Source of the DNA: Candidatus Baltobacteraceae bacterium
GTDB taxonomy: Bacteria; Vulcanimicrobiota; Vulcanimicrobiia; Vulcanimicrobiales; Vulcanimicrobiaceae
NCBI GenBank assembly: GCA_035502855.1
Contig: DATJTX010000024.1
Coordinates: 62,001 to 126,000, forward strand
Reading direction: 5' to 3'
Length of the DNA stretch: 64,000 bases
The notes below the pieces were generated by a model that worked only from the letters and a program-made list of their open reading frames with translations, did not search any database and was not told where the DNA came from. Below are positions 1 to 64,000 of this stretch, one piece after another. Positions within the stretch are counted from its first letter, which is position 1; each line of letters begins with the position of its first letter. The translations under genes were made by a program, and so were the position numbers.

Positions 1-164
1 GCGATGTCGGAAAAGGATGCACCGGGCGGCACGATCACGTCGGTTTTTTCCGTCGGATGCGAACGATCCAGATAGACCAACGCCGACCAGGCGCCCACCG
101 CGCCGAGCCCCAGGATCACGACCAGCGCCACCAGCGCGCCGAGTATCTTCGAACGCTGCGTCAT
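1..164 (-). CDS. mltG: Endolytic murein transglycosylase MltG, N-terminal part
   Basis: The gene runs off the left edge; only the first 54 or so codons are visible. They encode a short cytoplasmic stretch, one transmembrane helix (about residues 8-32) and the start of the periplasmic part with the 'PPGASFSDIA' motif typical of the MltG LysM-like subdomain. MltG cleaves nascent peptidoglycan strands at the membrane. The ATG overlaps the ruvX stop in an ATGA, so the two are translationally coupled; ruvX-mltG is a common bacterial order. Identity rests on this N-terminus and context. Confidence 0.8.
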   Translation of the reverse strand, partial: MTQRSKILGALVALVVILGLGAVGAWSALVYLDRSHPTEKTDVIVPPGASFSDI

Positions 165-568
165 GCGTTCCGGCGGCGCGCAAGAAAGGTCTCGAGGATC
201 AGTGCAGCCGCCATCTTGTCGACGACTTCCTTGCGCCGCTTGCGCGAAACGTCGGCGGCAATGAGCGTCTTGGTCACCTGCGCCGTCGTCATCCGTTCGT
301 CGACACGATGAATCGTTCCGGCGAACACGCGGCGAAGGGCTTCGACGAACGCATCCATTTTTTCCGCTGCGATTCCGCGCTCGCCGGAGAGCGCAACCGG
401 ATCGCCGACAACCAGTTCGCGCACGTCGTACGATTCGACGTACTCCGCGATCTGCGCCAGATCGGCGCGCAGATTGCTGCGTTCGATCGTGCCGAGCGGC
501 AAAGCGAAGCTCTGCGTCGGATCGGCGATCGCGAGACCGATCCGTTTGCTGCCGACGTCGAGTGCCAA
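161..568 (-). CDS. ruvX: Holliday junction resolvase-like protein RuvX (YqgF)
   Basis: The protein is 135 residues, normal for the YqgF/RuvX family of RNase H-fold nucleases that act on rRNA 5' ends or Holliday junctions. It has the N-terminal 'ALDVGSKRIGLAIAD' signature with the first catalytic Asp, a central 'VVGDP' strand and the C-terminal 'DERMTT...K.....VDKMAAALILE' region. I place the start at a TTG six bases after the recO stop, because no ATG or GTG lies between that stop and the conserved motif. It is the fourth gene of a corC-cdd-recO-ruvX-mltG run. Confidence 0.88.
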   Translation of the reverse strand: MALDVGSKRIGLAIADPTQSFALPLGTIERSNLRADLAQIAEYVESYDVRELVVGDPVALSGERGIAAEKMDAFVEALRRVFAGTIHRVDERMTTAQVTKTLIAADVSRKRRKEVVDKMAAALILETFLARRRNA

Positions 569-573
569 GATGC

Positions 574-1326
574 CTATGACGCGGCCTTGGGCTTTCTGCC
601 CAGGTGATGCGTCACGATCTCCGCGATGGCTGCGGCCACGCGCGGGCGTGCATGCACGCTCGCACGCGCCGCGCCGCGCGGTGCGCCGAGGTCGGCGAGA
701 TTGCGAACGTCGACCTCGTCGAGTTCGATCAGATCGCGCCAGGATTCGCGGCACGATGCGCCGATGAGTCCGCCGTTCTGCGGATCGACCCAAACACGCG
801 GGCCATCGAGCGGTTTGCCGCAGCGCACGCACCGCTCGAACGGAGGCTCGATCCCGAGCGAGGAGAGCAGCCGCAGTGAAAAGCGGGGCACGAGCGTGCG
901 CGGCTCCTGGCTGGCGGCGATGGCGCGCAACACCCCGGCGAGCAGTTCGTACACGTCGGGCATCGCGAGCTCGGGTTCACAGAATGCGTCGATCAATTCG
1001 GCCGCCAGTTGCGCGGTCGCAAACCGGTCCGGCTCGACCAGACGCTCCCACGGGGCATGCACGATGTCGGCGCCGACGATGACGTCGAGCGAACGCCCTT
1101 GATGCATCTGTAGATCGCATTCGTTGCCGAACTCGAGCCTGCCGGCGAAATGGCTTTTGGCACGGCGCACGCCTTTCGCCACCGCGTCGAGTTTTCCGCG
1201 GTCGGTGGTATACAGGCGGATGATGCGATCGGCTTCGCCCAGCGGCCTGGCGCGCAGCACGATGCCGCGCGTCTTATACGAACGGGCCGAAGGAATGGGG
1301 AAGCAGCTCCTCGAGCGTGGCGGCAA
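574..1326 (-). CDS. recO: DNA repair protein RecO
   Basis: RecO helps RecR load RecA on SSB-coated single-stranded DNA and anneals strands. The N-terminal OB fold begins with 'YKTRGIVLRARPLGEADRI', followed by the helical domain and a zinc-binding motif starting 'CVRCGKPL' with a further Cys near 'GASCRES'. About 250 residues is the usual family length. The start is uncertain: TTG 1326 lies inside cdd and has no clear Shine-Dalgarno, and homology begins about 16 residues later. An ATT at 1296, ten bases after GAGGAG, is a possible alternative. Confidence 0.88.
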   Translation of the reverse strand: MPPRSRSCFPIPSARSYKTRGIVLRARPLGEADRIIRLYTTDRGKLDAVAKGVRRAKSHFAGRLEFGNECDLQMHQGRSLDVIVGADIVHAPWERLVEPDRFATAQLAAELIDAFCEPELAMPDVYELLAGVLRAIAASQEPRTLVPRFSLRLLSSLGIEPPFERCVRCGKPLDGPRVWVDPQNGGLIGASCRESWRDLIELDEVDVRNLADLGAPRGAARASVHARPRVAAAIAEIVTHHLGRKPKAAS

Positions 1327-1675
1327 CCGGCCCGTCGGGCGCCGTGAAGATCACCGTCATCGCCGGATTGAATTCGGCCAGCACTTGCCGGCATGCGCCG
1401 CAGGGGCTGGTGAGCACACCGTCGGGACCGGCGATTGCGATCGCCGTGAAGTTGCGAAAGCCTGCGGTTACGGCCGATGCCACCGCCGCGCGCTCGGCGC
1501 AGATCGAGAGGCCGTAGCTCGCGTTCTCGACGTTGCACCCCAGGAACACCGCACCGTCACCGGTATCGAGCGCGGCCCCGACCCGAAATTTCGAATACGG
1601 CGCGTAGGCGCGTTCACGCACTTCGCGTGCAGCGGAGAGCAGCGCCTCATATTCACCGAGCAAGATCGTCGACAT
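1274..1675 (-). CDS. cdd: Cytidine deaminase
   Basis: This 133-residue protein fits the homotetrameric zinc cytidine deaminases of pyrimidine salvage (cytidine to uridine). The zinc and catalytic motifs are both present: 'CAERAA' with the proton-shuttling Glu, and 'PCGACRQVL' with two zinc Cys. The 'YAPYSKFRVGAAL' substrate motif is also clear. I chose ATG 1675 over upstream starts because of the GAGGTG ribosome site just before it; this overlaps the corC-like gene by 23 bases. Order corC-cdd-recO resembles the cdd-era-recO neighbourhood of other bacteria, without era. Confidence 0.93.
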   Translation of the reverse strand: MSTILLGEYEALLSAAREVRERAYAPYSKFRVGAALDTGDGAVFLGCNVENASYGLSICAERAAVASAVTAGFRNFTAIAIAGPDGVLTSPCGACRQVLAEFNPAMTVIFTAPDGPVAATLEELLPHSFGPFV

Positions 1676-2969
1676 GCACCTCTTCCCCACCGGGGACCAC
1701 GCCATTGGGACTGGTGAAGATGCGCACCGAGAGAATCCGCCGGCCGCGCGTGCGCTCGACCTTCAAACGCGTGCGCGCGTCGGCCTCGATCTCCTCTCCC
1801 TCGCGCGGGAGACGGCCGAAGAGCCCGACGATGTAGCCGCCGATCGTTTCGAAATCCTCGGTCGGCAGATGAGTGCCGAGCTTTTCGTTTACGTCTTCGA
1901 TATTCGTGCCCGCCTCCACCACCGCTTCCGCGTCCGAGACTAGGTGGATCGGTTCTTGTTCGTCGATGTCATGCTCGTCGCGGATCTCACCGACGATCTC
2001 TTCGAGCAGATCCTCCATCGTCACCAGTCCCGCCGTTCCGCCGTATTCGTCGACCACGATCGACATCGAAAACTTGTCGCGCTGCATCTCGCGCAGGAGT
2101 TCGGCGATCTTCTTGGTTTCCGGAACATGCGAAACCGGACGCATCAACGAACGCAGGCTCACCTGCGAGAGCGCGCCGTTGGCGAGCGCGATCAAAAGCT
2201 CGCGATCGTGCACGACGCCGACGATGTCGTCTTTGGATTCTTGGTAGACGGGTAACTTCGAATACCCCTCGGCGATCACGAGGTCGAGCGCGCGGCGCGG
2301 CGAGTCGTCGATCGAAACGGCGACGATTTCCGGACGCGGCGTCATCACCTCACGGACGATCGTATCGCCGAATTCGATGACCGAGTGGATCATCTCGCGC
2401 TCTTCTTCTTCGATGACGCGCTGCTCGGCGCCCACGTTGACGACCGCGCGAATGTCTTCTTCGGTAATGTAGATCTGATGCGTCACGCGCACGCCGAAGA
2501 TCCGCAGGATCACGTTTGCGACGAAGATGAAGGCGTTGCTGATCGGCCCGAGCACGGTCGCGACCACCCGCATCACCCGCCCGAGCTGCAGCAGCCAGCG
2601 GTCGCTGTTGCCGGCGGCCAGCGTCTTCGGAATGATCTCACCGAAGAGCAGCAGCACGACCGCCATCACGACCGTCGACCAGATCGCGGCTTGCGCCAGA
2701 CCCATGTCGATCGCAATCGTGGTCGCGAGCGAGTCGGCGGCGAGCAGCGCGATCGTATTGCCGATCAGGATCGAGGTAAGGACCTGACTCTTGTCGTCGA
2801 CGAGCTTGACCAGGCTCGCGGCCCCGCGCAGATGGCGTTCTTCGAGCGCCCGCGCACGAACCCGCGAAACCGCCACCAGGGCCGTTTCGGAAGCCGAAAA
2901 GAAGGCCGAGCAGAGCACCAAGACGATCAGGGCCGTGATTTCGAGCCCGCTCGGATGGACCGGCGTCAC
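1653..2969 (-). CDS. HlyC/CorC (CNNM-type) family membrane protein
   Basis: A 438-residue protein with the standard architecture of CorC/CNNM-like proteins: an N-terminal DUF21 membrane domain with about four helices (residues 10-160, including 'FFSASETALVAVSR'), a pair of CBS domains (about 210-330) and a C-terminal CorC_HlyC transporter-associated domain (about 345-425). Members are linked to Mg2+/Co2+ efflux; the substrate here is not provable. GTG start. It is the first gene of the operon that continues through cdd, recO, ruvX and mltG and has its own promoter about 45 bases upstream. Confidence 0.9.
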   Translation of the reverse strand: MTPVHPSGLEITALIVLVLCSAFFSASETALVAVSRVRARALEERHLRGAASLVKLVDDKSQVLTSILIGNTIALLAADSLATTIAIDMGLAQAAIWSTVVMAVVLLLFGEIIPKTLAAGNSDRWLLQLGRVMRVVATVLGPISNAFIFVANVILRIFGVRVTHQIYITEEDIRAVVNVGAEQRVIEEEEREMIHSVIEFGDTIVREVMTPRPEIVAVSIDDSPRRALDLVIAEGYSKLPVYQESKDDIVGVVHDRELLIALANGALSQVSLRSLMRPVSHVPETKKIAELLREMQRDKFSMSIVVDEYGGTAGLVTMEDLLEEIVGEIRDEHDIDEQEPIHLVSDAEAVVEAGTNIEDVNEKLGTHLPTEDFETIGGYIVGLFGRLPREGEEIEADARTRLKVERTRGRRILSVRIFTSPNGVVPGGEEVHVDDLAR

Positions 2970-3010
2970 CGCAGACTACTTCGGTCGGGGTCGCTATTCA
3001 AAACGGCGCC

Positions 3011-3019
3011 ATTATAACA
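3011..3019 (-). promoter_or_regulatory. Extended -10 promoter for the corC-cdd-recO operon
   Basis: Reading on the minus strand, TGTTATAAT is a perfect extended -10 (TGn followed by the consensus TATAAT at 3016-3011). No convincing -35 hexamer lies 17 bases upstream, which is normal for extended -10 promoters. It sits 42 bases before the corC-like GTG and just downstream of the dgkA terminator, so it should start the corC-to-mltG transcript. Confidence 0.75.
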
Positions 3020-3061
3020 CATCGGTTTTTTACCGCTGCGCGGTACCGCCCATCCTGGGCT

Positions 3062-3092
3062 AAAAACCTTTGCACCACCTTCCAGGTGGTGC
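3062..3092 (-). terminator. Intrinsic terminator after dgkA-PAP2 gene
   Basis: On the minus strand a perfect 9-base stem (GCACCACCT / AGGTGGTGC, 3092-3072) with a three-base loop is followed by AAAGGTTTTT. It starts 12 bases after the stop of the dgkA-PAP2 gene. The U-tract is interrupted, so efficiency is uncertain, but position and stem are convincing. Confidence 0.75.
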
Positions 3093-3104
3093 ATCGGGTA
3101 CCCG

Positions 3105-3809
3105 TTATATCGCAAGGTGGGACCTCGCAAGCAGGTAGATCGCTAAGGCGACCACGATCCCCAGGACCGACCCGGCCGCCACTTCGGCGGTGGTATGGAT
3201 CTTCGCCTCGACCCGGCTCTGGGCCACCAGGAAGGCCACGAAATAGGCGAGGAGCCCCGCCAGCGGCCGCTGGTAGAGGAACGCCAGCAGGGTTGCCGCC
3301 GCAAAGGCCAGCGCCGCATGGCCCGAGATCGCTCCACCTTGCAAGGCGGAGCCGCGCCCGACCCAGGCCTTGGCGAAGATCGTAACGATCGCCACCGCCG
3401 CGAGCACGACGAAGGCGATGTTGCTGGGCACGTTCGCGACCGCCTCGTAGACGCGCTGGCCGCCGTTGATCAAGCCCTGATAGAACACCAGGTAGCCGAC
3501 GATGAGCGCCGCGATCGAGGCGATGAGGACGGCCCCGGCCGCGGCGTCCTTCGCCGTTTTGGCGAGGGGATGGTGGGTAACGGTGAGCAAGTCGACGATC
3601 GCCTCGACCGCCGTGTTCACCAGCTCGAGCGCGAGCACGACCGCGATGATGATCACCAGGTCGATCACGTAATCGCGCCCGATCCGCAAGATCATCGCCG
3701 CCAAAAGTACCAAGAGGGCGATGATCAGGTGGGCGCGCATGTTCGGCTGCGTCCGGGCGGCATACATGATGCCGGCAAACGCGTGGTTGAACGAACGCCA
3801 AAACCGCAC
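3105..3809 (-). CDS. dgkA: Undecaprenol/diacylglycerol kinase fused to PAP2-type phosphatase domain
   Basis: The 234-residue protein has two membrane domains. Residues 1-115 are a DgkA-type lipid kinase with the signature 'LELVNTAVEAIVDL' (62-74) and 'KTAKDAAAGAV' (84-94). Residues 120-230 resemble a PAP2 phosphatase: 'SGHAALAF' (162-169) and 'SRVEAKIHTTAE' (198-209) match motifs 2 and 3, while motif 1 ('KAWVGRG', 147) is weak and the usual final Asp is Glu209. Both activities would produce undecaprenyl phosphate, the carrier for peptidoglycan and glycans. GTG start. It follows ybeY directly, as single-domain dgkA often does. Confidence 0.88.
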   Translation of the reverse strand: MRFWRSFNHAFAGIMYAARTQPNMRAHLIIALLVLLAAMILRIGRDYVIDLVIIIAVVLALELVNTAVEAIVDLLTVTHHPLAKTAKDAAAGAVLIASIAALIVGYLVFYQGLINGGQRVYEAVANVPSNIAFVVLAAVAIVTIFAKAWVGRGSALQGGAISGHAALAFAAATLLAFLYQRPLAGLLAYFVAFLVAQSRVEAKIHTTAEVAAGSVLGIVVALAIYLLARSHLAI

Positions 3810-3812
3810 GGG

Positions 3813-4286
3813 CTAGGTCTCGTCGAAGGGCCACGGCATGCCGATCGCCGCAGCCAGGCGGCGTTCCTCGGCTTCCATCGCCGCGCGTTCTTCCGTCTGC
3901 ATGTGATCGTGACCGAGGACATGCAGCAATCCATGGATCATCAGCCGTTCGATCTCGCGTTCGAGCGGCGCACCGTAATCGGCGGCTTGCCGTCGCGCCG
4001 TATCGATACTGATCACGATGTCGCCCAGCAAATGCTCGGGTTGCGGGGATGCCGCGGGCTTGGGACGGCCTTCGCGCGGATCGTGAAGCGGGAACGAAAG
4101 AACGTCGGTCGCCTTGTCTTTGCCGAGGTGCTCCTTGTTGAGCTGGGCGATGCGCTCGTCGTCGACGAGCGTGAGCGAGATCGCCGAATCGTTTTCATCG
4201 ACGCTCGCCAGCAATTTGCGCATCGCGGCCTTGAGCGCGCGCGCGTTTACCCCGCTGGCGCGCACCTCGTTTCGAAAATAAATCAA
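3813..4286 (-). CDS. ybeY: Endoribonuclease YbeY (16S rRNA maturation)
   Basis: YbeY is a zinc metalloendoribonuclease needed for 16S rRNA 3' end maturation and ribosome quality control. The zinc motif 'HGLLHVLGHDH' occupies residues 118-128, giving the three metal His (118, 122, 128). The 'KATDVLSFPL' region is also conserved. The length, 157 residues, is normal. The start is a TTG that overlaps the phoH stop in TTGA, so translation is probably coupled to phoH, its near-universal neighbour. Confidence 0.95.
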   Translation of the reverse strand: MIYFRNEVRASGVNARALKAAMRKLLASVDENDSAISLTLVDDERIAQLNKEHLGKDKATDVLSFPLHDPREGRPKPAASPQPEHLLGDIVISIDTARRQAADYGAPLEREIERLMIHGLLHVLGHDHMQTEERAAMEAEERRLAAAIGMPWPFDET

Positions 4287-5230
4287 GGTTGATCCGCGTA
4301 GGCGCGGATGATCTTGGACACGAGCGGATGGCGGACGACGTCGGTTTCGTTCAATTCGATTACGCCGACCTCCGCAAGGTCGCCGAGACGACGCGCCGCG
4401 TCGCGCAAGCCGCTGCGCTGGCCCGCAGGCAGATCGATCTGCGTCACGTCGCCGTTGATCACCATCTTCGACCCGGCGCCCAAGCGCGTGAGAAACATCT
4501 TGAGCTGCGCCGCGGTTGCGTTTTGGGCCTCGTCGAGGATCACGAAGGCATCGTTCAACGTGCGGCCGCGCATGTAGGCGAGCGGCGCGACTTCGATCGT
4601 CCCGCGCTCGAGGTACTTCGCCACCAATGCGAGATCGAGCAGGTCTTCGAGCGAATCGTAGAGCGGACGCAGATACGGATCGACTTTCTCGCGCAAGTCG
4701 CCCGGCAGGAATCCCAACTTCTCGCCGGCTTCGACCGCCGGACGCGAGAGAATCACGCGCGAGATCTCGCGGTTTTTGAGCGCGCGTACCGCCATCACGA
4801 CGGCAAGGAACGTTTTTCCGGTACCGGCGGGACCGATGCCGATCGTGAGCGGATTGTTCTCGATCGATTGCACGAACGCGCGTTGCCCAGCCGTCTTCGG
4901 ACGGACCTCTTTTCCGCGCGCGCTGCGGATCAGCGTGGGCGGAATCGCCCGCCCGTTGCTGCCCTCGCCCGCATCGGCGATCGCGAGCGCCACGTCATCC
5001 GGCGTGATTTGCGCGCCCTCGAGTGCCGCGTCCAGCATGCGCCGCACCGCCTGCTCGGCACGCTCGACGTTGGCGGAGGTCCCGGCGAGAAACAGGCGGT
5101 CGCCGTCGGCGCGAACGCTCACCCGTAACCGCTCTTCGAGTGCGGAGAGATTTTGATCGAGTTGTCCGAAAAGGCGGACGCGATCTTCGAGATCGCTTAG
5201 ATCGACGGTTCGCTGTGACGTGGACTCCAG
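4283..5230 (-). CDS. phoH: PhoH family ATPase (YbeZ type)
   Basis: This is the PhoH/YbeZ P-loop ATPase that partners YbeY. The Walker A 'GPAGTGKT' and the DEAQN Walker B-like motif ('VILDEAQNATAAQL') are present. Family-like N-terminal sequence ('VRLFGQLDQNLSALEE') continues in frame upstream of the GTG at 5122, so I place the start at CTG 5230: AGGAG lies eight bases upstream and no ATG, GTG or TTG is available there. That gives 315 residues, a normal length, instead of 279. If CTG is not used, GTG 5122 is the fallback. It overlaps the Pro-rich gene by 34 bases. Confidence 0.9.
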   Translation of the reverse strand: MESTSQRTVDLSDLEDRVRLFGQLDQNLSALEERLRVSVRADGDRLFLAGTSANVERAEQAVRRMLDAALEGAQITPDDVALAIADAGEGSNGRAIPPTLIRSARGKEVRPKTAGQRAFVQSIENNPLTIGIGPAGTGKTFLAVVMAVRALKNREISRVILSRPAVEAGEKLGFLPGDLREKVDPYLRPLYDSLEDLLDLALVAKYLERGTIEVAPLAYMRGRTLNDAFVILDEAQNATAAQLKMFLTRLGAGSKMVINGDVTQIDLPAGQRSGLRDAARRLGDLAEVGVIELNETDVVRHPLVSKIIRAYADQP

Positions 5231-5634
5231 ATCGATTGCTCCTGAAACGCTTTTGGTGAGCCGAGAACTTCTGCGGCGACGATCGCCCGCACGAGCGTCG
5301 CGCTTCCTCCGAACATACCACGGATCGGCGAGGTTCCAATCCGCGGCGGAACGTGAAGCGGCGGCTCCGATGGGGATGGCGGCGCGTCGACCGGCGGCAT
5401 CTCAAATGGCTGCGCCGGTATGACCATCCGGGCCGGCGGCGGCGTTGCCGGGCGCGGCGGGGGTGCCGGGCGCGGCGGGGGTGCCGGACGAGGCGCCGGC
5501 GGACGCGAGGACGGCGCCGCCGTCTGCGGTTGCGGTGCGGCGCGCCCGCGCGCGCCCCGCACGTTCTTACGAATGCTCGAGATCACCCCGATCAATACGA
5601 TGGCGATCCAGATGAGCGCGCCGATGCCGTGCAC
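5197..5634 (-). CDS. Membrane-anchored proline-rich protein of unknown function
   Basis: A 145-residue protein that I do not recognise as a named family. It starts with one transmembrane helix (about residues 4-20), then a basic stretch and a Pro/Ala/Arg linker (about 35-70) built of 'RPAPP' type repeats. It ends in a short conserved-looking segment around 'TLVRAIVAAEVLGSPKA'. Such a 'membrane anchor, Pro linker, AEVLG(P)P tail' layout occurs in small Firmicutes-type proteins of unknown role. GTG start with AGGGA upstream. It lies between floA and phoH in the same direction. Confidence 0.7.
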   Translation of the reverse strand: MHGIGALIWIAIVLIGVISSIRKNVRGARGRAAPQPQTAAPSSRPPAPRPAPPPRPAPPPRPATPPPARMVIPAQPFEMPPVDAPPSPSEPPLHVPPRIGTSPIRGMFGGSATLVRAIVAAEVLGSPKAFQEQSIWSPRHSEPSI

Positions 5635-5643
5635 GATCCGTCC

Positions 5644-6654
5644 CTATCTGGGCGGCTGCGTCTGGCCGGCATCCGGCGGCGGACCGCCTTCGACGCTGCC
5701 GCCGATCGCGTCGCGCATGCCGGTATCCGCCTGCAGATTCTTCAGGCGGTAATAATCCATCACGCCGAGGTTGCCGCTCTTGAACGCGTCTGCGATCGCG
5801 AGCGGAATCGCGGCTTCGGCGGCGACGACTTTGACCCGCATCGCCTGCGTTTCGGCCTTCTGCTCTTGCTCCGCAGCCTGCGCCGCATACTGCCGCTCGG
5901 AGGCCTTCGCCTGGGCGATCTTACGATCGGCGTCGGCTTGCGAGGTCTGCAGTTCGGCGCCGATGTTCTTACCCACGTCGACGTCGGCGATGTCGATCGA
6001 AACGATCTCGAACGCCGTTCCGGCGTCGAGCCCTTTGGCGAGCACCGTCTTCGAAATGCGGTCCGGATATTCGAGCACTTCCTTATGATCGATCGCCGCG
6101 CCGACCGCGGCGACGACGCCTTCGCCGACACGCGCGATCACCGTTTGCTCGCCGGCGCCGCCGACGTAGCGGTCGAGATTGCTGCGCACGGTCACGCGCG
6201 CTTTGACGTTGAGTTGAATGCCGTTCTGCGCTACGCCCTGGAACGTCGGCGTTTCGATGACCTTGGGGGTGACCGAAGTCTGCAGCGCTTCGACGACGTT
6301 ACGACCGGCCAAATCGATCGCTGCGGCGCGCTGCCAATCCAGCGGAATCTGCGCGCGCTGTGCGGCGATCATCGCCAGCGTGACGTTCTCGACGTTGCCG
6401 CCGGCCAGAAAGTGCGACTGCATCTGATCGACCGTGAGGTTGAGGCCGGCCTTGCGTGCACGCACGTAGTTCGCGACGATGACGCTGGGCGGAATGCCGA
6501 TCAGGCGCATCCGCACCAAGGTGATGATGCCCAGCGGCACGCCGGCCGCGATCGTGCGGATCCATGTTCCAATCGGAAAGTAATACAGGAAGACGAAGAA
6601 CAGGATGATCGCGACGAAAAAAACGATCACCACACCGGCGGTTGCGAGCCCCAC
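5644..6654 (-). CDS. floA: Flotillin-like protein FloA
   Basis: FloA (YqfA) is a membrane-raft scaffold with an SPFH-like core. The 336-residue product has an N-terminal hydrophobic hairpin (about residues 5-30 and 36-55), the family block '[18 protein letters not shown]', a central SPFH region and a long Ala/Glu/Gln-rich coiled coil (about 240-300). GTG 6654 is preferred over TTG 6663 because GAGAGG lies ten bases before the GTG and only one or two before the TTG. The nfeD-family gene immediately upstream is the standard partner (yqeZ-yqfA order). Confidence 0.92.
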
Positions 6655-6670
6655 GCTATTCAAACCTCTC

Positions 6671-7984
6671 TCATCGGTAGTCGGGTAGTGTTACCGGCTC
6701 TACGAATACTCGCGCGCCTTCGACGCGCGTTACGCGGATGGGCGTTCCCGCCGCAATGAATTCTCCCTCGGTCAGTACGTCGACGCGTTTGCCGTCGATC
6801 TGCGCAACACCCGCGGGGCGCAGATAGGAAGCGGCAACACCCGTTTTGCCGAGCAGCGACTTGAAATCGCTGCTCGTCACATAGTCTGCGCCTTGCGCGT
6901 CCACCAACGCCAAACGGCGCATCCACGCGTTCTCGGGAAAGACCCGCGTCAGCAGCGCAAAGCAGATCGCGGTCATGATTATCGCCGTCGAGAACGTCTC
7001 GACCGCGATGAAAAAGAACGGAATTCCAAAGGCGAGCAAGACGGCGGCGAGCAAGGCGAGGCCGCCCAATATGCCCGGAACGCCGTGACCGGGGACGACG
7101 TGCAGTTCCCACAAGATGCCGATCAGCCCGGCGATCGCGAGCGCGATCACGAGGCCGTTCGAGAACCCGGCCTCCACGTGCGTTCCGAAGAAGAGCGCGA
7201 GCGCGCCGACGCCGATCGTACCGGCGATGCCGTGCATCGTCTGCATCTCGAGAATCAGACCCAACATGCCGATGGTCAGCAACAGGCCGCTTATTTCGGG
7301 CGTGTTGGCAAAGCGCGCCAACTCTTCGCCCCAGGTATAGGCGGTCGTTTGCCGCGGATCGCCGGCGAGACGCTCCGAGGCGAGCGCCGCGTCGAGCGAG
7401 GGTTCGATGGCGTCGGCCATGCCCGTCTTCACCGCGTCCTGGGCCGAGAGCGTCAGGATCGTTCCCGGCGTCTTATAATCGGGCACGTCGATGTTCTTAT
7501 CGACGAACGCCGCGGCGAGTTTGGCGGGACGATGGTTGCGCTGCGCGGTCGAGACGAAGAGCGACTTGAGCGCCGAGATGGTTTCGGGGTCGGTGGGATG
7601 CGGTTCGGCCGACCCGATGACGGAACCCGGCGCCATCATGATATGCGAGGTCGAAAGCGTGATCAGCGACGCGGCCGAAAACGCGCGATGCTCGACGTAG
7701 GCGATGACGGGTTCGTGCGCGGCGAAGATCGCGGCGCGGATATCCTCGGCCGCTTCGACCAGCCCGCCGTTGCTGTTGACGTCGAGCACGACCGCCGCGG
7801 CATGTTCGCTATCGGCCTGCGCGATCGATCGCTGCACCAAATGCGCCATCCCGTCGTCGACCATGCCGGTGATCGGTACGATCACCACCGGACTGGTGGG
7901 GGACGCCGCCCGCGCGAGCCCGGCAAGGCCGACCGTCGCGAACGCCAGAGCGAACGTGACCCGTAACAAGCGCATACCAACCAT
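6671..7984 (-). CDS. NfeD family membrane-bound ClpP-like serine protease
   Basis: The 437-residue protein begins with a signal peptide (about 1-26), followed by a ClpP/crotonase-fold domain (about 30-225) with the substrate-facing '[12 protein letters not shown]' and the nucleophile region '[10 protein letters not shown]'. Four or five transmembrane helices follow (about 230-350) and a C-terminal OB-fold NfeD domain ends the protein. This is the YqeZ/NfeD1b arrangement. Such proteins cleave stomatin or flotillin partners and support raft assembly, in keeping with floA seven bases downstream. ATG 7984 or the ATG at 7975 could start it. Confidence 0.92.
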
Positions 7985-8021
7985 GCCGGATGCTACCTTC
8001 GCGGCAGGGCAAGGTTTCTTT

Positions 8022-8468
8022 CTAGCCGCCGAGTTCCTCGGTGACGATCTCGCGGATCAGGTTGCCGTCGGCCTGCCCTTTGAGCTGAGGCATCACCGCC
8101 TTCATCGCAGCGCCCTGGTTGCGCGCGCCTTCGGGCAGCGCAGCCAGCGCCGCTTTGACGATTGCCCGGATCTCCTCGGCGGATTTCTGCGCCGGGAGAT
8201 AGGCGCTCAAGATCTCGCGCTCGGCGCGTTCCTTGTCGGCCAAGTCGGCACGGCCCGCTTTCTCGAACTCGGCAAGCGAGTCGCTGCGCTGCTTGACCAG
8301 CTTCTGGACGACCGCCAGTTCGTCGGCGTCGGAAAGCTCGGTGCCGGCTTCACTCCGTTTGTAGGTAAAACCGGAGAGGGCCGAGCGCAGCGTATCGAGC
8401 CGCAATTGGTCGCGCGCCTTCATCGCCTCCTTGAGATCGGAGGCGATGCGGTCTTTCAAACGTCCCAT
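8022..8468 (-). CDS. GatB/YqeY domain-containing protein
   Basis: A 148-residue helical protein of the YqeY family, which resembles the C-terminal tRNA-binding domain of GatB. The N-terminal 'LKDRIASDLKEAMKARD' and the C-terminal 'GADGNLIREIV' equivalent ('GQADGNLIREIVTEEL') are characteristic. The role is not firmly established; a tRNA-related function is inferred from the fold. It lies nine bases after rpsU, the usual order in many bacteria, and probably shares the rpsU promoter. Confidence 0.93.
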   Translation of the reverse strand: MGRLKDRIASDLKEAMKARDQLRLDTLRSALSGFTYKRSEAGTELSDADELAVVQKLVKQRSDSLAEFEKAGRADLADKERAEREILSAYLPAQKSAEEIRAIVKAALAALPEGARNQGAAMKAVMPQLKGQADGNLIREIVTEELGG

Positions 8469-8477
8469 CTCGAAGGG

Positions 8478-8648
8478 TTACGCGCGGCGCTTACGAGCGG
8501 CCGCGGACTTCTTCTTGCGGCGAACGCTCGGTTTTTCGTAGTGCTCGTGCTTGCGCGCTTCGGCGAGAATACCCGCCTTCTGGGTGGCCTTCTTGAAACG
8601 GCGCAGCGCGCTCTCTATCGACTCACCTGGAGCTACGCGGACTTCCAT
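8478..8648 (-). CDS. rpsU: 30S ribosomal protein S21
   Basis: A 56-residue, very basic protein with the S21 core '[17 protein letters not shown]' and '[14 protein letters not shown]', ending in an Arg/Lys/Ala tail. S21 assists base pairing between mRNA and 16S rRNA during initiation. ATG 8648 was chosen because it gives the standard S21 N-terminus ('[17 protein letters not shown]') and has a strong AGGGGGG ribosome site upstream; a longer reading frame to 8732 is not supported. The gene has its own -35/-10 promoter and precedes yqeY. Confidence 0.96.
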
Positions 8649-8722
8649 TGTTGATTGACCCCCCTTTCGGCACGCGCGGAGCGCGGCAAAATCTCGGCCT
8701 CGAACACGGGGCCGGCTGGGGT

Positions 8723-8751
8723 ACTGTAGCACAGGCGTCCGAGGCCGTCAA
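8723..8751 (-). promoter_or_regulatory. Sigma-70 type promoter for rpsU-yqeY
   Basis: On the minus strand TTGACG (8751-8746), a 17-base spacer and TACAGT (8728-8723, preceded by TGC, so also an extended -10) form a good housekeeping promoter. Transcription would begin near 8716, leaving an untranslated leader of about 70 bases before rpsU. The -35 overlaps the last codons of the PIN toxin gene. Confidence 0.75.
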
Positions 8752-9212
8752 ACCGGCTCTTCGCTGCGTCCCGGATTCAGCGTTGCCAGCCCTTCCGATC
8801 GCGCTGCCCCCTCGAGGCTGATGTCGGCGCACGCGAATCTCACCGGCTCTCCGCCGGCGGAGCGCGGCATCACGAGGCACCCGGCCAACTGCATTGCGTC
8901 GTAAGCACGCAGCGTGTAACGGTCGATCAGTTGCAGCGCCGTTTCAACCGTGGCCTCGGTTATGGGTTGCCGGATAAACACCTCGGCCAGATGCTTCGCA
9001 AATGCCAGGAGGATGCCGTCAGCGGCGTCGGCACCAACATCGCCTGCTCGCTCGCGCCGTCGGATCGCCGCATGAAATTCGACCGGCGCGAGTGATAGCA
9101 CCGTGAAGGTGTGCGATGGCGTGGCGTTCGCGAGCCGGAGCATTTCTTCCGTGCCCGGCTCGCGAACATACAGCTTTACGAGAGCGCTTGTGTCGAGGTA
9201 GTACAGCCCCAA
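8748..9212 (-). CDS. PIN domain ribonuclease toxin (VapC type)
   Basis: A 154-residue PIN domain protein. The N-terminal 'YYLDTSALVKLYVREPG' carries the first metal-binding Asp; an acidic 'PVEFHAAIRRRE' and 'RAYDAMQLAG' supply further active-site residues, as in VapC toxins, which cleave tRNA or rRNA. The start is a TTG three bases after the stop of the upstream gene, so the two are coupled. That upstream partner is much longer than a usual VapB antitoxin. This is one of three PIN, RES or MazF-type toxins within 18 kb plus one at 35 kb. Confidence 0.85.
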   Translation of the reverse strand: MGLYYLDTSALVKLYVREPGTEEMLRLANATPSHTFTVLSLAPVEFHAAIRRRERAGDVGADAADGILLAFAKHLAEVFIRQPITEATVETALQLIDRYTLRAYDAMQLAGCLVMPRSAGGEPVRFACADISLEGAARSEGLATLNPGRSEEPV

Positions 9213-9215
9213 CCG

Positions 9216-9851
9216 CTATCGTCTTTCACGCAGGATCGTTTCCGACAACGGTTCACCGCTGATTGAAACGGGCGCAAAGCGCGCGCGTGGTTCAGAGGCC
9301 CGAAGGACGGTCTGCACGTCGGACGCAGAGCGATTGAGACGAACCGAAGCGACCGGGAAATTCGGATTCTTCGGATTCGGCACTTTACCCGTTTGCACGA
9401 TCCCCTGGTCAATCGCTTCCCGCAAGAGCGCCTCGCGATTTAGGTGCGCCAGGGCAGGCTCCACGGACATTCCCACATCGCGAAACCACTTGAATGCAAC
9501 GAACGTGTACCCGGGACGCGATTCCGCGCGATCGAGCGCTCGAATCAACGCGGCAAGCACCTCGGTTCCGGGCCTTTCGTATCTGGTATTCTCCCCTATG
9601 CGGGATGACGATGTTGGGGCAGGCTCAAACGTCAGGACGACGGCCGTCTCAAGCGGCGCAAAATTCGTCTCGAAATCCGCGCTTTCGCGGATTTTCCGCG
9701 CCGCCTTCTTTCCGTCAGCATGATGGAAAACCGCCCGAACATGAACGTTCTGCGGGATTATCGGCTCGAACGAGCCGCTGCGCACCAGAGCTTGAATTTC
9801 ATCGGAGAGCGCCGCTTCGGCATCCCGGATCGTCGAATATCTATCTTTCAT
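9216..9851 (-). CDS. Probable antitoxin with long N-terminal extension
   Basis: The 211-residue protein directly precedes the PIN toxin. Its last 25 residues ('FAPVSISGEPLSETILRERR') look like the toxin-binding tail of type II antitoxins. The first 185 residues are not a recognisable ribbon-helix-helix or AbrB fold: there are alternating charged helices, a strand-rich centre and 'LLREAIDQGIVQTGKVPNP'. Antitoxins of this kind are usually 70-100 residues, so this may be a fusion of an unknown domain with an antitoxin tail. ATG start without clear Shine-Dalgarno. Function as antitoxin is inferred from the tail and position. Confidence 0.7.
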   Translation of the reverse strand: MKDRYSTIRDAEAALSDEIQALVRSGSFEPIIPQNVHVRAVFHHADGKKAARKIRESADFETNFAPLETAVVLTFEPAPTSSSRIGENTRYERPGTEVLAALIRALDRAESRPGYTFVAFKWFRDVGMSVEPALAHLNREALLREAIDQGIVQTGKVPNPKNPNFPVASVRLNRSASDVQTVLRASEPRARFAPVSISGEPLSETILRERR

Positions 9852-9872
9852 GACCGGCTTACGTTTAGTTTA

Positions 9873-9916
9873 ATTGTAACAATAAAATAATTTTCTCTCT
9901 ATCTGAGACACGTGTC
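9873..9916 (-). promoter_or_regulatory. Candidate promoter and palindromic operator of the PIN toxin locus
   Basis: On the minus strand an extended -10, TGTTACAAT (-10 hexamer 9878-9873), lies 22 bases before the antitoxin ATG in an unusually AT-rich patch. The -35 position is poor. A perfect 10-base palindrome GACACGTGTC (9907-9916) sits just upstream of the -35 position and could be an autoregulatory operator. Confidence 0.45.
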
Positions 9917-9962
9917 AGCGTAACACAGCGGTCAACCTGGATCAAGCCAGCCGGGATCACGG

Positions 9963-10301
9963 CTAGCCGGGCGGCCAGGTCAGATGGCGACCCGCCAAGA
10001 CGTGGATGTGGAGATGGTCGACCGTCTGCCCGCCGTCGGCGCCGGTGTTCATCACCAGGCGGTAACCATTGTTGCCGTGCTCGCGGCCGAGTTTGGTCGC
10101 GACCTCGATCAGCCGCGCGAGCAGCGCGGCTTCGCTGGCGTCGGAGAGATCGCCGATGTTGGCGTGATGCGCGCGCGGCATCACGAGCAGGTGGGTCGGC
10201 GCCTGCGGATTGATGTCTTCGATCGCGATCACCGTATCGTCGTGATAGACCTGCGTGGATGGAATCGCGCCGGCCGCGATTTTGCAAAACAGACAGTCCA
10301 C
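9963..10301 (-). CDS. HIT family (HinT-like) nucleotide hydrolase
   Basis: A 112-residue HIT protein. The catalytic motif 'HLHIHVLAGR' is near the C-terminus, and the N-terminal 'CLFCKIAAGAIPS' is typical of HinT, which hydrolyses purine nucleoside phosphoramidates and acyl-adenylates. Cys3 and Cys6 may bind zinc, as in many bacterial HinT proteins. It is the last gene of the pyrG-GT2-GT4-stalk-HIT run, nine bases after the stalk gene. Confidence 0.93.
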   Translation of the reverse strand: MDCLFCKIAAGAIPSTQVYHDDTVIAIEDINPQAPTHLLVMPRAHHANIGDLSDASEAALLARLIEVATKLGREHGNNGYRLVMNTGADGGQTVDHLHIHVLAGRHLTWPPG

Positions 10302-10310
10302 GTCGTGCTC

Positions 10311-11777
10311 CTATGGGCGAATGGTGAAGGTCCAAGATTTCGTCGTGGTGTTGCCGGCCATGTCGGCCACGCGCACCGTCACGCGCACCGGCCCGCTGCG
10401 ATACGAGTAATCCGGTAAGTATTGGATGAACGTCGGCGTGCGCAAACACTCACTGGTCACGTCGCGGCCGTCGACCCAGAGCACGATGCTCGACGGGTTC
10501 ACCGCAACCGCATCGGCCACGAACGTAGCGTAGATCGCCGGCGACGAGGTATTTACCGTCGCGCCCTCGCCGGGAGCGAAATCCGACACCCCGGGCGGCG
10601 AACTCGAAGCCGACAGCGTTTGTGCCGCCTGTAGATCCGGCGCGCTCTTGCCGTCGACGCTGAGATGGCCGATGATCGGGACGCCGGTGAAGTTCGCGCC
10701 CTGGGGAATCTGATAACTGCCGATGTACTCACCGTCCGGGCTCGCGCTCATCGCAAGGCTCGTTACATACGATCCGATGTCGAAAGTGGCCGCCCCGCCG
10801 GGCGTTCCATGCATCGTCACGTTGACGGTATCTCCGGCGCGAAGCGGATGATCGGTATCGAGGGTCAGGCTCGCAATCTGCGGACCGCCGGGCTGCGCGG
10901 AAGCTTGCGCCACCGCGCGGCTGACGAAGATGGAGCGCACTTCGCTGCTCTCGACGTTATACCGGACGGTTACGAGATCACCGTTTCGCAGGTCGGAGAG
11001 CTGCGCGGGCTGTCCGTTGAGCGTGATCTGGGTGGTGCGATCGGGAACGATTACGTGGCCGTCGGTTAGGACGAACTCATCGGCCGTCGAGGCGGCGATG
11101 CGGCCGGTGCGCGAGCCGAATGCGTCCTCGACGCGCTCGACGTGGCCGGCCCGATCCATGTAGATGCGCGCGAAATCCCCGGGGTGCAGATCGCTCAACT
11201 CGCCCGGAACCGTGACGTTCGCCGCCACATCGTGCAATTCGACGATCGCGTTGCTGCCGATCGGAACGGTGTGAACCGACGCATTGTACTCGAGCGTCAC
11301 GCTCGGCGGATCGGAGTCGAGATCGACGGCCGTCACCGTGCCGAAGCGCTCCGCCGAGGTGTGGGTGAGGATGAGCCCGTTCGACGATGTTCCGACGAGC
11401 TGCGCGATGATATTAACGCTATGTGCCGCGCGATCGTAGGTCGCGTACGCGCCCAGCACGTCGGTGAAGAATCGCAATGGTACGTAGAGCACCCACTTCA
11501 CCTCGACCGCGCCGCCGCCGCCGATTTGCAAGGTAACGGTTTTTGCACCGACTTGCGTCTCGATCAGATTTCCCGACCGCATGAACTGCAATCCAAGAGC
11601 CTCGATCGTCCGTCGTACCGGAACGTAGAGTTCGCCGCGGATGAGGATCGGCGGCGGTTGCAGCGGCAGCTTCACGCCATTGATGACGATCGATATCGGC
11701 GCTGACGTCGGCGCCGGCTTCGGCGCGGAGCCGAGCAACACCAGGGCGGCGACCAGCACGACCGCGATCCGACTCAT
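10311..11777 (-). CDS. Secreted stalk-domain (copper amine oxidase N-like) protein
   Basis: The 488-residue protein has a signal peptide (about 1-18) and then a 'stalk' domain of the copper amine oxidase N family (about 25-130) with 'GELYVPVRRTIEALG' and 'VLYVPLRFFTDVLGA'. Middle strand-rich segments (about 135-300) follow, then Ig-like modules: one around 300-385 and a C-terminal one ending 'VRVADMAGNTTTKSWTFTI'. Stalk domains are thought to attach proteins to the cell envelope or surface glycans. No enzyme domain is visible. It overlaps the GT4 gene by four bases, which suggests a role in a glycan pathway. Confidence 0.82.
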   Translation of the reverse strand: MSRIAVVLVAALVLLGSAPKPAPTSAPISIVINGVKLPLQPPPILIRGELYVPVRRTIEALGLQFMRSGNLIETQVGAKTVTLQIGGGGAVEVKWVLYVPLRFFTDVLGAYATYDRAAHSVNIIAQLVGTSSNGLILTHTSAERFGTVTAVDLDSDPPSVTLEYNASVHTVPIGSNAIVELHDVAANVTVPGELSDLHPGDFARIYMDRAGHVERVEDAFGSRTGRIAASTADEFVLTDGHVIVPDRTTQITLNGQPAQLSDLRNGDLVTVRYNVESSEVRSIFVSRAVAQASAQPGGPQIASLTLDTDHPLRAGDTVNVTMHGTPGGAATFDIGSYVTSLAMSASPDGEYIGSYQIPQGANFTGVPIIGHLSVDGKSAPDLQAAQTLSASSSPPGVSDFAPGEGATVNTSSPAIYATFVADAVAVNPSSIVLWVDGRDVTSECLRTPTFIQYLPDYSYRSGPVRVTVRVADMAGNTTTKSWTFTIRP

Positions 11778-12786
11778 TCTTCCTCCGGCAAGATCTCGCG
11801 ATAGACGTCGGCCGTCTCACGCGCCGTGCGATCCCAGCTCAGCTTGGCGGCGGCCTCGCGTCCCCGTTCAACGAGATCGGTACGCAATGCCTGGTCGTCG
11901 AGCAGCCGCTCGATCTGCGCGCGCGCGCCGTCCACGTCGCGGGGCTCGAACGCGAGCGCGATGCCGGCGAGCGGGTCGGGGATCGAAGTCGTGCTGGCGA
12001 TGACCGGGCACCCTTGCGCCGCTGCCTCGACGAGCGGAAGGCCGAACCCCTCGAGCAACGAGGGGTGCACCAGCGCGACTGCGCCGGCATAGTACGCGGC
12101 TAGTTGATCGTCGCTTAGGTCGCCCAGCGCGCGCGCGCGGCGGTGTTCGCTCGAGGCGCGCTGCAAAAGCCCGCCGAAATCGTCGCTTCCGGTAAAGTAG
12201 AGATCGACGTCGTACCGCGCGGGAAGCGATGACCACGCCTGCACGAGCGTGGGCAGGTCTTTGTGCTCGCGATGGTTCCCGACGTTGAGCAGATAGGGAC
12301 GCTCGCCATGGTACGGCGATGCCGGTGCGAAGAAGCGATCGCGCGGCGCCAACGGAATCACGCGAACGCGCTGCGCGTCGACGCCGAAGAAGTGAACCAA
12401 GTCGTCGATGGTGCGTCTATCGGAAGTGATGATGCGCGCGGCTCGCCGGGAAGCGCGCCGCACGATCGACATGTAATACGGTTCGATATAGGCACGGAAG
12501 TATTGCTTGAAGCGCAGATGGATCAAGTCGTGGATGGTAAAGACGAATCGCCCGCCGGCAAAAGCCGGAACGTAGTGCGCCATGTAATGGGCCAGGTCGA
12601 TGCGATCGTGCCACATTTCGAGCGGCAAAACGATCTGCTCGGCGATACCGAGGTTTTCTCCCTTCGTATAGACGCGGTAATCGAACTCGGGCGCGATGCG
12701 CGGAAGACGCGTCGAGACTTCGCGCATGTAGGTGGCCATTCCAACGGAAATGCGCCGCCCGGTCCGGGCATCCAGCCCGATTCGCC

Positions 12787-12790
<4 letters not shown>
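11774..12790 (-). CDS. Family 4 glycosyltransferase
   Basis: A 338-residue GT-B enzyme of the GT4 family, which transfers sugars from nucleotide donors with retention. The N-terminal acceptor domain starts 'RRIGLDARTGRRISVGMATYMRE'-like; the C-terminal donor domain has 'YLLNVGNHREHKDLPTL' and the EX7E region in 'HPSLLEGFGLPLVEAAAQG'. It resembles mannosyltransferases of cell-wall polysaccharides. The start is TTG, overlapping the GT2 stop as TTGA. It belongs to the pyrG-led run and probably decorates a lipid- or envelope-linked glycan. Confidence 0.9.
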
Positions 12791-15203
<2,413 letters not shown>

Positions 15204-15231
15204 CTAGACCGGGGTCTCCACCTTGGATGGT

Positions 15232-15996
15232 TCAGCCGCACCGTGCGACGACGTAGCGCTCGCGTCCGCCGTAATCGCGCTCCATGGTAACGGCTGCCTG
15301 CGGGAACGCCGCGCGCGCGAGCGCGAGCAGCCCGGCGGCGATCGGCGGCGCCCCCTCAGCGAGCACGAGCCCACCCGGTTTGACCACCGGCGGCACTTCG
15401 ATGAAAAAGCGGCGGTACTGGTCGAGGCCGTCGGCGCCGCCCTCGAGCGCCAGCGCCGGCTCGAATCGCAGGCTCACCTCGCCCGCGCCTGTCGGGACGT
15501 AGGGCAGATTTGCGACGATCGCGTCGTACCGCTTGTGCTCGACCGGCGCCAGCAGGTCGCCGAGATAGAACGTGACCCGCTTTTCGAGACGGAAACGATC
15601 GCGGTTTTCGGCCGCGACGACGAGTGCGGCGGGCGAGATGTCGACGGCGTCGACGTGCGCGCTAGGCAATTCGGCTGCGAGCGTGCACGCGATCGCACCG
15701 CTGCCGGTGCCGACGTCGAGGATGTGCGGCGCATCGTAGCCGCGCAGATGCGCGAGCGCCGCGTCGACGAGATGTTCGGTTTCGGGACGGGGAACGAGCA
15801 CGCGCGGATCGACGATGAACTCGCGCCGGTAAAAGCCCGCGGTTCCGATGATGTACGCGAGCGGCTCACCGTTCCGGAGGCGCGCCGCGAGCGCGTCGTA
15901 CCGCGCTTCCGTCGCAGGATCGAGCGGCTCGCCCGCATGTGCGCGCAGATACGCCGGCGATTTTCCGGTGGCAAACGCGAGCAGCGGCTCGTTCAT
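15232..15996 (-). CDS. prmC: Release factor glutamine methyltransferase PrmC (HemK)
   Basis: PrmC methylates the Gln of the GGQ motif of release factors. The protein has the N-terminal helical domain, the SAM site 'ILDVGTGSGAIACTLA' and an 'NLPYVP' active-site motif. Most PrmC proteins have NPPY; the Leu for the first Pro is a known but less common variant. At 254 residues it is slightly short (usual 270-290). ATG overlaps the prfA stop in ATGA, the standard prfA-prmC pairing. Confidence 0.95.
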   Translation of the reverse strand: MNEPLLAFATGKSPAYLRAHAGEPLDPATEARYDALAARLRNGEPLAYIIGTAGFYRREFIVDPRVLVPRPETEHLVDAALAHLRGYDAPHILDVGTGSGAIACTLAAELPSAHVDAVDISPAALVVAAENRDRFRLEKRVTFYLGDLLAPVEHKRYDAIVANLPYVPTGAGEVSLRFEPALALEGGADGLDQYRRFFIEVPPVVKPGGLVLAEGAPPIAAGLLALARAAFPQAAVTMERDYGGRERYVVARCG

Positions 15997-17093
15997 GCCG
16001 GGGCGGCTTCGCCGGCTAGGAGGCGCGCCTGTTCGTCCTTGAGCAAGTCGTCGACGATCGGGGCGAGCGCACCGTCCATGACGCCGCGGATGTTGCCGTA
16101 GCTCTGGTTGATCCGGTGATCGGTGACGCGGTCTTGCGGGAAATTGTAAGTGCGAATCTTCTCGGAGCGGTCGCCGGTACCGACCTGGCTGCGCCGCAGC
16201 GACCCCATCGCCTCTTCTTTTTCGCGCTGCTGGCGTTCGTACAGCATCGCGCGCAACATCTGCATCGCCTTCTCGCGGTTTTGCATTTGCGAGCGCTCTT
16301 GCTGCGAGGCGACGATGAGGCCGGTCGGCACGTGCGTTATGCGGATCGCCGACTCGGTCTTGTTGACGTACTGGCCGCCGGCGCCCGAGGCTTTGTAGGT
16401 GTCGATTTGCAGGTCGGCGGGTTTGATCTCGATCTGCACGTCGGGATCGACCTCGGGCAGCACCGCAACCGTCGCGGTCGAGGTGTGGATACGCCCCTGC
16501 GCTTCGGTCGCCGGCACCCGCTGCACGCGGTGGACGCCGGATTCGTGTTTGAACCAGCGATACGGCGAATCGCCCTTCACCGCAAAGACGATCTCTTTGT
16601 AGCCGCCGGCCTCGCTCTCGTTCTCGGAGACCAGCTCGACGCGCATCCCGCGCGACTCGGCAAAGCGCATATGCATACGGGCGAGATCGCCCGCAAAGAT
16701 CGCGGCTTCATCGCCGCCGGCGCCGGCGCGAATTTCGATGAAGACGTCTTTGTCGTCGTTGGGATCCTTCGGAACCATCAGCACGTGCAGCTCGCCCTCG
16801 AGCTGGGCCCGCCGATCGCGCAGCGTGCGCAGCTCTTCCTCTGCAAGCTCCCGCAATTCCGCATCGCCGCCCTCGCTCAGCAGCGCTTCGCTTCCCTCGA
16901 TTTCAGCGAGCGTCTTGCGGTACCGCCGGTAGACGTTCACGGTCTCTTCGAGCTGCGCGCGTTCCTTGACCAGCGCGGTGTAACGCTCCTGATCGAACGC
17001 GCCGCTGGGATTGGCCAGCTCCGCCTCGATCTCATCGAAGCGCCGGACCATCGTATCGAGGCGTGCGAGCACGCTTTCGTTCAGTTCAGCCAT
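15993..17093 (-). CDS. prfA: Peptide chain release factor 1
   Basis: RF1 ends translation at UAA and UAG. The 366-residue protein carries the GGQ peptidyl-hydrolysis motif at residues 239-241 and the PAT codon-recognition tripeptide at 194-196, which identifies RF1 rather than RF2 (SPF). No promoter is visible in the five bases between the MazF-type toxin stop and the prfA ATG, so prfA seems to be transcribed with the toxin-antitoxin genes upstream. Confidence 0.98.
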   Translation of the reverse strand: MAELNESVLARLDTMVRRFDEIEAELANPSGAFDQERYTALVKERAQLEETVNVYRRYRKTLAEIEGSEALLSEGGDAELRELAEEELRTLRDRRAQLEGELHVLMVPKDPNDDKDVFIEIRAGAGGDEAAIFAGDLARMHMRFAESRGMRVELVSENESEAGGYKEIVFAVKGDSPYRWFKHESGVHRVQRVPATEAQGRIHTSTATVAVLPEVDPDVQIEIKPADLQIDTYKASGAGGQYVNKTESAIRITHVPTGLIVASQQERSQMQNREKAMQMLRAMLYERQQREKEEAMGSLRRSQVGTGDRSEKIRTYNFPQDRVTDHRINQSYGNIRGVMDGALAPIVDDLLKDEQARLLAGEAAPA

Positions 17094-17098
17094 GATAA

Positions 17099-17461
17099 TC
17101 AGTCGCGATATCCAATTGTTTCGGCGATCTGACGCCGGATCGACCGCAGCTGGTCGAGCGTTATCCGCGTGCCCGGACGGCCCCGGACGCGCCCCTTTGC
17201 CGCCGTGACAACCGCGTGCGAAATCGCGAACGAACGCCGTTGGCAGCCATTGTCCGGCGTCGGCTCGACAACGGTCGAGAGTTGTGGAATCACCATCGAC
17301 TCATCGCTGGTGAGGGGCACCACGATCACCGTCGGATGCGCGGCATCGAACAATTCGTCGTCCTCAACGACAACGCACGGGCGCAGTTTGTTCGCTTCTT
17401 TCGCCAATCCATCGCCCCGCCAATCGATCAGGACGATCTCGCCGGATGCATATTCGCTCAT
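17099..17461 (-). CDS. MazF/PemK-type endoribonuclease toxin
   Basis: A 120-residue protein of the MazF/PemK family of mRNA interferases. Recognisable parts are the N-terminal 'GEIVLIDW', the 'KLRPCVVVEDD' strand-turn with the conserved RP, 'TVIVVPLTSD' and a C-terminal helix 'ITLDQLRSIRRQIAETIGY'. The start overlaps the antitoxin gene by four bases. Its stop lies five bases before prfA, an unusual position because rpmE and prfA are normally direct neighbours. Confidence 0.85.
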   Translation of the reverse strand: MSEYASGEIVLIDWRGDGLAKEANKLRPCVVVEDDELFDAAHPTVIVVPLTSDESMVIPQLSTVVEPTPDNGCQRRSFAISHAVVTAAKGRVRGRPGTRITLDQLRSIRRQIAETIGYRD

Positions 17462-17706
17462 CCGAGGTCAGGCGCGGAAGAGCCGATCTCGTCATAGAAC
17501 TCCGCCGCCTCGCGCGATGCAAGCACCCGCTCGCCGAGGCGTTTGCTCGCCGAGCGAATCGCGGCTTTTCGGACCTCGTGCGCGCGGACCGTCGCGAGAT
17601 CGCGGAGATACGTCGCCAAGCCCACGCCGTGCGCGGCCGCGTCTCGCTCCAGCACCTCCCGAACCTCAGGATCGAGACGGAGAGAGATTGGCGCGCGCGT
17701 ACTCAT
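17458..17706 (-). CDS. Ribbon-helix-helix antitoxin of the MazF-type toxin
   Basis: An 82-residue protein with an N-terminal ribbon-helix-helix DNA-binding segment ('ISLRLDPEVREVLERDAAAHG' region) and a charged helical tail that should wrap the toxin. I chose ATG 17706: it gives a normal RHH N-terminus and the promoter places the transcription start only a few bases upstream, so the mRNA is nearly leaderless. A longer frame to 17730 would begin upstream of the predicted transcription start. It is the first gene of an antitoxin-toxin-prfA-prmC unit. Confidence 0.82.
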   Translation of the reverse strand: MSTRAPISLRLDPEVREVLERDAAAHGVGLATYLRDLATVRAHEVRKAAIRSASKRLGERVLASREAAEFYDEIGSSAPDLG

Positions 17707-17715
17707 GATGCGTCT

Positions 17716-17751
17716 ATTGTAGTGCGCCAATGTATTACGGTCAAGTAATAC
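17716..17751 (-). promoter_or_regulatory. Promoter with palindromic operator for the MazEF-like/prfA unit
   Basis: On the minus strand TTGACC (17744-17739), a 17-base spacer and TACAAT (17721-17716) form a strong promoter. The -35 is enclosed by an inverted repeat GTATTAC / GTAATAC (17751-17745 and 17738-17732), a likely binding site for the RHH antitoxin. The start of transcription falls near 17709, about three bases before the antitoxin ATG. Confidence 0.75.
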
Positions 17752-17762
17752 GTTTCGCCCAT

Positions 17763-17793
17763 AAAAAAGACGAGCCGCATGCAGCTCGTCTTC
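17763..17793 (-). terminator. Intrinsic terminator after rpmE
   Basis: On the minus strand AGACGAGC, an eight-base loop and GCTCGTCT are followed by a run of T. This is a classical Rho-independent terminator 18 bases after the rpmE stop. It separates rpmE from the toxin-antitoxin/prfA unit, which restarts at its own promoter. Confidence 0.9.
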
Positions 17794-17810
17794 GAACCCC
17801 GACGGGGTAG

Positions 17811-18080
17811 CTACGCCTCGACGGCCTTCTTGGCGTCCTTGACGGCCTGGCGCTTGGCAGCTTCCTCTTTCTTCCTCGCGGCGGCGGCAGCGCGCTGGTT
17901 GAACTTATCGACGCGGCCGGCAGTATCGACCAGCTTCTGCTGGCCGGTGAAAAGCGGGTGGCATGCCGAGCAGATCTCGACCGCGATCTCTTTCATGGTC
18001 GAGCCGGTGGTGAAGGCGTTGCCGCAGGCGCAGTGGACGCGCGCCTCCGGGTACCAGTTGGGGTGGATCTTCTGTTTCAC
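17811..18080 (-). CDS. rpmE: 50S ribosomal protein L31
   Basis: L31 of the zinc-binding (C+) type: 'VHCACGNAF' and '[26 protein letters not shown]' contain the zinc Cys. The core is followed by an Ala/Lys-rich helix of about 25 residues that most L31 proteins lack, giving 89 instead of about 70 residues. The start is GTG 18080, where homology begins ('[10 protein letters not shown]'). An extended -10 element places the transcription start about three bases upstream, so the mRNA is probably leaderless; the longer frame to 18122 would start upstream of the promoter. Confidence 0.95.
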
Positions 18081-18089
18081 AGCCCACTG

Positions 18090-18098
18090 ATTATAGCA
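18090..18098 (-). promoter_or_regulatory. Extended -10 promoter of rpmE
   Basis: TGCTATAAT on the minus strand is an extended -10 with a consensus hexamer (18095-18090). The predicted transcription start, near 18083, is almost at the GTG start codon of rpmE at 18080. No clear -35 is present. Confidence 0.7.
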
Positions 18099-18122
18099 GG
18101 GGGTGCAAGGGCCGCCGGGCAC

Positions 18123-18164
18123 GTTGACGCGTCAACGCCGGCCAAGTAAACTAGTTGGACTAGT
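18123..18164 (+). promoter_or_regulatory. Promoter and twin palindromes of the Phd-VapC locus
   Basis: TTGACG (18124-18129), a 17-base spacer and TAAACT (18147-18152) form a promoter starting near 18159, about six bases before the ATG. Two palindromes overlay it: GTTGACGCGTCAAC (18123-18136, perfect 14 bases, covering the -35) and ACTAGTTGGACTAGT (18150-18164, covering the end of the -10 up to the start codon). They are likely operators for the antitoxin-toxin complex. Confidence 0.7.
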
Positions 18165-18416
18165 ATGCCGCGACGATGGAATCTTCAGGACGCCAAAGCA
18201 CGGCTCTCCGAGCTCGTCGATCGAGCGCGTGCCGGTGAGGCGCAGGTCATTTTGCGCCGCGGCGAGCCGGCGGCGGTCGTCATCGCATTCAGCGACTACG
18301 AGGAACGGGACGGGCCGGCGCAATCCGTGCTCTCGTTCTTCCAAGATTCGCCGCTCAAAGGCCTCGACGTAGAAGCGATGCCGCGACGCAAGGAACGCAT
18401 GCGAGAGTTCGGGTGA
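18165..18416 (+). CDS. Phd/YefM family antitoxin
   Basis: An 83-residue antitoxin with the Phd/YefM N-terminal DNA-binding fold ('WNLQDAKARLSELVDRARAGE' region and 'RGEPAAVVIAFSDYEE') and a flexible C-terminal tail with 'SPLKGLDVE' that should block the toxin. It represses its own promoter in known systems. The stop overlaps the toxin start in GTGA. Confidence 0.92.
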   Translation: MPRRWNLQDAKARLSELVDRARAGEAQVILRRGEPAAVVIAFSDYEERDGPAQSVLSFFQDSPLKGLDVEAMPRRKERMREFG

Positions 18417-18838
18417 CGCGCTTTCTTCTGGATACGATGGTCGTTTCGGAAGCGACGAAAGCGCGACCCGATCCGGTCGCGGCGGCCTGGCTCGAATCGC
18501 AGCGCATCGACGCCTGCTATCTCAGCGTCCTAACGCTTGGCGAGCTCCAATTTGGGATCGCGCGTTTGCCGGCCGCCTCGGCGCAGCGAGCCGAACTCAC
18601 GCGCTGGCTACACGACACGCTCCTTCCGACGTTTCGCGATCGCATTCTACCGTTCGATCGCGAAGCCGCCCTCGAGTGGGGCGCGTCCGCGGCTCGGGCC
18701 GCTGTACGCGGCAAGAGACTCCAAACCGTCGATGCGCAGATCGCAGCGACCGCTAAAACGCGTGAACTGACGCTCGCCACGCGCAACGAACGTGATTTCG
18801 CCGGCGTCGACATCGACATCGTCAATCCGTGGGGATAA
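18413..18838 (+). CDS. PIN domain toxin VapC
   Basis: A 141-residue VapC of the FitB-like group, typical partner of Phd-type antitoxins. PIN motifs: 'FLLDTMVVSEATK' with the first Asp and an early Glu, 'LTLGELQFGI' with the second acidic site, 'TVDAQIAATA' with the third Asp and 'LATRNERDF' close to the C-terminus. GTG start. Endoribonuclease activity on tRNA or rRNA is the family function; the target is unknown. Confidence 0.92.
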   Translation: MTRFLLDTMVVSEATKARPDPVAAAWLESQRIDACYLSVLTLGELQFGIARLPAASAQRAELTRWLHDTLLPTFRDRILPFDREAALEWGASAARAAVRGKRLQTVDAQIAATAKTRELTLATRNERDFAGVDIDIVNPWG

Positions 18839-18849
18839 CCCCCGTCTTC

Positions 18850-21012
18850 TTACGGAACTGAAAGCCCCGTAATTGCGTCGATCAGGTGCCCGGCATACGG
18901 AACACCCACGCCGGTAATCATGTCGTATCCGGTCATGGCCGGGTAGCCGGGGACCGGCGTCGACGGAACACCAGTCGCGACCTCGTTGCTGCCGTACAGC
19001 ACGTCGTAAAATACATTTGCGTACGGTAGTAAGGGCGTGGTACTCACACCGACATCGTTGCCTTTATAGATCGCGTACAGGTACGGCGCGGCGTTTCCCA
19101 GTCGATACGGATATGATCCTCCGCCGTTCGCACACAAACCCTGCCCGGGATGCGTTTTGCACGCGCTGAGTACGTCGGCCCACATGGCAGCCATCTCAGG
19201 CGCAGCTACCGACGTGCCGCCGATGTCTTCGGGGCCGGAAGGGCCAAGATCAACACTAACCGTGCCGGGAAACGCCGCGTCGTAATAAACGGTGACGCCG
19301 GTGTTAGGATCGCCGATCATCGCCACGTCGGGCTGCTCGCGCATGGACGCGCTAAGATCGTCCTTTTGCCAGAGCGGTGAGATGACGATCGTCGAGATGC
19401 CCCCGCCGCTCGCTCCGCCCGGATTGGTTCCCGCGCCGTAGCCGGTATCGTTCGACGAGATACCCCAGGCAAGAATCGGTCCGTTGAGCTGGTCGACGCT
19501 GTTGATGGGTAAGGTCACGCCGCCAACCGATGTCACGTTGAGATCACCCGACGGATACGTCACGCACTGGATGTCCTCGAGCGCACCCGTCGTTGGATCC
19601 TCGCACTCGGCCGAGCCGCTGTCGCCGGAAGAAGCAAACACGGCAACGCCCTCGCTTTCGAGTGCGGCAAACTCGAGCGCGTAAAATGAACTCGGATAAT
19701 TTGCGGATGTAAAGCCGACCTGGCTTTCGCCTTCGCCGTAACTGATCGAGACGACGTCGACCGTGTCGTCGGCAATCGCTTGCTGGATCTCGGGATCGGA
19801 CTCGATGAGTCCGATGTACGGCGCTCCCGCGTTCGAGCCCGACGTCGGACATGGCGACCCGTTGAAGGTCGTGTCGCAGTCATCTTCGTTGTACGCAAGA
19901 TAAAAGTCGACCGTAGCGTCCGGGGCGAGCGTCGCCACTTGTTGCGAGTCGAGCTGCGCTTCGAGGTCTTCCGGATTGCAATCCGCCGATACGTTGCCGT
20001 TTCCCGTCGGCGTGCACGGTGCGGTGACCGGCGGCGGCGTGGCAAACGTGTTTGCGTACGGAAAATCAGGTTGTGAAATACCGCTGTAGCTCAAACCGGC
20101 CGCGACACCGTTTCCCGTAACCATGATTTCGTTGATCTGCGCAACGCTTGCAATGTTGTACAGCGACTTGAGTGCATTCAGATCTTTATCGCCGGTGCCG
20201 ATGATGATGCCCGAACCCGGCGTGGTGGTGTCCGCCGCGTTGGCGAAGTCCAACGGACCCGTTCCGATGATGCCGACGTTGATCCCGGTTCCATTGTACC
20301 CGGCGGTAATGGCGTTGTTGAAGTCGAACGCGCCCTGCACTTGCTGCGGCGAATAGCCGAGGTTGAAGGCTTCACCTGCGGTCGGTGGATGCATGAGGAA
20401 CGTCCGAGCCGTTTCGGCGGCGACCAGATTTGAGACGGCGTCCACCGGAAGCGGCGTCATGAAGTGCGGAACGCTCGTCGGCGCGATGAACGTCTTGCCG
20501 TAGCCGTGGTACGCACCGAAGGTCGTGCCGAACGCACGCTGCATCGAGGTTTGACCGCCGGAAACGGTCAGAATCATGTGCTGCGGCCAACCGGCGACGG
20601 CCAGGCCCTGCTGCGCGAAATAGGCGGCGACCTTTTGATAGTCGCTCAGCGAGGCGCCGAACTGTTGCGCGATCTGCTGCGGCGTCAGCCACCGATGGAA
20701 GCTGCCGGACGTCGGATCTTGAGTGGCGAGCGCGTAATTCATCAGCCCCTGCGCGTTTTGCTGGTGGACCAGCACGTTCACGCTCAGGAAGGCATTGCTC
20801 ACCGGCCCTTCATACGTGGCGTTTTGCAGGAGCGGCTGTCCCCAGCTCGCGATTTGCAGGTCCGCGGGGATCGAGCCCGCGTTGAACGACGGCTGTCCGA
20901 CGCCCTGCCCTGTGCTAGGTGCAACGCCCCCGCCGCCCCCGCCACATGCGCTCAGCGCCAGCGATGCTGCGGCGGCAAGCGCCGCGAAGCGGATGAGCGA
21001 CGCGCGTTTCAC
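18850..21012 (-). CDS. S53 (sedolisin/kumamolisin-like) protease, lipoprotein, copy 1
   Basis: A 720-residue pro-protease. A lipobox 'LSAC' puts the lipidated Cys at residue 23, followed by six Gly. Residues about 50-210 are the pro-kumamolisin activation domain ('WLTPQQIAQQFG'). The catalytic domain has Glu351 and Asp355 ('LEAQLD'), the oxyanion Asp464 in 'SSGDSGS' and Ser601 in 'GGTSVAAP'; the end of the domain should carry the Ca2+ site. Sedolisins are acid-active endopeptidases. GTG start overlapping the upstream lipoprotein gene as GTGA, with GGAGG upstream. Paralogous to the protease at 24076-26208. Confidence 0.93.
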   Translation of the reverse strand: MKRASLIRFAALAAAASLALSACGGGGGGVAPSTGQGVGQPSFNAGSIPADLQIASWGQPLLQNATYEGPVSNAFLSVNVLVHQQNAQGLMNYALATQDPTSGSFHRWLTPQQIAQQFGASLSDYQKVAAYFAQQGLAVAGWPQHMILTVSGGQTSMQRAFGTTFGAYHGYGKTFIAPTSVPHFMTPLPVDAVSNLVAAETARTFLMHPPTAGEAFNLGYSPQQVQGAFDFNNAITAGYNGTGINVGIIGTGPLDFANAADTTTPGSGIIIGTGDKDLNALKSLYNIASVAQINEIMVTGNGVAAGLSYSGISQPDFPYANTFATPPPVTAPCTPTGNGNVSADCNPEDLEAQLDSQQVATLAPDATVDFYLAYNEDDCDTTFNGSPCPTSGSNAGAPYIGLIESDPEIQQAIADDTVDVVSISYGEGESQVGFTSANYPSSFYALEFAALESEGVAVFASSGDSGSAECEDPTTGALEDIQCVTYPSGDLNVTSVGGVTLPINSVDQLNGPILAWGISSNDTGYGAGTNPGGASGGGISTIVISPLWQKDDLSASMREQPDVAMIGDPNTGVTVYYDAAFPGTVSVDLGPSGPEDIGGTSVAAPEMAAMWADVLSACKTHPGQGLCANGGGSYPYRLGNAAPYLYAIYKGNDVGVSTTPLLPYANVFYDVLYGSNEVATGVPSTPVPGYPAMTGYDMITGVGVPYAGHLIDAITGLSVP

Positions 21013-22862
21013 TTCACACCTCCAGCGATACCATGCATGACCATATATTTTGCAAACGTCTCCATCGTCTTCGCGCGCTGCAGCGAGCGGGTGAAGCGAA
21101 TCCCGAGCGCGCGGGCGTTGATCTCTTCACTCATGGCGCTCGAGGAGAGGGTGCGTCGTGCGACGTCCGCGACCAGTCCGCTCTGCGAGAGGTTCAAGGT
21201 CTCGCTGATGTCGTTGGTGAGCACGGGCTGGCCGGCTTCCGTGTAGAACAGGCTAAACGGCGTCGTCAAGCTGTAGTCGTAGTATTCCGAGAGATCGTCG
21301 GTGATGATCGAGCAGACCGGGCCGAGCGTCGTCGAGCCGGTTCCGGTGCCGGTACTATTGGTGTCGGCGAGGTCGTAATTGTCGATCGTTTCCGTCTCCG
21401 TGTATCCGAGGACCGGATCGGTGACCGAGATTGTGCGTACGATCTCGTCCGGCGTACCGTTGCTGCCGGTGATCGGGAAGGTGCAGCCGGTTCCCAACGC
21501 ACCGACCGTCCCCTCGTCCTTCGTCGAGTCGCTGTAGAAGGTCGTCGTGGTGAACCATTCCGGGATCGTCATCGTACTCGTCGGCTCGCCCGGAGCGGTG
21601 ATCGTTAGCGTAATTCCGCTGCTCGACGGCGCGCTGAACGCGTACTCGACGAGCGGCGAGCCGCTAGAGAGACCGATCGAGTAGCTGCCCGAGCCGTCCG
21701 CGCTCACCGCGATTTGGTTGGAGTATCCGCCCGGGATCGTGTCGGTCTCGCTGTAGGTTCCCCCCGCGCCGTACGTCTGGTCGATCGCTTCACCGTCGTT
21801 GAGCGTCTGATTCACCGAAGCGGGCGCGGCGTTGGTCCAGCTCTGTGAAGACGATTCCGGAACTTCGGCGTAGATCAAACCCGGTGAGGTGTACGTCGTA
21901 GTCTCGGCGTTGTTGTTGCCGTCGGTCGCCGTTTCGCTCGTTTCGTAGAATGTCGTCGTGCCGCCCGATATGCTCGACGATACGTTGGCGACGGTGTCAA
22001 GCGTAGTATCCAAGAGTGCGTACGTGTCGGTTTCGTCGTCCGTTTCCTGCGTGCCGTTGGTCGTCACGTCGATCGCTACGGTTGCCGCCGCCGTCGCGGT
22101 CGGTTGTGGGCAGGGTTCGTAGCGCGTGATCGTCTGCACTAAGCTACCGCCGTACGTGTACGAATCGCCGCTCGTGATCGGATGCACGCCGACCGCGTTG
22201 CTGTGTGCAATCGCCGAGCCCGACGGCGGCGGCGATGCGTTGCCGTTCACGCATCCGAAGATGTTGATCGGCGGAATGTAATTTCCGCTGTAGAGCGCGA
22301 GCTGCAGCGGTGACGATGCGTTGATCGTCAGCGCCGTCGGAATCGCGAGCGTTGGAATCGTCAGCGTTCCCGAGCCCGAAACATTTTCGCCGGTCTCGGT
22401 CGTCGACGTCCATGCGGGCGTTTGACCGCCGCTGTAGTACCACGCCAAGAAATACGGCGAGCTCGAAGCGGGCACACCGCTCACGGTGAATCCGGGAAAC
22501 GCATCGAGCGTCGCCGAGCCCGTCGAGGTTATCGTGATATAGACGAGCGGCGAGTTCGCCGGATTCGTCTGCATCCGGTGCTTGAGGTCGAGCACCGCCG
22601 GATTGGGCGTCGTCGAAATCGTAACCGTCACCGTGCCGCTGCCGGCGGGTACGCTCGCCGTGCCGCTGTATCCCAGTACCGAGAACGGGGCGCTCGTCGC
22701 GGACGCTCCGAGCGTCACCGTCGTCGTATAGGTGGAGCTGCCGGTCGGCGTGCTCGTCGGCGGGCTCGTGGGGGGGCTGCTGCTACCGCCACCTCCGCCG
22801 CCGCAAGCGACTAAGGCCGCGGCAAAAATGACGGCGCCGAAAAATGCAAAGCGAGCGTGCAC
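21009..22862 (-). CDS. Thr/Ser-rich lipoprotein partner of S53 protease, copy 1
   Basis: A 617-residue protein of no family I can name. Its signal peptide ends in a lipobox 'LVAC' (Cys20) with six Gly and a Ser/Pro/Thr linker after it. The rest is Thr/Ser/Gly-rich and strand-like, without catalytic motifs. 'VLGYTETETIDNY' near residue 480 matches 'VIGYTETTVFDSY' in the paralogue at 26205-28079. The last 50 residues are basic and helical. It overlaps the S53 gene by four bases; the same pairing in copy 2 suggests the two proteins work together, perhaps as protease and partner, substrate or inhibitor (inference). Confidence 0.8.
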   Translation of the reverse strand: MHARFAFFGAVIFAAALVACGGGGGGSSSPPTSPPTSTPTGSSTYTTTVTLGASATSAPFSVLGYSGTASVPAGSGTVTVTISTTPNPAVLDLKHRMQTNPANSPLVYITITSTGSATLDAFPGFTVSGVPASSSPYFLAWYYSGGQTPAWTSTTETGENVSGSGTLTIPTLAIPTALTINASSPLQLALYSGNYIPPINIFGCVNGNASPPPSGSAIAHSNAVGVHPITSGDSYTYGGSLVQTITRYEPCPQPTATAAATVAIDVTTNGTQETDDETDTYALLDTTLDTVANVSSSISGGTTTFYETSETATDGNNNAETTTYTSPGLIYAEVPESSSQSWTNAAPASVNQTLNDGEAIDQTYGAGGTYSETDTIPGGYSNQIAVSADGSGSYSIGLSSGSPLVEYAFSAPSSSGITLTITAPGEPTSTMTIPEWFTTTTFYSDSTKDEGTVGALGTGCTFPITGSNGTPDEIVRTISVTDPVLGYTETETIDNYDLADTNSTGTGTGSTTLGPVCSIITDDLSEYYDYSLTTPFSLFYTEAGQPVLTNDISETLNLSQSGLVADVARRTLSSSAMSEEINARALGIRFTRSLQRAKTMETFAKYMVMHGIAGGVK

Positions 22863-22938
22863 TCAGGTTCTCCCACAGGAACGCGCGACGAGTGTGCCCC
22901 ACTTACCGTTACTTTGATAGCATCCCTGCGGAGGCTAG

Positions 22939-23427
22939 ATGAGAAATAGATTGATCTTTACGGTCGCGATCCTGGGATTGTCCGTGCTGGGCGCGGCCGC
23001 ACCGCGAGACGGTGCGGTCATTCATAACTCGGGTTCCACCAATACGGCGGGATATACGATCACCGTCCGGTCCGATGGAACGGGCACGAAAAGCATCCAG
23101 CGCGGACCCGCGAGCCCATTCACGCTTGCTCAGGACGTGAGCGAGCGGTTCTTCGCTGATCTCAAAGCCGCGCGCGAGAATCCCGGCGTGCCCACGCACT
23201 GCATGAAGAGCGCGTCGTTCGGCACGACCACGGTCGTGCAGTGGCATGGTTGGACCTCACCGGACTTACAATGCCCGCCGTTCTCGGCAAGCGTGGGCGC
23301 ACTCGCCAACGACGTTCGCGCGATCCAATCGGCAGCAGGAATCACGACCTTGATGCGTGGGAGGATCGGTCTGCCGCCCAGCCTGCGCAAGATTCCCCCG
23401 GCGACTCCCGAAGTGCAGCCGACGTGA
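22939..23427 (+). CDS. Small secreted protein of unknown function
   Basis: The 162-residue protein has a signal peptide (about 1-20, 'GLSVLGAAAPRDG') and a mature part with two Cys ('PTHCMKS' and 'LQCPPFS') that could form a disulfide, a 'TITVRSDGTG' strand motif and a Pro-rich C-terminus. I do not recognise the family. A GGAGG site five bases before ATG supports the start. It is divergent from the copy 1 lipoprotein gene and overlaps the next gene as GTGA. Confidence 0.72.
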   Translation: MRNRLIFTVAILGLSVLGAAAPRDGAVIHNSGSTNTAGYTITVRSDGTGTKSIQRGPASPFTLAQDVSERFFADLKAARENPGVPTHCMKSASFGTTTVVQWHGWTSPDLQCPPFSASVGALANDVRAIQSAAGITTLMRGRIGLPPSLRKIPPATPEVQPT

Positions 23428-24041
23428 AATATGCAGCCCTGATGTTCGTTGCGGTTGGACTGATCGCCGCGACGCCGACCCCACCGCCATCGCCTCCACC
23501 GCTCAATGCTACGATGCCCGCAACAACGCCGGTGCCGGCCGAATCCGCGATGCCGAGCTCATTGCCGAGCGCAACCCCCACGCCGAATCTCGACACGATG
23601 ATGGGTCTGCCGCAGCGGCACGGCAGGCATCCGCAGACGCGCGGCACGCCGACTCCGCCGCCGCAGCGCAAGGGGCTCGACGGCGTGTGGGAAGTGCAGA
23701 TCCAGCGCGGCGCCAACACCGAATACGAACACATGAAGCTCACCCAGGTCGGGAATACGATCACCGGGTTCTATTTGACGAAGGACAAAAAGAAGTACCC
23801 GGTCGCGGGATCGCTCGACGATCAGAACAACGTGCGTCTCGTGGTTTCGCTTCCCGACGGATCGACGATTCTGCTCGAAGGCCGCGTCGACGGAACGACC
23901 GATATGCTGGGCATGTTCACCGATTCCAAGGAACGCGTACCGTTCACGGCTGCGTACCGTCCAAAAGAAAATTGGATGGAGAACATCAACGCCACGCCCG
24001 GCGGACTCGGAACCGGGGGCGGGCCGGGCGGCCCGCCATAA
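23424..24041 (+). CDS. Secreted protein with Pro/Thr linker and beta-sandwich-like domain
   Basis: A 205-residue protein whose signal-like helix (about 3-17) is followed by a Pro/Thr-rich linker with a 'HGRHP' basic patch (about 18-90) and a compact C-terminal domain (about 93-190) beginning 'GLDGVWEVQIQRGANTEYEH'. That domain resembles the lipocalin-like or DUF-type beta folds that start with G-x-W, but the match is not firm. The start is GTG 23424, overlapping the previous stop. The two plus-strand genes form an island between the two lipoprotein-protease modules. Confidence 0.72.
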   Translation: MKYAALMFVAVGLIAATPTPPPSPPPLNATMPATTPVPAESAMPSSLPSATPTPNLDTMMGLPQRHGRHPQTRGTPTPPPQRKGLDGVWEVQIQRGANTEYEHMKLTQVGNTITGFYLTKDKKKYPVAGSLDDQNNVRLVVSLPDGSTILLEGRVDGTTDMLGMFTDSKERVPFTAAYRPKENWMENINATPGGLGTGGGPGGPP

Positions 24042-24075
24042 CGGCAAGCCGCCCCATTTTCGATCCGCCTAGCGT

Positions 24076-26208
24076 TTACGGAACGTTCGTTCCGGTCACG
24101 GCTTGGACCAGGTGTCCGGTAAAGGGAGCACCGACACCGGTGACCTGATCGTAACCTGGTCCGGCTGAATAACCGCCCGGCGTGCTCGCCGGCGTCGGCG
24201 TCACGTTCGGCGGCACCGCTTGATTGTTACCGTAGATGACGTCGTAGAATGTTTGTGCGTACGTGAGAGCGGGCGTGAAGCTCGACTTGTACGGCGCCGC
24301 CGCGAGAGCCGACGTACCGTAGATCGCGTAGTATAACGCGGCCGGATCGCCGAGACGATAGCCGGTCGTTCCGCCTTTGTTGCAGGTCGCACTCGCCATA
24401 CATGCCTGAAGCACGATGCCCCACTGTGCCGCCGCTTCGGGAGCCGACGCACTCGTGCCGCCGATCGCCACTGGCGCGAAGCCATACGCCGCGTCGACGG
24501 CAACGCTCGGCCCGGTGTTCGGATCGGCGTCCAGCGACATATCGGGAAGCTCGCGCATCGCCGCACCGGTCGTGGCCGCTTGCCACGGTTGCGGCGTGAA
24601 CACCGCCGAAACGCCGCCGCCCGAACCGACGTTATTGCCGAAGGTGCCATTGCCGCCGAGCGTCGTGTTGTCGGCCCACGCCGTGATCGACCCGGTCAAG
24701 TTTCCGCTCTCATCGAGTGGAATGTTGACGCCGCCGACCGCGACCACGTTCGGATCCGAGGCCGGATACGATACGCAGGCGATGCCAAGATATGCGCCGG
24801 TCGTCGGATCTTGGCAATCCCAGGCACCGTTGTCGCCTGAGGAAACGAACACGGCGATACCTTCAGCCGCAAGCGAGGCGAATTCGATCTGTCCGACGCC
24901 CGGAGCACCGCCGGTCGCCGACCCTTGAATGTACCCGTAGTATTGTTCGATGTTCTCCGGCGCTCCGAAGCTTAAAGAAAGCGCGTCGGCTTTATTGTCG
25001 GCAATGGCTTGTTGGATCTCGTCGTCGGCGATCTGAATGCCTTCGTACTGCTGTGGCGTGTCGCCAGCAGCGCATGGGGGCGCATAGAGATCACCGGCGT
25101 CGGCACCCGATGCGTAGATGCAATAGCTGTCGAATCCGAGGTAGAACAACACGGTTGCACCAGGTGCGAGCGACGCAACCGATTCGGTATCCAGCTGCGC
25201 TTCATAGTCTTCGGGGTTGCATGCGGCGTAGTTGTTCAGACCCTCGTTAGGATTGCCGGTGTAGTTGCAGCTCGGATTCGTCACCGGCGGTGGGGATGTG
25301 AGGTACGAGCCCGACTCCGTGGGGTCGACCGATCCCGTGCCGGTGTTTCCGTTTTGCGTTGTCGCCGGTTGATTTTGCGCGTCGACCTGCACAACCGACG
25401 CGAGCTTCGCGTTCCAGAAGCTGGCCAGCGCAGCGGTATCGTCATCATGTCCGTTTGCATCCAGAATCGGGCCGGTACCGATGATACCGATATCGATACC
25501 GCTGCCGTTGAGACCGCCGCTCGCCGCTCCGGAGTAGTCGAAGCCGGTCGCGATTTGCTGCGGCGAATAGCCGTAGTATGCGGCGTTGTTGTTATGGATG
25601 ATGTACGTGTGCGCCGGCTGTTCGCCGACCAAACCGAACACCGCGCTGACCGGGAGTGCGGTCGTGAAATGCGGTGTACCGGTTGGCGCGACGATCTGTT
25701 TGCCCTCGAACGTGTACACGCCGAAGGCCGTTCCGAGCGCCTTCGTGAAGGCGGCAAGCGAACCGGTTACTTCGAGCGTTTCACGCTGCGGCCAGCCGCC
25801 GACGTGGAGTCCATAGCTCGCGAAGTAATTGGCGACGGCAGCATAGTTCGCGGCGGTCGCGCCGTACTCCGAACCGATCTCCTGCGGCGTCAGCCACTGC
25901 CGGTAGACTCCTGAGCGCGGATTGCTAGCCTGCGCCGCATATTGCAGCAAGCCCTGGGCGTTTTGCATGTCGACCAGCACCTGCACGGTGAGTCCACCCG
26001 TCGTCGCGGGTCCGGCATAACTCAGCTGCTTGAGCAGCGGCGCCCCCCAGGCGAAGTTCGCCGTGTTCGCTGGAATTGGCCCGGTATTTTGCGCCGGCGG
26101 CGCCACGAGAGATGCCGTTTTGGGAACACCGCCGCCGCCGCCGCACGCAGTGATGAGCATCGCGCCGGCAAGCAGAGCCCCCAGCACTCGAATCGAAGAG
26201 CGAATCAT
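24076..26208 (-). CDS. S53 (sedolisin/kumamolisin-like) protease, lipoprotein, copy 2
   Basis: A 710-residue paralogue of the protease at 18850-21012, with the same layout: lipobox Cys22 followed by five Gly, activation domain (about 45-205, 'WLTPQEIGSEYG'), and a catalytic domain with Glu336 and Asp340 ('YEAQLD'), oxyanion Asp459 ('SSGDNGA') and Ser586 ('GGTSASAP'). All four catalytic residues are present, so it is predicted active. The two copies differ a lot between motifs, so the duplication is old. ATG overlaps the lipoprotein stop in ATGA. Confidence 0.93.
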   Translation of the reverse strand: MIRSSIRVLGALLAGAMLITACGGGGGVPKTASLVAPPAQNTGPIPANTANFAWGAPLLKQLSYAGPATTGGLTVQVLVDMQNAQGLLQYAAQASNPRSGVYRQWLTPQEIGSEYGATAANYAAVANYFASYGLHVGGWPQRETLEVTGSLAAFTKALGTAFGVYTFEGKQIVAPTGTPHFTTALPVSAVFGLVGEQPAHTYIIHNNNAAYYGYSPQQIATGFDYSGAASGGLNGSGIDIGIIGTGPILDANGHDDDTAALASFWNAKLASVVQVDAQNQPATTQNGNTGTGSVDPTESGSYLTSPPPVTNPSCNYTGNPNEGLNNYAACNPEDYEAQLDTESVASLAPGATVLFYLGFDSYCIYASGADAGDLYAPPCAAGDTPQQYEGIQIADDEIQQAIADNKADALSLSFGAPENIEQYYGYIQGSATGGAPGVGQIEFASLAAEGIAVFVSSGDNGAWDCQDPTTGAYLGIACVSYPASDPNVVAVGGVNIPLDESGNLTGSITAWADNTTLGGNGTFGNNVGSGGGVSAVFTPQPWQAATTGAAMRELPDMSLDADPNTGPSVAVDAAYGFAPVAIGGTSASAPEAAAQWGIVLQACMASATCNKGGTTGYRLGDPAALYYAIYGTSALAAAPYKSSFTPALTYAQTFYDVIYGNNQAVPPNVTPTPASTPGGYSAGPGYDQVTGVGAPFTGHLVQAVTGTNVP

Positions 26209-28079
26209 CGCACGCCTCCCTGGATCGAACGGATTGACGAAGCTGCCTTCTGCGAACGAACCGCCTGAAGCAGTGTACGGGTACGAATCACGCGTTCGCG
26301 CGCAAAGTAACTCAGTTGATGCGCTTCGAGCGAGGCAACGATCCCGTTCCTCGCGGGAACCCCCGCGGTTACGGTTGCCGGCATCGCTGCGCTTCGCATT
26401 GCCGATGAGGCGGTCGAGCCCGACGACGCGGCGCCCAAGACGAGGCTTTCGGTCGTCGTAACCGTCTCAAGGGGACTCCCGTTCGGCGTGATGTAGAGGA
26501 AATACGGCGTGTTCTGCTGCTGATCGTACGCATAATTCTGCGTATCGGTGGTCGTTAGGCAGATCGGGACGCCATTGAACTCGTAGCTGTCGAAGACGGT
26601 GGTCTCGGTGTACCCGATCACCGTATCGAGGGTCGTGATCGTGCGATTCACGTCGGTCGCCGTGGTGAAGGGAGCGCACGATTTCGGTAATGACGCGCCG
26701 GTCGTCACCGTGTCCGTCTCCGAATAGAGCGAGATTGGCAGCGAATACCAAACCGGAGCGGCGATCGTCTCGCTCGGTGGGTACCCGTAGTCGTTCTGGG
26801 CGTCGGTCGTGTAGTTGACCGTGACGTCGATCGCCGTCGGCGAGGCCGCCGGTGACGGCGCCGCAAACGCCACCGACGAGATGATGTCGCCGCCGAAATA
26901 CGGGCCGGTGATCAATCCTGAGCCGTCGCTATTTTCGGTGAGCACTGCTTGGCCGCCGATGCCGCCGGAAAGCAGGTTCTCCGTATCGACGTAACTCCCG
27001 TCCGAAGCCACGGCACGCGTGCCGTTGTCGCCGTCGGCGTAGCTATACGTGACGGTCGACGCAGGGTTGTTCGTCCAGGTCGCGCCGTTGCCCGCCGGAT
27101 ATTCATCGACCTGCTGCGCGTTCGTGTACAGCGTCGTGATGTCCGGCAGATTTTCCGAGGACGGCTCTTGTTGCGTCGATCCGTAGAGCAACTCCGTATA
27201 CGGACTGCTCGACGCGTCCAGTCCGAGCCAAGAGTCGGTCGTGTAGGTCGTCGTTTCGAGACTCTGCACGTCGGACTCGGCAACGTGCTCGTCGATCAGG
27301 CTCGCCGTCGTGGTACCGGGATACGGCGAAGAACCGGCGCTCACCGTCGTCGAGACGCTGTAAGCAAGATTCGCCGGAGGCGCGGTTGCCGTGGGACCGG
27401 GCGTTGGATATCCGAAGGCGTATCCGTAGCTGAAATTGACGTTTTTCGCGCCGCCATACGAAAGCGACGGAGCAGTTGCGGGCGTCGTCGAGACCACGAG
27501 CGCAAAAATGTACGTATCCCCCGCGGCAAATGTGATCGGAGGGTTGAGGGATTGCGCGGCAAACGTGATGTTGGTGCCGCTAATCGTTCCGGGTCCAAGC
27601 AGGACGTTCCAGCCCGCACTCGGGTTGCCGGCGTCGTAGTAGGCAACGTACGCGGTCCCCGTCTGGGCGAGCGCCGTGGTGAACGAAAACGCCGGTGTGG
27701 TGGTAATGACCACCGGCGAACTGACCGTCAGTGCGATGTAAGCGAATACCGAAAGGTTGCCGCCGCCGATGGCGTCGGATTTCTTGATCGTGCTCATCTC
27801 CGGCGTCGACACACCGGCGGGAGCCGAACCGGTATACGACAGGCTGGCGGTCGTACTGACGTTGACGCTTGGCAGCGTGATGGTCGCCGTAGCGCCGCTC
27901 GTGTTGGGCGTGGCGAAAGTGACAGCGGTGGTACCGCTGGTCGATAATGGCACGGACGTTGTCTCCGCCTGTGGGATGGAGCTGGACGGCATATACGTAT
28001 TTCCGACGGATCCGCCACCGCATGCGGCGAGCATCGCCGCCGCCGCCGTCGCGACAAAGAACACAAAGCGCGCTCTCAC
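26205..28079 (-). CDS. Thr/Ser-rich lipoprotein partner of S53 protease, copy 2
   Basis: The 624-residue paralogue of the lipoprotein at 21009-22862. Lipobox 'LAAC' puts the lipid on Cys20, followed by 'GGGSVGN'. The long mature part is rich in Thr, Ser, Ala and Tyr, strand-like and without recognisable enzymatic motifs. The C-terminal 65 residues turn basic and helical ('HQLSYFARERVIRTRTLLQ'). Start GTG with AAGGAG upstream. The 5' leader contains three small hairpins. Its stop and the S53 start share ATGA. Confidence 0.8.
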   Translation of the reverse strand: MRARFVFFVATAAAAMLAACGGGSVGNTYMPSSSIPQAETTSVPLSTSGTTAVTFATPNTSGATATITLPSVNVSTTASLSYTGSAPAGVSTPEMSTIKKSDAIGGGNLSVFAYIALTVSSPVVITTTPAFSFTTALAQTGTAYVAYYDAGNPSAGWNVLLGPGTISGTNITFAAQSLNPPITFAAGDTYIFALVVSTTPATAPSLSYGGAKNVNFSYGYAFGYPTPGPTATAPPANLAYSVSTTVSAGSSPYPGTTTASLIDEHVAESDVQSLETTTYTTDSWLGLDASSSPYTELLYGSTQQEPSSENLPDITTLYTNAQQVDEYPAGNGATWTNNPASTVTYSYADGDNGTRAVASDGSYVDTENLLSGGIGGQAVLTENSDGSGLITGPYFGGDIISSVAFAAPSPAASPTAIDVTVNYTTDAQNDYGYPPSETIAAPVWYSLPISLYSETDTVTTGASLPKSCAPFTTATDVNRTITTLDTVIGYTETTVFDSYEFNGVPICLTTTDTQNYAYDQQQNTPYFLYITPNGSPLETVTTTESLVLGAASSGSTASSAMRSAAMPATVTAGVPARNGIVASLEAHQLSYFARERVIRTRTLLQAVRSQKAASSIRSIQGGVR

Positions 28080-28083
28080 GAAA

Positions 28084-28162
28084 ACTCCTTAAAGTAGCGA
28101 CATCGTCGCTTGCCATACCGGCAAGTGATGTGAGGCGGTCAGTTAGGCTTTTGTCGGACCGC
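28084..28162 (-). promoter_or_regulatory. Structured leader of the copy 2 lipoprotein gene (candidate)
   Basis: Between the divergent genes at 28079 and 28207 three inverted repeats lie in a row: GCGGTC / GACCGC (28135-28140 with 28157-28162, 16-base loop), TTGCC / GGCAA (28110-28114 with 28120-28124) and GCGAC / GTCGC (28097-28101 with 28105-28109). On the minus strand they form a possible structured leader ending 10 bases before the AAGGAG ribosome site. I could not match it to a known riboswitch. Confidence 0.35.
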
Positions 28163-28180
28163 ACCTGCGGGACTTATAGA
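28151..28180 (+). promoter_or_regulatory. Candidate promoter of the metY-LuxE-LuxC operon
   Basis: TTGTCG (28151-28156), an 18-base spacer and TATAGA (28175-28180) form a plausible plus-strand promoter. Transcription would start near 28187, 20 bases before the ATG at 28207, where no clear Shine-Dalgarno is seen. Confidence 0.5.
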
Positions 28181-28206
28181 TCATAAGCGACGAAGCACCA
28201 AGCAAT

Positions 28207-29466
28207 ATGCATGACCGCAATTTCGGCTTTGCCACGCGCGCCATCCACGCCGGGACGCCGCCCGATCCGACGACGGGTTCTCGGACTACCCCGATTTATC
28301 AGACGGCCGCGTATGTCTTTGGGACGACCGAGCAAGCCGCCGAGCTTTTTCAACTGCGCAGCTACGGCCACATCTACAGTCGCATCAGCAATCCGACGGT
28401 GGCAGCCTTCGAGGAGCGAATGGCCTCGCTCGAAGGCGGCCTGGGCGCAATCGCCTTCTCGAGCGGTCTGGCAGCGCAGCTCTGCACGGTTCTCGCATTG
28501 GCCCAAGCCGGCGATCATCTCGTCTCCTCACAAAACGTCTACGGCGGAACGGTCACGCAGTTCACCGTCACGCTGCGTCGCATGGGCATCGAAACGGCGT
28601 TTGCGCCGGTCGACGACTACGCAGCGCTCGAGGCAGCGATCAAACCGAACACCAAACTGCTCTTTGCCGAAACGATCGGCAACCCGTCGGGCACGATCGC
28701 CGACCTCGCGCGGCTGGCGCAGATCGCGCATGAGCACGGCATCCCGCTCGTCATCGACAACACCTTTGCATCGCCGTATCTCTGCCGCCCGATCGAGCAC
28801 GGCGCCGACGTCGTGGTGCATTCGGCGACGAAGTTCATCAGCGGACACGGGACGACGATGGGCGGCGTGATGATCGAATCGGGGCGCTTCGATTTCGGCG
28901 GCGGGAAGTTTCCGCTGCTCTCGCAGCCCAGCCCCGGCTACCACGACAAAGTCTTCACCGAAACGTTCGGCGAGTACGCCTTCTTGATGCGTTCGCGAGC
29001 CGAGGTGCTGCGCGACGTCGGCGCACAGATGTCGCCGATGGACGCATGGATCCTCCTCTTGGGTCTGGAGACGCTGCCGCTGCGCATGGAAGCGCACGTG
29101 CGTAACGCGAAAGCGATCGCCGCGTTTCTCGCAGCGCGGCCCGAAGTCGAGTGGGTGCGTGCGCCCGAAATGGGGTCGATCTTCACTTTCGGCATTCGCG
29201 GAGGCCGTGAAGCAGGACGGCGCTTCATCGATTCACTCGAGCTGTGGAGTCATCTCGCCAACGTCGGCGACGCGAAGTCGCTGGTCATTCATCCGGCTTC
29301 GACCACGCATTCCCAGCTCAGCGACGAGGAGATGCGCAAGGCGGGGGTCGCTCCGGAGGCGATCCGGCTCTCGGTCGGCCTGGAGGATGCGGACGACCTG
29401 ACCTGGGACCTGGGCAATGCCCTCGAAGCTTCGCAGCGCGGTGAGCTGGCGGAGGCCCTGCGATGA
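28207..29466 (+). CDS. metY: O-acetylhomoserine sulfhydrylase type PLP enzyme
   Basis: A 419-residue enzyme of the Cys/Met metabolism PLP family. Pyridoxal-binding Lys209 lies in 'VVVHSATKFISGHG', the cofactor-contacting segment is 'VIDNTFASPYLCRP', and the N-terminus 'FATRAIHAGTPPDPTTGSR' is typical of O-acetylhomoserine (thiol)-lyases, which make homocysteine from O-acetylhomoserine and sulfide. The length and the long 'QPSPGYHDKVFTETFG' insertion favour MetY over MetB or MetC. It opens an operon in which all following genes overlap or almost touch; the stop overlaps the next start in ATGA. Confidence 0.88.
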   Translation: MHDRNFGFATRAIHAGTPPDPTTGSRTTPIYQTAAYVFGTTEQAAELFQLRSYGHIYSRISNPTVAAFEERMASLEGGLGAIAFSSGLAAQLCTVLALAQAGDHLVSSQNVYGGTVTQFTVTLRRMGIETAFAPVDDYAALEAAIKPNTKLLFAETIGNPSGTIADLARLAQIAHEHGIPLVIDNTFASPYLCRPIEHGADVVVHSATKFISGHGTTMGGVMIESGRFDFGGGKFPLLSQPSPGYHDKVFTETFGEYAFLMRSRAEVLRDVGAQMSPMDAWILLLGLETLPLRMEAHVRNAKAIAAFLAARPEVEWVRAPEMGSIFTFGIRGGREAGRRFIDSLELWSHLANVGDAKSLVIHPASTTHSQLSDEEMRKAGVAPEAIRLSVGLEDADDLTWDLGNALEASQRGELAEALR

Positions 29467-29948
29467 TCCTGCAAACCCCGGCGCAGCGGCGCGCGCTGCT
29501 CGAGCGTTCGAAGCGCGTGGCCGTCGTCGGCGCGTCGAACAACCCGATGCGCCCCAGTTACACCGTCTTCTCGTACCTGCGCACCCAGCACCGCTTCGAA
29601 ATCGCGGCGATCAACCCCACGATCGCCGCGATCGACGGCGTCCCGGCCTTTCCGTCGCTCACCGCGTATGCCCAAGCACATGGCGCACCCGACATCGTCG
29701 ACGTATTTCGCAAGCCAAGCGAGGTCGTTCCGCTGGTAAACGAGGCGATCGCGGTCGGCGCCAAGGCTATTTGGTTCCAATACGGCGTGATCAACGAGGA
29801 AGCCATCGCGCTGGCCGATAAAGCGGGTCTGGACGTGGTCGTGGACCGCTGCATCAAGGTCGAGAGCGCCCGTTTCAACGGCGGCCTCTCGATGACGGGC
29901 CTCAACTCGGGAATCATCACCAGCCGCCGAAGCGAGACGCACGCGTGA
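29463..29948 (+). CDS. CoA-binding domain protein (YccU type)
   Basis: A 161-residue single-domain protein with a Rossmann-like CoA-binding fold: 'RVAVVGASNNPMRPSYTVFSYL', 'IVDVFRKPSEVVPLVNEAI', 'AKAIWFQYGVINEEA' and 'DRCIKVESAR'. Stand-alone YccU-type proteins bind CoA and have no settled function. The 'VDRCIK' Cys matches the conserved Cys of the family. Four-base overlaps on both sides tie it to metY and the LuxE-like gene; these proteins often sit beside sulfhydrylases. Confidence 0.9.
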   Translation: MILQTPAQRRALLERSKRVAVVGASNNPMRPSYTVFSYLRTQHRFEIAAINPTIAAIDGVPAFPSLTAYAQAHGAPDIVDVFRKPSEVVPLVNEAIAVGAKAIWFQYGVINEEAIALADKAGLDVVVDRCIKVESARFNGGLSMTGLNSGIITSRRSETHA

Positions 29949-31060
29949 ATTACGCCGAAGAATCCCATCAGCTCGACGCCGAGATCTTTACGGTCATCCA
30001 ACGCTGGCACGATTACGACCGGGATCTTCCCGAGGACGCCTTCAACGAACTCGCTCTGCGCGTCTTCGAGCATCAGCTCCACTACAACCAGCCTTACGCG
30101 CGCTATTGCGAAACGCAAAACGTTTCGCTCGAACGCATGCCCGAGCATTGGCACGAGATCCCTCCGGTTCCGAGCGCGGCTTTCAAAGAGGCCGCGCTCA
30201 CTACATTCGACCCCGAACAAGCCGCGCTGGTGTTCGAGACCAGCGGCACGACAGCCGGACACACCGGCCGTCACTATATGGAAAGCACGAAACTCTACGA
30301 CGCGGCGCTCATCGCCGGCTTCGATCGCTTCATGCGGCCCGACCACATCCGCTTGCGTTACTTGAACCTCGTGCCCAATCCGGCGCTCAACCCGCACTCC
30401 TCGCTCGGCTACATGATGGGACGCGTGAGCGAACGGCGCGGCGACGGCGCCACCGCCTGGTATCTTCACGGCGAAACGTTCAACGTCGATGCGTTCATCG
30501 GTGATCTGGAAGCAGCGGTCGAGTACGACCGTCCGGTCTGCATCGCCGCCACCGCCTTCGCCTTGGTCAACGTGCTCGACATCCTGCACGAACGCCGGCG
30601 CTACTTCGCCCTGCCGACCGGATCGCGCGTGATGGAGACGGGCGGATTCAAAGGCCGTTCGCGCGTCGTCGATCGCGACGACCTCTACGCCCGCACCGCC
30701 GAGCGCTTCGGCATGACCAACTGTTCGATCGTCGGCGAATACGGCATGACCGAACTCACCTCGCAGTACTACGACGACGTGATGGTCATCGGGCACGATC
30801 ACTCGATTGCACGCGTACGCTACAAGCTCGCGCCGCCATGGCTGCGGGCGCGCGTCGTCGGCTCCGACGGAGCGACGCTGCCCGATGGGACGGTCGGCGC
30901 GCTGGTCCACGTGGACCTCGCAAACCGTTCCTCGTGCGTGGCAATTCTGACCGAGGATCTGGGCGTGCGATTCGACGACAGTTTGGTCTTGATCGGGCGC
31001 GAGCACGGCGCCGCGCTGCGCGGCTGTTCGCTCGCGGCCGAGGATCTCATCGTGCGATGA
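29945..31060 (+). CDS. LuxE-like acyl-protein synthetase
   Basis: A 371-residue ANL-superfamily protein similar to LuxE, which activates a carboxylic acid with ATP and passes the acyl group to the reductase LuxC. The ATP loop 'FETSGTTAGHTGRHY' lies near residues 97-111. A Cys sits 11 residues from the C-terminus (Cys361 in 'RGCSLAAEDL'), matching the acyl-accepting Cys364 of Vibrio LuxE. The motif 'GEYGMTELTSQYY' is the adenylate-forming core. GTG start, overlapping the previous gene. The substrate acid is unknown; there are no luxA or luxB genes, so bioluminescence is not implied. Confidence 0.87.
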   Translation: MNYAEESHQLDAEIFTVIQRWHDYDRDLPEDAFNELALRVFEHQLHYNQPYARYCETQNVSLERMPEHWHEIPPVPSAAFKEAALTTFDPEQAALVFETSGTTAGHTGRHYMESTKLYDAALIAGFDRFMRPDHIRLRYLNLVPNPALNPHSSLGYMMGRVSERRGDGATAWYLHGETFNVDAFIGDLEAAVEYDRPVCIAATAFALVNVLDILHERRRYFALPTGSRVMETGGFKGRSRVVDRDDLYARTAERFGMTNCSIVGEYGMTELTSQYYDDVMVIGHDHSIARVRYKLAPPWLRARVVGSDGATLPDGTVGALVHVDLANRSSCVAILTEDLGVRFDDSLVLIGREHGAALRGCSLAAEDLIVR

Positions 31061-32280
31061 ACGCCCTGCGCGCCGTGCCGGCACGACGGGTCGTGCGCGC
31101 GGTTGCCGATGCCGCGGTGCGCTGGTCCGACGCTGATTTTCCGCCGCGCGTTCGTTTGCTCGATCGGATCGTCGAACGCACCGGTTACACCAAGCCCGTC
31201 GTGGAATACGCCCTCGACCAACTCTTCGGCTCGCTCACCGTCGACTCGCTCGAAGCGACGATCGCCGGCGAGCTGGGTTCGCTCGACGTGCTCGACGAAT
31301 TTGCGTTACGACCGGGGCGGCCGCGGGCACGCGCCCTGCCGGCGGGCGTGGTTTGCGTCATTTCGAGCCGCACCACGATCGGGGTTGCGATCGTGCCGGC
31401 GATCTTCGCGCTGTGCGCGAAGTGCGAGGTGCTCGTCAAGGATCGCGAAGACGGCCTGGTGCGCGCATTTTTTAGCACGCTCGGTCAGGAGCTGAACGAA
31501 TTCCGCGAGGTGACGCGCGCCCAGGGCTGGGAAGGCGAAGGCGACGCGGTCGATTTGGGGCGATTCGACGTCGTGGTCGCCTTCGGGAGCGATGCGACGC
31601 TGGGCCGCATCGCGGCGGCGATGCAAGGCGGCGCGCGCTTCATCGGATACGGTTCGCGCGCGAGCATCGGCTACGTGGCGCGCGAAGAACTGCGCGACCT
31701 CGTGCAAGCGACCGCGATCGCGGCCGGCGCAGCACGCGATCTGGTCCTCTACGAAACCGAGGGTTGTCTCTCGCTGCACGCGCTCTTCGTCGAGCGCGGC
31801 GGATTGATCGATCCCACCCACTTCACCGCGCTGGTCGCGCACGAGGTCGAGCGCGCTTCGATCGAGTTTCCGCCCGGCAAGCGCGACGCGCGCGCGAGCG
31901 CCCGTATTACCAACGCGCGCAACCTCGCCGCGTTCCGTTCGGCTGCCGGCAGCGGCAGCGTCTTCTCCGACGCTCGCGGCTCGTATCTTGCGGTGCTCGA
32001 CCCGCCGGCGAGCGAACCGCCCGCCTTTCTGCCGCGCGCGCTGGCGATTCACGCGGTCGATAACCCGAGCGACGCGATCGGTTACCTCGTTCGTCACGAC
32101 GTTCCGGTGGAAGCCGTGGCGCTGGCCGGCAAGCGCGAGGATCTGCGCACGTTCGCAACCGAAATCGGGGCACACCGCATCGCGCGTTTCGGCGATCTTC
32201 AGCGCCCGCCGCTCGGGGGCAATCACGGCGGCCGTGCGCGCATCGCGGACTTCATTACGTGGATCACGGACGAACGATAG
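31057..32280 (+). CDS. LuxC-like acyl reductase
   Basis: A 407-residue member of the LuxC / acyl-CoA reductase family of the aldehyde dehydrogenase superfamily. It reduces an activated acyl group to an aldehyde with NADPH. The catalytic Cys is Cys237 in 'YETEGCLSLHALFVERGG', and 'GYGSRASIGYVA' forms part of the nucleotide region. ATG 31057 was chosen because it overlaps the LuxE-like stop in ATGA and matches the family length; the frame is open back to 30838 but that part lies inside the LuxE-like gene. LuxE and LuxC form one complex in known systems. Confidence 0.87.
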   Translation: MNALRAVPARRVVRAVADAAVRWSDADFPPRVRLLDRIVERTGYTKPVVEYALDQLFGSLTVDSLEATIAGELGSLDVLDEFALRPGRPRARALPAGVVCVISSRTTIGVAIVPAIFALCAKCEVLVKDREDGLVRAFFSTLGQELNEFREVTRAQGWEGEGDAVDLGRFDVVVAFGSDATLGRIAAAMQGGARFIGYGSRASIGYVAREELRDLVQATAIAAGAARDLVLYETEGCLSLHALFVERGGLIDPTHFTALVAHEVERASIEFPPGKRDARASARITNARNLAAFRSAAGSGSVFSDARGSYLAVLDPPASEPPAFLPRALAIHAVDNPSDAIGYLVRHDVPVEAVALAGKREDLRTFATEIGAHRIARFGDLQRPPLGGNHGGRARIADFITWITDER

Positions 32281-32285
32281 CCGTG

Positions 32286-33569
32286 ATGAACGAGGACCTC
32301 GAGCACGTCGCGGGCGATATTCCCGGCCCGCGAACGCGTGCGCTCACCGCGCCGCTGCTCGCGCACGAGTCGCGCAACGTCACCTACGTGGGCGACGATT
32401 TCCCGGTCTTTTGGGAATCGGCCAGCGGCGCCGCCGTAACCGACGTCGACGGTAATCGCTACATCGATCTGACCGCGGCGTTCGGCGTCGCGAACGTCGG
32501 CCACAGCAATCCGGCGGTGATCGCCGCGATCGCCGAGCAGGGCGCAGCACTGATGCACGGGATGGGCGACGTCCATCCGACGGCGGTGCGCACCCGGCTG
32601 CTCGAACGGCTCGCGCGCGTGCTTCCCTCGGGACTGGACAAGACGTTCTTCGCTACGACCGGCTCCGAAGCGGTTGAGGCCGCACTCAAAACCGCGGTGC
32701 TCGCGACCGGCAAACATCGCTTCATCGCCTACCACGGCGCGTATCACGGACTCTCGCTCGGCGCGCTCGAAGTCGGCGGCATTCCGCGGTTCATCGAGCC
32801 GTTCGCGCCGCTCGTGCCCGAAGTTGCCATTCGGCTCGACTATCCCGACGCGCGCACGACCACAGCGAAGGACGCGCTCGCCGCGTTTCGCAGTGTGGCC
32901 GATGCACACGACGATATCGCGGCCGTGATGGTCGAGCCGATTCAGGGCCGCGGCGGCTGCATCGTTCCGCCGGACGGGTATCTGGCGGGTTTGCGCTCGT
33001 ACTGCGATGCGCGCGGCATCCTGCTGATCTTCGACGAGATCTACACCGGGTTCGGCCGCACCGGAAATTGGTTCGCGTGCGAGTACGATCATACGATTCC
33101 CGACGTCATGTGCATCGGCAAGGCCATGGGCGGCGGCTTTCCGATCAGCGCTGCGGTCGCGCGCGACGCGGTGATGGACGCCTGGCCGCGCTCGACCGGC
33201 GAAGCGCTGCACACCTCGACCTACCTCGGCAATCCGATGGGCTGCGCCGCGGCGCTGGCGACGATCGAGGAGCTGGAGCGCATGGCGCTGCCGGTGCAGG
33301 CACGCGAGCTGGGCGAGCTGATCGAGCGCCGGCTGCAGGCGATGCTGGACCATCCGGCTGTGGTCGCGATGCGCGGCCGCGGCGCGATGTGGGGCTTGCA
33401 GCTGGCGAGCGCGGCCGATGCCGACCGAGTCGTCAAGGCCGCGCTCGCGCGCGGTGTTATTCTCGTGCAGGCGGGCCCGCGCGGCGACGTGCTCTCGATT
33501 ACGCCGCCGCTGGTGATCTCGCCGCTGCAGCTCCATCGCGCGCTCGAATTGGTGAAAGAAGCTTTGTGA
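32286..33569 (+). CDS. Class III aminotransferase
   Basis: A 427-residue PLP-dependent aminotransferase of the 4-aminobutyrate/acetylornithine class (fold type I). The Schiff-base Lys279 is in 'MCIGKAMGGGFPIS', the PLP Asp in 'LLIFDEIYTGFGRTG', and the phosphate loop 'FATTGSEAVEAAL' is typical. Such enzymes aminate aldehydes or keto acids. Placed next to a carboxylate-reducing pair it could aminate their aldehyde product (inference). ATG 32286 follows the LuxC-like stop by five bases; an in-frame ATG at 32259 would overlap it. Confidence 0.9.
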   Translation: MNEDLEHVAGDIPGPRTRALTAPLLAHESRNVTYVGDDFPVFWESASGAAVTDVDGNRYIDLTAAFGVANVGHSNPAVIAAIAEQGAALMHGMGDVHPTAVRTRLLERLARVLPSGLDKTFFATTGSEAVEAALKTAVLATGKHRFIAYHGAYHGLSLGALEVGGIPRFIEPFAPLVPEVAIRLDYPDARTTTAKDALAAFRSVADAHDDIAAVMVEPIQGRGGCIVPPDGYLAGLRSYCDARGILLIFDEIYTGFGRTGNWFACEYDHTIPDVMCIGKAMGGGFPISAAVARDAVMDAWPRSTGEALHTSTYLGNPMGCAAALATIEELERMALPVQARELGELIERRLQAMLDHPAVVAMRGRGAMWGLQLASAADADRVVKAALARGVILVQAGPRGDVLSITPPLVISPLQLHRALELVKEAL

Positions 33570-34603
33570 AAACCTATCGCATCGGCATCAGCGGCGCCGG
33601 CTTCGGCGTCAAGGCCCATCTCCCGGCGCTGCTCGCGCACCCGCGCTTCGACGTCGTCGCCCTCGCCTCGCCCTCCAGCGCGAAGGCGATCGCGGCCGAA
33701 CGAAAGATTCCCCATTCGTATCCGAGCGCGGCGGCGATGATCGAGGGCGCCGAGCTGGATGCCATCACCATCGCTTCGCCGCCGTTCACCCATCGCAACG
33801 ACGTGCTCGCGGCGCTGGACGCGGGGCTGCACGTGATGTGCGAGAAACCCTTCGCGCTCAACGTCGAGGAAGCGGAAGAGATGGTGGCGGCCTCACGCGA
33901 CGCCGGCACCGCGTGCGGCATCGCGCACGAGTTTCGGTTCGTGCCGCAGCGGCAAGCGCTCAAAGAGCTGATCGACAACGGCCATCTCGCGCCGCTGCGC
34001 GAGATCGAGATCACGCACCTCACGACCTTTCTGCGCGAAGCGAGCACCCAGCGCCGGCGCGGCTGGTGGTTCCAGCGCGAGAAAGGCGGCGGCATGGCCA
34101 ACGCAATCTTCTGCCACCTGATCGATAGTGCGAATTGGGCGATCGGCCGTCCGCCGCGCCGTACGTACGGTTTTCTGCGTACCGCAAACCGCCTGCGGCA
34201 CGACGATCAGGGAGAATTCGCGAGCACGGTCGACGACGGCTGCTTCGCGCTGCTGGATTACGGTGACGGGCTGGTTGGGCGTCTGACCACTGACGCAACC
34301 GAGATCGTTGAATCGTTCACCTTTGCCGTGCACGGCGAGAACCGCTCCGCCGTGGCGAGCGGTCCGGGCGCAATGGACACCACGCTCTACAGTATCGATG
34401 CCGACGAGACCAACGAACTGCAATGCAAGCCCTCGCCGTACGCGAAGTTCGCGAGCGTGCTGCCCAACGTACCGTATTTGATGGAACTCTACGACGAGTT
34501 CGTCAAGCAGATCGAAACCGGCGAAAGCGCCTTACCGACGTTCCAAGACGGCCTCGAAACGCAACGCGTCCTCGCCGCGATCGGCTATTCCTACCCGACG
34601 TAG
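33566..34603 (+). CDS. Gfo/Idh/MocA family oxidoreductase
   Basis: A 345-residue NAD(P)-dependent oxidoreductase. The N-terminal Rossmann fold begins 'YRIGISGAGFGVKAHLPAL', and the family motif 'MCEKPFALN' supplies the Lys that helps catalysis. The second half is the usual alpha/beta domain that binds the substrate, commonly a sugar or cyclitol. The start is GTG 33566, overlapping the aminotransferase stop as GTGA. The nearby aminotransferase and this enzyme resemble sugar amination pairs, so a sugar substrate cannot be excluded. It is the last gene of the operon. Confidence 0.9.
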   Translation: MKTYRIGISGAGFGVKAHLPALLAHPRFDVVALASPSSAKAIAAERKIPHSYPSAAAMIEGAELDAITIASPPFTHRNDVLAALDAGLHVMCEKPFALNVEEAEEMVAASRDAGTACGIAHEFRFVPQRQALKELIDNGHLAPLREIEITHLTTFLREASTQRRRGWWFQREKGGGMANAIFCHLIDSANWAIGRPPRRTYGFLRTANRLRHDDQGEFASTVDDGCFALLDYGDGLVGRLTTDATEIVESFTFAVHGENRSAVASGPGAMDTTLYSIDADETNELQCKPSPYAKFASVLPNVPYLMELYDEFVKQIETGESALPTFQDGLETQRVLAAIGYSYPT

Positions 34604-34628
34604 GACCTGCAGCTGCGACATGTGCTTC

Positions 34629-34672
34629 TGACTACACTTTACGTAGTCACGCAGATGGACTATGCTAAGTCC
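34629..34672 (+). promoter_or_regulatory. Promoter with two inverted repeats for the Xre/RES locus
   Basis: TTTACG (34638-34643), a 17-base spacer and TATGCT (34661-34666) form a promoter whose start falls at about the ATG 34673. Inverted repeat 1, TGACTAC / GTAGTCA (34629-34635 and 34643-34649), covers the -35; inverted repeat 2, GGACT / AGTCC (34657-34661 and 34668-34672), covers the -10. Both contain the half site GACT, as expected for an autoregulating Xre antitoxin. Confidence 0.65.
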
Positions 34673-35056
34673 ATGGCCTGGACGATCGACGCCCGCAAGC
34701 TCTCGCCGCGTAAACTCAGCGAGTTAGGGGCTATGCAGCCGCGCCTTCTTCGGTTGGCGGAAATCCTCGGAACCCGGCCGCTGGCCGGCCTCCTCGGTAT
34801 GGACCCTGGGAACCTCACCCAGATGGTCGCTGGGAAGCGCAACGTGCCCGAGGAGATCGCCAAACGTGCGCTCGACCTCGACCACGTTCTGGCTCGCGCG
34901 CTCCAGGTCTTCGGAGACGCCCAGGTGGTCGTCGATTGGCTCGAGGGAACGGAGCCGACATTCGGCTTTGGGAAACCAATCGTCATGCTCTCGAAGCATG
35001 GTGCTGGTCCCCTGCTCGACGTGCTCGACGCGATCGACGCAGGAGCCTACACGTGA
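34673..35056 (+). CDS. Xre/MbcA/ParS-type antitoxin
   Basis: A 127-residue antitoxin with a helix-turn-helix half ('LRLAEILGTRPLAGLLGMD') and a DUF2384-like C-terminal part ('ARALQVFGDAQVVVDWLEG' and 'GPLLDVLDAIDAGAYT'), the fold that binds RES toxins. I chose ATG 34673 because the promoter predicts a transcription start at or very near it; longer frames start at GTG 34622 and ATG 34655, which lie upstream of or inside the promoter. Its stop overlaps the toxin start as GTGA. Confidence 0.85.
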   Translation: MAWTIDARKLSPRKLSELGAMQPRLLRLAEILGTRPLAGLLGMDPGNLTQMVAGKRNVPEEIAKRALDLDHVLARALQVFGDAQVVVDWLEGTEPTFGFGKPIVMLSKHGAGPLLDVLDAIDAGAYT

Positions 35057-35595
35057 GGCTGTATCGCGTCTTTCCTTGGGATCCCAGTGCCGCCATGGAC
35101 CGACCAGGCGGCGCTCTTTTTATCCCACGGTCGAGCACCGGCAGCTTCGATAACCCAGACCTCTTCCAGGGACTCTACTGCGCGGCGTCTCCCGAGGCAG
35201 CCATCGGCGAACGGTTCGCCAGACTCCGCGCGTGGCGCCCAGCGACCTTCCAGAATGCCAAAGCCACGTTCGCGCTCGCGACGATCGACACCCAAGACCT
35301 CGCCCTCGCCGACCTAGGCCACGTTCCGACGCTGACCAAGCTTGGCATACAGCGCGTGACCGATGTGGTCACCCGGGACCGAGCCGTCAGCCAACCCGTC
35401 GCCGCCCGCGCATACCACCTGGGCGCGGCGCACGGTCTTAGCTGGTGGTCGGCCTACGTCGCGGATTGGACGAACGTGTTACTCTGGGATACCACCCGCT
35501 TGACGCTGGTCGGCCAGCCTGAACCTTTGAGTGTCGCGCATCCGGCGGTCGCCGCTTCGGCCGATACGCTCCCGCGCTCAGTTGTCTTGCGGTGA
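35053..35595 (+). CDS. RES domain toxin
   Basis: A 180-residue protein of the RES family, which in characterised systems depletes NAD+. Visible motifs are the N-terminal 'LYRVFPWDP' Arg, the glycine-rich 'GLYCAASPEAAIGE' with Tyr and Glu, and 'AYHLGAAHGLSWWSAY' in the core. The GTG start overlaps the antitoxin stop by four bases. Together with the TIR protein 650 bases further on, this locus places two predicted NAD+-consuming proteins side by side. Confidence 0.88.
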   Translation: MRLYRVFPWDPSAAMDRPGGALFIPRSSTGSFDNPDLFQGLYCAASPEAAIGERFARLRAWRPATFQNAKATFALATIDTQDLALADLGHVPTLTKLGIQRVTDVVTRDRAVSQPVAARAYHLGAAHGLSWWSAYVADWTNVLLWDTTRLTLVGQPEPLSVAHPAVAASADTLPRSVVLR

Positions 35596-35631
35596 GCGAC
35601 ACGGCGGCGATTACGGATCCCTTGCGGCGTG

Positions 35632-35970
35632 TTAGTCGAAAATATGCTGCGCGTCCGCGCAGTGTCGCTTATGGAGCCACGCCCGTACCGTTCCGACAAT
35701 CGCTAACGCGGAGCCAAGGTGGCGAGCTGTCGACCATCCGCATCCGCACTGATACGTACGCATCCAGCGTAACGCTTCGTACCCGCGCATTGTCATATGC
35801 CACGTATCGCCGTCTTTCGCGGCCCAGCCCAGCCCTTGGGCGAAACGGCAGGCGTCTTCGACGTATTCAGAGGTCATCCGAAATGGGGTGCGCTCAAGAA
35901 CGCACAGTACCTCGAGCGGCATCTTCGCGGGTCCATTGAAGTCGGCTACGCTCGGCGAACGCGGGTGCAT
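35632..35970 (-). CDS. Hypothetical small protein
   Basis: A 112-residue frame on the minus strand, between the convergent RES gene and the TIR gene, without recognised family. The middle ('PLEVLCVLERTPFRMTSEYVEDACRFAQGLGWAAKDGDTWHM' region) reads like a winged-helix or small helical domain, and the C-terminal third contains 'QCGCG' and a Cys/His pair. No obvious ribosome site. Composition is coding-like, but gene status is uncertain. Confidence 0.45.
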   Translation of the reverse strand: MHPRSPSVADFNGPAKMPLEVLCVLERTPFRMTSEYVEDACRFAQGLGWAAKDGDTWHMTMRGYEALRWMRTYQCGCGWSTARHLGSALAIVGTVRAWLHKRHCADAQHIFD

Positions 35971-35973
35971 CAC

Positions 35974-36241
35974 GATCGATTAGTACAGAGAAGGGGCCGG
36001 GATTCCCCCCGCCCCCCGAAATCAAGCACGCAACGCCCGCATCGTCTCGCACGGGACGCCTCCTTCGGCCGGCAAACTTCCGACGGACGTGACGTCCTGG
36101 CCTCCCGTACTAGGATCGACTAAGATCACTCCACACCTCCGGTGCGTTGCGCGCCCTTTCAAACGGGACCACCTTGAGAGGGCGCCCTCAAGCACACGAC
36201 TCCCTCAGCCGATACGGAGGGTTCCGAACAACGAGGTGCCG
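35974..36241 (+). other. Intergenic region before the TIR gene
   Basis: These 268 bases contain no supported gene. The only structure found is a perfect 12-base palindrome GAGGGCGCCCTC (36178-36189) about 55 bases upstream of the TIR gene start, flanked by CTT and AAG. A TAAGAT hexamer at 36121-36126 could be a -10, but no matching -35 is present. Confidence 0.5.
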
Positions 36242-37981
36242 ATGACTCTGTGGCGAGCCATTGCCGATAAGCTGAGCATTGCAAGAATGCTTCTTGCCGC
36301 ACGCATTCCGTCATGGTGGGTCCGAATTGTGGTGCTCGCAGGCGTCTACACCGCCGTGATGCTCGTCGTGACGTTGGCAATCCCCGCATGGCACGACTGG
36401 GATTGGCGCTTCTTCTCATTGTTGAGCTCCCGCGCCGCGCCGGTTTTTTCACAGGACCTCACCATCGTCGACGTCGCTTGGGACCCGAAGATCTCCGGGA
36501 TTCCGGCCGACCGCCTCCGCGTCGCAAGTTTTCTCAATGGCCTGGTGAAGACCGGCCTCGGACAAACCCATCAATGGCCCGATGGCGTCATCCTCGATTT
36601 CCGGTTCTACCCCTGTCATTCGCAGCCGTGCACGCTCGACGAGCGCAACGCTCGTGACGCGCTGGTGACGAGCATCCGCACTGCGACCTATTATTTTCCC
36701 GTCTATGCGACCGAGCAATTCCCGGTGGACGTCGCCTACGATCAGGCGGCTGGACCGCTCGACCCCCAGGATCAAGCAATCTACGCGGCCGTGAGCGGAG
36801 CAGCGGACACCATCTTCATCAGCAATACGCGCGAAAGCGGCCTTTTCTACCGCCGTTGTTACAGCCAGGTTCCCGTTGTCTCCGGTGACATTCAAGCTTA
36901 CGAGGACGTCTGGTCGATGGTCGCGCGCGTTCTGATGCTTCCGACGCGCGGCGGCGCAACGCTTCCCGCGTGCGACCCCACCGAGGTCGCGTTGCGCTTA
37001 GGCCCAAAGATCGCGCTGGCCGCGCCCACCGTGTATCGCTTCACGAACGCATCCGCATTTCAAAACTACCCGCAGCTCGACGGAACGTACGTCATCGTCG
37101 GTACGATCGAGTATGACAGGTCGCCCTATGCGGATCGAAGCGGTCCCGAACTGCTCGGCTGGGCGCTAAGCAACGCGCGTGACCAGGGCCTGATGGACTA
37201 CTATGACGTGCAGCCCCAGAATCGGTTCCTTCTCTTGCTTATCCCCGTCTTTTCGGCATTGGCCGTGCTCGTGTATGCCGCGACGTTTTTTCTGCTAAAG
37301 CGTACTCGTCTACGCGCGGCGCGCCATTTGCTTCCGGCTCTCTCGTCGGTAATCGCGCTGGCGCTCGGCCTGGGCATCTTCCTGCTCTTCGAATTCTGGA
37401 TGTTCTCCTCGCACCACATCCAGCCGCAAGTATCTTTGATTTCCATCGGTATCGTCGTCGCGTCGGGGCTCGGATTCGTCCGCGGATCGCAAGTCTTGAA
37501 CGACGAACGCAATGCCATCGAACCCCTTCCAGTGGAAGCCTACGACTACGATGTCTTCGTCAGTTATGCGCGCGAGGACGGCGCCTGGGTTTATGAACAC
37601 GTGTACGTTCCCCTGCGCGACGCCACGCTATCGAACGGTGAAAAGCTCTCGGTCTTCTTCGACACGTCCGCCATTCGCGGAGGCAGCGACTGGCAATCGA
37701 AGATAACTCTTTCGCTCGATGCCAGCCGCTTCGTCGTGCCGGTGTACTCTGAAACGTATTTCACGAAACCGTATTGCCGTTTCGAGATCATGCGCGCGCA
37801 CCGAAAGTGGATCAATGCCGGCATCGAGTCGCGCTGCGTCTTCCCGGTCATGCTCGGCCATCCCAAGATTTACGAACCGGTCAGCGACATCCAAGCCCGC
37901 AGCATCGACGACGACCCGAACGTCGTCCAGGAGTACATCGCCGAAATCGTCGACCGCCTCTCGCATGGGCCGGTGACCTAA
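36242..37981 (+). CDS. CHASE2 sensor with C-terminal TIR domain
   Basis: A 579-residue membrane protein. One transmembrane helix (about residues 24-46) precedes an extracytoplasmic CHASE2-like domain (about 70-305) beginning 'DLTIVDVAWDPKISGIPADR'. Three helices follow (about 329-351, 362-385, 393-410), and residues 434-575 are a TIR domain starting 'YDYDVFVSYAREDGAW'. The 'SETYFTKPYCRFE' motif keeps the Glu (Glu515) that is catalytic in NAD+-cleaving TIR proteins. CHASE2 is usually coupled to cyclases or kinases, so TIR as output is unusual. ATG 36242 has GAGG a few bases upstream; an upstream in-frame ATG lacks support. Confidence 0.87.
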   Translation: MTLWRAIADKLSIARMLLAARIPSWWVRIVVLAGVYTAVMLVVTLAIPAWHDWDWRFFSLLSSRAAPVFSQDLTIVDVAWDPKISGIPADRLRVASFLNGLVKTGLGQTHQWPDGVILDFRFYPCHSQPCTLDERNARDALVTSIRTATYYFPVYATEQFPVDVAYDQAAGPLDPQDQAIYAAVSGAADTIFISNTRESGLFYRRCYSQVPVVSGDIQAYEDVWSMVARVLMLPTRGGATLPACDPTEVALRLGPKIALAAPTVYRFTNASAFQNYPQLDGTYVIVGTIEYDRSPYADRSGPELLGWALSNARDQGLMDYYDVQPQNRFLLLLIPVFSALAVLVYAATFFLLKRTRLRAARHLLPALSSVIALALGLGIFLLFEFWMFSSHHIQPQVSLISIGIVVASGLGFVRGSQVLNDERNAIEPLPVEAYDYDVFVSYAREDGAWVYEHVYVPLRDATLSNGEKLSVFFDTSAIRGGSDWQSKITLSLDASRFVVPVYSETYFTKPYCRFEIMRAHRKWINAGIESRCVFPVMLGHPKIYEPVSDIQARSIDDDPNVVQEYIAEIVDRLSHGPVT

Positions 37982-38034
37982 GCCCGCGGCGGACGGCAGG
38001 CTTACGGCCGCTCGCCAGCGCACCCTACCGCACC

Positions 38035-40239
38035 ATGGCCGGCTGGATACGCGCCTGCTTTTTGCTCGCCCTCGCGATATCGATGCAGGGACCTGCGTTC
38101 GCGGCGGCGCCGCGCGTGCATACGGTCAAGCAAATCTTCCTGGACGGGAAGCGGGCGGCGACGGCCCAGGTGACGGTAACCCGCGGAACATCCGTGCGGC
38201 ACACGCTGCAGCTCGGGGAAACGATCCTAGATGGGACACGCATCGACGTGCCCGCCCACGTAGTCGCTGTTATCGCGAGCACCGGCGGCAAGAGCACGAT
38301 TACCCTCGAGCCGGGGGCCAGTATCACGTTCGTGAGCACCGGGGCGGGCGAACTCGTGAAGCGCAACGGCGGGAACATGACGTTCGACATCGTGCCCCAC
38401 AGTCTCAATTTCTTTCAAGTCCAGTCCGGCGTGGCGCTCTCGGCTTCGGTCCCCGGAACGGTATTTTCGATAACCGGAAGCGACGGAAGCGTGACGTTCG
38501 CGTGTACGCGGGGCGAGATCAACGTCAGCAAGACGGGATACCTCGTCATCGGCACGGCCTCACCGTTCAAAGCGACGCTCACGGACGTGGTCGCGGCGGC
38601 AGGAATGTCGCACATCACCTATCATCCCACCGGCACATGGTTCTTGGCGAAGTTTTCGAACTACGCGCAGGCAGAAGCGTACTACGAACGGCAGCTCGTG
38701 TTGGCGCGCAAGAGCAAGGACTCCAATGCAATCGCGGTTGCGCTTCGAAATCTTGCCACAGTCCAGTGGCACGCCGGCGAATATCATGCGGGGATCCAAT
38801 CGTTCGGCACGGCACTTGCGGTCGAACGCGAGCGCCGCAACCTCGTCGGCGAGGCGAACGCGCTCAAGGGTATTGCGGTGATCGAAGATACACAAGGCGA
38901 TCATGCGCAGGCGCTTCGCACGTTTGCTCAAGCCCTCGCCCTTTATCGACAGGAGAACGATCGCGAGGGAGAAGAGGCAGTTCTTAGCAACACTGCAGTT
39001 ACGGCGGATGAAGAGGGCCGCGAGGACGACGCACTGCGTTTGCAAAGTCAAGCTTACGCGTTGAGTCGCGCGCTCGGCGATCGAGACTCCGAGGCCTACG
39101 ACCTTATCGACATGGGAAACGTCCGCATCCATCAGGGCCGGTACGCCACCGCAGCGGAACTGAATAAAGAGGCGCTCGCGTTGCTCGTTCCCCTCCACGA
39201 TGCTTACGGGCAAGGACTGGATGAAAGCAATCTTGGCTTGATCGCTTCGCAGCAGGGCCGGTACGCCACTGCGCTCCAGTGGTTTGCGCAGGCACTTTCG
39301 CTCGACCGCACGTTGGGAGATCTCGACGGCGAGGCGATCATTCTCGGTAATATCGGGAACGCGCAACAACATCTGGGCAAATACCCGGAGGCGTTGAATG
39401 CCGAGGAGCAATCGCTTGGGCTCTATCGCCGAATCGGCGACCGCGGGAACGAGGGTTACGCGCTCATCGGTATCGGCCTGATCCAAATGTTCGAAGGGCG
39501 CTACGCGGAGGCACTGCAAGCGGGGGAACAGTCATTCGTGCTCGGGGGAGCCGTCAACGAACCCGAAATCGAAGAAGGCGGTCTTCTCGATGTCGCGCTG
39601 GTCCAATGGCGCGAGGGGCAATACGATGCAGCGTCGGCGACATCGCAAAAGAGCCTTGCGGTTAGCAAACCGATCGGCGGCGACGACGAGGGAAGCGCTT
39701 TGGTCGTGCTGGGTTACGTGCAAAACAGCCTGGGTCAATATTCAGCCGCAATGAGTTCGGAGCAACAGGCGCTGACGCTCGTACAGAAGGCGGGGGACGT
39801 CGACGGCCAAGGCGATGCGCTCAGTGGATTGGGCCTCGCGCTGCTTGGCCTGGGAACCGACGCCGATGCGCTTGCCTCCGAGCAGCACGCGCTCTCCCTC
39901 TATCGTACCGTTTCCGACCAGGACGGTCAGGGGCGTGCCCTCGATGACTTGGGCCGAGTTCAAACCGCGCAAGCTGCGTACGCAGACGCAATGCGATCGC
40001 TCCAAGCCGCGCTAAAGATTTTCCGCTACATTGGCGATCCTCACGGCGTGGCCGACTCGCTCGCCGACATCGGCGCGATCGACGAAAAACAATTGCAGTA
40101 CGGCGACGCTCTGCAATCGTACCAGCAGGCGCTCGCACTCTATCAGCAAGTCGGGGACCACTTCAACGCTCCGAAGATTGCGCAGGCTCTCGCCCGCGTT
40201 CAGGCTCTTCTGCACGCAGAAGCGAGCCCCACCCCGTAG
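38035..40239 (+). CDS. Secreted FecR domain protein with many TPR repeats
   Basis: The 734-residue protein has a signal peptide (about 1-22), a FecR domain (about 30-160) with 'TILDGTRIDVPAHVVAVI' and 'GTVFSITGSDGSV', and then about 13-14 tetratricopeptide repeats with a 40-residue period (about 190-720; 'GEYHAGIQSFGTALA', 'GRYATALQWFAQALSL', 'GQYSAAMSSEQQAL'). FecR-type domains bind periplasmic or surface ligands, and TPRs bind proteins. It starts 53 bases after the CHASE2-TIR gene on the same strand, and CHASE2 and FecR proteins are frequent neighbours, so a joint sensing unit is likely (inference). Confidence 0.88.
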   Translation: MAGWIRACFLLALAISMQGPAFAAAPRVHTVKQIFLDGKRAATAQVTVTRGTSVRHTLQLGETILDGTRIDVPAHVVAVIASTGGKSTITLEPGASITFVSTGAGELVKRNGGNMTFDIVPHSLNFFQVQSGVALSASVPGTVFSITGSDGSVTFACTRGEINVSKTGYLVIGTASPFKATLTDVVAAAGMSHITYHPTGTWFLAKFSNYAQAEAYYERQLVLARKSKDSNAIAVALRNLATVQWHAGEYHAGIQSFGTALAVERERRNLVGEANALKGIAVIEDTQGDHAQALRTFAQALALYRQENDREGEEAVLSNTAVTADEEGREDDALRLQSQAYALSRALGDRDSEAYDLIDMGNVRIHQGRYATAAELNKEALALLVPLHDAYGQGLDESNLGLIASQQGRYATALQWFAQALSLDRTLGDLDGEAIILGNIGNAQQHLGKYPEALNAEEQSLGLYRRIGDRGNEGYALIGIGLIQMFEGRYAEALQAGEQSFVLGGAVNEPEIEEGGLLDVALVQWREGQYDAASATSQKSLAVSKPIGGDDEGSALVVLGYVQNSLGQYSAAMSSEQQALTLVQKAGDVDGQGDALSGLGLALLGLGTDADALASEQHALSLYRTVSDQDGQGRALDDLGRVQTAQAAYADAMRSLQAALKIFRYIGDPHGVADSLADIGAIDEKQLQYGDALQSYQQALALYQQVGDHFNAPKIAQALARVQALLHAEASPTP

Positions 40240-40248
40240 CGACGACGC

Positions 40249-41952
40249 TTATGTCGGCGGGTGCGGGTCGCCCAATGCGGTCGCGATGGCGCGGTAGACG
40301 TTGAGCCGGCCGCAGCCCTGATGCGGATCGTAGATGTTATCGGCGGTACTGCACAAGAGTTCTTTCATCGCGGTCGGCGACTGGTAACTCGAATTCACCG
40401 AGAGCACGAGCGCGGCGGCACCGGCGACGTGCGGGGTCGCCATCGAGGTCCCGGCGATCTCGGTCAGGCAGTTGCCGGGCTCATTGAACTGCGGATCGTC
40501 GCACTGGCCCGCGTAGCTGCTATCGAGCGGCGTCGTCGTCCAGATGTTTTCGATCCAATGCAGGTAGTCTTGATCCGTATCACCGGTCGGATCGCCGCCC
40601 GGTGCAACGATGCCCCACGAGGCCGAACTGTTGAGCGTGTTGACCGAGCCGTATTGCGAGTAGCTCGCCACGTATTCCGTATTCGAACCGGAGTAGCCGG
40701 TGCCGTTCGCCGCGCCGTCGTTGTAGGCGCTCGCGCCGACCGCGATCACCCCCGGGTCGCAGCCGGGTGCCGACACGCCCGAGCCCCCGCTGTTGCCCGC
40801 GGCGGCAACGACGATCACGTCGCTCGCGATCGCGTTGGCAATCGCCTCGCCCTCAACCGGGTCGGGGTCCGCTCCGCTCACGCACGAGCTTCCGCCTAGA
40901 CTCATGCTGATCACGTTCGCGCCGTTGTTCACCGCGTCGTCGATGGCGCTCGCGATATCGGTGTCTGTTGCCGTGCACTGCGGGTCGGTCGAGTTCGGAT
41001 TGGTGCAATTATCGTCGGGTGTCGGGAAGACCCGATACAGCATCAACGACACGTTGCCGGCGTCGCCCGCAAAGCCATAGTCGTTGTTCGCGTTCCCTTC
41101 GGCGATGCCGGTGACGTCCGTACCGTGCCCGTCCTCGTCGGTCACGTACGTGCCCGTGCTTTGCGCATTGCTGTTCGGATCGGTGATGAAGCACTCGGTG
41201 CGCACGATACTCGCCTTGGCAAGCTCCGGATGCGTCACGTCCTCACCGGTGTCGATGATCGCCAACTTCACGTTGGTCGAGCCGAGCGCTGCGGCGTTGG
41301 TGATTCCGCTGCCGTTGTTCAACTGCGAATAATCGAAAGCGTGCTCGAGCTGCACGACGTGCATGTCCCACTGCCCGCCGACCGCGCTGTTCTCGTAGAG
41401 CGGTGCGGGGACGCCGGACTGGCCGTCAAAATACGGGTCGTTGCCGAGATAGGGGCCATTGACGCTCAAGGCGGAGAGACGCTGCGATTCGCCGACCGCG
41501 ACCACGCCCGGCGTCGCGCGGAGCGTCGATTCGACCGCGCTCGCGTCGGCGGGCGTGACCCGCACCAATCGGGTCGCGTATCCGATCTTTGCATAATCGA
41601 ATTCTCCGACGTTCGTCCCACCGATACGCGCATCGATCGTGACCGCCGGATTCGCGATCACGGATGGACGATAGGTCACTTCGATCAGTCCCGGACTCGC
41701 GATCACTCCCGACGCCTTACGATACATGCGTCGCGTAACCGATGCCGATCCCGCTGCACGCGCAACCGACGAAGCGCTATCTGACGAAGGACACGTGTAA
41801 GCGGATGACGAGCCGCCGCTCGGCGCGCTCGTGGGCTCCATTGTCGCAATTGCGGCGACGCTGCTGCCGCCGCCTCCGCCGCCGCACGCGGCGAGAGGAA
41901 TCAACAGCAGCGCTGCCGTGAGTGACGCGCCAAAACGAGCAAGCAGAATCAA
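40249..41952 (-). CDS. Subtilisin-like (S8) serine protease, lipoprotein
   Basis: A 567-residue S8 protease. The lipobox 'LAAC' puts the lipid on Cys23, followed by six Gly, as in the S53 proteases of this window. A pro-region precedes the catalytic domain with the triad Asp234 ('IIDTGED'), His276 ('DGHGTDV') and Ser503 ('GTSMATPH'). I start it at TTG 41952 with GGGAGG six bases upstream, which gives a clean signal peptide; the longer frame to 42006 overlaps cinA and adds an unlikely N-terminus. It is convergent with the FecR-TPR gene and follows cinA. Confidence 0.92.
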   Translation of the reverse strand: MILLARFGASLTAALLLIPLAACGGGGGGSSVAAIATMEPTSAPSGGSSSAYTCPSSDSASSVARAAGSASVTRRMYRKASGVIASPGLIEVTYRPSVIANPAVTIDARIGGTNVGEFDYAKIGYATRLVRVTPADASAVESTLRATPGVVAVGESQRLSALSVNGPYLGNDPYFDGQSGVPAPLYENSAVGGQWDMHVVQLEHAFDYSQLNNGSGITNAAALGSTNVKLAIIDTGEDVTHPELAKASIVRTECFITDPNSNAQSTGTYVTDEDGHGTDVTGIAEGNANNDYGFAGDAGNVSLMLYRVFPTPDDNCTNPNSTDPQCTATDTDIASAIDDAVNNGANVISMSLGGSSCVSGADPDPVEGEAIANAIASDVIVVAAAGNSGGSGVSAPGCDPGVIAVGASAYNDGAANGTGYSGSNTEYVASYSQYGSVNTLNSSASWGIVAPGGDPTGDTDQDYLHWIENIWTTTPLDSSYAGQCDDPQFNEPGNCLTEIAGTSMATPHVAGAAALVLSVNSSYQSPTAMKELLCSTADNIYDPHQGCGRLNVYRAIATALGDPHPPT

Positions 41953-41978
41953 GGGAACCTCCCGGGGTGCGCTTGAGC

Positions 41979-43232
41979 TTAGCGTGACAAGCTTAGAAAA
42001 CGCCAAACCAAACCGAGCGCCATCACGGTTGCCCGGCGCTGTACTGCGTCGCGGTCACCGCGGAAATGAAAACGATATGTCTTGCTTTCCCCCTCTGCGT
42101 CGATGGCGAACCATACCAAACCAACCGGCTTCTCGTCGCTCCCGCCGTCGGGACCGGCGATGCCTGTGGTCGAGAGGCCGTAGTTGGTATGGAGACGTTC
42201 GCGCACGCCGCGCGCCATCTCCCCCACCGTCTCTTCACTCACCGCGCCGTAGCGCTCGAGCGTTCGCCCGCTCACGCCGAGCTGCTCCACCTTGACCGCA
42301 TTGTCGTACGCCACGATCCCACCGAGGAAACTCTGCGACGAACCCGGCACCGCGGTCAGCGCCGCCGCAATCCGGCCACCCGTACACGACTCCGCGACCG
42401 CGATCGTCGCAGCGCGCGCCCGCAGAAGCTCGTGCACCGCGCCTTGCAGCGTGAGGTCATCGGCGCCGAAGATAAATCCGTCGAGGCGGCCTCGGATCTC
42501 GGTCTCGAGTTGTGCGATCATCGTGTCGGCGAGGTCTTGCGAATCCGTCTTGGCCATGATCTTCACGTCGCACAAGCCCTCGTGAGCGAGGACGGCGATC
42601 TTCGGATTCTCGCTCGCGCGAAAGAGATCGTCGATGCGGTGGTCGATCTCGGATTCGCCGATGTTGACGGTGTGGAGCACGCGCGTATAGATGGCTTCGC
42701 GCACCGCGTAACGTTCGCGTAAGAATGGAATTAAGAGGTCGGTGAGCATCGGGCGCATCTCGCGCGGTACGCCCGGCATACACGCGATGAACTTCCCGTC
42801 CTCGCCGAACGCGACGAACCCGGGAGCCGTGCCGCGCGGGTTCTCCAGCACGAGACTGCCGCGCGGCACATACGCTTGTTTGCGATTGTTCTCGCGCATC
42901 TCCCGCCCGATCTGTGCAAAGAATTCTTGCATTTGCTTAAGAGAGGGCTCGTTTAATTCTACGTCGAGTCCGAGTGCGTCACACACGGCTTCCTTGGTTA
43001 CGTCATCGATTGTCGGCCCGAGTCCTCCGGTTGTGATGACGCCGGTTACTCGCTCGAGGGCGCCACGCATCGCACTCGCGATTCGCGCGCGATTATCGCC
43101 GACCGCGTGTGTGCCGTACACGTCGATGCCGTTTGCGGCGAGCGACTGCGCGATGAAGACCGAGTTCGTGTCGGTCTGCTGGCCGAGCAGCAGCTCGGTG
43201 CCGACTGCGATCAGCTCGACGCTAAGGGGCAT
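41979..43232 (-). CDS. cinA: CinA family competence/damage-inducible protein
   Basis: A 417-residue protein with the full two-domain CinA layout: an N-terminal MoaB/MogA-like domain ('VELIAVGTELLLGQQTDTN', 'TTGGLGPTIDDVTKEAV') and a C-terminal NMN amidase domain ('TIAVAESCTGGRIAAALT', 'TGIAGPDGGSDEKPVG'). Such proteins hydrolyse ADP-ribose or NMN and belong to the pyridine nucleotide cycle, which fits nadE two genes upstream. ATG 43232 gives the normal N-terminus 'MPLSVELIAVGTE' and overlaps the previous gene by 11 bases. Confidence 0.94.
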   Translation of the reverse strand: MPLSVELIAVGTELLLGQQTDTNSVFIAQSLAANGIDVYGTHAVGDNRARIASAMRGALERVTGVITTGGLGPTIDDVTKEAVCDALGLDVELNEPSLKQMQEFFAQIGREMRENNRKQAYVPRGSLVLENPRGTAPGFVAFGEDGKFIACMPGVPREMRPMLTDLLIPFLRERYAVREAIYTRVLHTVNIGESEIDHRIDDLFRASENPKIAVLAHEGLCDVKIMAKTDSQDLADTMIAQLETEIRGRLDGFIFGADDLTLQGAVHELLRARAATIAVAESCTGGRIAAALTAVPGSSQSFLGGIVAYDNAVKVEQLGVSGRTLERYGAVSEETVGEMARGVRERLHTNYGLSTTGIAGPDGGSDEKPVGLVWFAIDAEGESKTYRFHFRGDRDAVQRRATVMALGLVWRFLSLSR

Positions 43233-43788
43233 CGAACCACGGCGGATACGTAAAGCGCACGTCGGCATCGAATCCTCGGGCCGCTTCGATCATCGCGCTG
43301 CGGCGCTCGTCGGCGTGCGCGGGGCCGGGCTTTTCGCGCTGCATCTTCACCTTCATCTCGCCGAGGCGCTCGACGAAGCGCGCGAAGCGCGCATCCATCG
43401 CAGCCTGCAGCCGTGCTTTGAGGATTTTGCCTACGCGCGGAGCAAGACCGCTGGTGGCGATCGCAATGCGCACCGGGCCTGCTTTGGCAATCGCCGCCAT
43501 CGCAACGAAACCGTACTTCGGCTGATCGATGCAGCAGAGCAGAAACTTATGCTCGTCTGCCAGCGACCGCAATCGCGCCGAGAGTGCATCGTCGAGCGGA
43601 CACGAGATCACGAAATACGCGTCGGTCACATCCTCGTCTCGCAGTACCGACGGGTCCTGGATCCAGCGCACGTCGGCGCCGGATTCGCGCAGCGACGCCT
43701 CCTTTTCGATTGCTTCACGGTCGTTCGCGGCACCGATCACCACGCAACGCCGCCCCACCAAATTGAGGCTCACCGGGAAAAACGCCAT
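43222..43788 (-). CDS. Precorrin-2 dehydrogenase/sirohydrochlorin ferrochelatase-like protein
   Basis: A 188-residue protein similar to the N-terminal part of CysG/Met8p. It begins 'FPVSLNLVGRRCVVIGAAND'-like, then 'ASLRESGADVRWI', 'VTDAYFVISCPLDDALSARL' and 'RIAIATSGLAPRVGKILK', the usual block order. The usual GxGxxA cofactor loop is altered to 'IGAANDREA', so NAD binding may be changed. Its job could be siroheme or heme d1 synthesis, or another NAD-linked role near nadE. ATG shares one base with the nadE stop (TGATG). Confidence 0.82.
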   Translation of the reverse strand: MAFFPVSLNLVGRRCVVIGAANDREAIEKEASLRESGADVRWIQDPSVLRDEDVTDAYFVISCPLDDALSARLRSLADEHKFLLCCIDQPKYGFVAMAAIAKAGPVRIAIATSGLAPRVGKILKARLQAAMDARFARFVERLGEMKVKMQREKPGPAHADERRSAMIEAARGFDADVRFTYPPWFDAP

Positions 43789-44645
43789 CAGTAGTCGACC
43801 GGGCGCAAGTAGAACTCGTTGATCGCCGTGTTGGTCAGCATCGCCGTCGTCGGCAAGTGCCGCTTCCAATGCGTCGAATCGACGCGGCGGCGCACCAGCA
43901 CGACGTCTTGACGATCGAAGCCGCGCTGCACCAGTTGGTCGTCGGTGTAGCCGATCAAGAGCTGCGCAAGGATCGCATCGGCACGTGCATACGTGATACC
44001 GATGTCGCCCTCGTCGGTTTGGTCCGCTTCCAGATCCGCACTCGGCGCCTTGTCGACCAGGCGCTGGGGCACACCGAGATACCGCGCCAACGCCCAGACC
44101 TGCGTTTTGAACAGGTCACCAAGCGGATTGACCGGCGGCGTGTCATCGGCGTGCCAGGTGAAATAGCCGAGAAGCCGTTCCGTCTTGTTTCCGGTACCGA
44201 TCGGCAGCGCGTCCAGCTTGGCGGACTGATCGAAGAGCACGACCATGCGGGTGCGTGCCATCACGTTACCCCGCCGGCGCGCGTCCGCTTCAGGTTCGAA
44301 TTGCAGATAGCCGTCGACCGCGGCCGTGATCTCGATTGTCCGCGCGTTGATGCCGAGGTCGTCGATCACGAGCTGCGCGTCGGCCAAGCTCTCGGGGCTC
44401 GACGTTTTGTACGGCAAGCGCATCGCGTACACGTTCTCGGCGCCGAGCGCCCGCGCGCAAAGATACGCCGTGACCGCGGAGTCGACACCGCCCGAAAGCC
44501 CGACCACGGCGCGGCCGATGCCGCGGCGCTCGATCATCTCATCGCGCAGAAACGCGACCAGCCAGCGCGCGGCCACCTCGGGGTTGATCGAGGGCGGCAG
44601 CTGCAGCGCATCGGTCGTCGCGCGCACGACGGTGAGCGTTTTCAC
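43788..44645 (-). CDS. nadE: NAD+ synthase, amidotransferase-less subunit
   Basis: The 285-residue protein is the synthetase half of NAD+ synthesis (deamido-NAD to NAD with ATP). The PP-loop 'LSGGVDSAVT' spans residues 50-59, and 'LPIGTGNKTERLLGYFTWHAD' and 'PSADLEADQTDEGDIG' are the family motifs. It lacks the glutaminase domain of long NadE proteins, but a nitrilase-fold gene overlaps directly upstream (GTGA), so the two may form a split glutamine-dependent NAD+ synthetase. GTG start. Confidence 0.95.
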   Translation of the reverse strand: MKTLTVVRATTDALQLPPSINPEVAARWLVAFLRDEMIERRGIGRAVVGLSGGVDSAVTAYLCARALGAENVYAMRLPYKTSSPESLADAQLVIDDLGINARTIEITAAVDGYLQFEPEADARRRGNVMARTRMVVLFDQSAKLDALPIGTGNKTERLLGYFTWHADDTPPVNPLGDLFKTQVWALARYLGVPQRLVDKAPSADLEADQTDEGDIGITYARADAILAQLLIGYTDDQLVQRGFDRQDVVLVRRRVDSTHWKRHLPTTAMLTNTAINEFYLRPVDY

Positions 44646-45529
44646 GCGCGCCCCTTGGGAAGCGGCAACTCATCGTCGAGCAAGAGGTCTGGCAAGACCG
44701 CCTCGAGATCGCCGAGCAGCGGCAACGACGCGCGGGCAAGATCGGCGTCACGCAGATCGATCGCCGCACTGAGCACGCACTCGCCGAATTCGGGCCCCTG
44801 CACGATGATCTCGCCGCGCGGGTCGATGACGCACGAGGACCCGGTCATGCCTTTGCCGCCCTCGAATCCGGTCAAACCGGCGTAGATCACGAAAACGCCG
44901 TGCTCGCTGGCGGCGGCGCGCAGGATCTCGCGCCAGTGCGTGATCGAGGTCAACTCGTGTGCGCCTTCGATTCCCCGCCCGGGCGCCGCGGAAGGCACGA
45001 GCAGGATGCGCGCTCCCTTGATCGCAGCGATCGTCGGCATGATCGCATGCCACATGTCTTCGCAAATCAGCATCGCAACGCGGCCGTACCTCGTCTCGAA
45101 CGTCTGCAACCGCCGTCCACGCGAAAGAAACCGCGCCTCGTCGAACACGCCGTAGGTCGGCAAAAACATCTTGCGATGAACGTGCAGGATCTCGCGGCGC
45201 CGCGGACCGGCGCGGACGTACATCGCGCTGTTGTAATACGTTCCGTCGTCGTTCTCGTAGAAACCGCAGCACAGATCCACCTCGCGCTCGCTTCCGGTGC
45301 TCTGCCATGCCCGTGCAAGATCGTCGGCAAACCGCTGCGCCGGACGGGCCAGATCGTAGACCGCGCCTTCGAGAAAATAGCCGGTCAGCGCGGCTTCCGG
45401 CAACACGATCACATCGGGCGCGCCGCCGTCGGCGCAGATCTGCGCGAAGATCTCGGCGCACTCGGCGAGGTTCTCGTCGTAGCGTCCCTTCGCGGGCTTG
45501 ACCTGAACGACGCTAATCTGCACCGCCAC
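44642..45529 (-). CDS. Nitrilase-fold amidohydrolase, probable glutaminase partner of NadE
   Basis: A 295-residue carbon-nitrogen hydrolase with the catalytic triad Glu45 ('VLPEAALTG'), Lys120 ('HVHRKMFLPTYG') and Cys156 ('MLICEDMWH'). These residues and the 'HRKMFLPTYGVFDEARFL' segment are typical of the glutaminase domain of glutamine-dependent NAD+ synthetases. The GTGA overlap with nadE supports a split enzyme. Stand-alone amidases have the same fold, so the substrate is inferred. GTG start overlapping the flavoprotein gene by 17 bases; GTG 45523 is an alternative. Confidence 0.9.
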   Translation of the reverse strand: MAVQISVVQVKPAKGRYDENLAECAEIFAQICADGGAPDVIVLPEAALTGYFLEGAVYDLARPAQRFADDLARAWQSTGSEREVDLCCGFYENDDGTYYNSAMYVRAGPRRREILHVHRKMFLPTYGVFDEARFLSRGRRLQTFETRYGRVAMLICEDMWHAIMPTIAAIKGARILLVPSAAPGRGIEGAHELTSITHWREILRAAASEHGVFVIYAGLTGFEGGKGMTGSSCVIDPRGEIIVQGPEFGECVLSAAIDLRDADLARASLPLLGDLEAVLPDLLLDDELPLPKGRA

Positions 45530-46949
45530 TGGTAGCCATCTCGACCATTTGGTCGACCGCCTCCTTCAGGCCGCACTGCGCCGCACATTCCTCGGCCGGG
45601 TACGTCCAAATCTCGGCCAGCGTCGGATGAAGATGTGGAATGCGCATGAAGTCACCCACCGTCGCACGATAGTTCATTGCCACGATCACTTCATGGATCA
45701 ACTCGGACCCCTGCGGACCGATGACCGAGGCGCCCAAGATCTCGCCGGTCTTGGGGCGAGCCATCATCTTCACGAAACCACGCGTTTTGTTCAAGCACAT
45801 CGCTTTGCCGTGCTCGGCAAAATCGTACCGTCCGAAAAGATACTCGATGCCGGCGCGCTTGAGATCTTTCTCGGTCATGCCGACGTGCGCGATCTGCGGG
45901 TCGGTGAAGATCGCGTGCGCGCCGAAGATGCGGTAGTCCGCCTCTTCATTCGTGCCGCTCACCGCGTTACGCGCCGCGATCTCGCCTTGGTAGATCGCGA
46001 CGTGCACGAGCTGGAACTCGTCCATCACGTCGCCGATCGCGAAGATGTTCGGGCGGTTCGTGCGCAAGGTGAGGTCGACGCCGATGCCGTCCTCGAGATC
46101 GTACTCGACGCCCGCCGCAGCAAGACCGAGCCCCTCGACGTTCGGCACGCGCCCCATCGCGAAGAAAATCTCCTCCACCGCGAGTTCCAACCGCTCGCCA
46201 CCGACCGCGTAGTGCACGACTTTGCGCTGGCCGCGCTTTTCTACGCGTGCCACGGTCGCATAGGTAACGACGTTGATGCCGTCCTCGCGAAAATATCCGG
46301 TGAGCGCCTCGCCGACGTCGTCGTCCGCGTCGGTGAGGAGATGGTTGCTGCGAATCAGGACGGTGGTTTTCGCGCCCATGCGCGCCAGAAATTGCCCGAG
46401 TTCGCAAGCCGTGTAACCGCCACCCAGGACAGCGACCGACCCCGGAATGCGCTCGAGTTCGAGCACACCGTCGCTGTCGATGTATCCCGCTTCGCTCAGC
46501 CCGGGTATCCGTACCGGAGCGACCGAACTGCCGGTTGCGATGATGAACGAGCGTGCCTGCAGGCGCATGTCCTCGCCGACCATCACCGCTTCGTCCGAGA
46601 CGAATTGCGCGTGCCCGAGATGGACCGGAAACGTATTGATACCCTCGATGCGGTGATCGGCGAACTCCTTGACGAGCGCGCGTTTGCGCAGCGCGACCGC
46701 CTGCATGTCGGCCGCAATCGTTCCCTCGATCTGAATGCCGAGCGCCGGTGATTCGCGCACGTCGTGCAGCGCATCGCTCGAAGCGATGAACGCTTTGCTG
46801 GGCATGCAGCCGCGCAGGATGCACAAGCCGCCGAGCGGACCGTGATCGACCAGTGCGACCTTCGCGCCGAGTTCGTTTGCAACGCGAGCCGCCGCATAAC
46901 CGCCCGAGCCGGCTCCGAGGACGACGAGATCGTAGTCGTGAGTTTGCAT
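45513..46949 (-). CDS. Dihydrolipoyl dehydrogenase-like FAD/NAD disulfide oxidoreductase
   Basis: A 478-residue flavoprotein of the pyridine nucleotide-disulfide oxidoreductase class I. FAD is bound at 'LVVLGAGSGGYAAA', the redox disulfide is Cys43-Cys48 in 'GGLCILRGCMPSK' and the C-terminal 'HLHPTLAEIW' supplies the active His-Glu pair. This fits dihydrolipoyl dehydrogenase and also mercuric reductase-like or soluble transhydrogenase-like proteins. No lipoate-dependent E2 gene is nearby, so the substrate remains open. ATG start nine bases after glpX. Confidence 0.88.
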   Translation of the reverse strand: MQTHDYDLVVLGAGSGGYAAARVANELGAKVALVDHGPLGGLCILRGCMPSKAFIASSDALHDVRESPALGIQIEGTIAADMQAVALRKRALVKEFADHRIEGINTFPVHLGHAQFVSDEAVMVGEDMRLQARSFIIATGSSVAPVRIPGLSEAGYIDSDGVLELERIPGSVAVLGGGYTACELGQFLARMGAKTTVLIRSNHLLTDADDDVGEALTGYFREDGINVVTYATVARVEKRGQRKVVHYAVGGERLELAVEEIFFAMGRVPNVEGLGLAAAGVEYDLEDGIGVDLTLRTNRPNIFAIGDVMDEFQLVHVAIYQGEIAARNAVSGTNEEADYRIFGAHAIFTDPQIAHVGMTEKDLKRAGIEYLFGRYDFAEHGKAMCLNKTRGFVKMMARPKTGEILGASVIGPQGSELIHEVIVAMNYRATVGDFMRIPHLHPTLAEIWTYPAEECAAQCGLKEAVDQMVEMATSGGAD

Positions 46950-46958
46950 ATCGTCTAT

Positions 46959-47900
46959 CTAACGCGGGCGCGCCCTGAGCAGATGAATCGACTCGATGAA
47001 CCGCACCGTCCCATTTGCGTGGACGAGAATCGAGTGGGTACGCGCGTGGTTGCCGAAAAACCGGACCCCTCGTACCAGGTCGCCGTCGGTGATGCCCGTC
47101 GCGCAGAAAATGACGCTGTCGCTCTTCACGAGGTCGTCGATCATCAAAACGCGGTCGAGGTTGCCGAATCCCATGGCGATCGCGCGATCCGCTTCCTCTT
47201 GGTTGCGCGGCTGGAGGCGGCCCATGAAATTTCCGCCTAAGCACTTGATCGCGGCTGCGGCCAGCACGCCTTCGGGCGCGCCGCCGGTACCCATTGCCAC
47301 GTGTATCCCGGTGGTGTCGATCGCGGTCGCGATGCATGCGTCCACGTCGCCGTCGGAGATCAGCTTGATGCGAGCGCCGGCTTCGCGCACCTCTCTGATC
47401 AGCTCGGCATGACGAGGACGGTCGAGGATGACGACGCAGACGTCGGCCAGCGGCTTCTCGAGCGCGTTTGCTACTGCTTCGAGATTGTCGAGTACCGGTG
47501 CGTCGATGTGCACGTACGGAGCGGCCTTCGGCCCGACCGCCAATTTTTTCATATACGAATCGGGCGCGTGCAGCAGACCTCCGCGCTCGGAGATCGCCAT
47601 CACCGCGATCGAATTGGGTAAGCCGTTGGCGACCAGATTCGTGCCTTCGACCGGATCGACCGCGATGTCGACCTCGAACCCTCCACGGCCGACTTCTTCG
47701 CCGATGTACAGCATCGGCGCTTCATCTCGCTCACCTTCGCCGATGACGATCCGCCCCGAGATCTCCATTTCGCCGAGCGCTTCACGCATTTTCTCGACGG
47801 CGGCACCGTCGGCTTCATCGCGCTCGCCCCTGCCCATGTAGCGGGACGCAGCAAGCGCCGCACTCTCGGTAACCTTGATGAAATCGAGCGAGTTGACCAT
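46959..47900 (-). CDS. glpX: Fructose-1,6-bisphosphatase, class II
   Basis: GlpX-type FBPase of gluconeogenesis; in some lineages it also cleaves sedoheptulose-1,7-bisphosphate. The 313-residue protein contains the metal-binding '[18 protein letters not shown]' and '[10 protein letters not shown]' (the DPxxGT motif), and '[20 protein letters not shown]'-like substrate segments near residue 190. ATG start with GAGG upstream. It is the first gene of a minus-strand run to the S8 protease and is divergent from the glycan genes. Confidence 0.96.
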
Positions 47901-47951
47901 GCCGCTCAGCCTCTACAAGGGAACTACTCCGATTCCTTTAAGAAATGCGCG

Positions 47952-49472
47952 GTGTCTGCCCACGCTCATAGCTCGCGCCCCGTCATGCGCACGCCCGCCA
48001 CAGTCGATCTACTTGCCGCCGGTCCCGCGCCGTGCGCAATCGTTGCGCTCGCCGGTTTTACGCTCGGCTTCTTTGCGTGGCTCACGCTGATCGTTCCGCG
48101 CCATCACGCACTGCTCAGTGACGCAGGGCTGCTCGTTTCGCTCGCGCTCGGTATCGCGGCGACGTTGTGGCTCTGGCAGCGCTACGCCCACTACTTTTCT
48201 CGCAGAACCGGGGCCACCTACGCGCGCTCCCTGCGCTACGACGCGCTCACCTGGGCGCCGTTCGTCCTACTCTGGCTCACGTTCGTACTTGCGCCGGCGC
48301 TCACGCACGGCGAGTCGCGCACCTTCGCCATCTGCGCGACGCTCTTTTGTCTCGGCAAAGTTCTGATCGCCGCGCGCTTCAACCAGACGGTGCGCGAGGT
48401 ACTGCTCGATTTCGTCGTGACGCGCACCGCCATCATCGTCATCGCGGAGCTCGCCGCCATCATCATCGGTCAGCGCGCCGGTCAGCACGTGCAAGAATCG
48501 ACGAACCTGCTCCTCAACGTTTGGGGCCGCTGGGACGCCGTCCACTATCTCGCGATCGCCTCGCAGGGATATCAGGGCACGGACATGGCGTTCTTCCCGC
48601 TCTTTCCGCTGCTGATTCATCTGCTCGGGCTCTTGGTGGGCAATCACCTCATCGCCGGACTGCTGATTTCGAACGCATCGTTCTTCTTCGGCTTGCTCTA
48701 CCTTTACAAGCTCCTCGAGCACGAATACGATCGTCCGGTCGCGCGGCGCGCGATCTTCTACGTCTCGATTTTCCCGTCGGCGTTCTTCTTCTCGGCGGTC
48801 TACACCGAATCGCTTTTCTTCATGCTGACGGTCGCATCGTTCTACTATATGCGCGCACACCGCTGGTGGCTGGCCGGCGCAATCGGGCTCCTCGCGGCGA
48901 TGACACGGGTCGAGGGCGTACTGTTGGTCGTTCCGTTCGCCATCGAATGGTACATGCAGTACAAACCAAATCTGCGCCGCCACCGCAGCGACCTCTACGC
49001 GGGCGCCCTGATCCCGCTCGGTTTGCTCGCATACATGGCGTACCTGTGGGTGCTCGTGGGCGATCCGCTCTATTTCTCGCACGTGCAGATCCATTGGAAC
49101 CGCCACTTTGCGGCACCCTGGGTGAGCGTGATCAACTCCGTTCACGGCATCTTGCACGCTACGCAAGGTCAGACGATCGCCGACCAGGGCATGGAATTGG
49201 CTTTCACCGCGCTGATGGTCGCCGTGCTCATCGGCGGCTGGAAACAGTTGCGGCCGTCGTACATTGCCTACATGGCGCTCTCGATCCTGATTCCGATGTC
49301 GACCTCGAGCCTGATGAGCATGCCGCGCTTTGCGCTCGTGCTCTTTCCGATGTACGCAATCCTCGCTCGCGACGGCGAGAAGCCCTGGGTCAACAACCTG
49401 ATCGTCGCGTTCTTCCTGCCGCTCCTGGGACTCTTCACCGTCCTCTTTGCGAATTGGTACTGGGTTGCGTAG
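47952..49472 (+). CDS. PIG-V-like integral membrane mannosyltransferase
   Basis: A 506-residue protein with about 11-12 transmembrane helices. 'VWGRWDAVHYLAIASQGYQG' and 'FFPLFPLLIHLLG' are the motifs of the PIG-V (GT76-like, GT-C fold) mannosyltransferases that use a polyprenyl-phosphate sugar donor. The first 25 residues are cytoplasmic. GTG start; ATG 47985 is an alternative. Together with GtrA and the GT39 gene it forms a group for membrane glycan transfer, the sugar presumably linked to undecaprenyl phosphate. Confidence 0.85.
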   Translation: MSAHAHSSRPVMRTPATVDLLAAGPAPCAIVALAGFTLGFFAWLTLIVPRHHALLSDAGLLVSLALGIAATLWLWQRYAHYFSRRTGATYARSLRYDALTWAPFVLLWLTFVLAPALTHGESRTFAICATLFCLGKVLIAARFNQTVREVLLDFVVTRTAIIVIAELAAIIIGQRAGQHVQESTNLLLNVWGRWDAVHYLAIASQGYQGTDMAFFPLFPLLIHLLGLLVGNHLIAGLLISNASFFFGLLYLYKLLEHEYDRPVARRAIFYVSIFPSAFFFSAVYTESLFFMLTVASFYYMRAHRWWLAGAIGLLAAMTRVEGVLLVVPFAIEWYMQYKPNLRRHRSDLYAGALIPLGLLAYMAYLWVLVGDPLYFSHVQIHWNRHFAAPWVSVINSVHGILHATQGQTIADQGMELAFTALMVAVLIGGWKQLRPSYIAYMALSILIPMSTSSLMSMPRFALVLFPMYAILARDGEKPWVNNLIVAFFLPLLGLFTVLFANWYWVA

Positions 49473-49488
49473 CCGCATCGCTGCCCTG

Positions 49489-49893
49489 ATGGAGCGCCGC
49501 GGCGTGCGTCAGTTCGTCAAATTCGGGATCGTCGGCGCGTCGGGATTCATCGTCAATCTCGTGGTCTTCACCGTTCTCCAGCGCCTCGATCCGCAACATA
49601 CGCTCGCCCTGCACTACGATGTGCTCTACTCGATCGGCTTTCTCGCCGGTGGCGTCTCGAACTACTGGCTCAACCGCGTCTGGACATTTCGCTCGAGCGG
49701 GCACGCGGTTCGCGAAGGCGTGCAGTTTCTCACCGTTTCGGTGATCGCACTGATCTTCGGGCTGATCGTATCCGCCATGGTCGCGCCGTTCTTCGGCCAC
49801 GGCCACCGCACGTGGTTCGTCGGCACGGTCGCCGGCATCTTCGTCAACTTCTTCGTCAACAAATACTGGACGTTCAAGGGTGCTCCGGCCTAG
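49489..49893 (+). CDS. GtrA family flippase-like membrane protein
   Basis: A 134-residue GtrA protein with four transmembrane helices ('FVKFGIVGASGFIVNLVVF', 'GVSNYWLNRVWTF', 'NFFVNKYWTFKG'). GtrA proteins are thought to move or present polyprenyl-phosphate sugars. The C-terminal 'FKGAPA' is encoded by the first unit of a 27-base tandem repeat. ATG 49489 gives the usual N-terminus; TTG 49465, overlapping the previous stop region, is also possible. Confidence 0.92.
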   Translation: MERRGVRQFVKFGIVGASGFIVNLVVFTVLQRLDPQHTLALHYDVLYSIGFLAGGVSNYWLNRVWTFRSSGHAVREGVQFLTVSVIALIFGLIVSAMVAPFFGHGHRTWFVGTVAGIFVNFFVNKYWTFKGAPA

Positions 49894-49924
49894 GCTCCGT
49901 TCAAAGGCGCTCCGCCCCGGGCTC
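49871..49924. repeat. Imperfect 27-base tandem repeat at the end of the GtrA gene
   Basis: Two adjacent 27-base units, 49871-49897 and 49898-49924, share 22 of 27 bases (both begin CGTTCAA and end GGCTC). The first encodes the C-terminal residues and stop of GtrA; the second starts the hairpin element. Confidence 0.85.
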
Positions 49925-49957
49925 CGCGCCCCCCAACTTCGTTGGGGCCCCCCAACC
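49898..49957 (+). repeat. GC-rich hairpin repeat, copy A (intergenic)
   Basis: The element begins CGTTCAAAGGCGCTCCGCC (49898-49916), continues through CGGGCTCCGCG, and ends in a hairpin CCCCAAC / GTTGGGG (49931-49937, 49941-49947) followed by six C (49948-49953). It lies between the GtrA stop and the GT39 start. Copy B, 530 bases downstream, has the same order of blocks with a different stem sequence. Confidence 0.85.
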
Positions 49958-49971
49958 ATGGCGCGCTCAAC

Positions 49972-51753
49972 GTGTCGGTAAGCGAAGATTCCCCTAGGGC
50001 GCGCCAAACCAACGTTGATACGCAGCCATCGATTTCCCGGGACTTGGACCGGCGCTTTACTCTTCTTTTGCTCGTCATCGTGCTCTTTGCCGTGGTCCTG
50101 CGCCTCAAAGGCATCCACGATCCGATTCTCGATCATCCGGCCTGGCGGCAGGGCGATACGGCGAGCATCGCGCGGAACTTCGCACTGCTTCGGTACAACA
50201 TCATGTATCCGCAGACCAACTACGACGGGCCGCCGCCCAATTACGTCGAGCTGGAGCTGCAGATCGTTCCGTTTCTGGCGGCCTCGCTGTACAAGGTCTT
50301 CGGCGTGCACGCGATCTTCGGACGACTGATCACGCTGCTCTTCTCCGCCGGGACGGTCGCGGTCGTCGGTTATTTCGGCCGCTGGCTGTTCTCCCCACTT
50401 GCTTGGCAGCAAGTGGGGACCCCGGCACGTTCAAAAGGCGCTCCGCCTTCGGCTGCGCGCTCCCCCGGTGCTTTGCACCTGGGGCCCCCCAGCGCGATCG
50501 CGGGGCTAACGGCGGCGTTCTTCTACGCGATCTTTCCCGGCAGCATCTACTATGGGCGCACCTTCACGCCCGACACGGCGATGGTGTTCTTCCTCACCGC
50601 CGCACTCTATGTCGTCACGCGGCTCATCGTGGAAGACGAGATCTTCTCCCAACGCTCCCTCGCGCGCGCGACCGCGCTGCTCACGTTGGCCTATTTGGCC
50701 AAGCCGGTCGCCGTCGTCGGGCTCGTTCCGGTAATCGGTACGCTCTGGGAACGTGTGCGCAGCGGACGCACGATGCGGCCCACGGCCGTCATGGTCTTAC
50801 TGGTCGTTCCGCTGATCATTCTATGGCTCTACGACGTGCGGGTGAGCGAACAGGCGGAGTGGCATTGGGCGAGCGGCATCACCAGGCTGCACGTCATCCC
50901 GGGCCTCGAGTCGGCCTTGCGCAGCATCAGCGGTTTCACGCTCAAACTCACCCAGTTCCGCGAAGTGCTCGGGATGCTGCGCGCGACCATGCTCGGCACG
51001 ATTCCGTTCGCACTTTCGATCGCCGGATTCGTCGCGCTCGTCTGGACGAACGCGCGCAGCAGGGCGCTGCTGTGGGGGTGGCTGATCGGCGGCATTGCCT
51101 ACATGTACGTCGTGGTGACGGTCGAACGCGTCGACTATTACATGGCGCCGCTCTTGCCGCTCTGCGCACTGGTCATCGGCGCGCTCGTCGCGCGCTTCAT
51201 CGCGTGGGTTGGAACGGTCGACGCTGCTCCGGCGTCGCGCTACGCAATCGTTGCGCTGGTCCCGCTCGTCGCGCTCGCCTCGCTGGTGCAAGCGCGCGCC
51301 GCGATTGCGCCGTACTACGCCTACAACAAGGCGGCGTATCGCAATGCGGTCACGCTCGATCATACGCTGGCACCCGGTTCGCTGGTCGTCGTCGGCCACT
51401 ACGGTCCCGACATTCTCTATTACATCGACCGCTACGGTTGGGAGGAGGATCCGTACCTGTGGACGCCGTTCGACGAAGAGAGCGCGATCCGCAAGGGGGC
51501 GCGCTACTTCATCTCGATCGAGGATAACCGCTTACGGCGCAACCTCGAACTCTGCGCGTGGCTGCAGCGCTTCCCGGTGCTCGATCCGAACGCGCAGTGG
51601 CCTGTCTATGTCACGAATCCCGCGCACGAACGTCCCGGCGCCGACGCGTTCTGGCGCGCCTTCCGCAAGGCGGAAGCTGCCGGTAGAGGCCGCGCGTTCC
51701 TCGACTCCCGTCACCTGTGCATCGGGCGTACCGGATCGGCCGCGTCGACCTGA
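49972..51753 (+). CDS. GT39-like (ArnT/PMT type) membrane glycosyltransferase carrying an inserted repeat
   Basis: A 593-residue GT-C enzyme with about 11 transmembrane helices. The first loop has the catalytic acidic region ('DHPAWRQGDTASIARNF') and a later 'YYGRTFTPDTAMVFFL' motif is typical of ArnT/PMT-like proteins using polyprenyl-phosphate sugars. Residues about 142-175 ('LAWQQVGTPARS...GPPSA') interrupt an otherwise normal transmembrane region and are encoded by the hairpin repeat copy B in frame. GTG 49972 was chosen because earlier in-frame codons lie in repeat copy A; no good ribosome site is visible. Confidence 0.85.
   Translation: MSVSEDSPRARQTNVDTQPSISRDLDRRFTLLLLVIVLFAVVLRLKGIHDPILDHPAWRQGDTASIARNFALLRYNIMYPQTNYDGPPPNYVELELQIVPFLAASLYKVFGVHAIFGRLITLLFSAGTVAVVGYFGRWLFSPLAWQQVGTPARSKGAPPSAARSPGALHLGPPSAIAGLTAAFFYAIFPGSIYYGRTFTPDTAMVFFLTAALYVVTRLIVEDEIFSQRSLARATALLTLAYLAKPVAVVGLVPVIGTLWERVRSGRTMRPTAVMVLLVVPLIILWLYDVRVSEQAEWHWASGITRLHVIPGLESALRSISGFTLKLTQFREVLGMLRATMLGTIPFALSIAGFVALVWTNARSRALLWGWLIGGIAYMYVVVTVERVDYYMAPLLPLCALVIGALVARFIAWVGTVDAAPASRYAIVALVPLVALASLVQARAAIAPYYAYNKAAYRNAVTLDHTLAPGSLVVVGHYGPDILYYIDRYGWEEDPYLWTPFDEESAIRKGARYFISIEDNRLRRNLELCAWLQRFPVLDPNAQWPVYVTNPAHERPGADAFWRAFRKAEAAGRGRAFLDSRHLCIGRTGSAAST
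50393..50491 (+). repeat. GC-rich hairpin repeat, copy B, in frame inside the GT39 gene
   Basis: Block CGTTCAAAAGGCGCTCCGCC (50428-50447) matches copy A with one base added. It is followed by CGGCTGCGCGC, a hairpin GGTGC / GCACC with a TTT loop (50467-50479) and GGGGCCCCCC (50481-50490). Upstream there is a perfect 10-base stem CCCCACTTGC / GCAAGTGGGG (50393-50402 and 50409-50418). The inserted part, about 102 bases (50395-50496), is a multiple of three and contains no stop. Confidence 0.85.
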
Positions 51754-52520
51754 TCGAAGACGCGCTGCGCGCGCTCGAAGGCGTGGGGCTCGACGCGAAC
51801 CGCGCCTCGGAACGGAAAATCGAGACTCATGGTCAGAAAGATGACCATTCCGATCAAGAGAGCGAGCGCGCCGAGCATCGCGGTCTGCATCGCGCTCTGG
51901 CGAAAGCCGAAGAGCGAGGTGAAGGCAACCGTGATGAAGCCGCCGGCCAAGACCACGAACCACATCACGCCGTTGAGGCCGGTCGAGTCCTCCGACAGCC
52001 GCGCGTCGCGATCCAGCAGCGCCTCGCTCACCTCACCCAGCATATGCCCGTACAGCACGGCGTCGCGTTCGTTTCGAAGCGGCGTGCGCCGTGCGTCACG
52101 CGCCAAAATTTCGCCGCTGATGCCGGTGAGCGTACCTTCGCGCGCGTTCTCGAGGGCCGGCCATCCCCGGTCGATCACATTTATCACGTACGAGCGCACA
52201 TCGTGGCGAAGCAGCGTACCGTTCGAGAATCCGCTCGCATCGCGATAGACGGAAATCAGACTGCTCGCCTCGTCGTAGGTACGCGCCTCAGCCGCTTGAA
52301 AGCGGTCCCAGACGCCGACGGTGATGAAACCAAGGATCACCGCATAGACCACGCCCACGACGGCAAAGATGAAACCGGTCAAATCGTTGTGCTCGCGCAA
52401 GACGTCCGGTCGCGCGATACGTCCGACGAGCCGGGCAAAAAGCAGCGAAAGCGCGACGAATCCGCCGACGATGAGAACAGCTCCCGAGAACAACGGAAGG
52501 GCCTCGAACCAGGCGATCAT
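51711..52520 (-). CDS. DUF4239 (bestrophin-like) membrane protein
   Basis: A 269-residue protein of the DUF4239 family. Four transmembrane helices are predicted: two at the N-terminus (about 11-33 and 48-72) and two near the C-terminus (about 185-235). A soluble helical segment of about 110 residues lies between them. The pattern 'TGFIFAVVGVVYAVILGFITVGVW' followed by a Glu/Arg-rich helix is typical. Function is unknown. Its 3' end overlaps the convergent GT39 gene by 43 bases. Confidence 0.85.
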   Translation of the reverse strand: MIAWFEALPLFSGAVLIVGGFVALSLLFARLVGRIARPDVLREHNDLTGFIFAVVGVVYAVILGFITVGVWDRFQAAEARTYDEASSLISVYRDASGFSNGTLLRHDVRSYVINVIDRGWPALENAREGTLTGISGEILARDARRTPLRNERDAVLYGHMLGEVSEALLDRDARLSEDSTGLNGVMWFVVLAGGFITVAFTSLFGFRQSAMQTAMLGALALLIGMVIFLTMSLDFPFRGAVRVEPHAFERAQRVFDQVDAADPVRPMHR

Positions 52521-52526
52521 CGCCGC

Positions 52527-53180
52527 TTACGGCAGGGGCAGGAGCGAAGCGGCATTGACGTTGCTCGTGCTGTGGGTGGTCTCCGGTACGCCGGAGCTGA
52601 CGACCTGACGATAGGTGATCAGACGGTTGGTGAGGCGCGCGACGTCAAGCTCGAGATCGTAGCTGTCTTTGATCGCGGCCGTGAGCTCGTCGGTATCGTA
52701 GGTATACGAGAAACGCTTCAGCGCGGCAAGGATCGACTTGTCGGAAGCATCGAGCTGCCGGTACGCGTGTTGGATCTGAATACCGGCGTCCTTGTAGGTC
52801 GGATAGTTCGAGATCACGATCTCGCGCTTGAGCTTGGCGTCCTCGAGCTGGCCGCGCAGCGCCGCCAGACGCACGCTCGAAGGATCGTATTTCAGCCCGC
52901 TGGCAATCGCCGCAAGGGCGTCGTCGAAATCGCCTTTGGAATAATCGTCCTGCGCGAGCGCGGCCGAGGTTTCGACAAACCCGGCGCGGGCACGCGGATC
53001 GTTCGGATCGACGCGTAACGCCAGGCTGTACGCCAGCACCGCGTCCCTGACGTTGCCGCGCGCAAGCGCGGTTTCGCCCTGATGCACGCGCGTATCGACG
53101 ATCCAATGCTCGATCGGACCGGCGCAGCCGCCGAGAAAGAGCACGAGCGCACCCAGCGCGGCGTATTTAGAAATGCACAT
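52527..53180 (-). CDS. TPR-like periplasmic lipoprotein
   Basis: A 217-residue lipoprotein with signal peptide and lipobox ('LFLGGC', Cys19). Unlike the protease lipoproteins here, the Cys is followed by 'AGPIEHW' and not by poly-Gly. The mature part has at least two TPR-like helix pairs ('ALARGNVRDAVLAYSLALRVDPNDP' region, 'DYSKGDFDDALAAIASGLKYDP') and a helical C-terminus. Role unknown. I chose ATG 53180; TTG 53189 is in frame. It overlaps amj by 14 bases. Confidence 0.8.
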   Translation of the reverse strand: MCISKYAALGALVLFLGGCAGPIEHWIVDTRVHQGETALARGNVRDAVLAYSLALRVDPNDPRARAGFVETSAALAQDDYSKGDFDDALAAIASGLKYDPSSVRLAALRGQLEDAKLKREIVISNYPTYKDAGIQIQHAYRQLDASDKSILAALKRFSYTYDTDELTAAIKDSYDLELDVARLTNRLITYRQVVSSGVPETTHSTSNVNAASLLPLP

Positions 53181-54063
53181 GAAGAGCAAACCTTGCTACG
53201 TATTCGATGATGACGGCGGCGGGATAAAAGACGATCTGCGAAAGCAGCGTCCCCGCAATCGCCGTGACGGAGAGATAAAACACCATTGACCGAACCTCCT
53301 CGACCGTGCGCTTCCCATGGATCGCCTGATCGGTGATCATCGAGGACGTCGGATCGACGAAAAGCGTGAATGAGATCGTGCCGATCCCGTTGATGATGCC
53401 GGAGAGGCTCGACGCCGTCACGCGGACTGCGGGATCGAGCACGGCGGCGAGAAACGCGGCCGGGACCCCGATCGCGTAGATACCGGTCACGACGACGTTG
53501 AATATCAGGAGGCGGCGGGGAATCGTATGCCAGTCGAACTGCCGTAATTCTTCCCACGTCGGCAAGTGCTCGGCGCGCACGACGTCCCGGATGTTCTTCG
53601 GCTTGAGCAACTGCGCGAGCGCGTGCGGTACCGAACCGCGCAACTCGAACGAGTGCACGCCGCGGCGGAAAAGATAGACGAACATCGGCAGCAGCAATGC
53701 GAAGATCACCATGCCGGCCGTACCCGCCAAAATGATCAGGCGCAGCTGCAAATCGTAATTATGCTGCCACGCGGCGGCGAGCACGGGATCGTGGCGGTCC
53801 GCTACCACTGCGTCGCTTGCCATATCCGCCAAGGGAGCGACAAAAAAAATCGAGAACAGCGTCGCGAGCCGGCCGACCGTCACGAACAGATTGAACAGCG
53901 AGATCGAAGTCGCGATCCGTTTTGTCTGCACGCCCGCGAGGCGCGCGGAGTAGGCTCCGATCGTGATGCCCTGCACGATGAACGTGATCAGCATTGCGCC
54001 GATCAAGCGTCCCGAGAAGAGAGTCGGGGTGAGAAGCTCGTGTGCGACGCTATGCGGCGTCAC
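53167..54063 (-). CDS. amj: Lipid II flippase Amj
   Basis: A 298-residue polytopic membrane protein of the Amj (formerly DUF2837) family, an alternative lipid II flippase to MurJ in Bacillus. The match rests on the N-terminal 'GAMLITFIVQGITIGAYSARLAGVQTKRIATSISLFN' region, the long cytoplasmic loop with 'HTIPRRLLIFNVVVTGIYAIGV' and 'VDPTSSMITDQAIHGKRT'. Six to eight helices are predicted. GTG start overlapping the M16 gene by 14 bases. Confidence 0.9.
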   Translation of the reverse strand: MTPHSVAHELLTPTLFSGRLIGAMLITFIVQGITIGAYSARLAGVQTKRIATSISLFNLFVTVGRLATLFSIFFVAPLADMASDAVVADRHDPVLAAAWQHNYDLQLRLIILAGTAGMVIFALLLPMFVYLFRRGVHSFELRGSVPHALAQLLKPKNIRDVVRAEHLPTWEELRQFDWHTIPRRLLIFNVVVTGIYAIGVPAAFLAAVLDPAVRVTASSLSGIINGIGTISFTLFVDPTSSMITDQAIHGKRTVEEVRSMVFYLSVTAIAGTLLSQIVFYPAAVIIEYVARFALHVHF

Positions 54064-55306
54064 GGTTCCATTCTATTGAAGCTTCGTCCACGGGTCCGAG
54101 GATGCACAAACCGAGCTGATCTTCGGAAAACAGCTCTTGCGCCAGCTGCCTGATCTCCGGCGCGCTCACCAAATCGACGCACTCTTCCATCTCCTCGGGC
54201 GTTATCTGCCGGCCGAGCGCGAACTCGTTGCGTCCAAGGCGAATCATGCGGCTCGACGTCGACTCGAGCGAGAGCGTCAGGTTTCCCTTGATGTGTTCCT
54301 TGGCAAGATGCAGCTCGGCGTCGCCGATCTCGATCTCGCGCAGCGCCGCGAGTTGTTCCGCGACCACGTCGATACACGGCTGCACGTTCTCGGCCGAGGT
54401 ACCCGCGTAGACGCCGAAGAGCCCCGCCGCGCGATATGCCGCTTGAAACGAATAGACCGTGTAGACCAAGCCGCGCTTCTCGCGGATCTCTTGGAAGAGC
54501 CGGCTCGACATGCCGCCGCCCAAGACCGTGTCGAGAACCGAGAGCGCATAGCGCCGGTCGTCGCGCACCGAGAGGCCGCGCGAGCCCAGTACCACGTAGG
54601 CTTGTTCGCTGTCTTTCTGACGAACCAGCGCCGAGGGCGTCGGCGAGGGGGAATCCGGCTCGAAGCGATCGCTCGCGCCCTTGAAGTTGGCGAAACATTC
54701 GGCCACCAATTCGACGAACGGCTCGTGCTCCACGTTCCCCGCCGCCGCCACGACGACCGAATTGGGCGCGTAGTGGTGAGCCATGTGCGCGCGCAGATCG
54801 GCAGGCGTCGCCGCGGTAACGGTATCGACGAAGCCGATCGTGGGTTCGCCCAGGTTCGACCCGCTCCACATCGTCTGTAAGAAGAGATCGTGGATCAGCT
54901 CGTCGGGCGAATCCTCGTACATCTTGATCTCTTCGAGGACGACCTTCTGTTCCTTGGCCAGCTCTTCGGCGTCGAAGCGCGAGTGGAGAAACATATCGGA
55001 GAGCACGTCCAGCGCGAGAGGCACGTGCCGGTCGATGACCTTGGCGTAATAGCAGGTCGTCTCTTTGTCGGTGAAGGCGTTCAAGTTGCCGCCGACGCCG
55101 TCCATCGTTTCGGCGATCTCGCGCGCGCTGCGGCGCTGCGTGCCTTTGAAGAGCATGTGCTCGACCAAATGCGAGATCCCGCGCTGTTCGTGCCGCTCCA
55201 GCGACGAACCGACGTCGGCCCAGATCCCGATGCTCGCCGAGCGCACGGCGGGCATGCTTTCCGTGAGCACGCGAAGGCCGTTCGCTAGCGTGGTCTTTCT
55301 ATACAC
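54050..55306 (-). CDS. M16 family zinc peptidase
   Basis: A 418-residue pitrilysin/processing-peptidase-like protein. The inverted zinc motif HxxEH is at residues 46-50 ('HLVEH'), with the third ligand Glu in a downstream helix near residue 126 ('VVLEEIKMYEDSP'). The C-terminal half is the second, inactive M16 lobe with the 'RGLVYTVYSFQAAY' signature. In many bacteria this gene lies near dapB/dut or polynucleotide phosphorylase; here it is followed by amj. Substrate unknown. Confidence 0.95.
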   Translation of the reverse strand: MYRKTTLANGLRVLTESMPAVRSASIGIWADVGSSLERHEQRGISHLVEHMLFKGTQRRSAREIAETMDGVGGNLNAFTDKETTCYYAKVIDRHVPLALDVLSDMFLHSRFDAEELAKEQKVVLEEIKMYEDSPDELIHDLFLQTMWSGSNLGEPTIGFVDTVTAATPADLRAHMAHHYAPNSVVVAAAGNVEHEPFVELVAECFANFKGASDRFEPDSPSPTPSALVRQKDSEQAYVVLGSRGLSVRDDRRYALSVLDTVLGGGMSSRLFQEIREKRGLVYTVYSFQAAYRAAGLFGVYAGTSAENVQPCIDVVAEQLAALREIEIGDAELHLAKEHIKGNLTLSLESTSSRMIRLGRNEFALGRQITPEEMEECVDLVSAPEIRQLAQELFSEDQLGLCILGPVDEASIEWNRDAA

Positions 55307-55309
55307 CGC

Positions 55310-55807
55310 TCAACTCTTCGTGAAAGCGTCGCGCGCCCATTCCGAATCGAGGAAAAGGTTCGTTCCGGTGCGCAGACGAGCCGCGAGCGCAGCCGGCTTC
55401 TCGCTGCGCCGAACGCTGACCGCGAACACGGTTCGCGTGGTCGGCATGGCGAGGTCGCCGCTGACGATCAGCCCCTTGCCGACCGAGAGCGGAACGGTCA
55501 CCCACACGTCGACCTCCTCGGCGCGCGGCGCCGCGGCGAAGGAACGCGCCACCAGATCTGCGATCTCCCGGTCGAAGCCGTCGCGCGAGACCATGCGGTG
55601 AAATTTGACGCCCGAGACGCGCAGTCCCAAGATCAGGTGCGCGCCCATCGCGTTGGCTTCGACCTGCAGCACCTGCGCGGGCCAGGTGGTGGTGAAGAGA
55701 CGTTCGCCCACCATGGTCGCGACGGCGAGCCGGTTGCCGCCGGCCCGCGCGTGCGCATCCAAATCCGCCACGGATGGAGTGGCGGCAATCAACGCTAGAG
55801 CGAGCAT
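55310..55807 (-). CDS. Small secreted protein of unknown function
   Basis: A 165-residue protein with a short signal peptide (about 1-15) and an alpha/beta mature part: 'RLAVATMVGERLFTTTWPAQVLQVEANAMGAHLILGLRVSG' region, 'AEEVDVWVTVPLSVG' and 'TRTVFAVSVRRSEKP'. I do not recognise the family. The start is uncertain: the frame is open back to 55885, overlapping proS. ATG 55807 was chosen because it gives a signal peptide directly. Confidence 0.65.
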   Translation of the reverse strand: MLALALIAATPSVADLDAHARAGGNRLAVATMVGERLFTTTWPAQVLQVEANAMGAHLILGLRVSGVKFHRMVSRDGFDREIADLVARSFAAAPRAEEVDVWVTVPLSVGKGLIVSGDLAMPTTRTVFAVSVRRSEKPAALAARLRTGTNLFLDSEWARDAFTKS

Positions 55808-55868
55808 GAGCGAGCAGAGCGAGCCATGCGACTTTAGATGACAAAGCTTCCGCTTTGGCAGATAAAGT

Positions 55869-57329
55869 CTAGTAACTTTGCGCAAAGTAGGCCCTCACGA
55901 CAGCCGGCTCGCCGCACGCGACGCATTTCCCCGGCGCATCCAGTGGATATGTGTTGCGCGTGGTCGCACCCGTCTGTTCCTTGACGTATTGCTCGCACTG
56001 CGGTCGCGCACACCAGGCGATGTCGACCATCCCCGCGCGCGAACGGCACTTCTCGTAGAACTCCTCGCGATCCGTCACCCGGAAGGTGTGACCGGCCAAG
56101 AAGTCCTTGGCCTGCGCGAAGAGCGATTCTTGAATCGCATCGAGCAGCGCGCGAACCTGCTGCGCGAGCCGATCGAGCGGGACCGTCTGCTTTTGCTCCG
56201 GGTCGCCCTTGGCGCGGTCGCGACGCACCAGCACCGCGCTGCGGGCGTCGACGTCGCGTGGACCGATCTCGATGCGCACCGGCACGCCCCGCACGTCCCA
56301 TTCCGCGTATTTCCAGCCGGGCTGCTGATCGCGGTCGTCGACGCGCACGCGAAACCCGGCCTCGCGAAGCGTTCGGGACGCGTCGTGACATGCCGCGATC
56401 GCTCGCTCGTCGCCACCACGAACGATCGGCACGAAGACCGCTTCGAGCGGCGCCATCTTGGGCGGGATACGCAGGCCGCGGTCGTCACCGTGCACCATGA
56501 TCATCGCGCCGAGCATCCGCCACGACATCCCCCAGGATGTCGTAAAGACGTGCTTGATCTGCTGGTCCGCGTCGACGAATTCGATGTCATATGCCTTGGC
56601 GAAATTCTGCCCCAGATCGTGCGAGGTTCCGGACTGCAGCGCTTTGCCGTCGGGCATCAGCGCTTCGATCGAAAACGTCTCGACCGCGCCGGGAAAACGC
56701 TCGTTCGCGCTTTTGACGCCCGCATACACCGGCACCGCGGCCACGTCTTCGGCGAATTCGCGGTACACCGCGAGCATGCGCAGCGTCTCTTCGCGCGCTT
56801 CTTGTGCCGTCGCGTGCGCGGTGTGACCCTCTTGCCAGAGAAATTCCATCGTCCGCAGGAACGGGCGCGTCGCCTTCTCCCAACGCAGCACGTTGCACCA
56901 CTGATTGATCAAGATCGGCAGGTCGCGGTAGGACTCGATCCACTGTGCGTACATGACGCCGATGATCACTTCCGAGGTCGGGCGAATCGCCAAACGCTCG
57001 GTGAGCTCTTCCTGACCGCCGTGCGTCACCCACGCGACCTCGGGCGCAAACCCTTCGACGTGTTCGGCCTCTTTGAGCAGCAAGCTCTCGGGAATCAGCA
57101 GCGGAAAATACGCGTTCTCATGCCCGGTCGCTTTGAACGCGGCATCGAGATGTTTTTGCAGGTTCTCCCACAAGCCGAATCCGTACGGACGCAGGACCAC
57201 GCAACCGCGCACCGGCGAATACGAGGTGAGCTCGGCCTTCAGACAGACGGCCGTGTACCACGCGGACAGGTCGGCGGCTTTCGGAGGGATCTCCTTCACC
57301 ACCGGCTGGCGCATTGCGGCTTCGGACAT
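55869..57329 (-). CDS. proS: Prolyl-tRNA synthetase, eukaryote/archaeon-like (ProS type 3)
   Basis: A 486-residue class II synthetase of the short type without an editing insertion. Class II motif 2 ('INQWCNVLRWEKATRPFLRTMEFLWQEGHTAH' region) and motif 3 near 'MIMVHGDDRGLRIPPKMAP' are visible, then the anticodon-binding domain and the type 3-specific C-terminal zinc-like domain with 'WCARPQCEQY' and 'GKCVACGEP'. Start choice is uncertain: ATG 57329 gives 'MSEAAMRQPVVKEI'; ATG 57353 has a better AAGG but a longer N-terminus. It is divergent from the adenosyltransferase gene. Confidence 0.95.
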   Translation of the reverse strand: MSEAAMRQPVVKEIPPKAADLSAWYTAVCLKAELTSYSPVRGCVVLRPYGFGLWENLQKHLDAAFKATGHENAYFPLLIPESLLLKEAEHVEGFAPEVAWVTHGGQEELTERLAIRPTSEVIIGVMYAQWIESYRDLPILINQWCNVLRWEKATRPFLRTMEFLWQEGHTAHATAQEAREETLRMLAVYREFAEDVAAVPVYAGVKSANERFPGAVETFSIEALMPDGKALQSGTSHDLGQNFAKAYDIEFVDADQQIKHVFTTSWGMSWRMLGAMIMVHGDDRGLRIPPKMAPLEAVFVPIVRGGDERAIAACHDASRTLREAGFRVRVDDRDQQPGWKYAEWDVRGVPVRIEIGPRDVDARSAVLVRRDRAKGDPEQKQTVPLDRLAQQVRALLDAIQESLFAQAKDFLAGHTFRVTDREEFYEKCRSRAGMVDIAWCARPQCEQYVKEQTGATTRNTYPLDAPGKCVACGEPAVVRAYFAQSY

Positions 57330-57391
57330 GACCGCAGCCGTTTCGCGCGGCATCGGTGGGCGGCCTTCACCGCAGGCGCGAAGAGACCCGC

Positions 57392-58000
57392 ATGCCCAAG
57401 CTGACCCGCATCTACACGCGAACCGGCGACGACGGCACGACGGGCCTGGTCGGGGGACAGCGCGTGAAGAAAAACGCGCTGCGCATCGAGACCTACGGAA
57501 CGGTCGACGAATGCTCGAGCGCGATCGGGATCGCACGAGCCGCGCTGCGTCCCCTGCTTGCATCGCATCCGCGCGCAGCGCGATTGGACGCGTGGCTCGC
57601 CTGGACGCAGGACGCGCTCTTCAATTTGGGGAGCGATCTCGCCACACTGCCCAAGGATCGCTGGGAGGGCATGCCGCTGATCACGCAGCAGGATGCGGCC
57701 GCGCTGGAACGAGCGATCGACGAAGCGCAGCACGATCTGCAGCCGCTCAACAACTTCATTCATCCCGGCGGCTCGCTGCCCGGCGCGTACCTGCACCTGG
57801 CGCGCACGATCTGCCGCCGGGCCGAGCGTTTGCTGCTGACGCTGCGCGAGCACGACGATGGTATCTCGTCCGAAACGCAGCGGTATGTGAATCGCCTTTC
57901 GGACGCGCTCTTCGTGTGGTCGCGTTGGATTAATGCGGGCTTAAACGAACCGGAGTATCTTTGGAACGCAACCTCCGTTCCTCCGGCATCGCAGCCATAA
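57392..58000 (+). CDS. Cob(I)alamin adenosyltransferase (PduO/EutT-like ATR)
   Basis: A 202-residue PduO-type adenosyltransferase that makes adenosylcobalamin. The N-terminal 'IYTRTGDDGTTGLVGGQRV' is the ATP-binding signature, and 'RIETYGTVDECSSAIG' and 'YVNRLSDALFVWSRW' are conserved blocks. A GAAGAG site precedes ATG 57392; the longer frame to 57356 is not supported. The TonB-dependent receptor follows after 16 bases, so a cobalamin uptake link is likely (inference). No cobalamin riboswitch fits in the 62-base gap upstream. Confidence 0.94.
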   Translation: MPKLTRIYTRTGDDGTTGLVGGQRVKKNALRIETYGTVDECSSAIGIARAALRPLLASHPRAARLDAWLAWTQDALFNLGSDLATLPKDRWEGMPLITQQDAAALERAIDEAQHDLQPLNNFIHPGGSLPGAYLHLARTICRRAERLLLTLREHDDGISSETQRYVNRLSDALFVWSRWINAGLNEPEYLWNATSVPPASQP

Positions 58001-58016
58001 TCGCAAAGGAATCCTC

Positions 58017-60566
58017 GTGCGCCTGAGTCTCGCTCGCACCCTGTGCGGAGCGCTTATCTGCGCATTCTTGGCATGCGCGCTGCCCGCTCACGCGCAGTCC
58101 GCTGCACGCGTCGTGGGTCTGGTGGTCGATGCCGCCTCCGGTGTCGCCCTCTCCGGTGCCCTGGTCCGCATCGTCGGCACCTCGACGCACACGGTAACCG
58201 ACGCGCGCGGCGCATTTGCGTTCAAGACCGTCGGGCCGGGCACGTATCGGCTCGAAGTCGAGCATCAAGGATATCAACCGGCGCTCTCCCTCCCGGTCTG
58301 GGTGGACACACGCAGCACGGTGCGAACGACGCTCGCTCTGCAGCGTGCGACCGGAGGGCTGCACGTGATTACGGTGACCTCGACAACGGCCGGCAACAGC
58401 CTGCAGCAGTCGAGCGCGTTTACGCAGAGCCTGGATTCGGAGGCATTACAAGCCGGCGGCGTTCAGCGCGCCGGCGATGCGCTTCGTCAGCTGCCCGGTG
58501 TGAACAACGGCATCACCGGCGACACCGCCGCACTCGGCGACGACATAAACTTGAACGTTCGCGGCATCGGGACCGCCGAGACCGTCGCCGCGCTCGACGG
58601 CGATCCGATCGGCTACGGCATCAAAGGCGGCTACAATTATCAGCTCTCGCCGCTCTTCCCGTTTCGCGACGTGCAAGTGCTCTATGGGTCGGGCGGAAGC
58701 GATCTTCTCGGCATCAACGCGATCGGCGGGGTCGTCAACTTTCAAACGCTCGATCCCACGCCCACACAAGAGGTGAGCGTGATGCAGGGCTATGGAACCT
58801 TCGAGCGTCAGAGTACGAACGTTATCGCCACCGGTTCGACCGGCAAGCTTGGCTATGCGCTCGCCTACGGTGTCTCCGGCCTTGACGGCCCGCTCCGCAA
58901 CGCCTACTTCTATCAGGTCGGCGCTCAGGCGAGCTACATCGACGACTCGTCGGTGACCTCGCGCGCGAACCTGATCAAGCTGACGTACGCGCCGGATTCC
59001 AAGACGAACATCGTCCTGACCGGCGTCAACAGTTCGTACTGGGAGAACAAGACCGGCAACGGCGACGGCGACTACCTTCCCTACCCGAGCGCGTACGCGA
59101 CCTGCGTTGCGTCCGGCAGCGCCGATCCGGCGCAGTGCGCGTCCCAGACGACCGGGTGGCAAGGTGCGGGCCCGGCGTGGCAAGCGTTCAACTTCGGCTA
59201 CCAAGATGCGACGGTTTCGCATCGCTTCGGTGAGGGGACCGTTTCGTTCAACGGGTTCACGACGCTCTACGACGACACCACCTACCGTCTCAACCTCCCG
59301 ACGCCCGTGAATCAATATCTGCGCGATTATCGCGTTCGGACGAGCGGATCGTTGCTGGGCGACGACTTCGCCGGAGCCGACGACGACTTCGCCTTCGGCT
59401 ACAACTATTTCAACAACGCATACGTCTACAGCGACCTCTATGCGCTCAGCCCAAAAAAGAACACGTATACCGCACCGTACTCTAACGAGGGAGCGTTCTT
59501 CATTCGTGAGGTGTGGCAAGCGCAGCATTCGCCGCTCACCGCCTTCTTCAACGTCTGGGCGCGGCACGCGAGTGAAACCGATTCGTCGTACCTCGATCCG
59601 CGGCTCTCGCTGCTCTATCGTACCTCGCCGCGTGACGTGGTTCGCGCCGCATTCGGAGCGACGACGACCGAACCGACCTCGGATGAACTCGATCTCCCGT
59701 TCCAACCGGGTCAACTCGCTGATGGAATCACGAATGGCACCGGCGGAGGTGCGACGTACACCTGCGGTGCGCTCAACTCGATTGGATCGGTGCCGTCGGC
59801 CGACCTCAAACCCGAGCGCGGCGTCGACGAAGAGGCCGCTTGGGGACACACGTGGTTCGGGGACTCGATCACGCAGCTTCAGCTCTACAACGTCGACGTC
59901 TACGACAAGCTCTACTCATCGCTGGTACCGCTTTCGCAAGCGGGTGCGGCAGGCATCAATCCGTCGTACCTTGCGGCCGCAAACCAGGCGCTCACCGGCG
60001 TGTGCGGTGCGAATAACTACACGCTCGGCGTTACGGGCACGGTGAATATCGGCACGCTGCAAGCTCGCGGGGCCGACCTTTCCGGCCGTCAGCGGATCAG
60101 CCTCCGGTTGTACATCGACTATGATTGGGCGCTGACCTCGAGCGTCCTCGAGAACGCGCCGCCGCAGTATCTCGAAGCAAACCTGACCTCGATCGTCGGC
60201 AGTCAGATCAAGGGCGTGCCGCTGCACACGGCAAACGTCGCGGTCGACAACACGTTCGGCGTGGTCGACGCTCGGTACACGATCTACACCGTATCGATCA
60301 ACAATACCAAAGACTTGCCGGCGTACGATTACAGCGACCTACGGCTGACCACGCCTATCTCGCGTAACGCAACCTTCACGATTGCGATCTCGAACGTGTT
60401 CAATCAATACGCTAATATCGCCGGTTTGATCGGAGAAGGGGTGCCGGCGCCGCTCAACAGCTACGCGAGCGTCGCGGACTACGCCCCGTATATCGGAAAA
60501 TCGGCGACGGAGTGGTTCGGCTTGCCGTACCGGCAAGTCTACTTCAGCCTACAATTCCTGCGTTAG
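58017..60566 (+). CDS. TonB-dependent outer-membrane receptor with N-terminal carboxypeptidase-like domain
   Basis: An 849-residue receptor. A signal peptide (about 1-27) precedes a carboxypeptidase-regulatory-like beta-sandwich (about 33-115, 'GVALSGALVRIVG', 'GPGTYRLEVEHQGYQP'). The plug domain (about 130-255) has 'GDALRQLPGVNNGI' and 'NLNVRGIGTAETVAALDGDPIGYG', and the rest is a 22-strand barrel ending in 'QVYFSLQFLR' with a terminal aromatic-rich strand. GTG start with AAAGGA six bases upstream. It shows that the organism has an outer membrane. Ligand unknown; cobalamin is suggested by the neighbouring gene. Confidence 0.94.
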   Translation: MRLSLARTLCGALICAFLACALPAHAQSAARVVGLVVDAASGVALSGALVRIVGTSTHTVTDARGAFAFKTVGPGTYRLEVEHQGYQPALSLPVWVDTRSTVRTTLALQRATGGLHVITVTSTTAGNSLQQSSAFTQSLDSEALQAGGVQRAGDALRQLPGVNNGITGDTAALGDDINLNVRGIGTAETVAALDGDPIGYGIKGGYNYQLSPLFPFRDVQVLYGSGGSDLLGINAIGGVVNFQTLDPTPTQEVSVMQGYGTFERQSTNVIATGSTGKLGYALAYGVSGLDGPLRNAYFYQVGAQASYIDDSSVTSRANLIKLTYAPDSKTNIVLTGVNSSYWENKTGNGDGDYLPYPSAYATCVASGSADPAQCASQTTGWQGAGPAWQAFNFGYQDATVSHRFGEGTVSFNGFTTLYDDTTYRLNLPTPVNQYLRDYRVRTSGSLLGDDFAGADDDFAFGYNYFNNAYVYSDLYALSPKKNTYTAPYSNEGAFFIREVWQAQHSPLTAFFNVWARHASETDSSYLDPRLSLLYRTSPRDVVRAAFGATTTEPTSDELDLPFQPGQLADGITNGTGGGATYTCGALNSIGSVPSADLKPERGVDEEAAWGHTWFGDSITQLQLYNVDVYDKLYSSLVPLSQAGAAGINPSYLAAANQALTGVCGANNYTLGVTGTVNIGTLQARGADLSGRQRISLRLYIDYDWALTSSVLENAPPQYLEANLTSIVGSQIKGVPLHTANVAVDNTFGVVDARYTIYTVSINNTKDLPAYDYSDLRLTTPISRNATFTIAISNVFNQYANIAGLIGEGVPAPLNSYASVADYAPYIGKSATEWFGLPYRQVYFSLQFLR

Positions 60567-61099
60567 AGCTTCCTTAGTCGAAAACGCAGCAGCGCGGCGA
60601 GCGTGACCGCGTCGTCGATACGGCCGTCAACGCTCGCGCGAAAGGCGTCGTCGATCGACATGCGCACGGCATCGATGCGTTCGACATGCTCGGGAGCGCT
60701 CGGCACGACGCGCAGACCGCGGGCGACGAACAGCGCAACCGGATCCTGCACGATCGAAGGAATCTCGTAAACGGATCCGAGCGGCCGCCACGATTGCGCC
60801 TCGAACCCGAGTTCCTCGCGCAGTTCGCGTTGCGCGCAAGCGAGCGGCGATTCGCCTTCGCCGGCGCCTCCTTTGACGATCTCGAGCTTCTCGGCATCGG
60901 CAGCGAAGCGCGCTTGGCGCGCCAGCACGAACGCATCGCCATCGACGACCAGCACGCCCGCGGCCCGCCCGGTCACAACCAGCACGTGCTCGCCGGCGGC
61001 GCCGGTGGGGTGGATAATTTCGTGCACTTCGACCGCGACCCAGGGATTGCGATAGATTTCGCGATGTGAGAGACGGCAGTAGGCACCGGGGGGACGCAT
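60563..61099 (-). CDS. Nudix hydrolase
   Basis: A 178-residue Nudix protein, similar to ADP-ribose or ADP-sugar pyrophosphatases. The Nudix box 'GGAGEGESPLACAQRELREELGF' region contains the EExG metal residues, and the N-terminal 'IYRNPWVAVEVHEIIHPTG' is the typical dimer strand of ADP-ribose diphosphatases. A perfect AAGGAGG lies four bases before ATG 61099. Its stop overlaps the end of the TonB receptor gene by a few bases (convergent). Confidence 0.9.
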   Translation of the reverse strand: MRPPGAYCRLSHREIYRNPWVAVEVHEIIHPTGAAGEHVLVVTGRAAGVLVVDGDAFVLARQARFAADAEKLEIVKGGAGEGESPLACAQRELREELGFEAQSWRPLGSVYEIPSIVQDPVALFVARGLRVVPSAPEHVERIDAVRMSIDDAFRASVDGRIDDAVTLAALLRFRLRKL

Positions 61100-61125
61100 G
61101 CGCCCTCCTTGCGAACCAGCGCGAA

Positions 61126-62655
61126 ATGTCCTTTGCGTCCCAGCTCTTTGCGACGACCAACGTCGACAAACTTCGCGCGCTCGCGCAGCAGAAAATTCTC
61201 AAACGCGCACTCACCGCCAAAGACCTGGTCGCAATTGGCCTCGGAACGATGATCGGCGGCGGCATCTTTACGACGATCGGAACCGGCGTGGTCGGCGCCG
61301 GACCCGCGGTGATCGTTTCGTATCTACTGGCGGGACTCACCTCGTTCTTCGCCGCGCTGTGCTACGCGGAGCTCGGCGCGATGGTGCCGGTTGCGGGCAG
61401 CGCATACACCTACGCGTACGCGACGCTGGGAAAACTCTTCGCCTGGATCATCGGCTTCGCGCTGATCTTCGAGTACGGGATCAGCGCCGCACCGGTAGCG
61501 CAGCAATTCTCGGCCGCGATGCAGGACGTGCTCAAAACGATCGGCTTCGCCCTACCGGTTTGGGCGCAGCAATCGAATTTGGTGATCCATGGTCCATGGT
61601 GGCTGCCGGGCAGCTGGGATCTGCTGCACTCGCAGTGCGATCTGCTGGGCGCGCTCTTCGTGCTCGCGCTCTCGGTGCTGCTCTCGATCGGCATCCGCGA
61701 ATCGGCTACGACCAACAACATCTTCGTCGTCTTGAAGATCGGCGCACTGATCGTCTTCGTATTGGCCGGAATCCAGCTTTTTCACGCCGCGCACTTCGCG
61801 CAGTTCGCACCCTACGGTTGGGGCGCGCTGCGGCCGTTCGGCGGCATGGCCGACTTCAACTCGACCGCGCAGCCCTACGGCATCGTCGCGGTCGGGGCGT
61901 TCGTGTTTTTCAGTTACATCGGCTTCGACACCGCTACCACGACCGCGGAGGAGTGCAAGAACCCGCAATTCGACGTTCCGGTCGGCGTCATCGGTGCGCT
62001 CGCGATCGGAACGGTGCTTTACTGCGCCACCGCGATCGTCTTGATCGGAGCGGTGCCGTGGAATCACGTCCCGGTCAAAAACCCGCTCGTTTACGCGGTC
62101 GCGCCGCTGCATCAGCCGTGGCTTTCCTGGGTCATCACCATCGGCGTGCTCGCCGGGACGACCAGCGTCGCGCTCAGCTCATTGCTCGGCCAGACGCGGA
62201 TCTTTTACGTGATGGCACGCGACAAGATGCTGCCGCCGGTGGTCGCGGTGATCAACCCGCGCTTCAAAACGCCGGTGCGCACGACGATGGTAACCGGGAT
62301 CGCGGTCGCGCTCCTGACGCTGATCGTGCCGCTCGACGAATTGCTCAACCTGGTGAACATCGGAACGTTGATCGCCTTCACCGTCGTCTGCGCCGGCGTG
62401 CTGTACCTGCGCAAGCGCAAACCCGATCTTCCGCGAAGCTTCCGCGTGCCGTTTGTCCCACTCTTTCCGATCCTCGGCATCGCCTTCTCCCTCTTTCTCG
62501 CGGTCTTCGGCCTCTCGCGCACGACCTGGACCTGGTTTGCGATCGCGCTCCTGGTCGGACTGGTCTTTTTCTTCAGCTACGGCTTCCGCACGTCCAAACC
62601 CGAGGAGATCGAGCCGGTCGTGGAGCCCGACGGCATCGCGGAGCAGTTTGTTTAG
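61126..62655 (+). CDS. APC family amino acid permease (cationic amino acid transporter type)
   Basis: A 509-residue transporter of the amino acid-polyamine-organocation superfamily with 12-13 transmembrane helices. The cytoplasmic start 'LKRALTAKDLVAIGLGTMIGGGIF' and 'SYIGFDTATTTAEECKNPQ' are motifs of the CAT/YfnA subgroup. Substrate is probably an amino acid; which one cannot be read from sequence. ATG 61126 was chosen for the CAT-like N-terminus; the reading frame is open back to 61066, inside the Nudix gene. Confidence 0.93.
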   Translation: MSFASQLFATTNVDKLRALAQQKILKRALTAKDLVAIGLGTMIGGGIFTTIGTGVVGAGPAVIVSYLLAGLTSFFAALCYAELGAMVPVAGSAYTYAYATLGKLFAWIIGFALIFEYGISAAPVAQQFSAAMQDVLKTIGFALPVWAQQSNLVIHGPWWLPGSWDLLHSQCDLLGALFVLALSVLLSIGIRESATTNNIFVVLKIGALIVFVLAGIQLFHAAHFAQFAPYGWGALRPFGGMADFNSTAQPYGIVAVGAFVFFSYIGFDTATTTAEECKNPQFDVPVGVIGALAIGTVLYCATAIVLIGAVPWNHVPVKNPLVYAVAPLHQPWLSWVITIGVLAGTTSVALSSLLGQTRIFYVMARDKMLPPVVAVINPRFKTPVRTTMVTGIAVALLTLIVPLDELLNLVNIGTLIAFTVVCAGVLYLRKRKPDLPRSFRVPFVPLFPILGIAFSLFLAVFGLSRTTWTWFAIALLVGLVFFFSYGFRTSKPEEIEPVVEPDGIAEQFV

Positions 62656-62779
62656 CGTCGGCAAACCGGCTGTAAACCTTCCGTAACGCGGCGATTATCG
62701 ACGCCGCTCGGCCCCTCGAGCAGCCGATCATCGCTATTGGGTGTGGTTGTTGGAAGATATACAAGAGGTGCTATCTATC

Positions 62780-63376
62780 ATGGCCACTCGTTTTGCACGG
62801 GCTGAACGCTCGATTTCCCCCGCCAACCTTCGTGCCCGCGCGACGCAGGTGTATGCGCTCTTTGCGTGGCTACACGTCCCCGCCGTCGCGGCAATCGCGC
62901 TCGCCGCGCACAACGGCTGGCTCGGTCCGGTGATGCTGCTCGCCGAAGTGGCGACGTTCGCAACCGTTTGCGCGCTGACGATGAAGGACGGAATCCTGCT
63001 GCGATCGATCATGGCGGTCGCGCTGACCCTCGGCCCGATCTTCTTCGTCTACGCCGGACGCGGCGGCGCCATCGACTATCACGGCTATTACTTCGTCGCT
63101 CTGGCGATGCTGGCGGCCTACGTCGACTGGCGTCCGATCGCGATCGCCTCGCTCCTGGCCATCGGTCTTGCGCAAGTGAGCCTGGGCCTGGCCGCGTTGC
63201 AAGGCGTCTACGTTCTGGCCGAATGCTCGATGCTCGTCTGGATCACCTACGCAATGCAGATGTTTCTCAACCGCGTCGACGACCTGATGAACTTCACGGC
63301 CGAAGCGATCGCGGGCGAACTCGCCGAAAAGGCGAGCCTGCAAGCTGAAATCAGCCGTCTCAGACACACCGCATAG
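62780..63376 (+). CDS. Membrane protein with C-terminal coiled coil, unknown function
   Basis: A 198-residue protein with five transmembrane helices (about residues 20-160) resembling the membrane part of some signalling proteins, then a cytoplasmic helix ending 'AIAGELAEKASLQAEISRLRHTA'. There is no HAMP, kinase or methyl-accepting domain behind it. AGAGGTG lies nine bases before ATG 62780. The C-terminal helix matches that of the next protein, so the two may associate through coiled coils. Confidence 0.78.
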   Translation: MATRFARAERSISPANLRARATQVYALFAWLHVPAVAAIALAAHNGWLGPVMLLAEVATFATVCALTMKDGILLRSIMAVALTLGPIFFVYAGRGGAIDYHGYYFVALAMLAAYVDWRPIAIASLLAIGLAQVSLGLAALQGVYVLAECSMLVWITYAMQMFLNRVDDLMNFTAEAIAGELAEKASLQAEISRLRHTA

Positions 63377-63396
63377 CGCCGCGCGAGGGGAGGACC

Positions 63397-63696
63397 ATGA
63401 TCGTTCACACGCGCATGCGTGCCCGCACTGCGTTCCTCTACTCGTTGATCGTCTGTCTCAACATCCCGGCAGCGATCCTCGTGGTGAACCGCGCATCGAT
63501 CTTCATCGCTTCGGCGGCGTTGATCGAGTGCGCGGTCCTCATCGGCATCGCGCTCACGATTCGATCGATCTTCAAAAGCTTCGACCATGTGCTGGACGTA
63601 ACGACCAAAGCCACCGCCGAAGCTCTGGCCGACGAAATCGAAGAGAAGACCAGCCTCCAAGCCGAACTCAGCCGGCTGCGCGCGATCGCCTCGTAG
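63397..63696 (+). CDS. Small membrane protein with related coiled-coil tail
   Basis: A 99-residue protein with two transmembrane helices (about 12-32 and 36-56) and a cytoplasmic helix ending 'ALADEIEEKTSLQAELSRLRAIAS'. That tail is clearly related to the end of the preceding 198-residue protein, although the membrane parts are different. ATG preceded by AGGGGAGG. Function unknown; it may be a truncated signalling module or an adaptor. Confidence 0.75.
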   Translation: MIVHTRMRARTAFLYSLIVCLNIPAAILVVNRASIFIASAALIECAVLIGIALTIRSIFKSFDHVLDVTTKATAEALADEIEEKTSLQAELSRLRAIAS

Positions 63697-63714
63697 CGCC
63701 CCCGGCCGAACCGT

Positions 63715-64000
63715 CTATTGCGTCTGGGCCGGTGGTCCCGGAGCGGCCTCGCCGATGCCCGGCGTCATTACCTGGATGCGCGCGGTGCGCGGATCGTAGG
63801 ATGCCTGCACGCCCAGCACACGCGCCATCGCGCGCAGCCCGATCATGACCCGCCCGCGCACGCGGAAGGGCGCGTGCTTGAGCGTGAAGGGCATGCCGTT
63901 GATCGTGGCATGAACATCCCCGACGCGCAGCCGCAGCGACTGGCTCCCGCGCACGACGTAGATGTTCGTTCCGTCGACCGACGTCTGGGCCCCGAGCGCG
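63715..64000 (-). CDS. Stalk-domain (copper amine oxidase N-like) protein, C-terminal part
   Basis: The gene enters from the right edge, and the last 94 codons are visible. 'VRGRVMIGLRAMARVLGVQASYDPRTARIQV' region is the second half of a stalk domain, as in the protein at 10311-11777; the sequence ends in a short Pro/Gln tail. It is probably a secreted or surface protein, but the missing N-terminus prevents more. Confidence 0.75.
   Translation of the reverse strand, partial: ALGAQTSVDGTNIYVVRGSQSLRLRVGDVHATINGMPFTLKHAPFRVRGRVMIGLRAMARVLGVQASYDPRTARIQVMTPGIGEAAPGPPAQTQ

Follow-up and report, generated by a model that had tools for sequence, protein, structure and literature searches.

A CHASE2-TIR membrane receptor gene and its FecR-TPR neighbour as a putative envelope-sensing TIR signalling pair

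Genes for CHASE2 receptors lie beside genes for extracytoplasmic proteins in two described systems. In the Burkholderia BiofilmReg operon, a LysM-FecR gene accompanies the gene for a CHASE2-histidine kinase (PMC5192318), and in magnetotactic bacteria mtxA is followed by a CHASE2-cyclase gene (PMC4439547). The Sinorhizobium CHASE2 cyclases CyaD1/D2/K respond via the outer-membrane protein NsrA, which acts upstream of them (PMC13001267). The locus analysed here resembles these operons in that a CHASE2 receptor (one helix, an ectodomain and three helices) is encoded next to an extracytoplasmic protein, which carries a FecR domain as in Burkholderia. It differs in that the output domain is a TIR domain and neither a histidine kinase/response regulator nor a cyclase, in that TPR or Sel1 repeats replace LysM in the FecR protein, and in that effector genes are linked to the locus in relatives. 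A homologous ectodomain and the membrane layout are shared by CHASE2 adenylate cyclases from this phylum and from Sinorhizobium, and there too the signal reaches CHASE2 via another envelope protein, but their output is a cAMP cyclase where the present receptor has its TIR domain.

On the output side, SLATT proteins have been predicted to be membrane effectors regulated by ADPr derivatives, TIR-SLATT neighbourhoods have been noted, and the SLOG domain of ThsA has been described as the sensor of cADPR variants made by TIR domains (PMC9503650, PMC7159879). Thoeris, which combines the TIR protein ThsB with the SIR2-SLOG effector ThsA, has in common with the present system a TIR domain with a putative catalytic Glu and, in relatives of the host, a SLOG-bearing effector encoded nearby. 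Unlike in Thoeris, the input here is an extracytoplasmic receptor, and the effector is SLOG-SLATT without SIR2 and is unlinked in the genome under study. Burroughs and Aravind predicted TIR/SLOG/SLATT conflict systems in which TIR genes neighbour those of SLATT membrane effectors, with TPR-S and patatin proteins as extras. Half of the CHASE2-TIR loci have this arrangement and the window locus does not, and the proposed sensing of the cell envelope through CHASE2 and FecR-TPR sets the present loci apart. Animal Toll-like receptors also have an ectodomain outside the cell, a membrane helix and a cytoplasmic TIR domain, and the TIR domains align; their ectodomains are unrelated to CHASE2, however, and their TIR domains are adaptor platforms, such that the analogy is one of architecture only. 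As far as is known, the TIR systems that have been characterised in bacteria respond to intracellular cues. Each module of the present system is known, and both the FecR-CHASE2 and the TIR/SLOG/SLATT pairings have a precedent or have been predicted. A literature search (CHASE2 with TIR; CHASE2 with FecR; SLATT with patatin, Thoeris or CHASE2) did not find the combination described, and what appears new against that literature is CHASE2 feeding a TIR domain, in combination with these partners.

The receptor and its neighbouring genes

The window (the whole 64,000-nucleotide stretch of DNA analysed here) comes from an uncultured soil bacterium and contains the following features.

34622-35595, + strand: RES toxin with Xre-type antitoxin; adjacent to the receptor gene, not conserved
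36242-37981, + strand: CHASE2-TIR membrane receptor, whole gene with stop (579 aa; 13 homologous loci aligned)
36311-36391, + strand: transmembrane helix 1, residues 24-50 (hydropathy; also a helix in the model)
36392-37216, + strand: extracytoplasmic CHASE2 domain, about residues 51-325 (profile-profile match to CHASE2 cyclases; CHASE2 in a paralogue and 7/14 homologues; model)
37217-37486, + strand: three transmembrane helices, residues 326-354, 362-390 and 395-415 (hydropathy; helices in the model)
37544-37966, + strand: cytoplasmic TIR domain, residues 435-575 (TIR_2 match; similarity to solved TIR domains)
37784-37786, + strand: codon of Glu515, putative catalytic glutamate (aligned with homologues, ROQ1 and, via homologue L036, AbTir)
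38035-40239, + strand: FecR-TPR partner gene, with signal peptide, FecR domain (about 38287-38520) and TPR array from about 38731 (profiles, adjacency, co-occurrence)

The receptor open reading frame begins with an ATG at 36242, with GAGG 5-8 nt 5' of it, and its stop is at 37981. Hydropathy and the helices of the structural model together give an N-terminal helix, an ectodomain, three helices and a TIR output domain, which is the arrangement of CHASE2 receptors, and the sensor is likely to face outward with the TIR domain in the cytoplasm. An earlier note on this DNA had read the gene as a membrane helix, a CHASE2-like region, three further helices and a complete TIR domain retaining Glu515 in a PYCRFE motif, and the reading frame, hydropathy and profiles bear out that description.

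The evidence for CHASE2 comes from the family. A search for domain profiles, as the earlier note had proposed, found TIR in the window protein but gave no direct Pfam match to CHASE2 there at E ≤ 1. The full-length paralogue on contig C21, which is about 35% identical, exceeds the CHASE2 cut-off (E 2.4e-8), and 7/14 homologues match PF05226 (CHASE2; best 8.5e-10). Alignment of the receptor family with CHASE2 enzymes from its own phylum (16 proteins, nearly all of them adenylate/guanylate cyclases) gave a probability of 96.2% and an E of 2.6e-9 over residues 22-317 (hhalign). The region, though divergent, is therefore correctly called CHASE2-like, and the assignment holds at the level of the family. 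The ectodomain was modelled with good quality (pLDDT 84, pTM 0.81); comparison of the model with the PDB returned no match with E ≤ 0.001, and the fold does not indicate a ligand.

The TIR_2 profile covers residues 438-555 of the window receptor (E 2.5e-16, above the curated cut-off) and is matched by 14/14 family members. When the AlphaFold model was compared with solved TIR domains, VIA-align Z values of 13-16.5 were obtained over residues 432-579, and the structural neighbours include the NADases of SPARTA, RUN1, RPP1, AbTir and SARM1, a resemblance that the earlier note had suggested looking for. That note had also allowed for homologues in which the glutamate is not conserved; Glu515, at which the PYCRFE motif ends, is kept in all 14 aligned sequences, at identities down to about 33%. 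Tyr511, the aromatic position ahead of it, is likewise invariant across the family and is Trp in AbTir, presumably Trp204. Glu515 aligns with Glu86 (E86) of ROQ1, and the equivalent Glu of L036 aligns with chain position 78 of AbTir (7uwg), which with a numbering offset of 130 we infer to be E208. In AbTir, E208 is a published catalytic residue (PMC10022894). The aligned Glu is also kept in the TIR domain of human TLR2. That domain is usually regarded as a non-enzymatic adaptor, and Glu515 alone is therefore permissive evidence and no proof of catalysis. The topology, the fold matches and the invariant Glu515 all fit a receptor that would couple an extracytoplasmic CHASE2 sensor to a NADase-type TIR domain of putative activity.

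The true partner of the CHASE2-TIR receptor, missed by the earlier note, is the next gene, which encodes the secreted FecR-TPR protein and in the window follows after a gap of 53 nt. A FecR-TPR homologue lies directly downstream of CHASE2-TIR in 12/14 loci, 11 of them with a spacing of ≤53 nt (a 4-nt overlap in most cases) and the twelfth at a distance of 344 nt, and at one further locus it is found two genes upstream. The FecR profile was found in 12/14 partner proteins, with the window copy under the Pfam cut-off; the FecR part is conserved, while the repeat part varies and may be TPR or Sel1. Matches to the FecR module of >200 bits occur in exactly the 10/99 genomes of the host family that have CHASE2-TIR. 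One additional genome has a 75-bit match and, with that genome included, co-occurrence gives a Fisher p of 7e-13, although the family genomes are phylogenetically related and neither these counts nor the p-values are independent.

One genome (G083; L077, L078, L079, L080, L081 and L082) encodes several FecR-TPR paralogues, including a tandem pair, that have no CHASE2-TIR gene next to them, which suggests an expanded sensor repertoire. No other CHASE2-effector fusion was found beside orphan FecR-TPR genes. At L032 (10321-11439, +), a secreted GDSL/SGNH hydrolase gene takes the place of FecR-TPR directly downstream of CHASE2-TIR, with a 4-nt overlap, and at L024 (7465-8223, +) another such gene lies upstream. 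The window gene convergent with FecR-TPR (40249-42006, -) encodes a secreted subtilase-family (S8) protease with no homologue at the other loci.

Upstream of the receptor, the RES open reading frame ends about 650 bases away, a distance correctly given by the earlier note, which had hinted at a common connection with NAD+. That proximity is what would favour reading the receptor and the RES/Xre toxin-antitoxin pair as a single NAD+-targeting island. RES and Xre are present at 0/13 other CHASE2-TIR loci, however, which rules the pair out as part of the receptor unit, leaves the functional link unsupported and makes such an island hardly credible.

The genome of the host (G000) has two more CHASE2-TIR paralogues, on contigs C21 and C16. 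Homologues are present in 10/99 genomes of the host family, and widening the search to 149 genomes of the phylum added no further CHASE2-TIR genomes. A contig search limited to close relatives gave matches from Eremiobacterota only, and restriction to the phylum is not claimed on this basis. Plasmids, phages and viral contigs gave no match, and a mobile-element origin was rejected on that ground.

SLOG-SLATT genes in relatives of the host

All-against-all neighbourhood comparison together with tblastn located a SLOG-SLATT gene near CHASE2-TIR in 7/14 loci. The encoded protein has an N-terminal SLOG-like region (with VVGVTGHRD and GGT motifs) followed by two SLATT/DUF4231 segments; the assignments, which are mostly below curated cut-offs and combine several weak profiles (including DprA and YAcAr) with motifs, describe a putative nucleotide sensor joined to a predicted membrane effector. 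Its placement varies: in G004 and G012 it is adjacent to the CHASE2-TIR locus and divergent from it, in G026 it is collinear with FecR-TPR and follows it downstream, in G087 it stands immediately upstream, in G094 and G096 it is upstream of a TPR-S gene, and in G080 it is about 6 kb distant. Four of these 7 loci also have patatin genes, which resemble the CBASS phospholipase family (Pfam to 4.6e-27), and the gene between SLOG-SLATT and CHASE2-TIR in G094 and G096 encodes a TPR-S/MAP3K_TRAF_bd protein (PF20308, 1.3e-21).

TPR-S/MAP3K_TRAF-binding proteins are bacterial relatives of the ASK1 sensor region and were seen at L036 (9582-10946, -), L037 (9799-11200, -) and L106 (315-1787, +); in G097, one is encoded about 6 kb from SLOG-SLATT. 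Near the CHASE2-TIR locus of G087, about 2 kb from its FecR-TPR end, is the gene for a second TIR protein, TIR-DUF4062 (L035 1796-3265, -).

No effector is linked at the other 7/14 receptor loci, although two of these lie on short contigs (6-11 kb). No SLOG-SLATT or patatin gene is present within the 64 kb of the window, and the two paralogue loci are also without linked SLOG-SLATT. The genome does contain a single SLOG-SLATT gene, on another contig and with no TIR gene beside it (G000:C5:8020-9531), and its connection to the receptor would therefore be in trans.

Across the host family, SLOG-SLATT is present in 30/99 genomes, including 10/10 that have CHASE2-TIR (Fisher p 2e-6), and a TIR_2 gene is present in 30/30 SLOG-SLATT genomes versus 46/99 overall (Fisher p 5e-14), p-values that overstate independence because the genomes are related. 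A TIR gene lies ≤5 kb from SLOG-SLATT at 18/30 loci, against 0.35 expected. In genomes without CHASE2-TIR, other TIR architectures take up this position, among them a TIR protein of genus g32 at 49-97 nt and a TIR-NB-ARC-TPR protein at 30 nt in G018, with further TIR genes near SLOG-SLATT in G020, G079, G027, G009 and others; most of the TIR proteins of these other architectures that were aligned keep the Glu. That one effector recurs next to several TIR architectures unrelated to each other argues strongly for a functional pair.

At L110, a TIR-NB-ARC-TPR gene and SLOG-SLATT abut (4849-7536, -, and 7488-9110, -), so that an NLR-like TIR input accompanies the same effector module. Divergent TIR genes lie 90-97 nt from SLOG-SLATT in two g32 genomes (L105 10006-11130, +; L111 9519-10607, +). 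In related g32 TIR proteins the TIR domain is followed by a hydrophobic segment, and the g32 TIRs may therefore be membrane-bound too.

Proposed signalling and its alternatives

We think it somewhat better than an even bet that the gene pair forms an envelope-sensing TIR signalling receptor, in which the TIR domain, with putative enzymology, would make an NAD-derived messenger and SLOG-SLATT would carry out the membrane response. The FecR domain would dock on or gate the CHASE2 ectodomain, while the repeat array would bind a variable extracytoplasmic cue. Binding of ligand or partner may then be passed on through the four helices as a rearrangement of receptor dimers that brings the TIR domains together, upon which NAD+ would be cleaved via Glu515 and an ADP-ribose-type messenger released. 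The SLOG domain of SLOG-SLATT would read this messenger and the SLATT helices would permeabilise or depolarise the membrane, perhaps assisted by the patatin lipase in some species, with suicide, dormancy or an ion-flux response as the output. In the genome of the window, SLOG-SLATT would act in trans and could serve the three CHASE2-TIR paralogues as well as a fourth TIR protein. Several observations speak against this pathway: the window has neither SLOG-SLATT nor patatin, half of the receptor loci have no effector linked to them, the SLOG and SLATT assignments and the FecR match of the window are mostly below cut-offs, and Tyr511 stands where AbTir has Trp. The earlier note had proposed that an outside signal is converted into either NAD+ depletion or a messenger; the coupling of CHASE2 to a NADase-type TIR fits the evidence, and the SLOG-SLATT effectors linked in relatives tilt the choice to a messenger, but the tie to RES is not supported.

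One alternative is that the receptor itself kills, the activated TIR domain depleting NAD+ with no need for a messenger or for SLOG-SLATT at the window locus. A NADase-type fold with its Glu is what such a receptor would have, and neither the window locus nor the two paralogue loci have linked SLOG-SLATT, yet we consider this reading unlikely given that SLOG-SLATT is encoded in every one of the ten CHASE2-TIR genomes and linked at half of the 14 loci. A regulatory receptor for envelope stress or development, with a non-lethal NAD-derived messenger acting on an unlinked receptor as the cAMP of CHASE2 cyclases does, would agree with the CHASE2-FecR operons that regulate biofilm or symbiosis elsewhere (PMC5192318, PMC13001267), with the nucleotide cyclases that make up most of the CHASE2 proteins examined in the phylum, and with the window having no linked effector; the linkage of SLOG-SLATT and CBASS-like patatins in relatives points instead to membrane attack and makes such a role rather improbable. 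The TIR domain might also be a non-enzymatic adaptor that, once the envelope has been sensed, brings in a further TIR or TPR protein, as in animal Toll-like receptors. The topology is the same as in those receptors, human TLR2, in which the aligned Glu is kept too, is the best-scoring match for the TIR of paralogue L024, and further TIR genes are present in these genomes. Against this, many NADase TIRs are among the structural neighbours and linkage to a SLOG domain implies a nucleotide signal, such that we regard an adaptor role as distinctly improbable.

Returning to the messenger-based pathway, it is possible, at somewhat less than even chances, that these loci represent an undescribed class of innate-immune or suicide receptor with a Toll-like layout, in which a FecR-TPR/CHASE2 complex would lead through a TIR-made, NAD-derived messenger to SLOG-SLATT pores and patatin lipases, and in which the alarm would be triggered outside the cytoplasm and not by an intracellular phage component. 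If this is true, TIR signalling can take its input from envelope cues, such as phage adsorption, predators, envelope damage or neighbours, and Toll-like receptors would have a bacterial counterpart as regards layout. For the long-standing prediction about SLOG and SLATT, the repeated association of TIR with SLOG-SLATT across the phylum also offers a testable messenger-effector pair.

Follow-up and report, generated by a model that had tools for sequence, protein, structure and literature searches.

Palindromic repeats inserted in frame in protein-coding genes are a hallmark of Rickettsia. In-frame copies of the Rickettsia palindromic elements (RPEs) lie inside unrelated protein genes (Ogata 2000, 2002; reviewed in PMC10969869), and the 2024 review considers the mechanism of in-frame palindromic insertion to be conceivable in other prokaryotes (PMC10969869). 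The element described here resembles the RPEs, palindromic repeats of about 100-150 nt that are dispersed in a lineage, in that some copies are in frame in unrelated genes, absent from homologues and apparently tolerated in the product. It differs from them in belonging to another phylum, in being GC-rich, in having three separate hairpins with hypervariable stems and no conserved open frame or peptide, and in lying mostly between genes or at gene ends. With the REP/REPIN elements and their RAYT transposases (PMC3116915) it shares the character of a dispersed, hairpin-forming, non-autonomous repeat with tandem copies, but there is no Y1/RAYT gene in its genome, it has three hairpins rather than the REP/REPIN arrangement, and copies occur inside genes. 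The enterobacterial RU-1/2/3 repeats (PMC2759123) and other prokaryotic MITEs are likewise mobile repeats of ~100-170 nt that occasionally give in-frame gene fusions; here, in contrast, no typical MITE terminal inverted repeats were recognised, no parental transposase was found and any target duplication is <=2 bp. The mitochondrial double-hairpin or repetitive hairpin-forming elements, to judge from the part of the account consulted (PMC2800124), are similar in shape only, being short adjacent hairpins, whereas the present element resides in bacterial chromosomes, has an extra conserved core and shows signs of in-frame insertion in genes.

The copy under study lies in a 64,000-nucleotide stretch (the window) of a 236-kb contig (C24) belonging to a genome of 3.33 Mb in 39 contigs that is 96.6% complete and that its homologues from named MAGs assign to Candidatus Eremiobacterota. 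The features of the locus are collected in Table 1. The host gene encodes a membrane protein of 603 amino acids, counted from a TTG start, whose match to PMT_2 is weak; AlphaFold modelling and Foldseek comparison reveal a GT-C fold resembling ArnT and oligosaccharyltransferases. The glycosyltransferase gene is interrupted between RWLFS and SAIAGL by an insert that encodes PLAWQQVGTPARSKGAPPSAARSPGALHLGPP in frame. At the codon level the host runs TTC TCC up to the insert, which reads CCA...CCC, and resumes with AGC GCG; since CC is present at both ends, the placement is ambiguous by 2 nt. The initial annotation was right that the insert is open and in frame, but its estimate of 102 bases and 34 residues is reduced by these junctions to 96 nt and 32 codons, and the two hairpins that it described are in fact three. 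In the AlphaFold model, residues 155-179 of the protein have pLDDT values <50 and the flanking helix blocks values of 93-97, so that the insert is predicted to be a low-confidence loop joining two confident transmembrane helices.

Table 1. Features of the glycosyltransferase locus (window coordinates)
Feature	Coordinates	Strand	Basis
gtrA-like gene, directly upstream	49447..49893	+	Pfam PF04138
Copy A, type I relative, between gtrA and the glycosyltransferase gene	49898..50006	+	core repeat; conservation in sister genome G001
Host gene, GT-C (PMT_2/ArnT-like) membrane glycosyltransferase	49942..51753	+	Pfam PF13231; GT-C fold matches ArnT/OST/Pmt
Inserted element, 96 nt / 32 codons	50395..50490 (or 50393-50488)	+	missing in homologues of 54 related genomes; model R1 (match 50393-50488, 99.1 bits)
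Left hairpin H1, TCCCCACTTGCT / AGCAAGTGGGGA, 12 bp, 4-nt loop (arms 50392-50403/50408-50419)	50392..50419	+	inverted repeat, fold, family-wide covariation
Invariant CCCC following GGGGA; linker GGCACGTTCAAAA next (in the family, N-GTTTAAA-N)	50420..50436	+	alignment A5
Core GGCGCTCCGCCTTCGGCTGCGCGC(T), middle hairpin, best-conserved block	50437..50461	+	copy comparison, covariation
Right hairpin H2 (CCCC C GGTGC TTT GCACC T GGGG; 50462-50484) and terminal CCCC	50462..50488	+	fold, covariation

The glycosyltransferase gene was found in 54 of 60 related genomes searched, and in none of them does it contain the insert; the initial annotation had named presence at this place in all homologues as a refuting observation. 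In relatives that cover the site, the alignment breaks between about residues 151 and 184, and the target coordinates on either side are adjacent or a few codons apart. The homologues read RWLF-x-SALAGL at the codon level; the same reading is found in those from named MAGs, 26 of which were recovered, all lacking the insert. The nearest homologue, which belongs to a congeneric genome and shows 82% identity across the downstream portion, has CTG TTT GCC AGC GCG CTC GCG where the present gene has CTG TTC TCC (96 nt) AGC GCG ATC GCG. Because this congeneric genome is without the insert, the insertion is most simply dated to a time after the two species diverged. On sequence comparison, these empty sites show the insert to be a recent arrival in the glycosyltransferase gene. 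Two homologues carry short unrelated extensions at the insert site (e.g. SPPSSRAGNAGN, GVPGKRNE), from which we infer that the loop is permissive. The same tolerance of short length changes in some homologues would fit a native variable loop of the glycosyltransferase that is repeat-like by chance or through GC-rich expansion; this reading, scarcely tenable in our judgement, is refuted by the genome-wide matches of the element, the insert scoring 99 bits against R1 and further copies of the element being present at many unrelated loci.

To the left of the gene, the core recurs in copy A (at 49898) over 32 nt with 84% identity to the core of the insert. The recurrence upstream had been recognised in the initial annotation, though copy A belongs to a different sub-type, type I, in which H1 is missing and a further arm is present. 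Copy A comprises core, H2 and a third arm, GGCGCGC...GGGCGCGCC, extending to about 50006. The string CGTTCAAAGGCGCTCCGCC matches copy A exactly, and the insert has one additional A (CGTTCAAAAGGCGC). From the end of the core onward, copy A is conserved in the sister genome; since it is mostly common to the two genomes, it is older than the insert. The end of gtrA holds a 27-nt near-duplication (direct repeat D2 49871/49898, 81%, spanning 49871-49924), one of whose two units is lacking in the sister genome, and the last codons of gtrA with their TAG stop bear a resemblance to the 5' terminus of type I elements. Type I elements often end right at start codons: those catalogued as L063-L088 (e.g. 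L063, L066, L080) very often end 3-10 nt from an opposite-strand start codon, and those near start codons place their own GGAG at the Shine-Dalgarno position (GGCGGAGCGCCTTTTAAATG). A type I element could be a mobile 5' leader carrying its own ribosome-binding site.

BLAST within the genome recovered about ten partial copies of the element. A covariance model, R1, was built from it and applied with cut-offs of E<=0.1 for counts in single genomes and E<=0.001 across the phylum. There are 22 matches in the genome itself at the former cut-off, and at the latter 66 of 149 genomes of the phylum are positive, all of them members of one family (f1) of Candidatus Eremiobacterota; the element occupies many unrelated loci, with multiple loci in many of the positive genomes. 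The other refuting observation named in the initial annotation, confinement of the repeat to two copies, is thus absent as well: the repeat is widespread, in this genome and in its relatives. Weak matches occur in three genomes of a second family (f2), and R1 had no match at E<=0.1 in 14 genomes of a sister family (f3), which places the repeat far above chance. Nearly all of the genomes compared are MAGs, as is the genome studied here, and an assembly or binning artefact has to be weighed. Such an artefact is very improbable, given that the insert lies well inside a long contig with syntenic flanks and is an exact in-frame 96 nt, and that independent in-frame insertions of the same element family are present in other MAGs. 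A literature search found nothing on palindromic repeats of Candidatus Eremiobacterota, and the family is on that account apparently undescribed. We conclude, with a probability of about 0.82, that the insert represents a dispersed palindromic element, non-autonomous and restricted to its lineage, that has spread in one family of this phylum. It works like the RPEs yet apparently constitutes a different family, to judge by its lineage and base composition; the likeness to RPEs drawn in the initial annotation is one of behaviour.

The copies share a plan of ~96 nt: H1, (A/G)CCCC, a linker with GTTTAAA, the core hairpin, H2 and CCCC. In the family, H1 is a 10-12-bp hairpin with CCCC/GGGG ends, the core hairpin reads GGCGCTNCGCC TTC GGCTNCGCGCC, and H2 consists of CCCC, six bases, a three-base loop, six bases and GGGG. 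Tandem copies, each having its CCCC in common with the copy before it, were observed at L146 (G018:C57), L248/L247 (G105:C38, C9), L082 (G004:C41) and L281 (G100:C67); the G105 tandem sits within dxr, and there a host-like YPNRL arm is repeated.

RNA folding of the insert gave z = -4.2, with none of 200 shuffles equally stable. Among 29 real copies, all R1 hits aligned by fitting to the model's structure, 92.3% of stem cells are paired, compared with 36-48% when partners are slid, and none of 500 shuffles scored as high. In the same copies, 150 cells have changed on both sides and 5 of about 780 paired cells are G-U. An earlier covariation count, in which the length of two seed sequences had been altered by editing, is not used. 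The stems vary freely yet stay paired, and at the level of sequence this shows them behaving as DNA palindromes. Strong covarying stems would also be expected of a structured RNA, such as a riboswitch, attenuator or terminator, that is selected in transcripts and whose coding copies are accidental, and the frequent position of type I copies next to a start codon, with GGAG supplied by the element, is consistent with this. RNA stems, however, normally contain many more G-U pairs than the five found here, copies inside genes occur in both sense and antisense orientation, and an Rfam scan of positions 49400-51000 gave no match at E<=1; we regard a structured RNA as improbable.

Nor does the element appear to be built for translation, an idea that we rejected. 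Open frames number 107 of 174, against 108.2 +/- 4.8 in shuffles, and are thus not enriched; in so GC-rich an element about 60% of frames are open. Copy lengths range over 88-109 nt with no bias towards multiples of three, about a third being divisible by three, and no conserved open frame or peptide was found in the element. With openness at the shuffled level and no bias in length, the existence of in-frame copies calls for no special design.

The majority of copies are intergenic or sit at the ends of genes, and copies usually begin at CCCC. The proposal in the initial annotation of a short lineage repeat that tolerates insertion in genes is supported by further copies inside dxr, valS, the gene of a large unnamed protein and probably mfd, although such internal copies are the minority. 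Internal in-frame copies in dxr were found in six genomes (G033, G105, G096, G079, G073 and G100), the gap relative to homologues having been checked for the G033 copy. In valS of G119 the internal in-frame copy corresponds to query residues 368-404, which are missing from relatives covering the site. A large conserved protein of G010 with no Pfam match has an in-frame antisense copy adding 25 residues net, and mfd of the same genome probably carries another (L167), with a net gain of 9 residues in a variable stretch. In the genome studied here, the element extends the C-terminus of AccC and adds to ribosomal protein L4 (rplD) a C-terminal tail that has no equivalent in the relatives searched. 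Some of these gene-end or in-gene copies (dxr, accC) are common to genomes of different genera, and part of the copy number may for this reason reflect inheritance and not fresh movement. One copy (L161, G032:C133) sits where a class-A beta-lactamase-like gene encodes its signal peptide, and there it appears to disrupt the frame that starts at the native ATG. The dxr loop also hosts a different repeat in frame, as CHPEPVEGS in the genome studied here (L182, G000:C24:128.4-129.5 kb) and as HGVILSLSKDESLSKN in G033 (L140). The two peptides appear to come from a single other dispersed repeat read in two frames, and the dxr loop seems to be a hotspot at which short repeats land.

In accC, dxr, mlaF, rplQ and valS, the outer H1 arm consists of host codons or overlaps them closely, and its inverted copy forms the inner arm, which follows the host codons from one genome to the next. 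AccC without the element ends GFLPSLLKARV-stop, GFLPRLL or GFLPALL, and with it reads GFLPKLLKQFG... or GFLPNLLTQIG..., the DNA being CTC CCC AAA TTG CTT AAG / CAA TTT GGG GAC CCC. For dxr, TAC CCC GAT CGC TTG without the element becomes TAC CCC AAT CGA CTG CCG / TCG ATT GGG GGC CCC with it, and differences in the outer arm among the six genomes reappear mirrored in the inner arm. The MlaF-like ABC protein natively ends ...GPIPL-stop or GPIPI-stop; with the element its gene reads CCC CTT TGA TGC / GCA TCA AAG GGG in one genome and CCC CTT TAA TGC / GCA TTA AAG GG in a second. In rplQ of the genome studied here, GAGTTAGTCAGAT-AA-ATCTGACTAACTC is a perfect 13-bp mirror of host codons without any CCCC, and the site is element-free in the sister genome. 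In valS, the host TAT CCC ATT runs on into the H1 arm. The glycosyltransferase copy differs: the outer H1 arm was considered as host sequence and this was rejected, since the right flank AGCGCG is orthologous and the whole element, both arms included, is new. There, a target duplication would be at most 2 bp (CC), and beyond this no clear target-site duplication was found.

These mirrored arms raise the tentative possibility, one that we consider less than even, that the target supplies the sequence of the left hairpin. Snap-back copying of the target strand, after a break or stall, would be followed by a switch into a copy of the element, often by way of GGGG/CCCC, either at insertion or in later upkeep. 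The accC and dxr arms have also shifted toward the family consensus (the residue after P becoming K or N), so that target choice, capture or later correction may each have contributed. Template switching in replication creates and maintains such hairpins and homogenises their arms, according to the parts consulted of two reports (PMC8794818, PMC8604942), and we infer that it may be what happens to these stems. At another locus (L154, G024:C183:1267-1379) the left hairpin is made by the start region of a gene, with N-terminus MSMTTLRVGIDVGGTFTDVV; the inverted repeat pairs codons around the start with codons of the GIDVGG motif.

A mobiliser was sought among the Y1 transposases (IS200/IS605/RAYT; PF01797). 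An element of REP/REPIN type, or one derived from IS200/IS605, whose mobility came from a Y1 (HUH) transposase recognising the hairpins as single-stranded DNA, would account for the hairpin ends, the length of about 100 nt, the absent or minimal target duplication and the maintenance of palindromes as DNA. This reading is weakened, and we think it unlikely, because PF01797 has no match in the genome itself (G000), nearly complete as it is, or in the repeat-rich genomes G004, G006, G010 and G033; among the family f1 genomes searched, only G021 and G028 have any. No parental element of the repeat was found. Several near-identical tnpB genes lie at contig ends of the genome (L026, L027, L029, L030; contigs C35, C19, C8, C7). 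A link to them was rejected: the tnpB hits (L026-L030) reflect chance matches of 14 nt within the gene, and the tnpB loci that were checked hold no hairpin resembling those of the element.

In line with the preferred reading of a dispersed, non-autonomous palindromic element, copies are found outside genes, at their ends and, if length and frame permit it, in permissive loops within them. Hairpin-templated copying (template switching), a need for hairpins in movement, or both would preserve the stems as palindromes in DNA. Translation would pass through the insert to give a disordered 32-residue loop tolerated by the glycosyltransferase, and the in-frame copies may be simple survivors of selection.

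In-frame palindromic insertion thus recurs in a GC-rich, uncultured lineage far from Rickettsia, and in core genes (dxr, valS, rplD, accC). A small dispersed DNA repeat would in this way add stretches of protein to bacterial enzymes, and the empty sites allow comparison. Since several genomes hold the element at some of the same sites, these can be compared to test directly the correction of hairpins by DNA template switching, and the comparison bears on how a repeat spreads without a recognisable transposase. If left hairpins are indeed written from the target, this would constitute a transposase-free route for the spread of such repeats.
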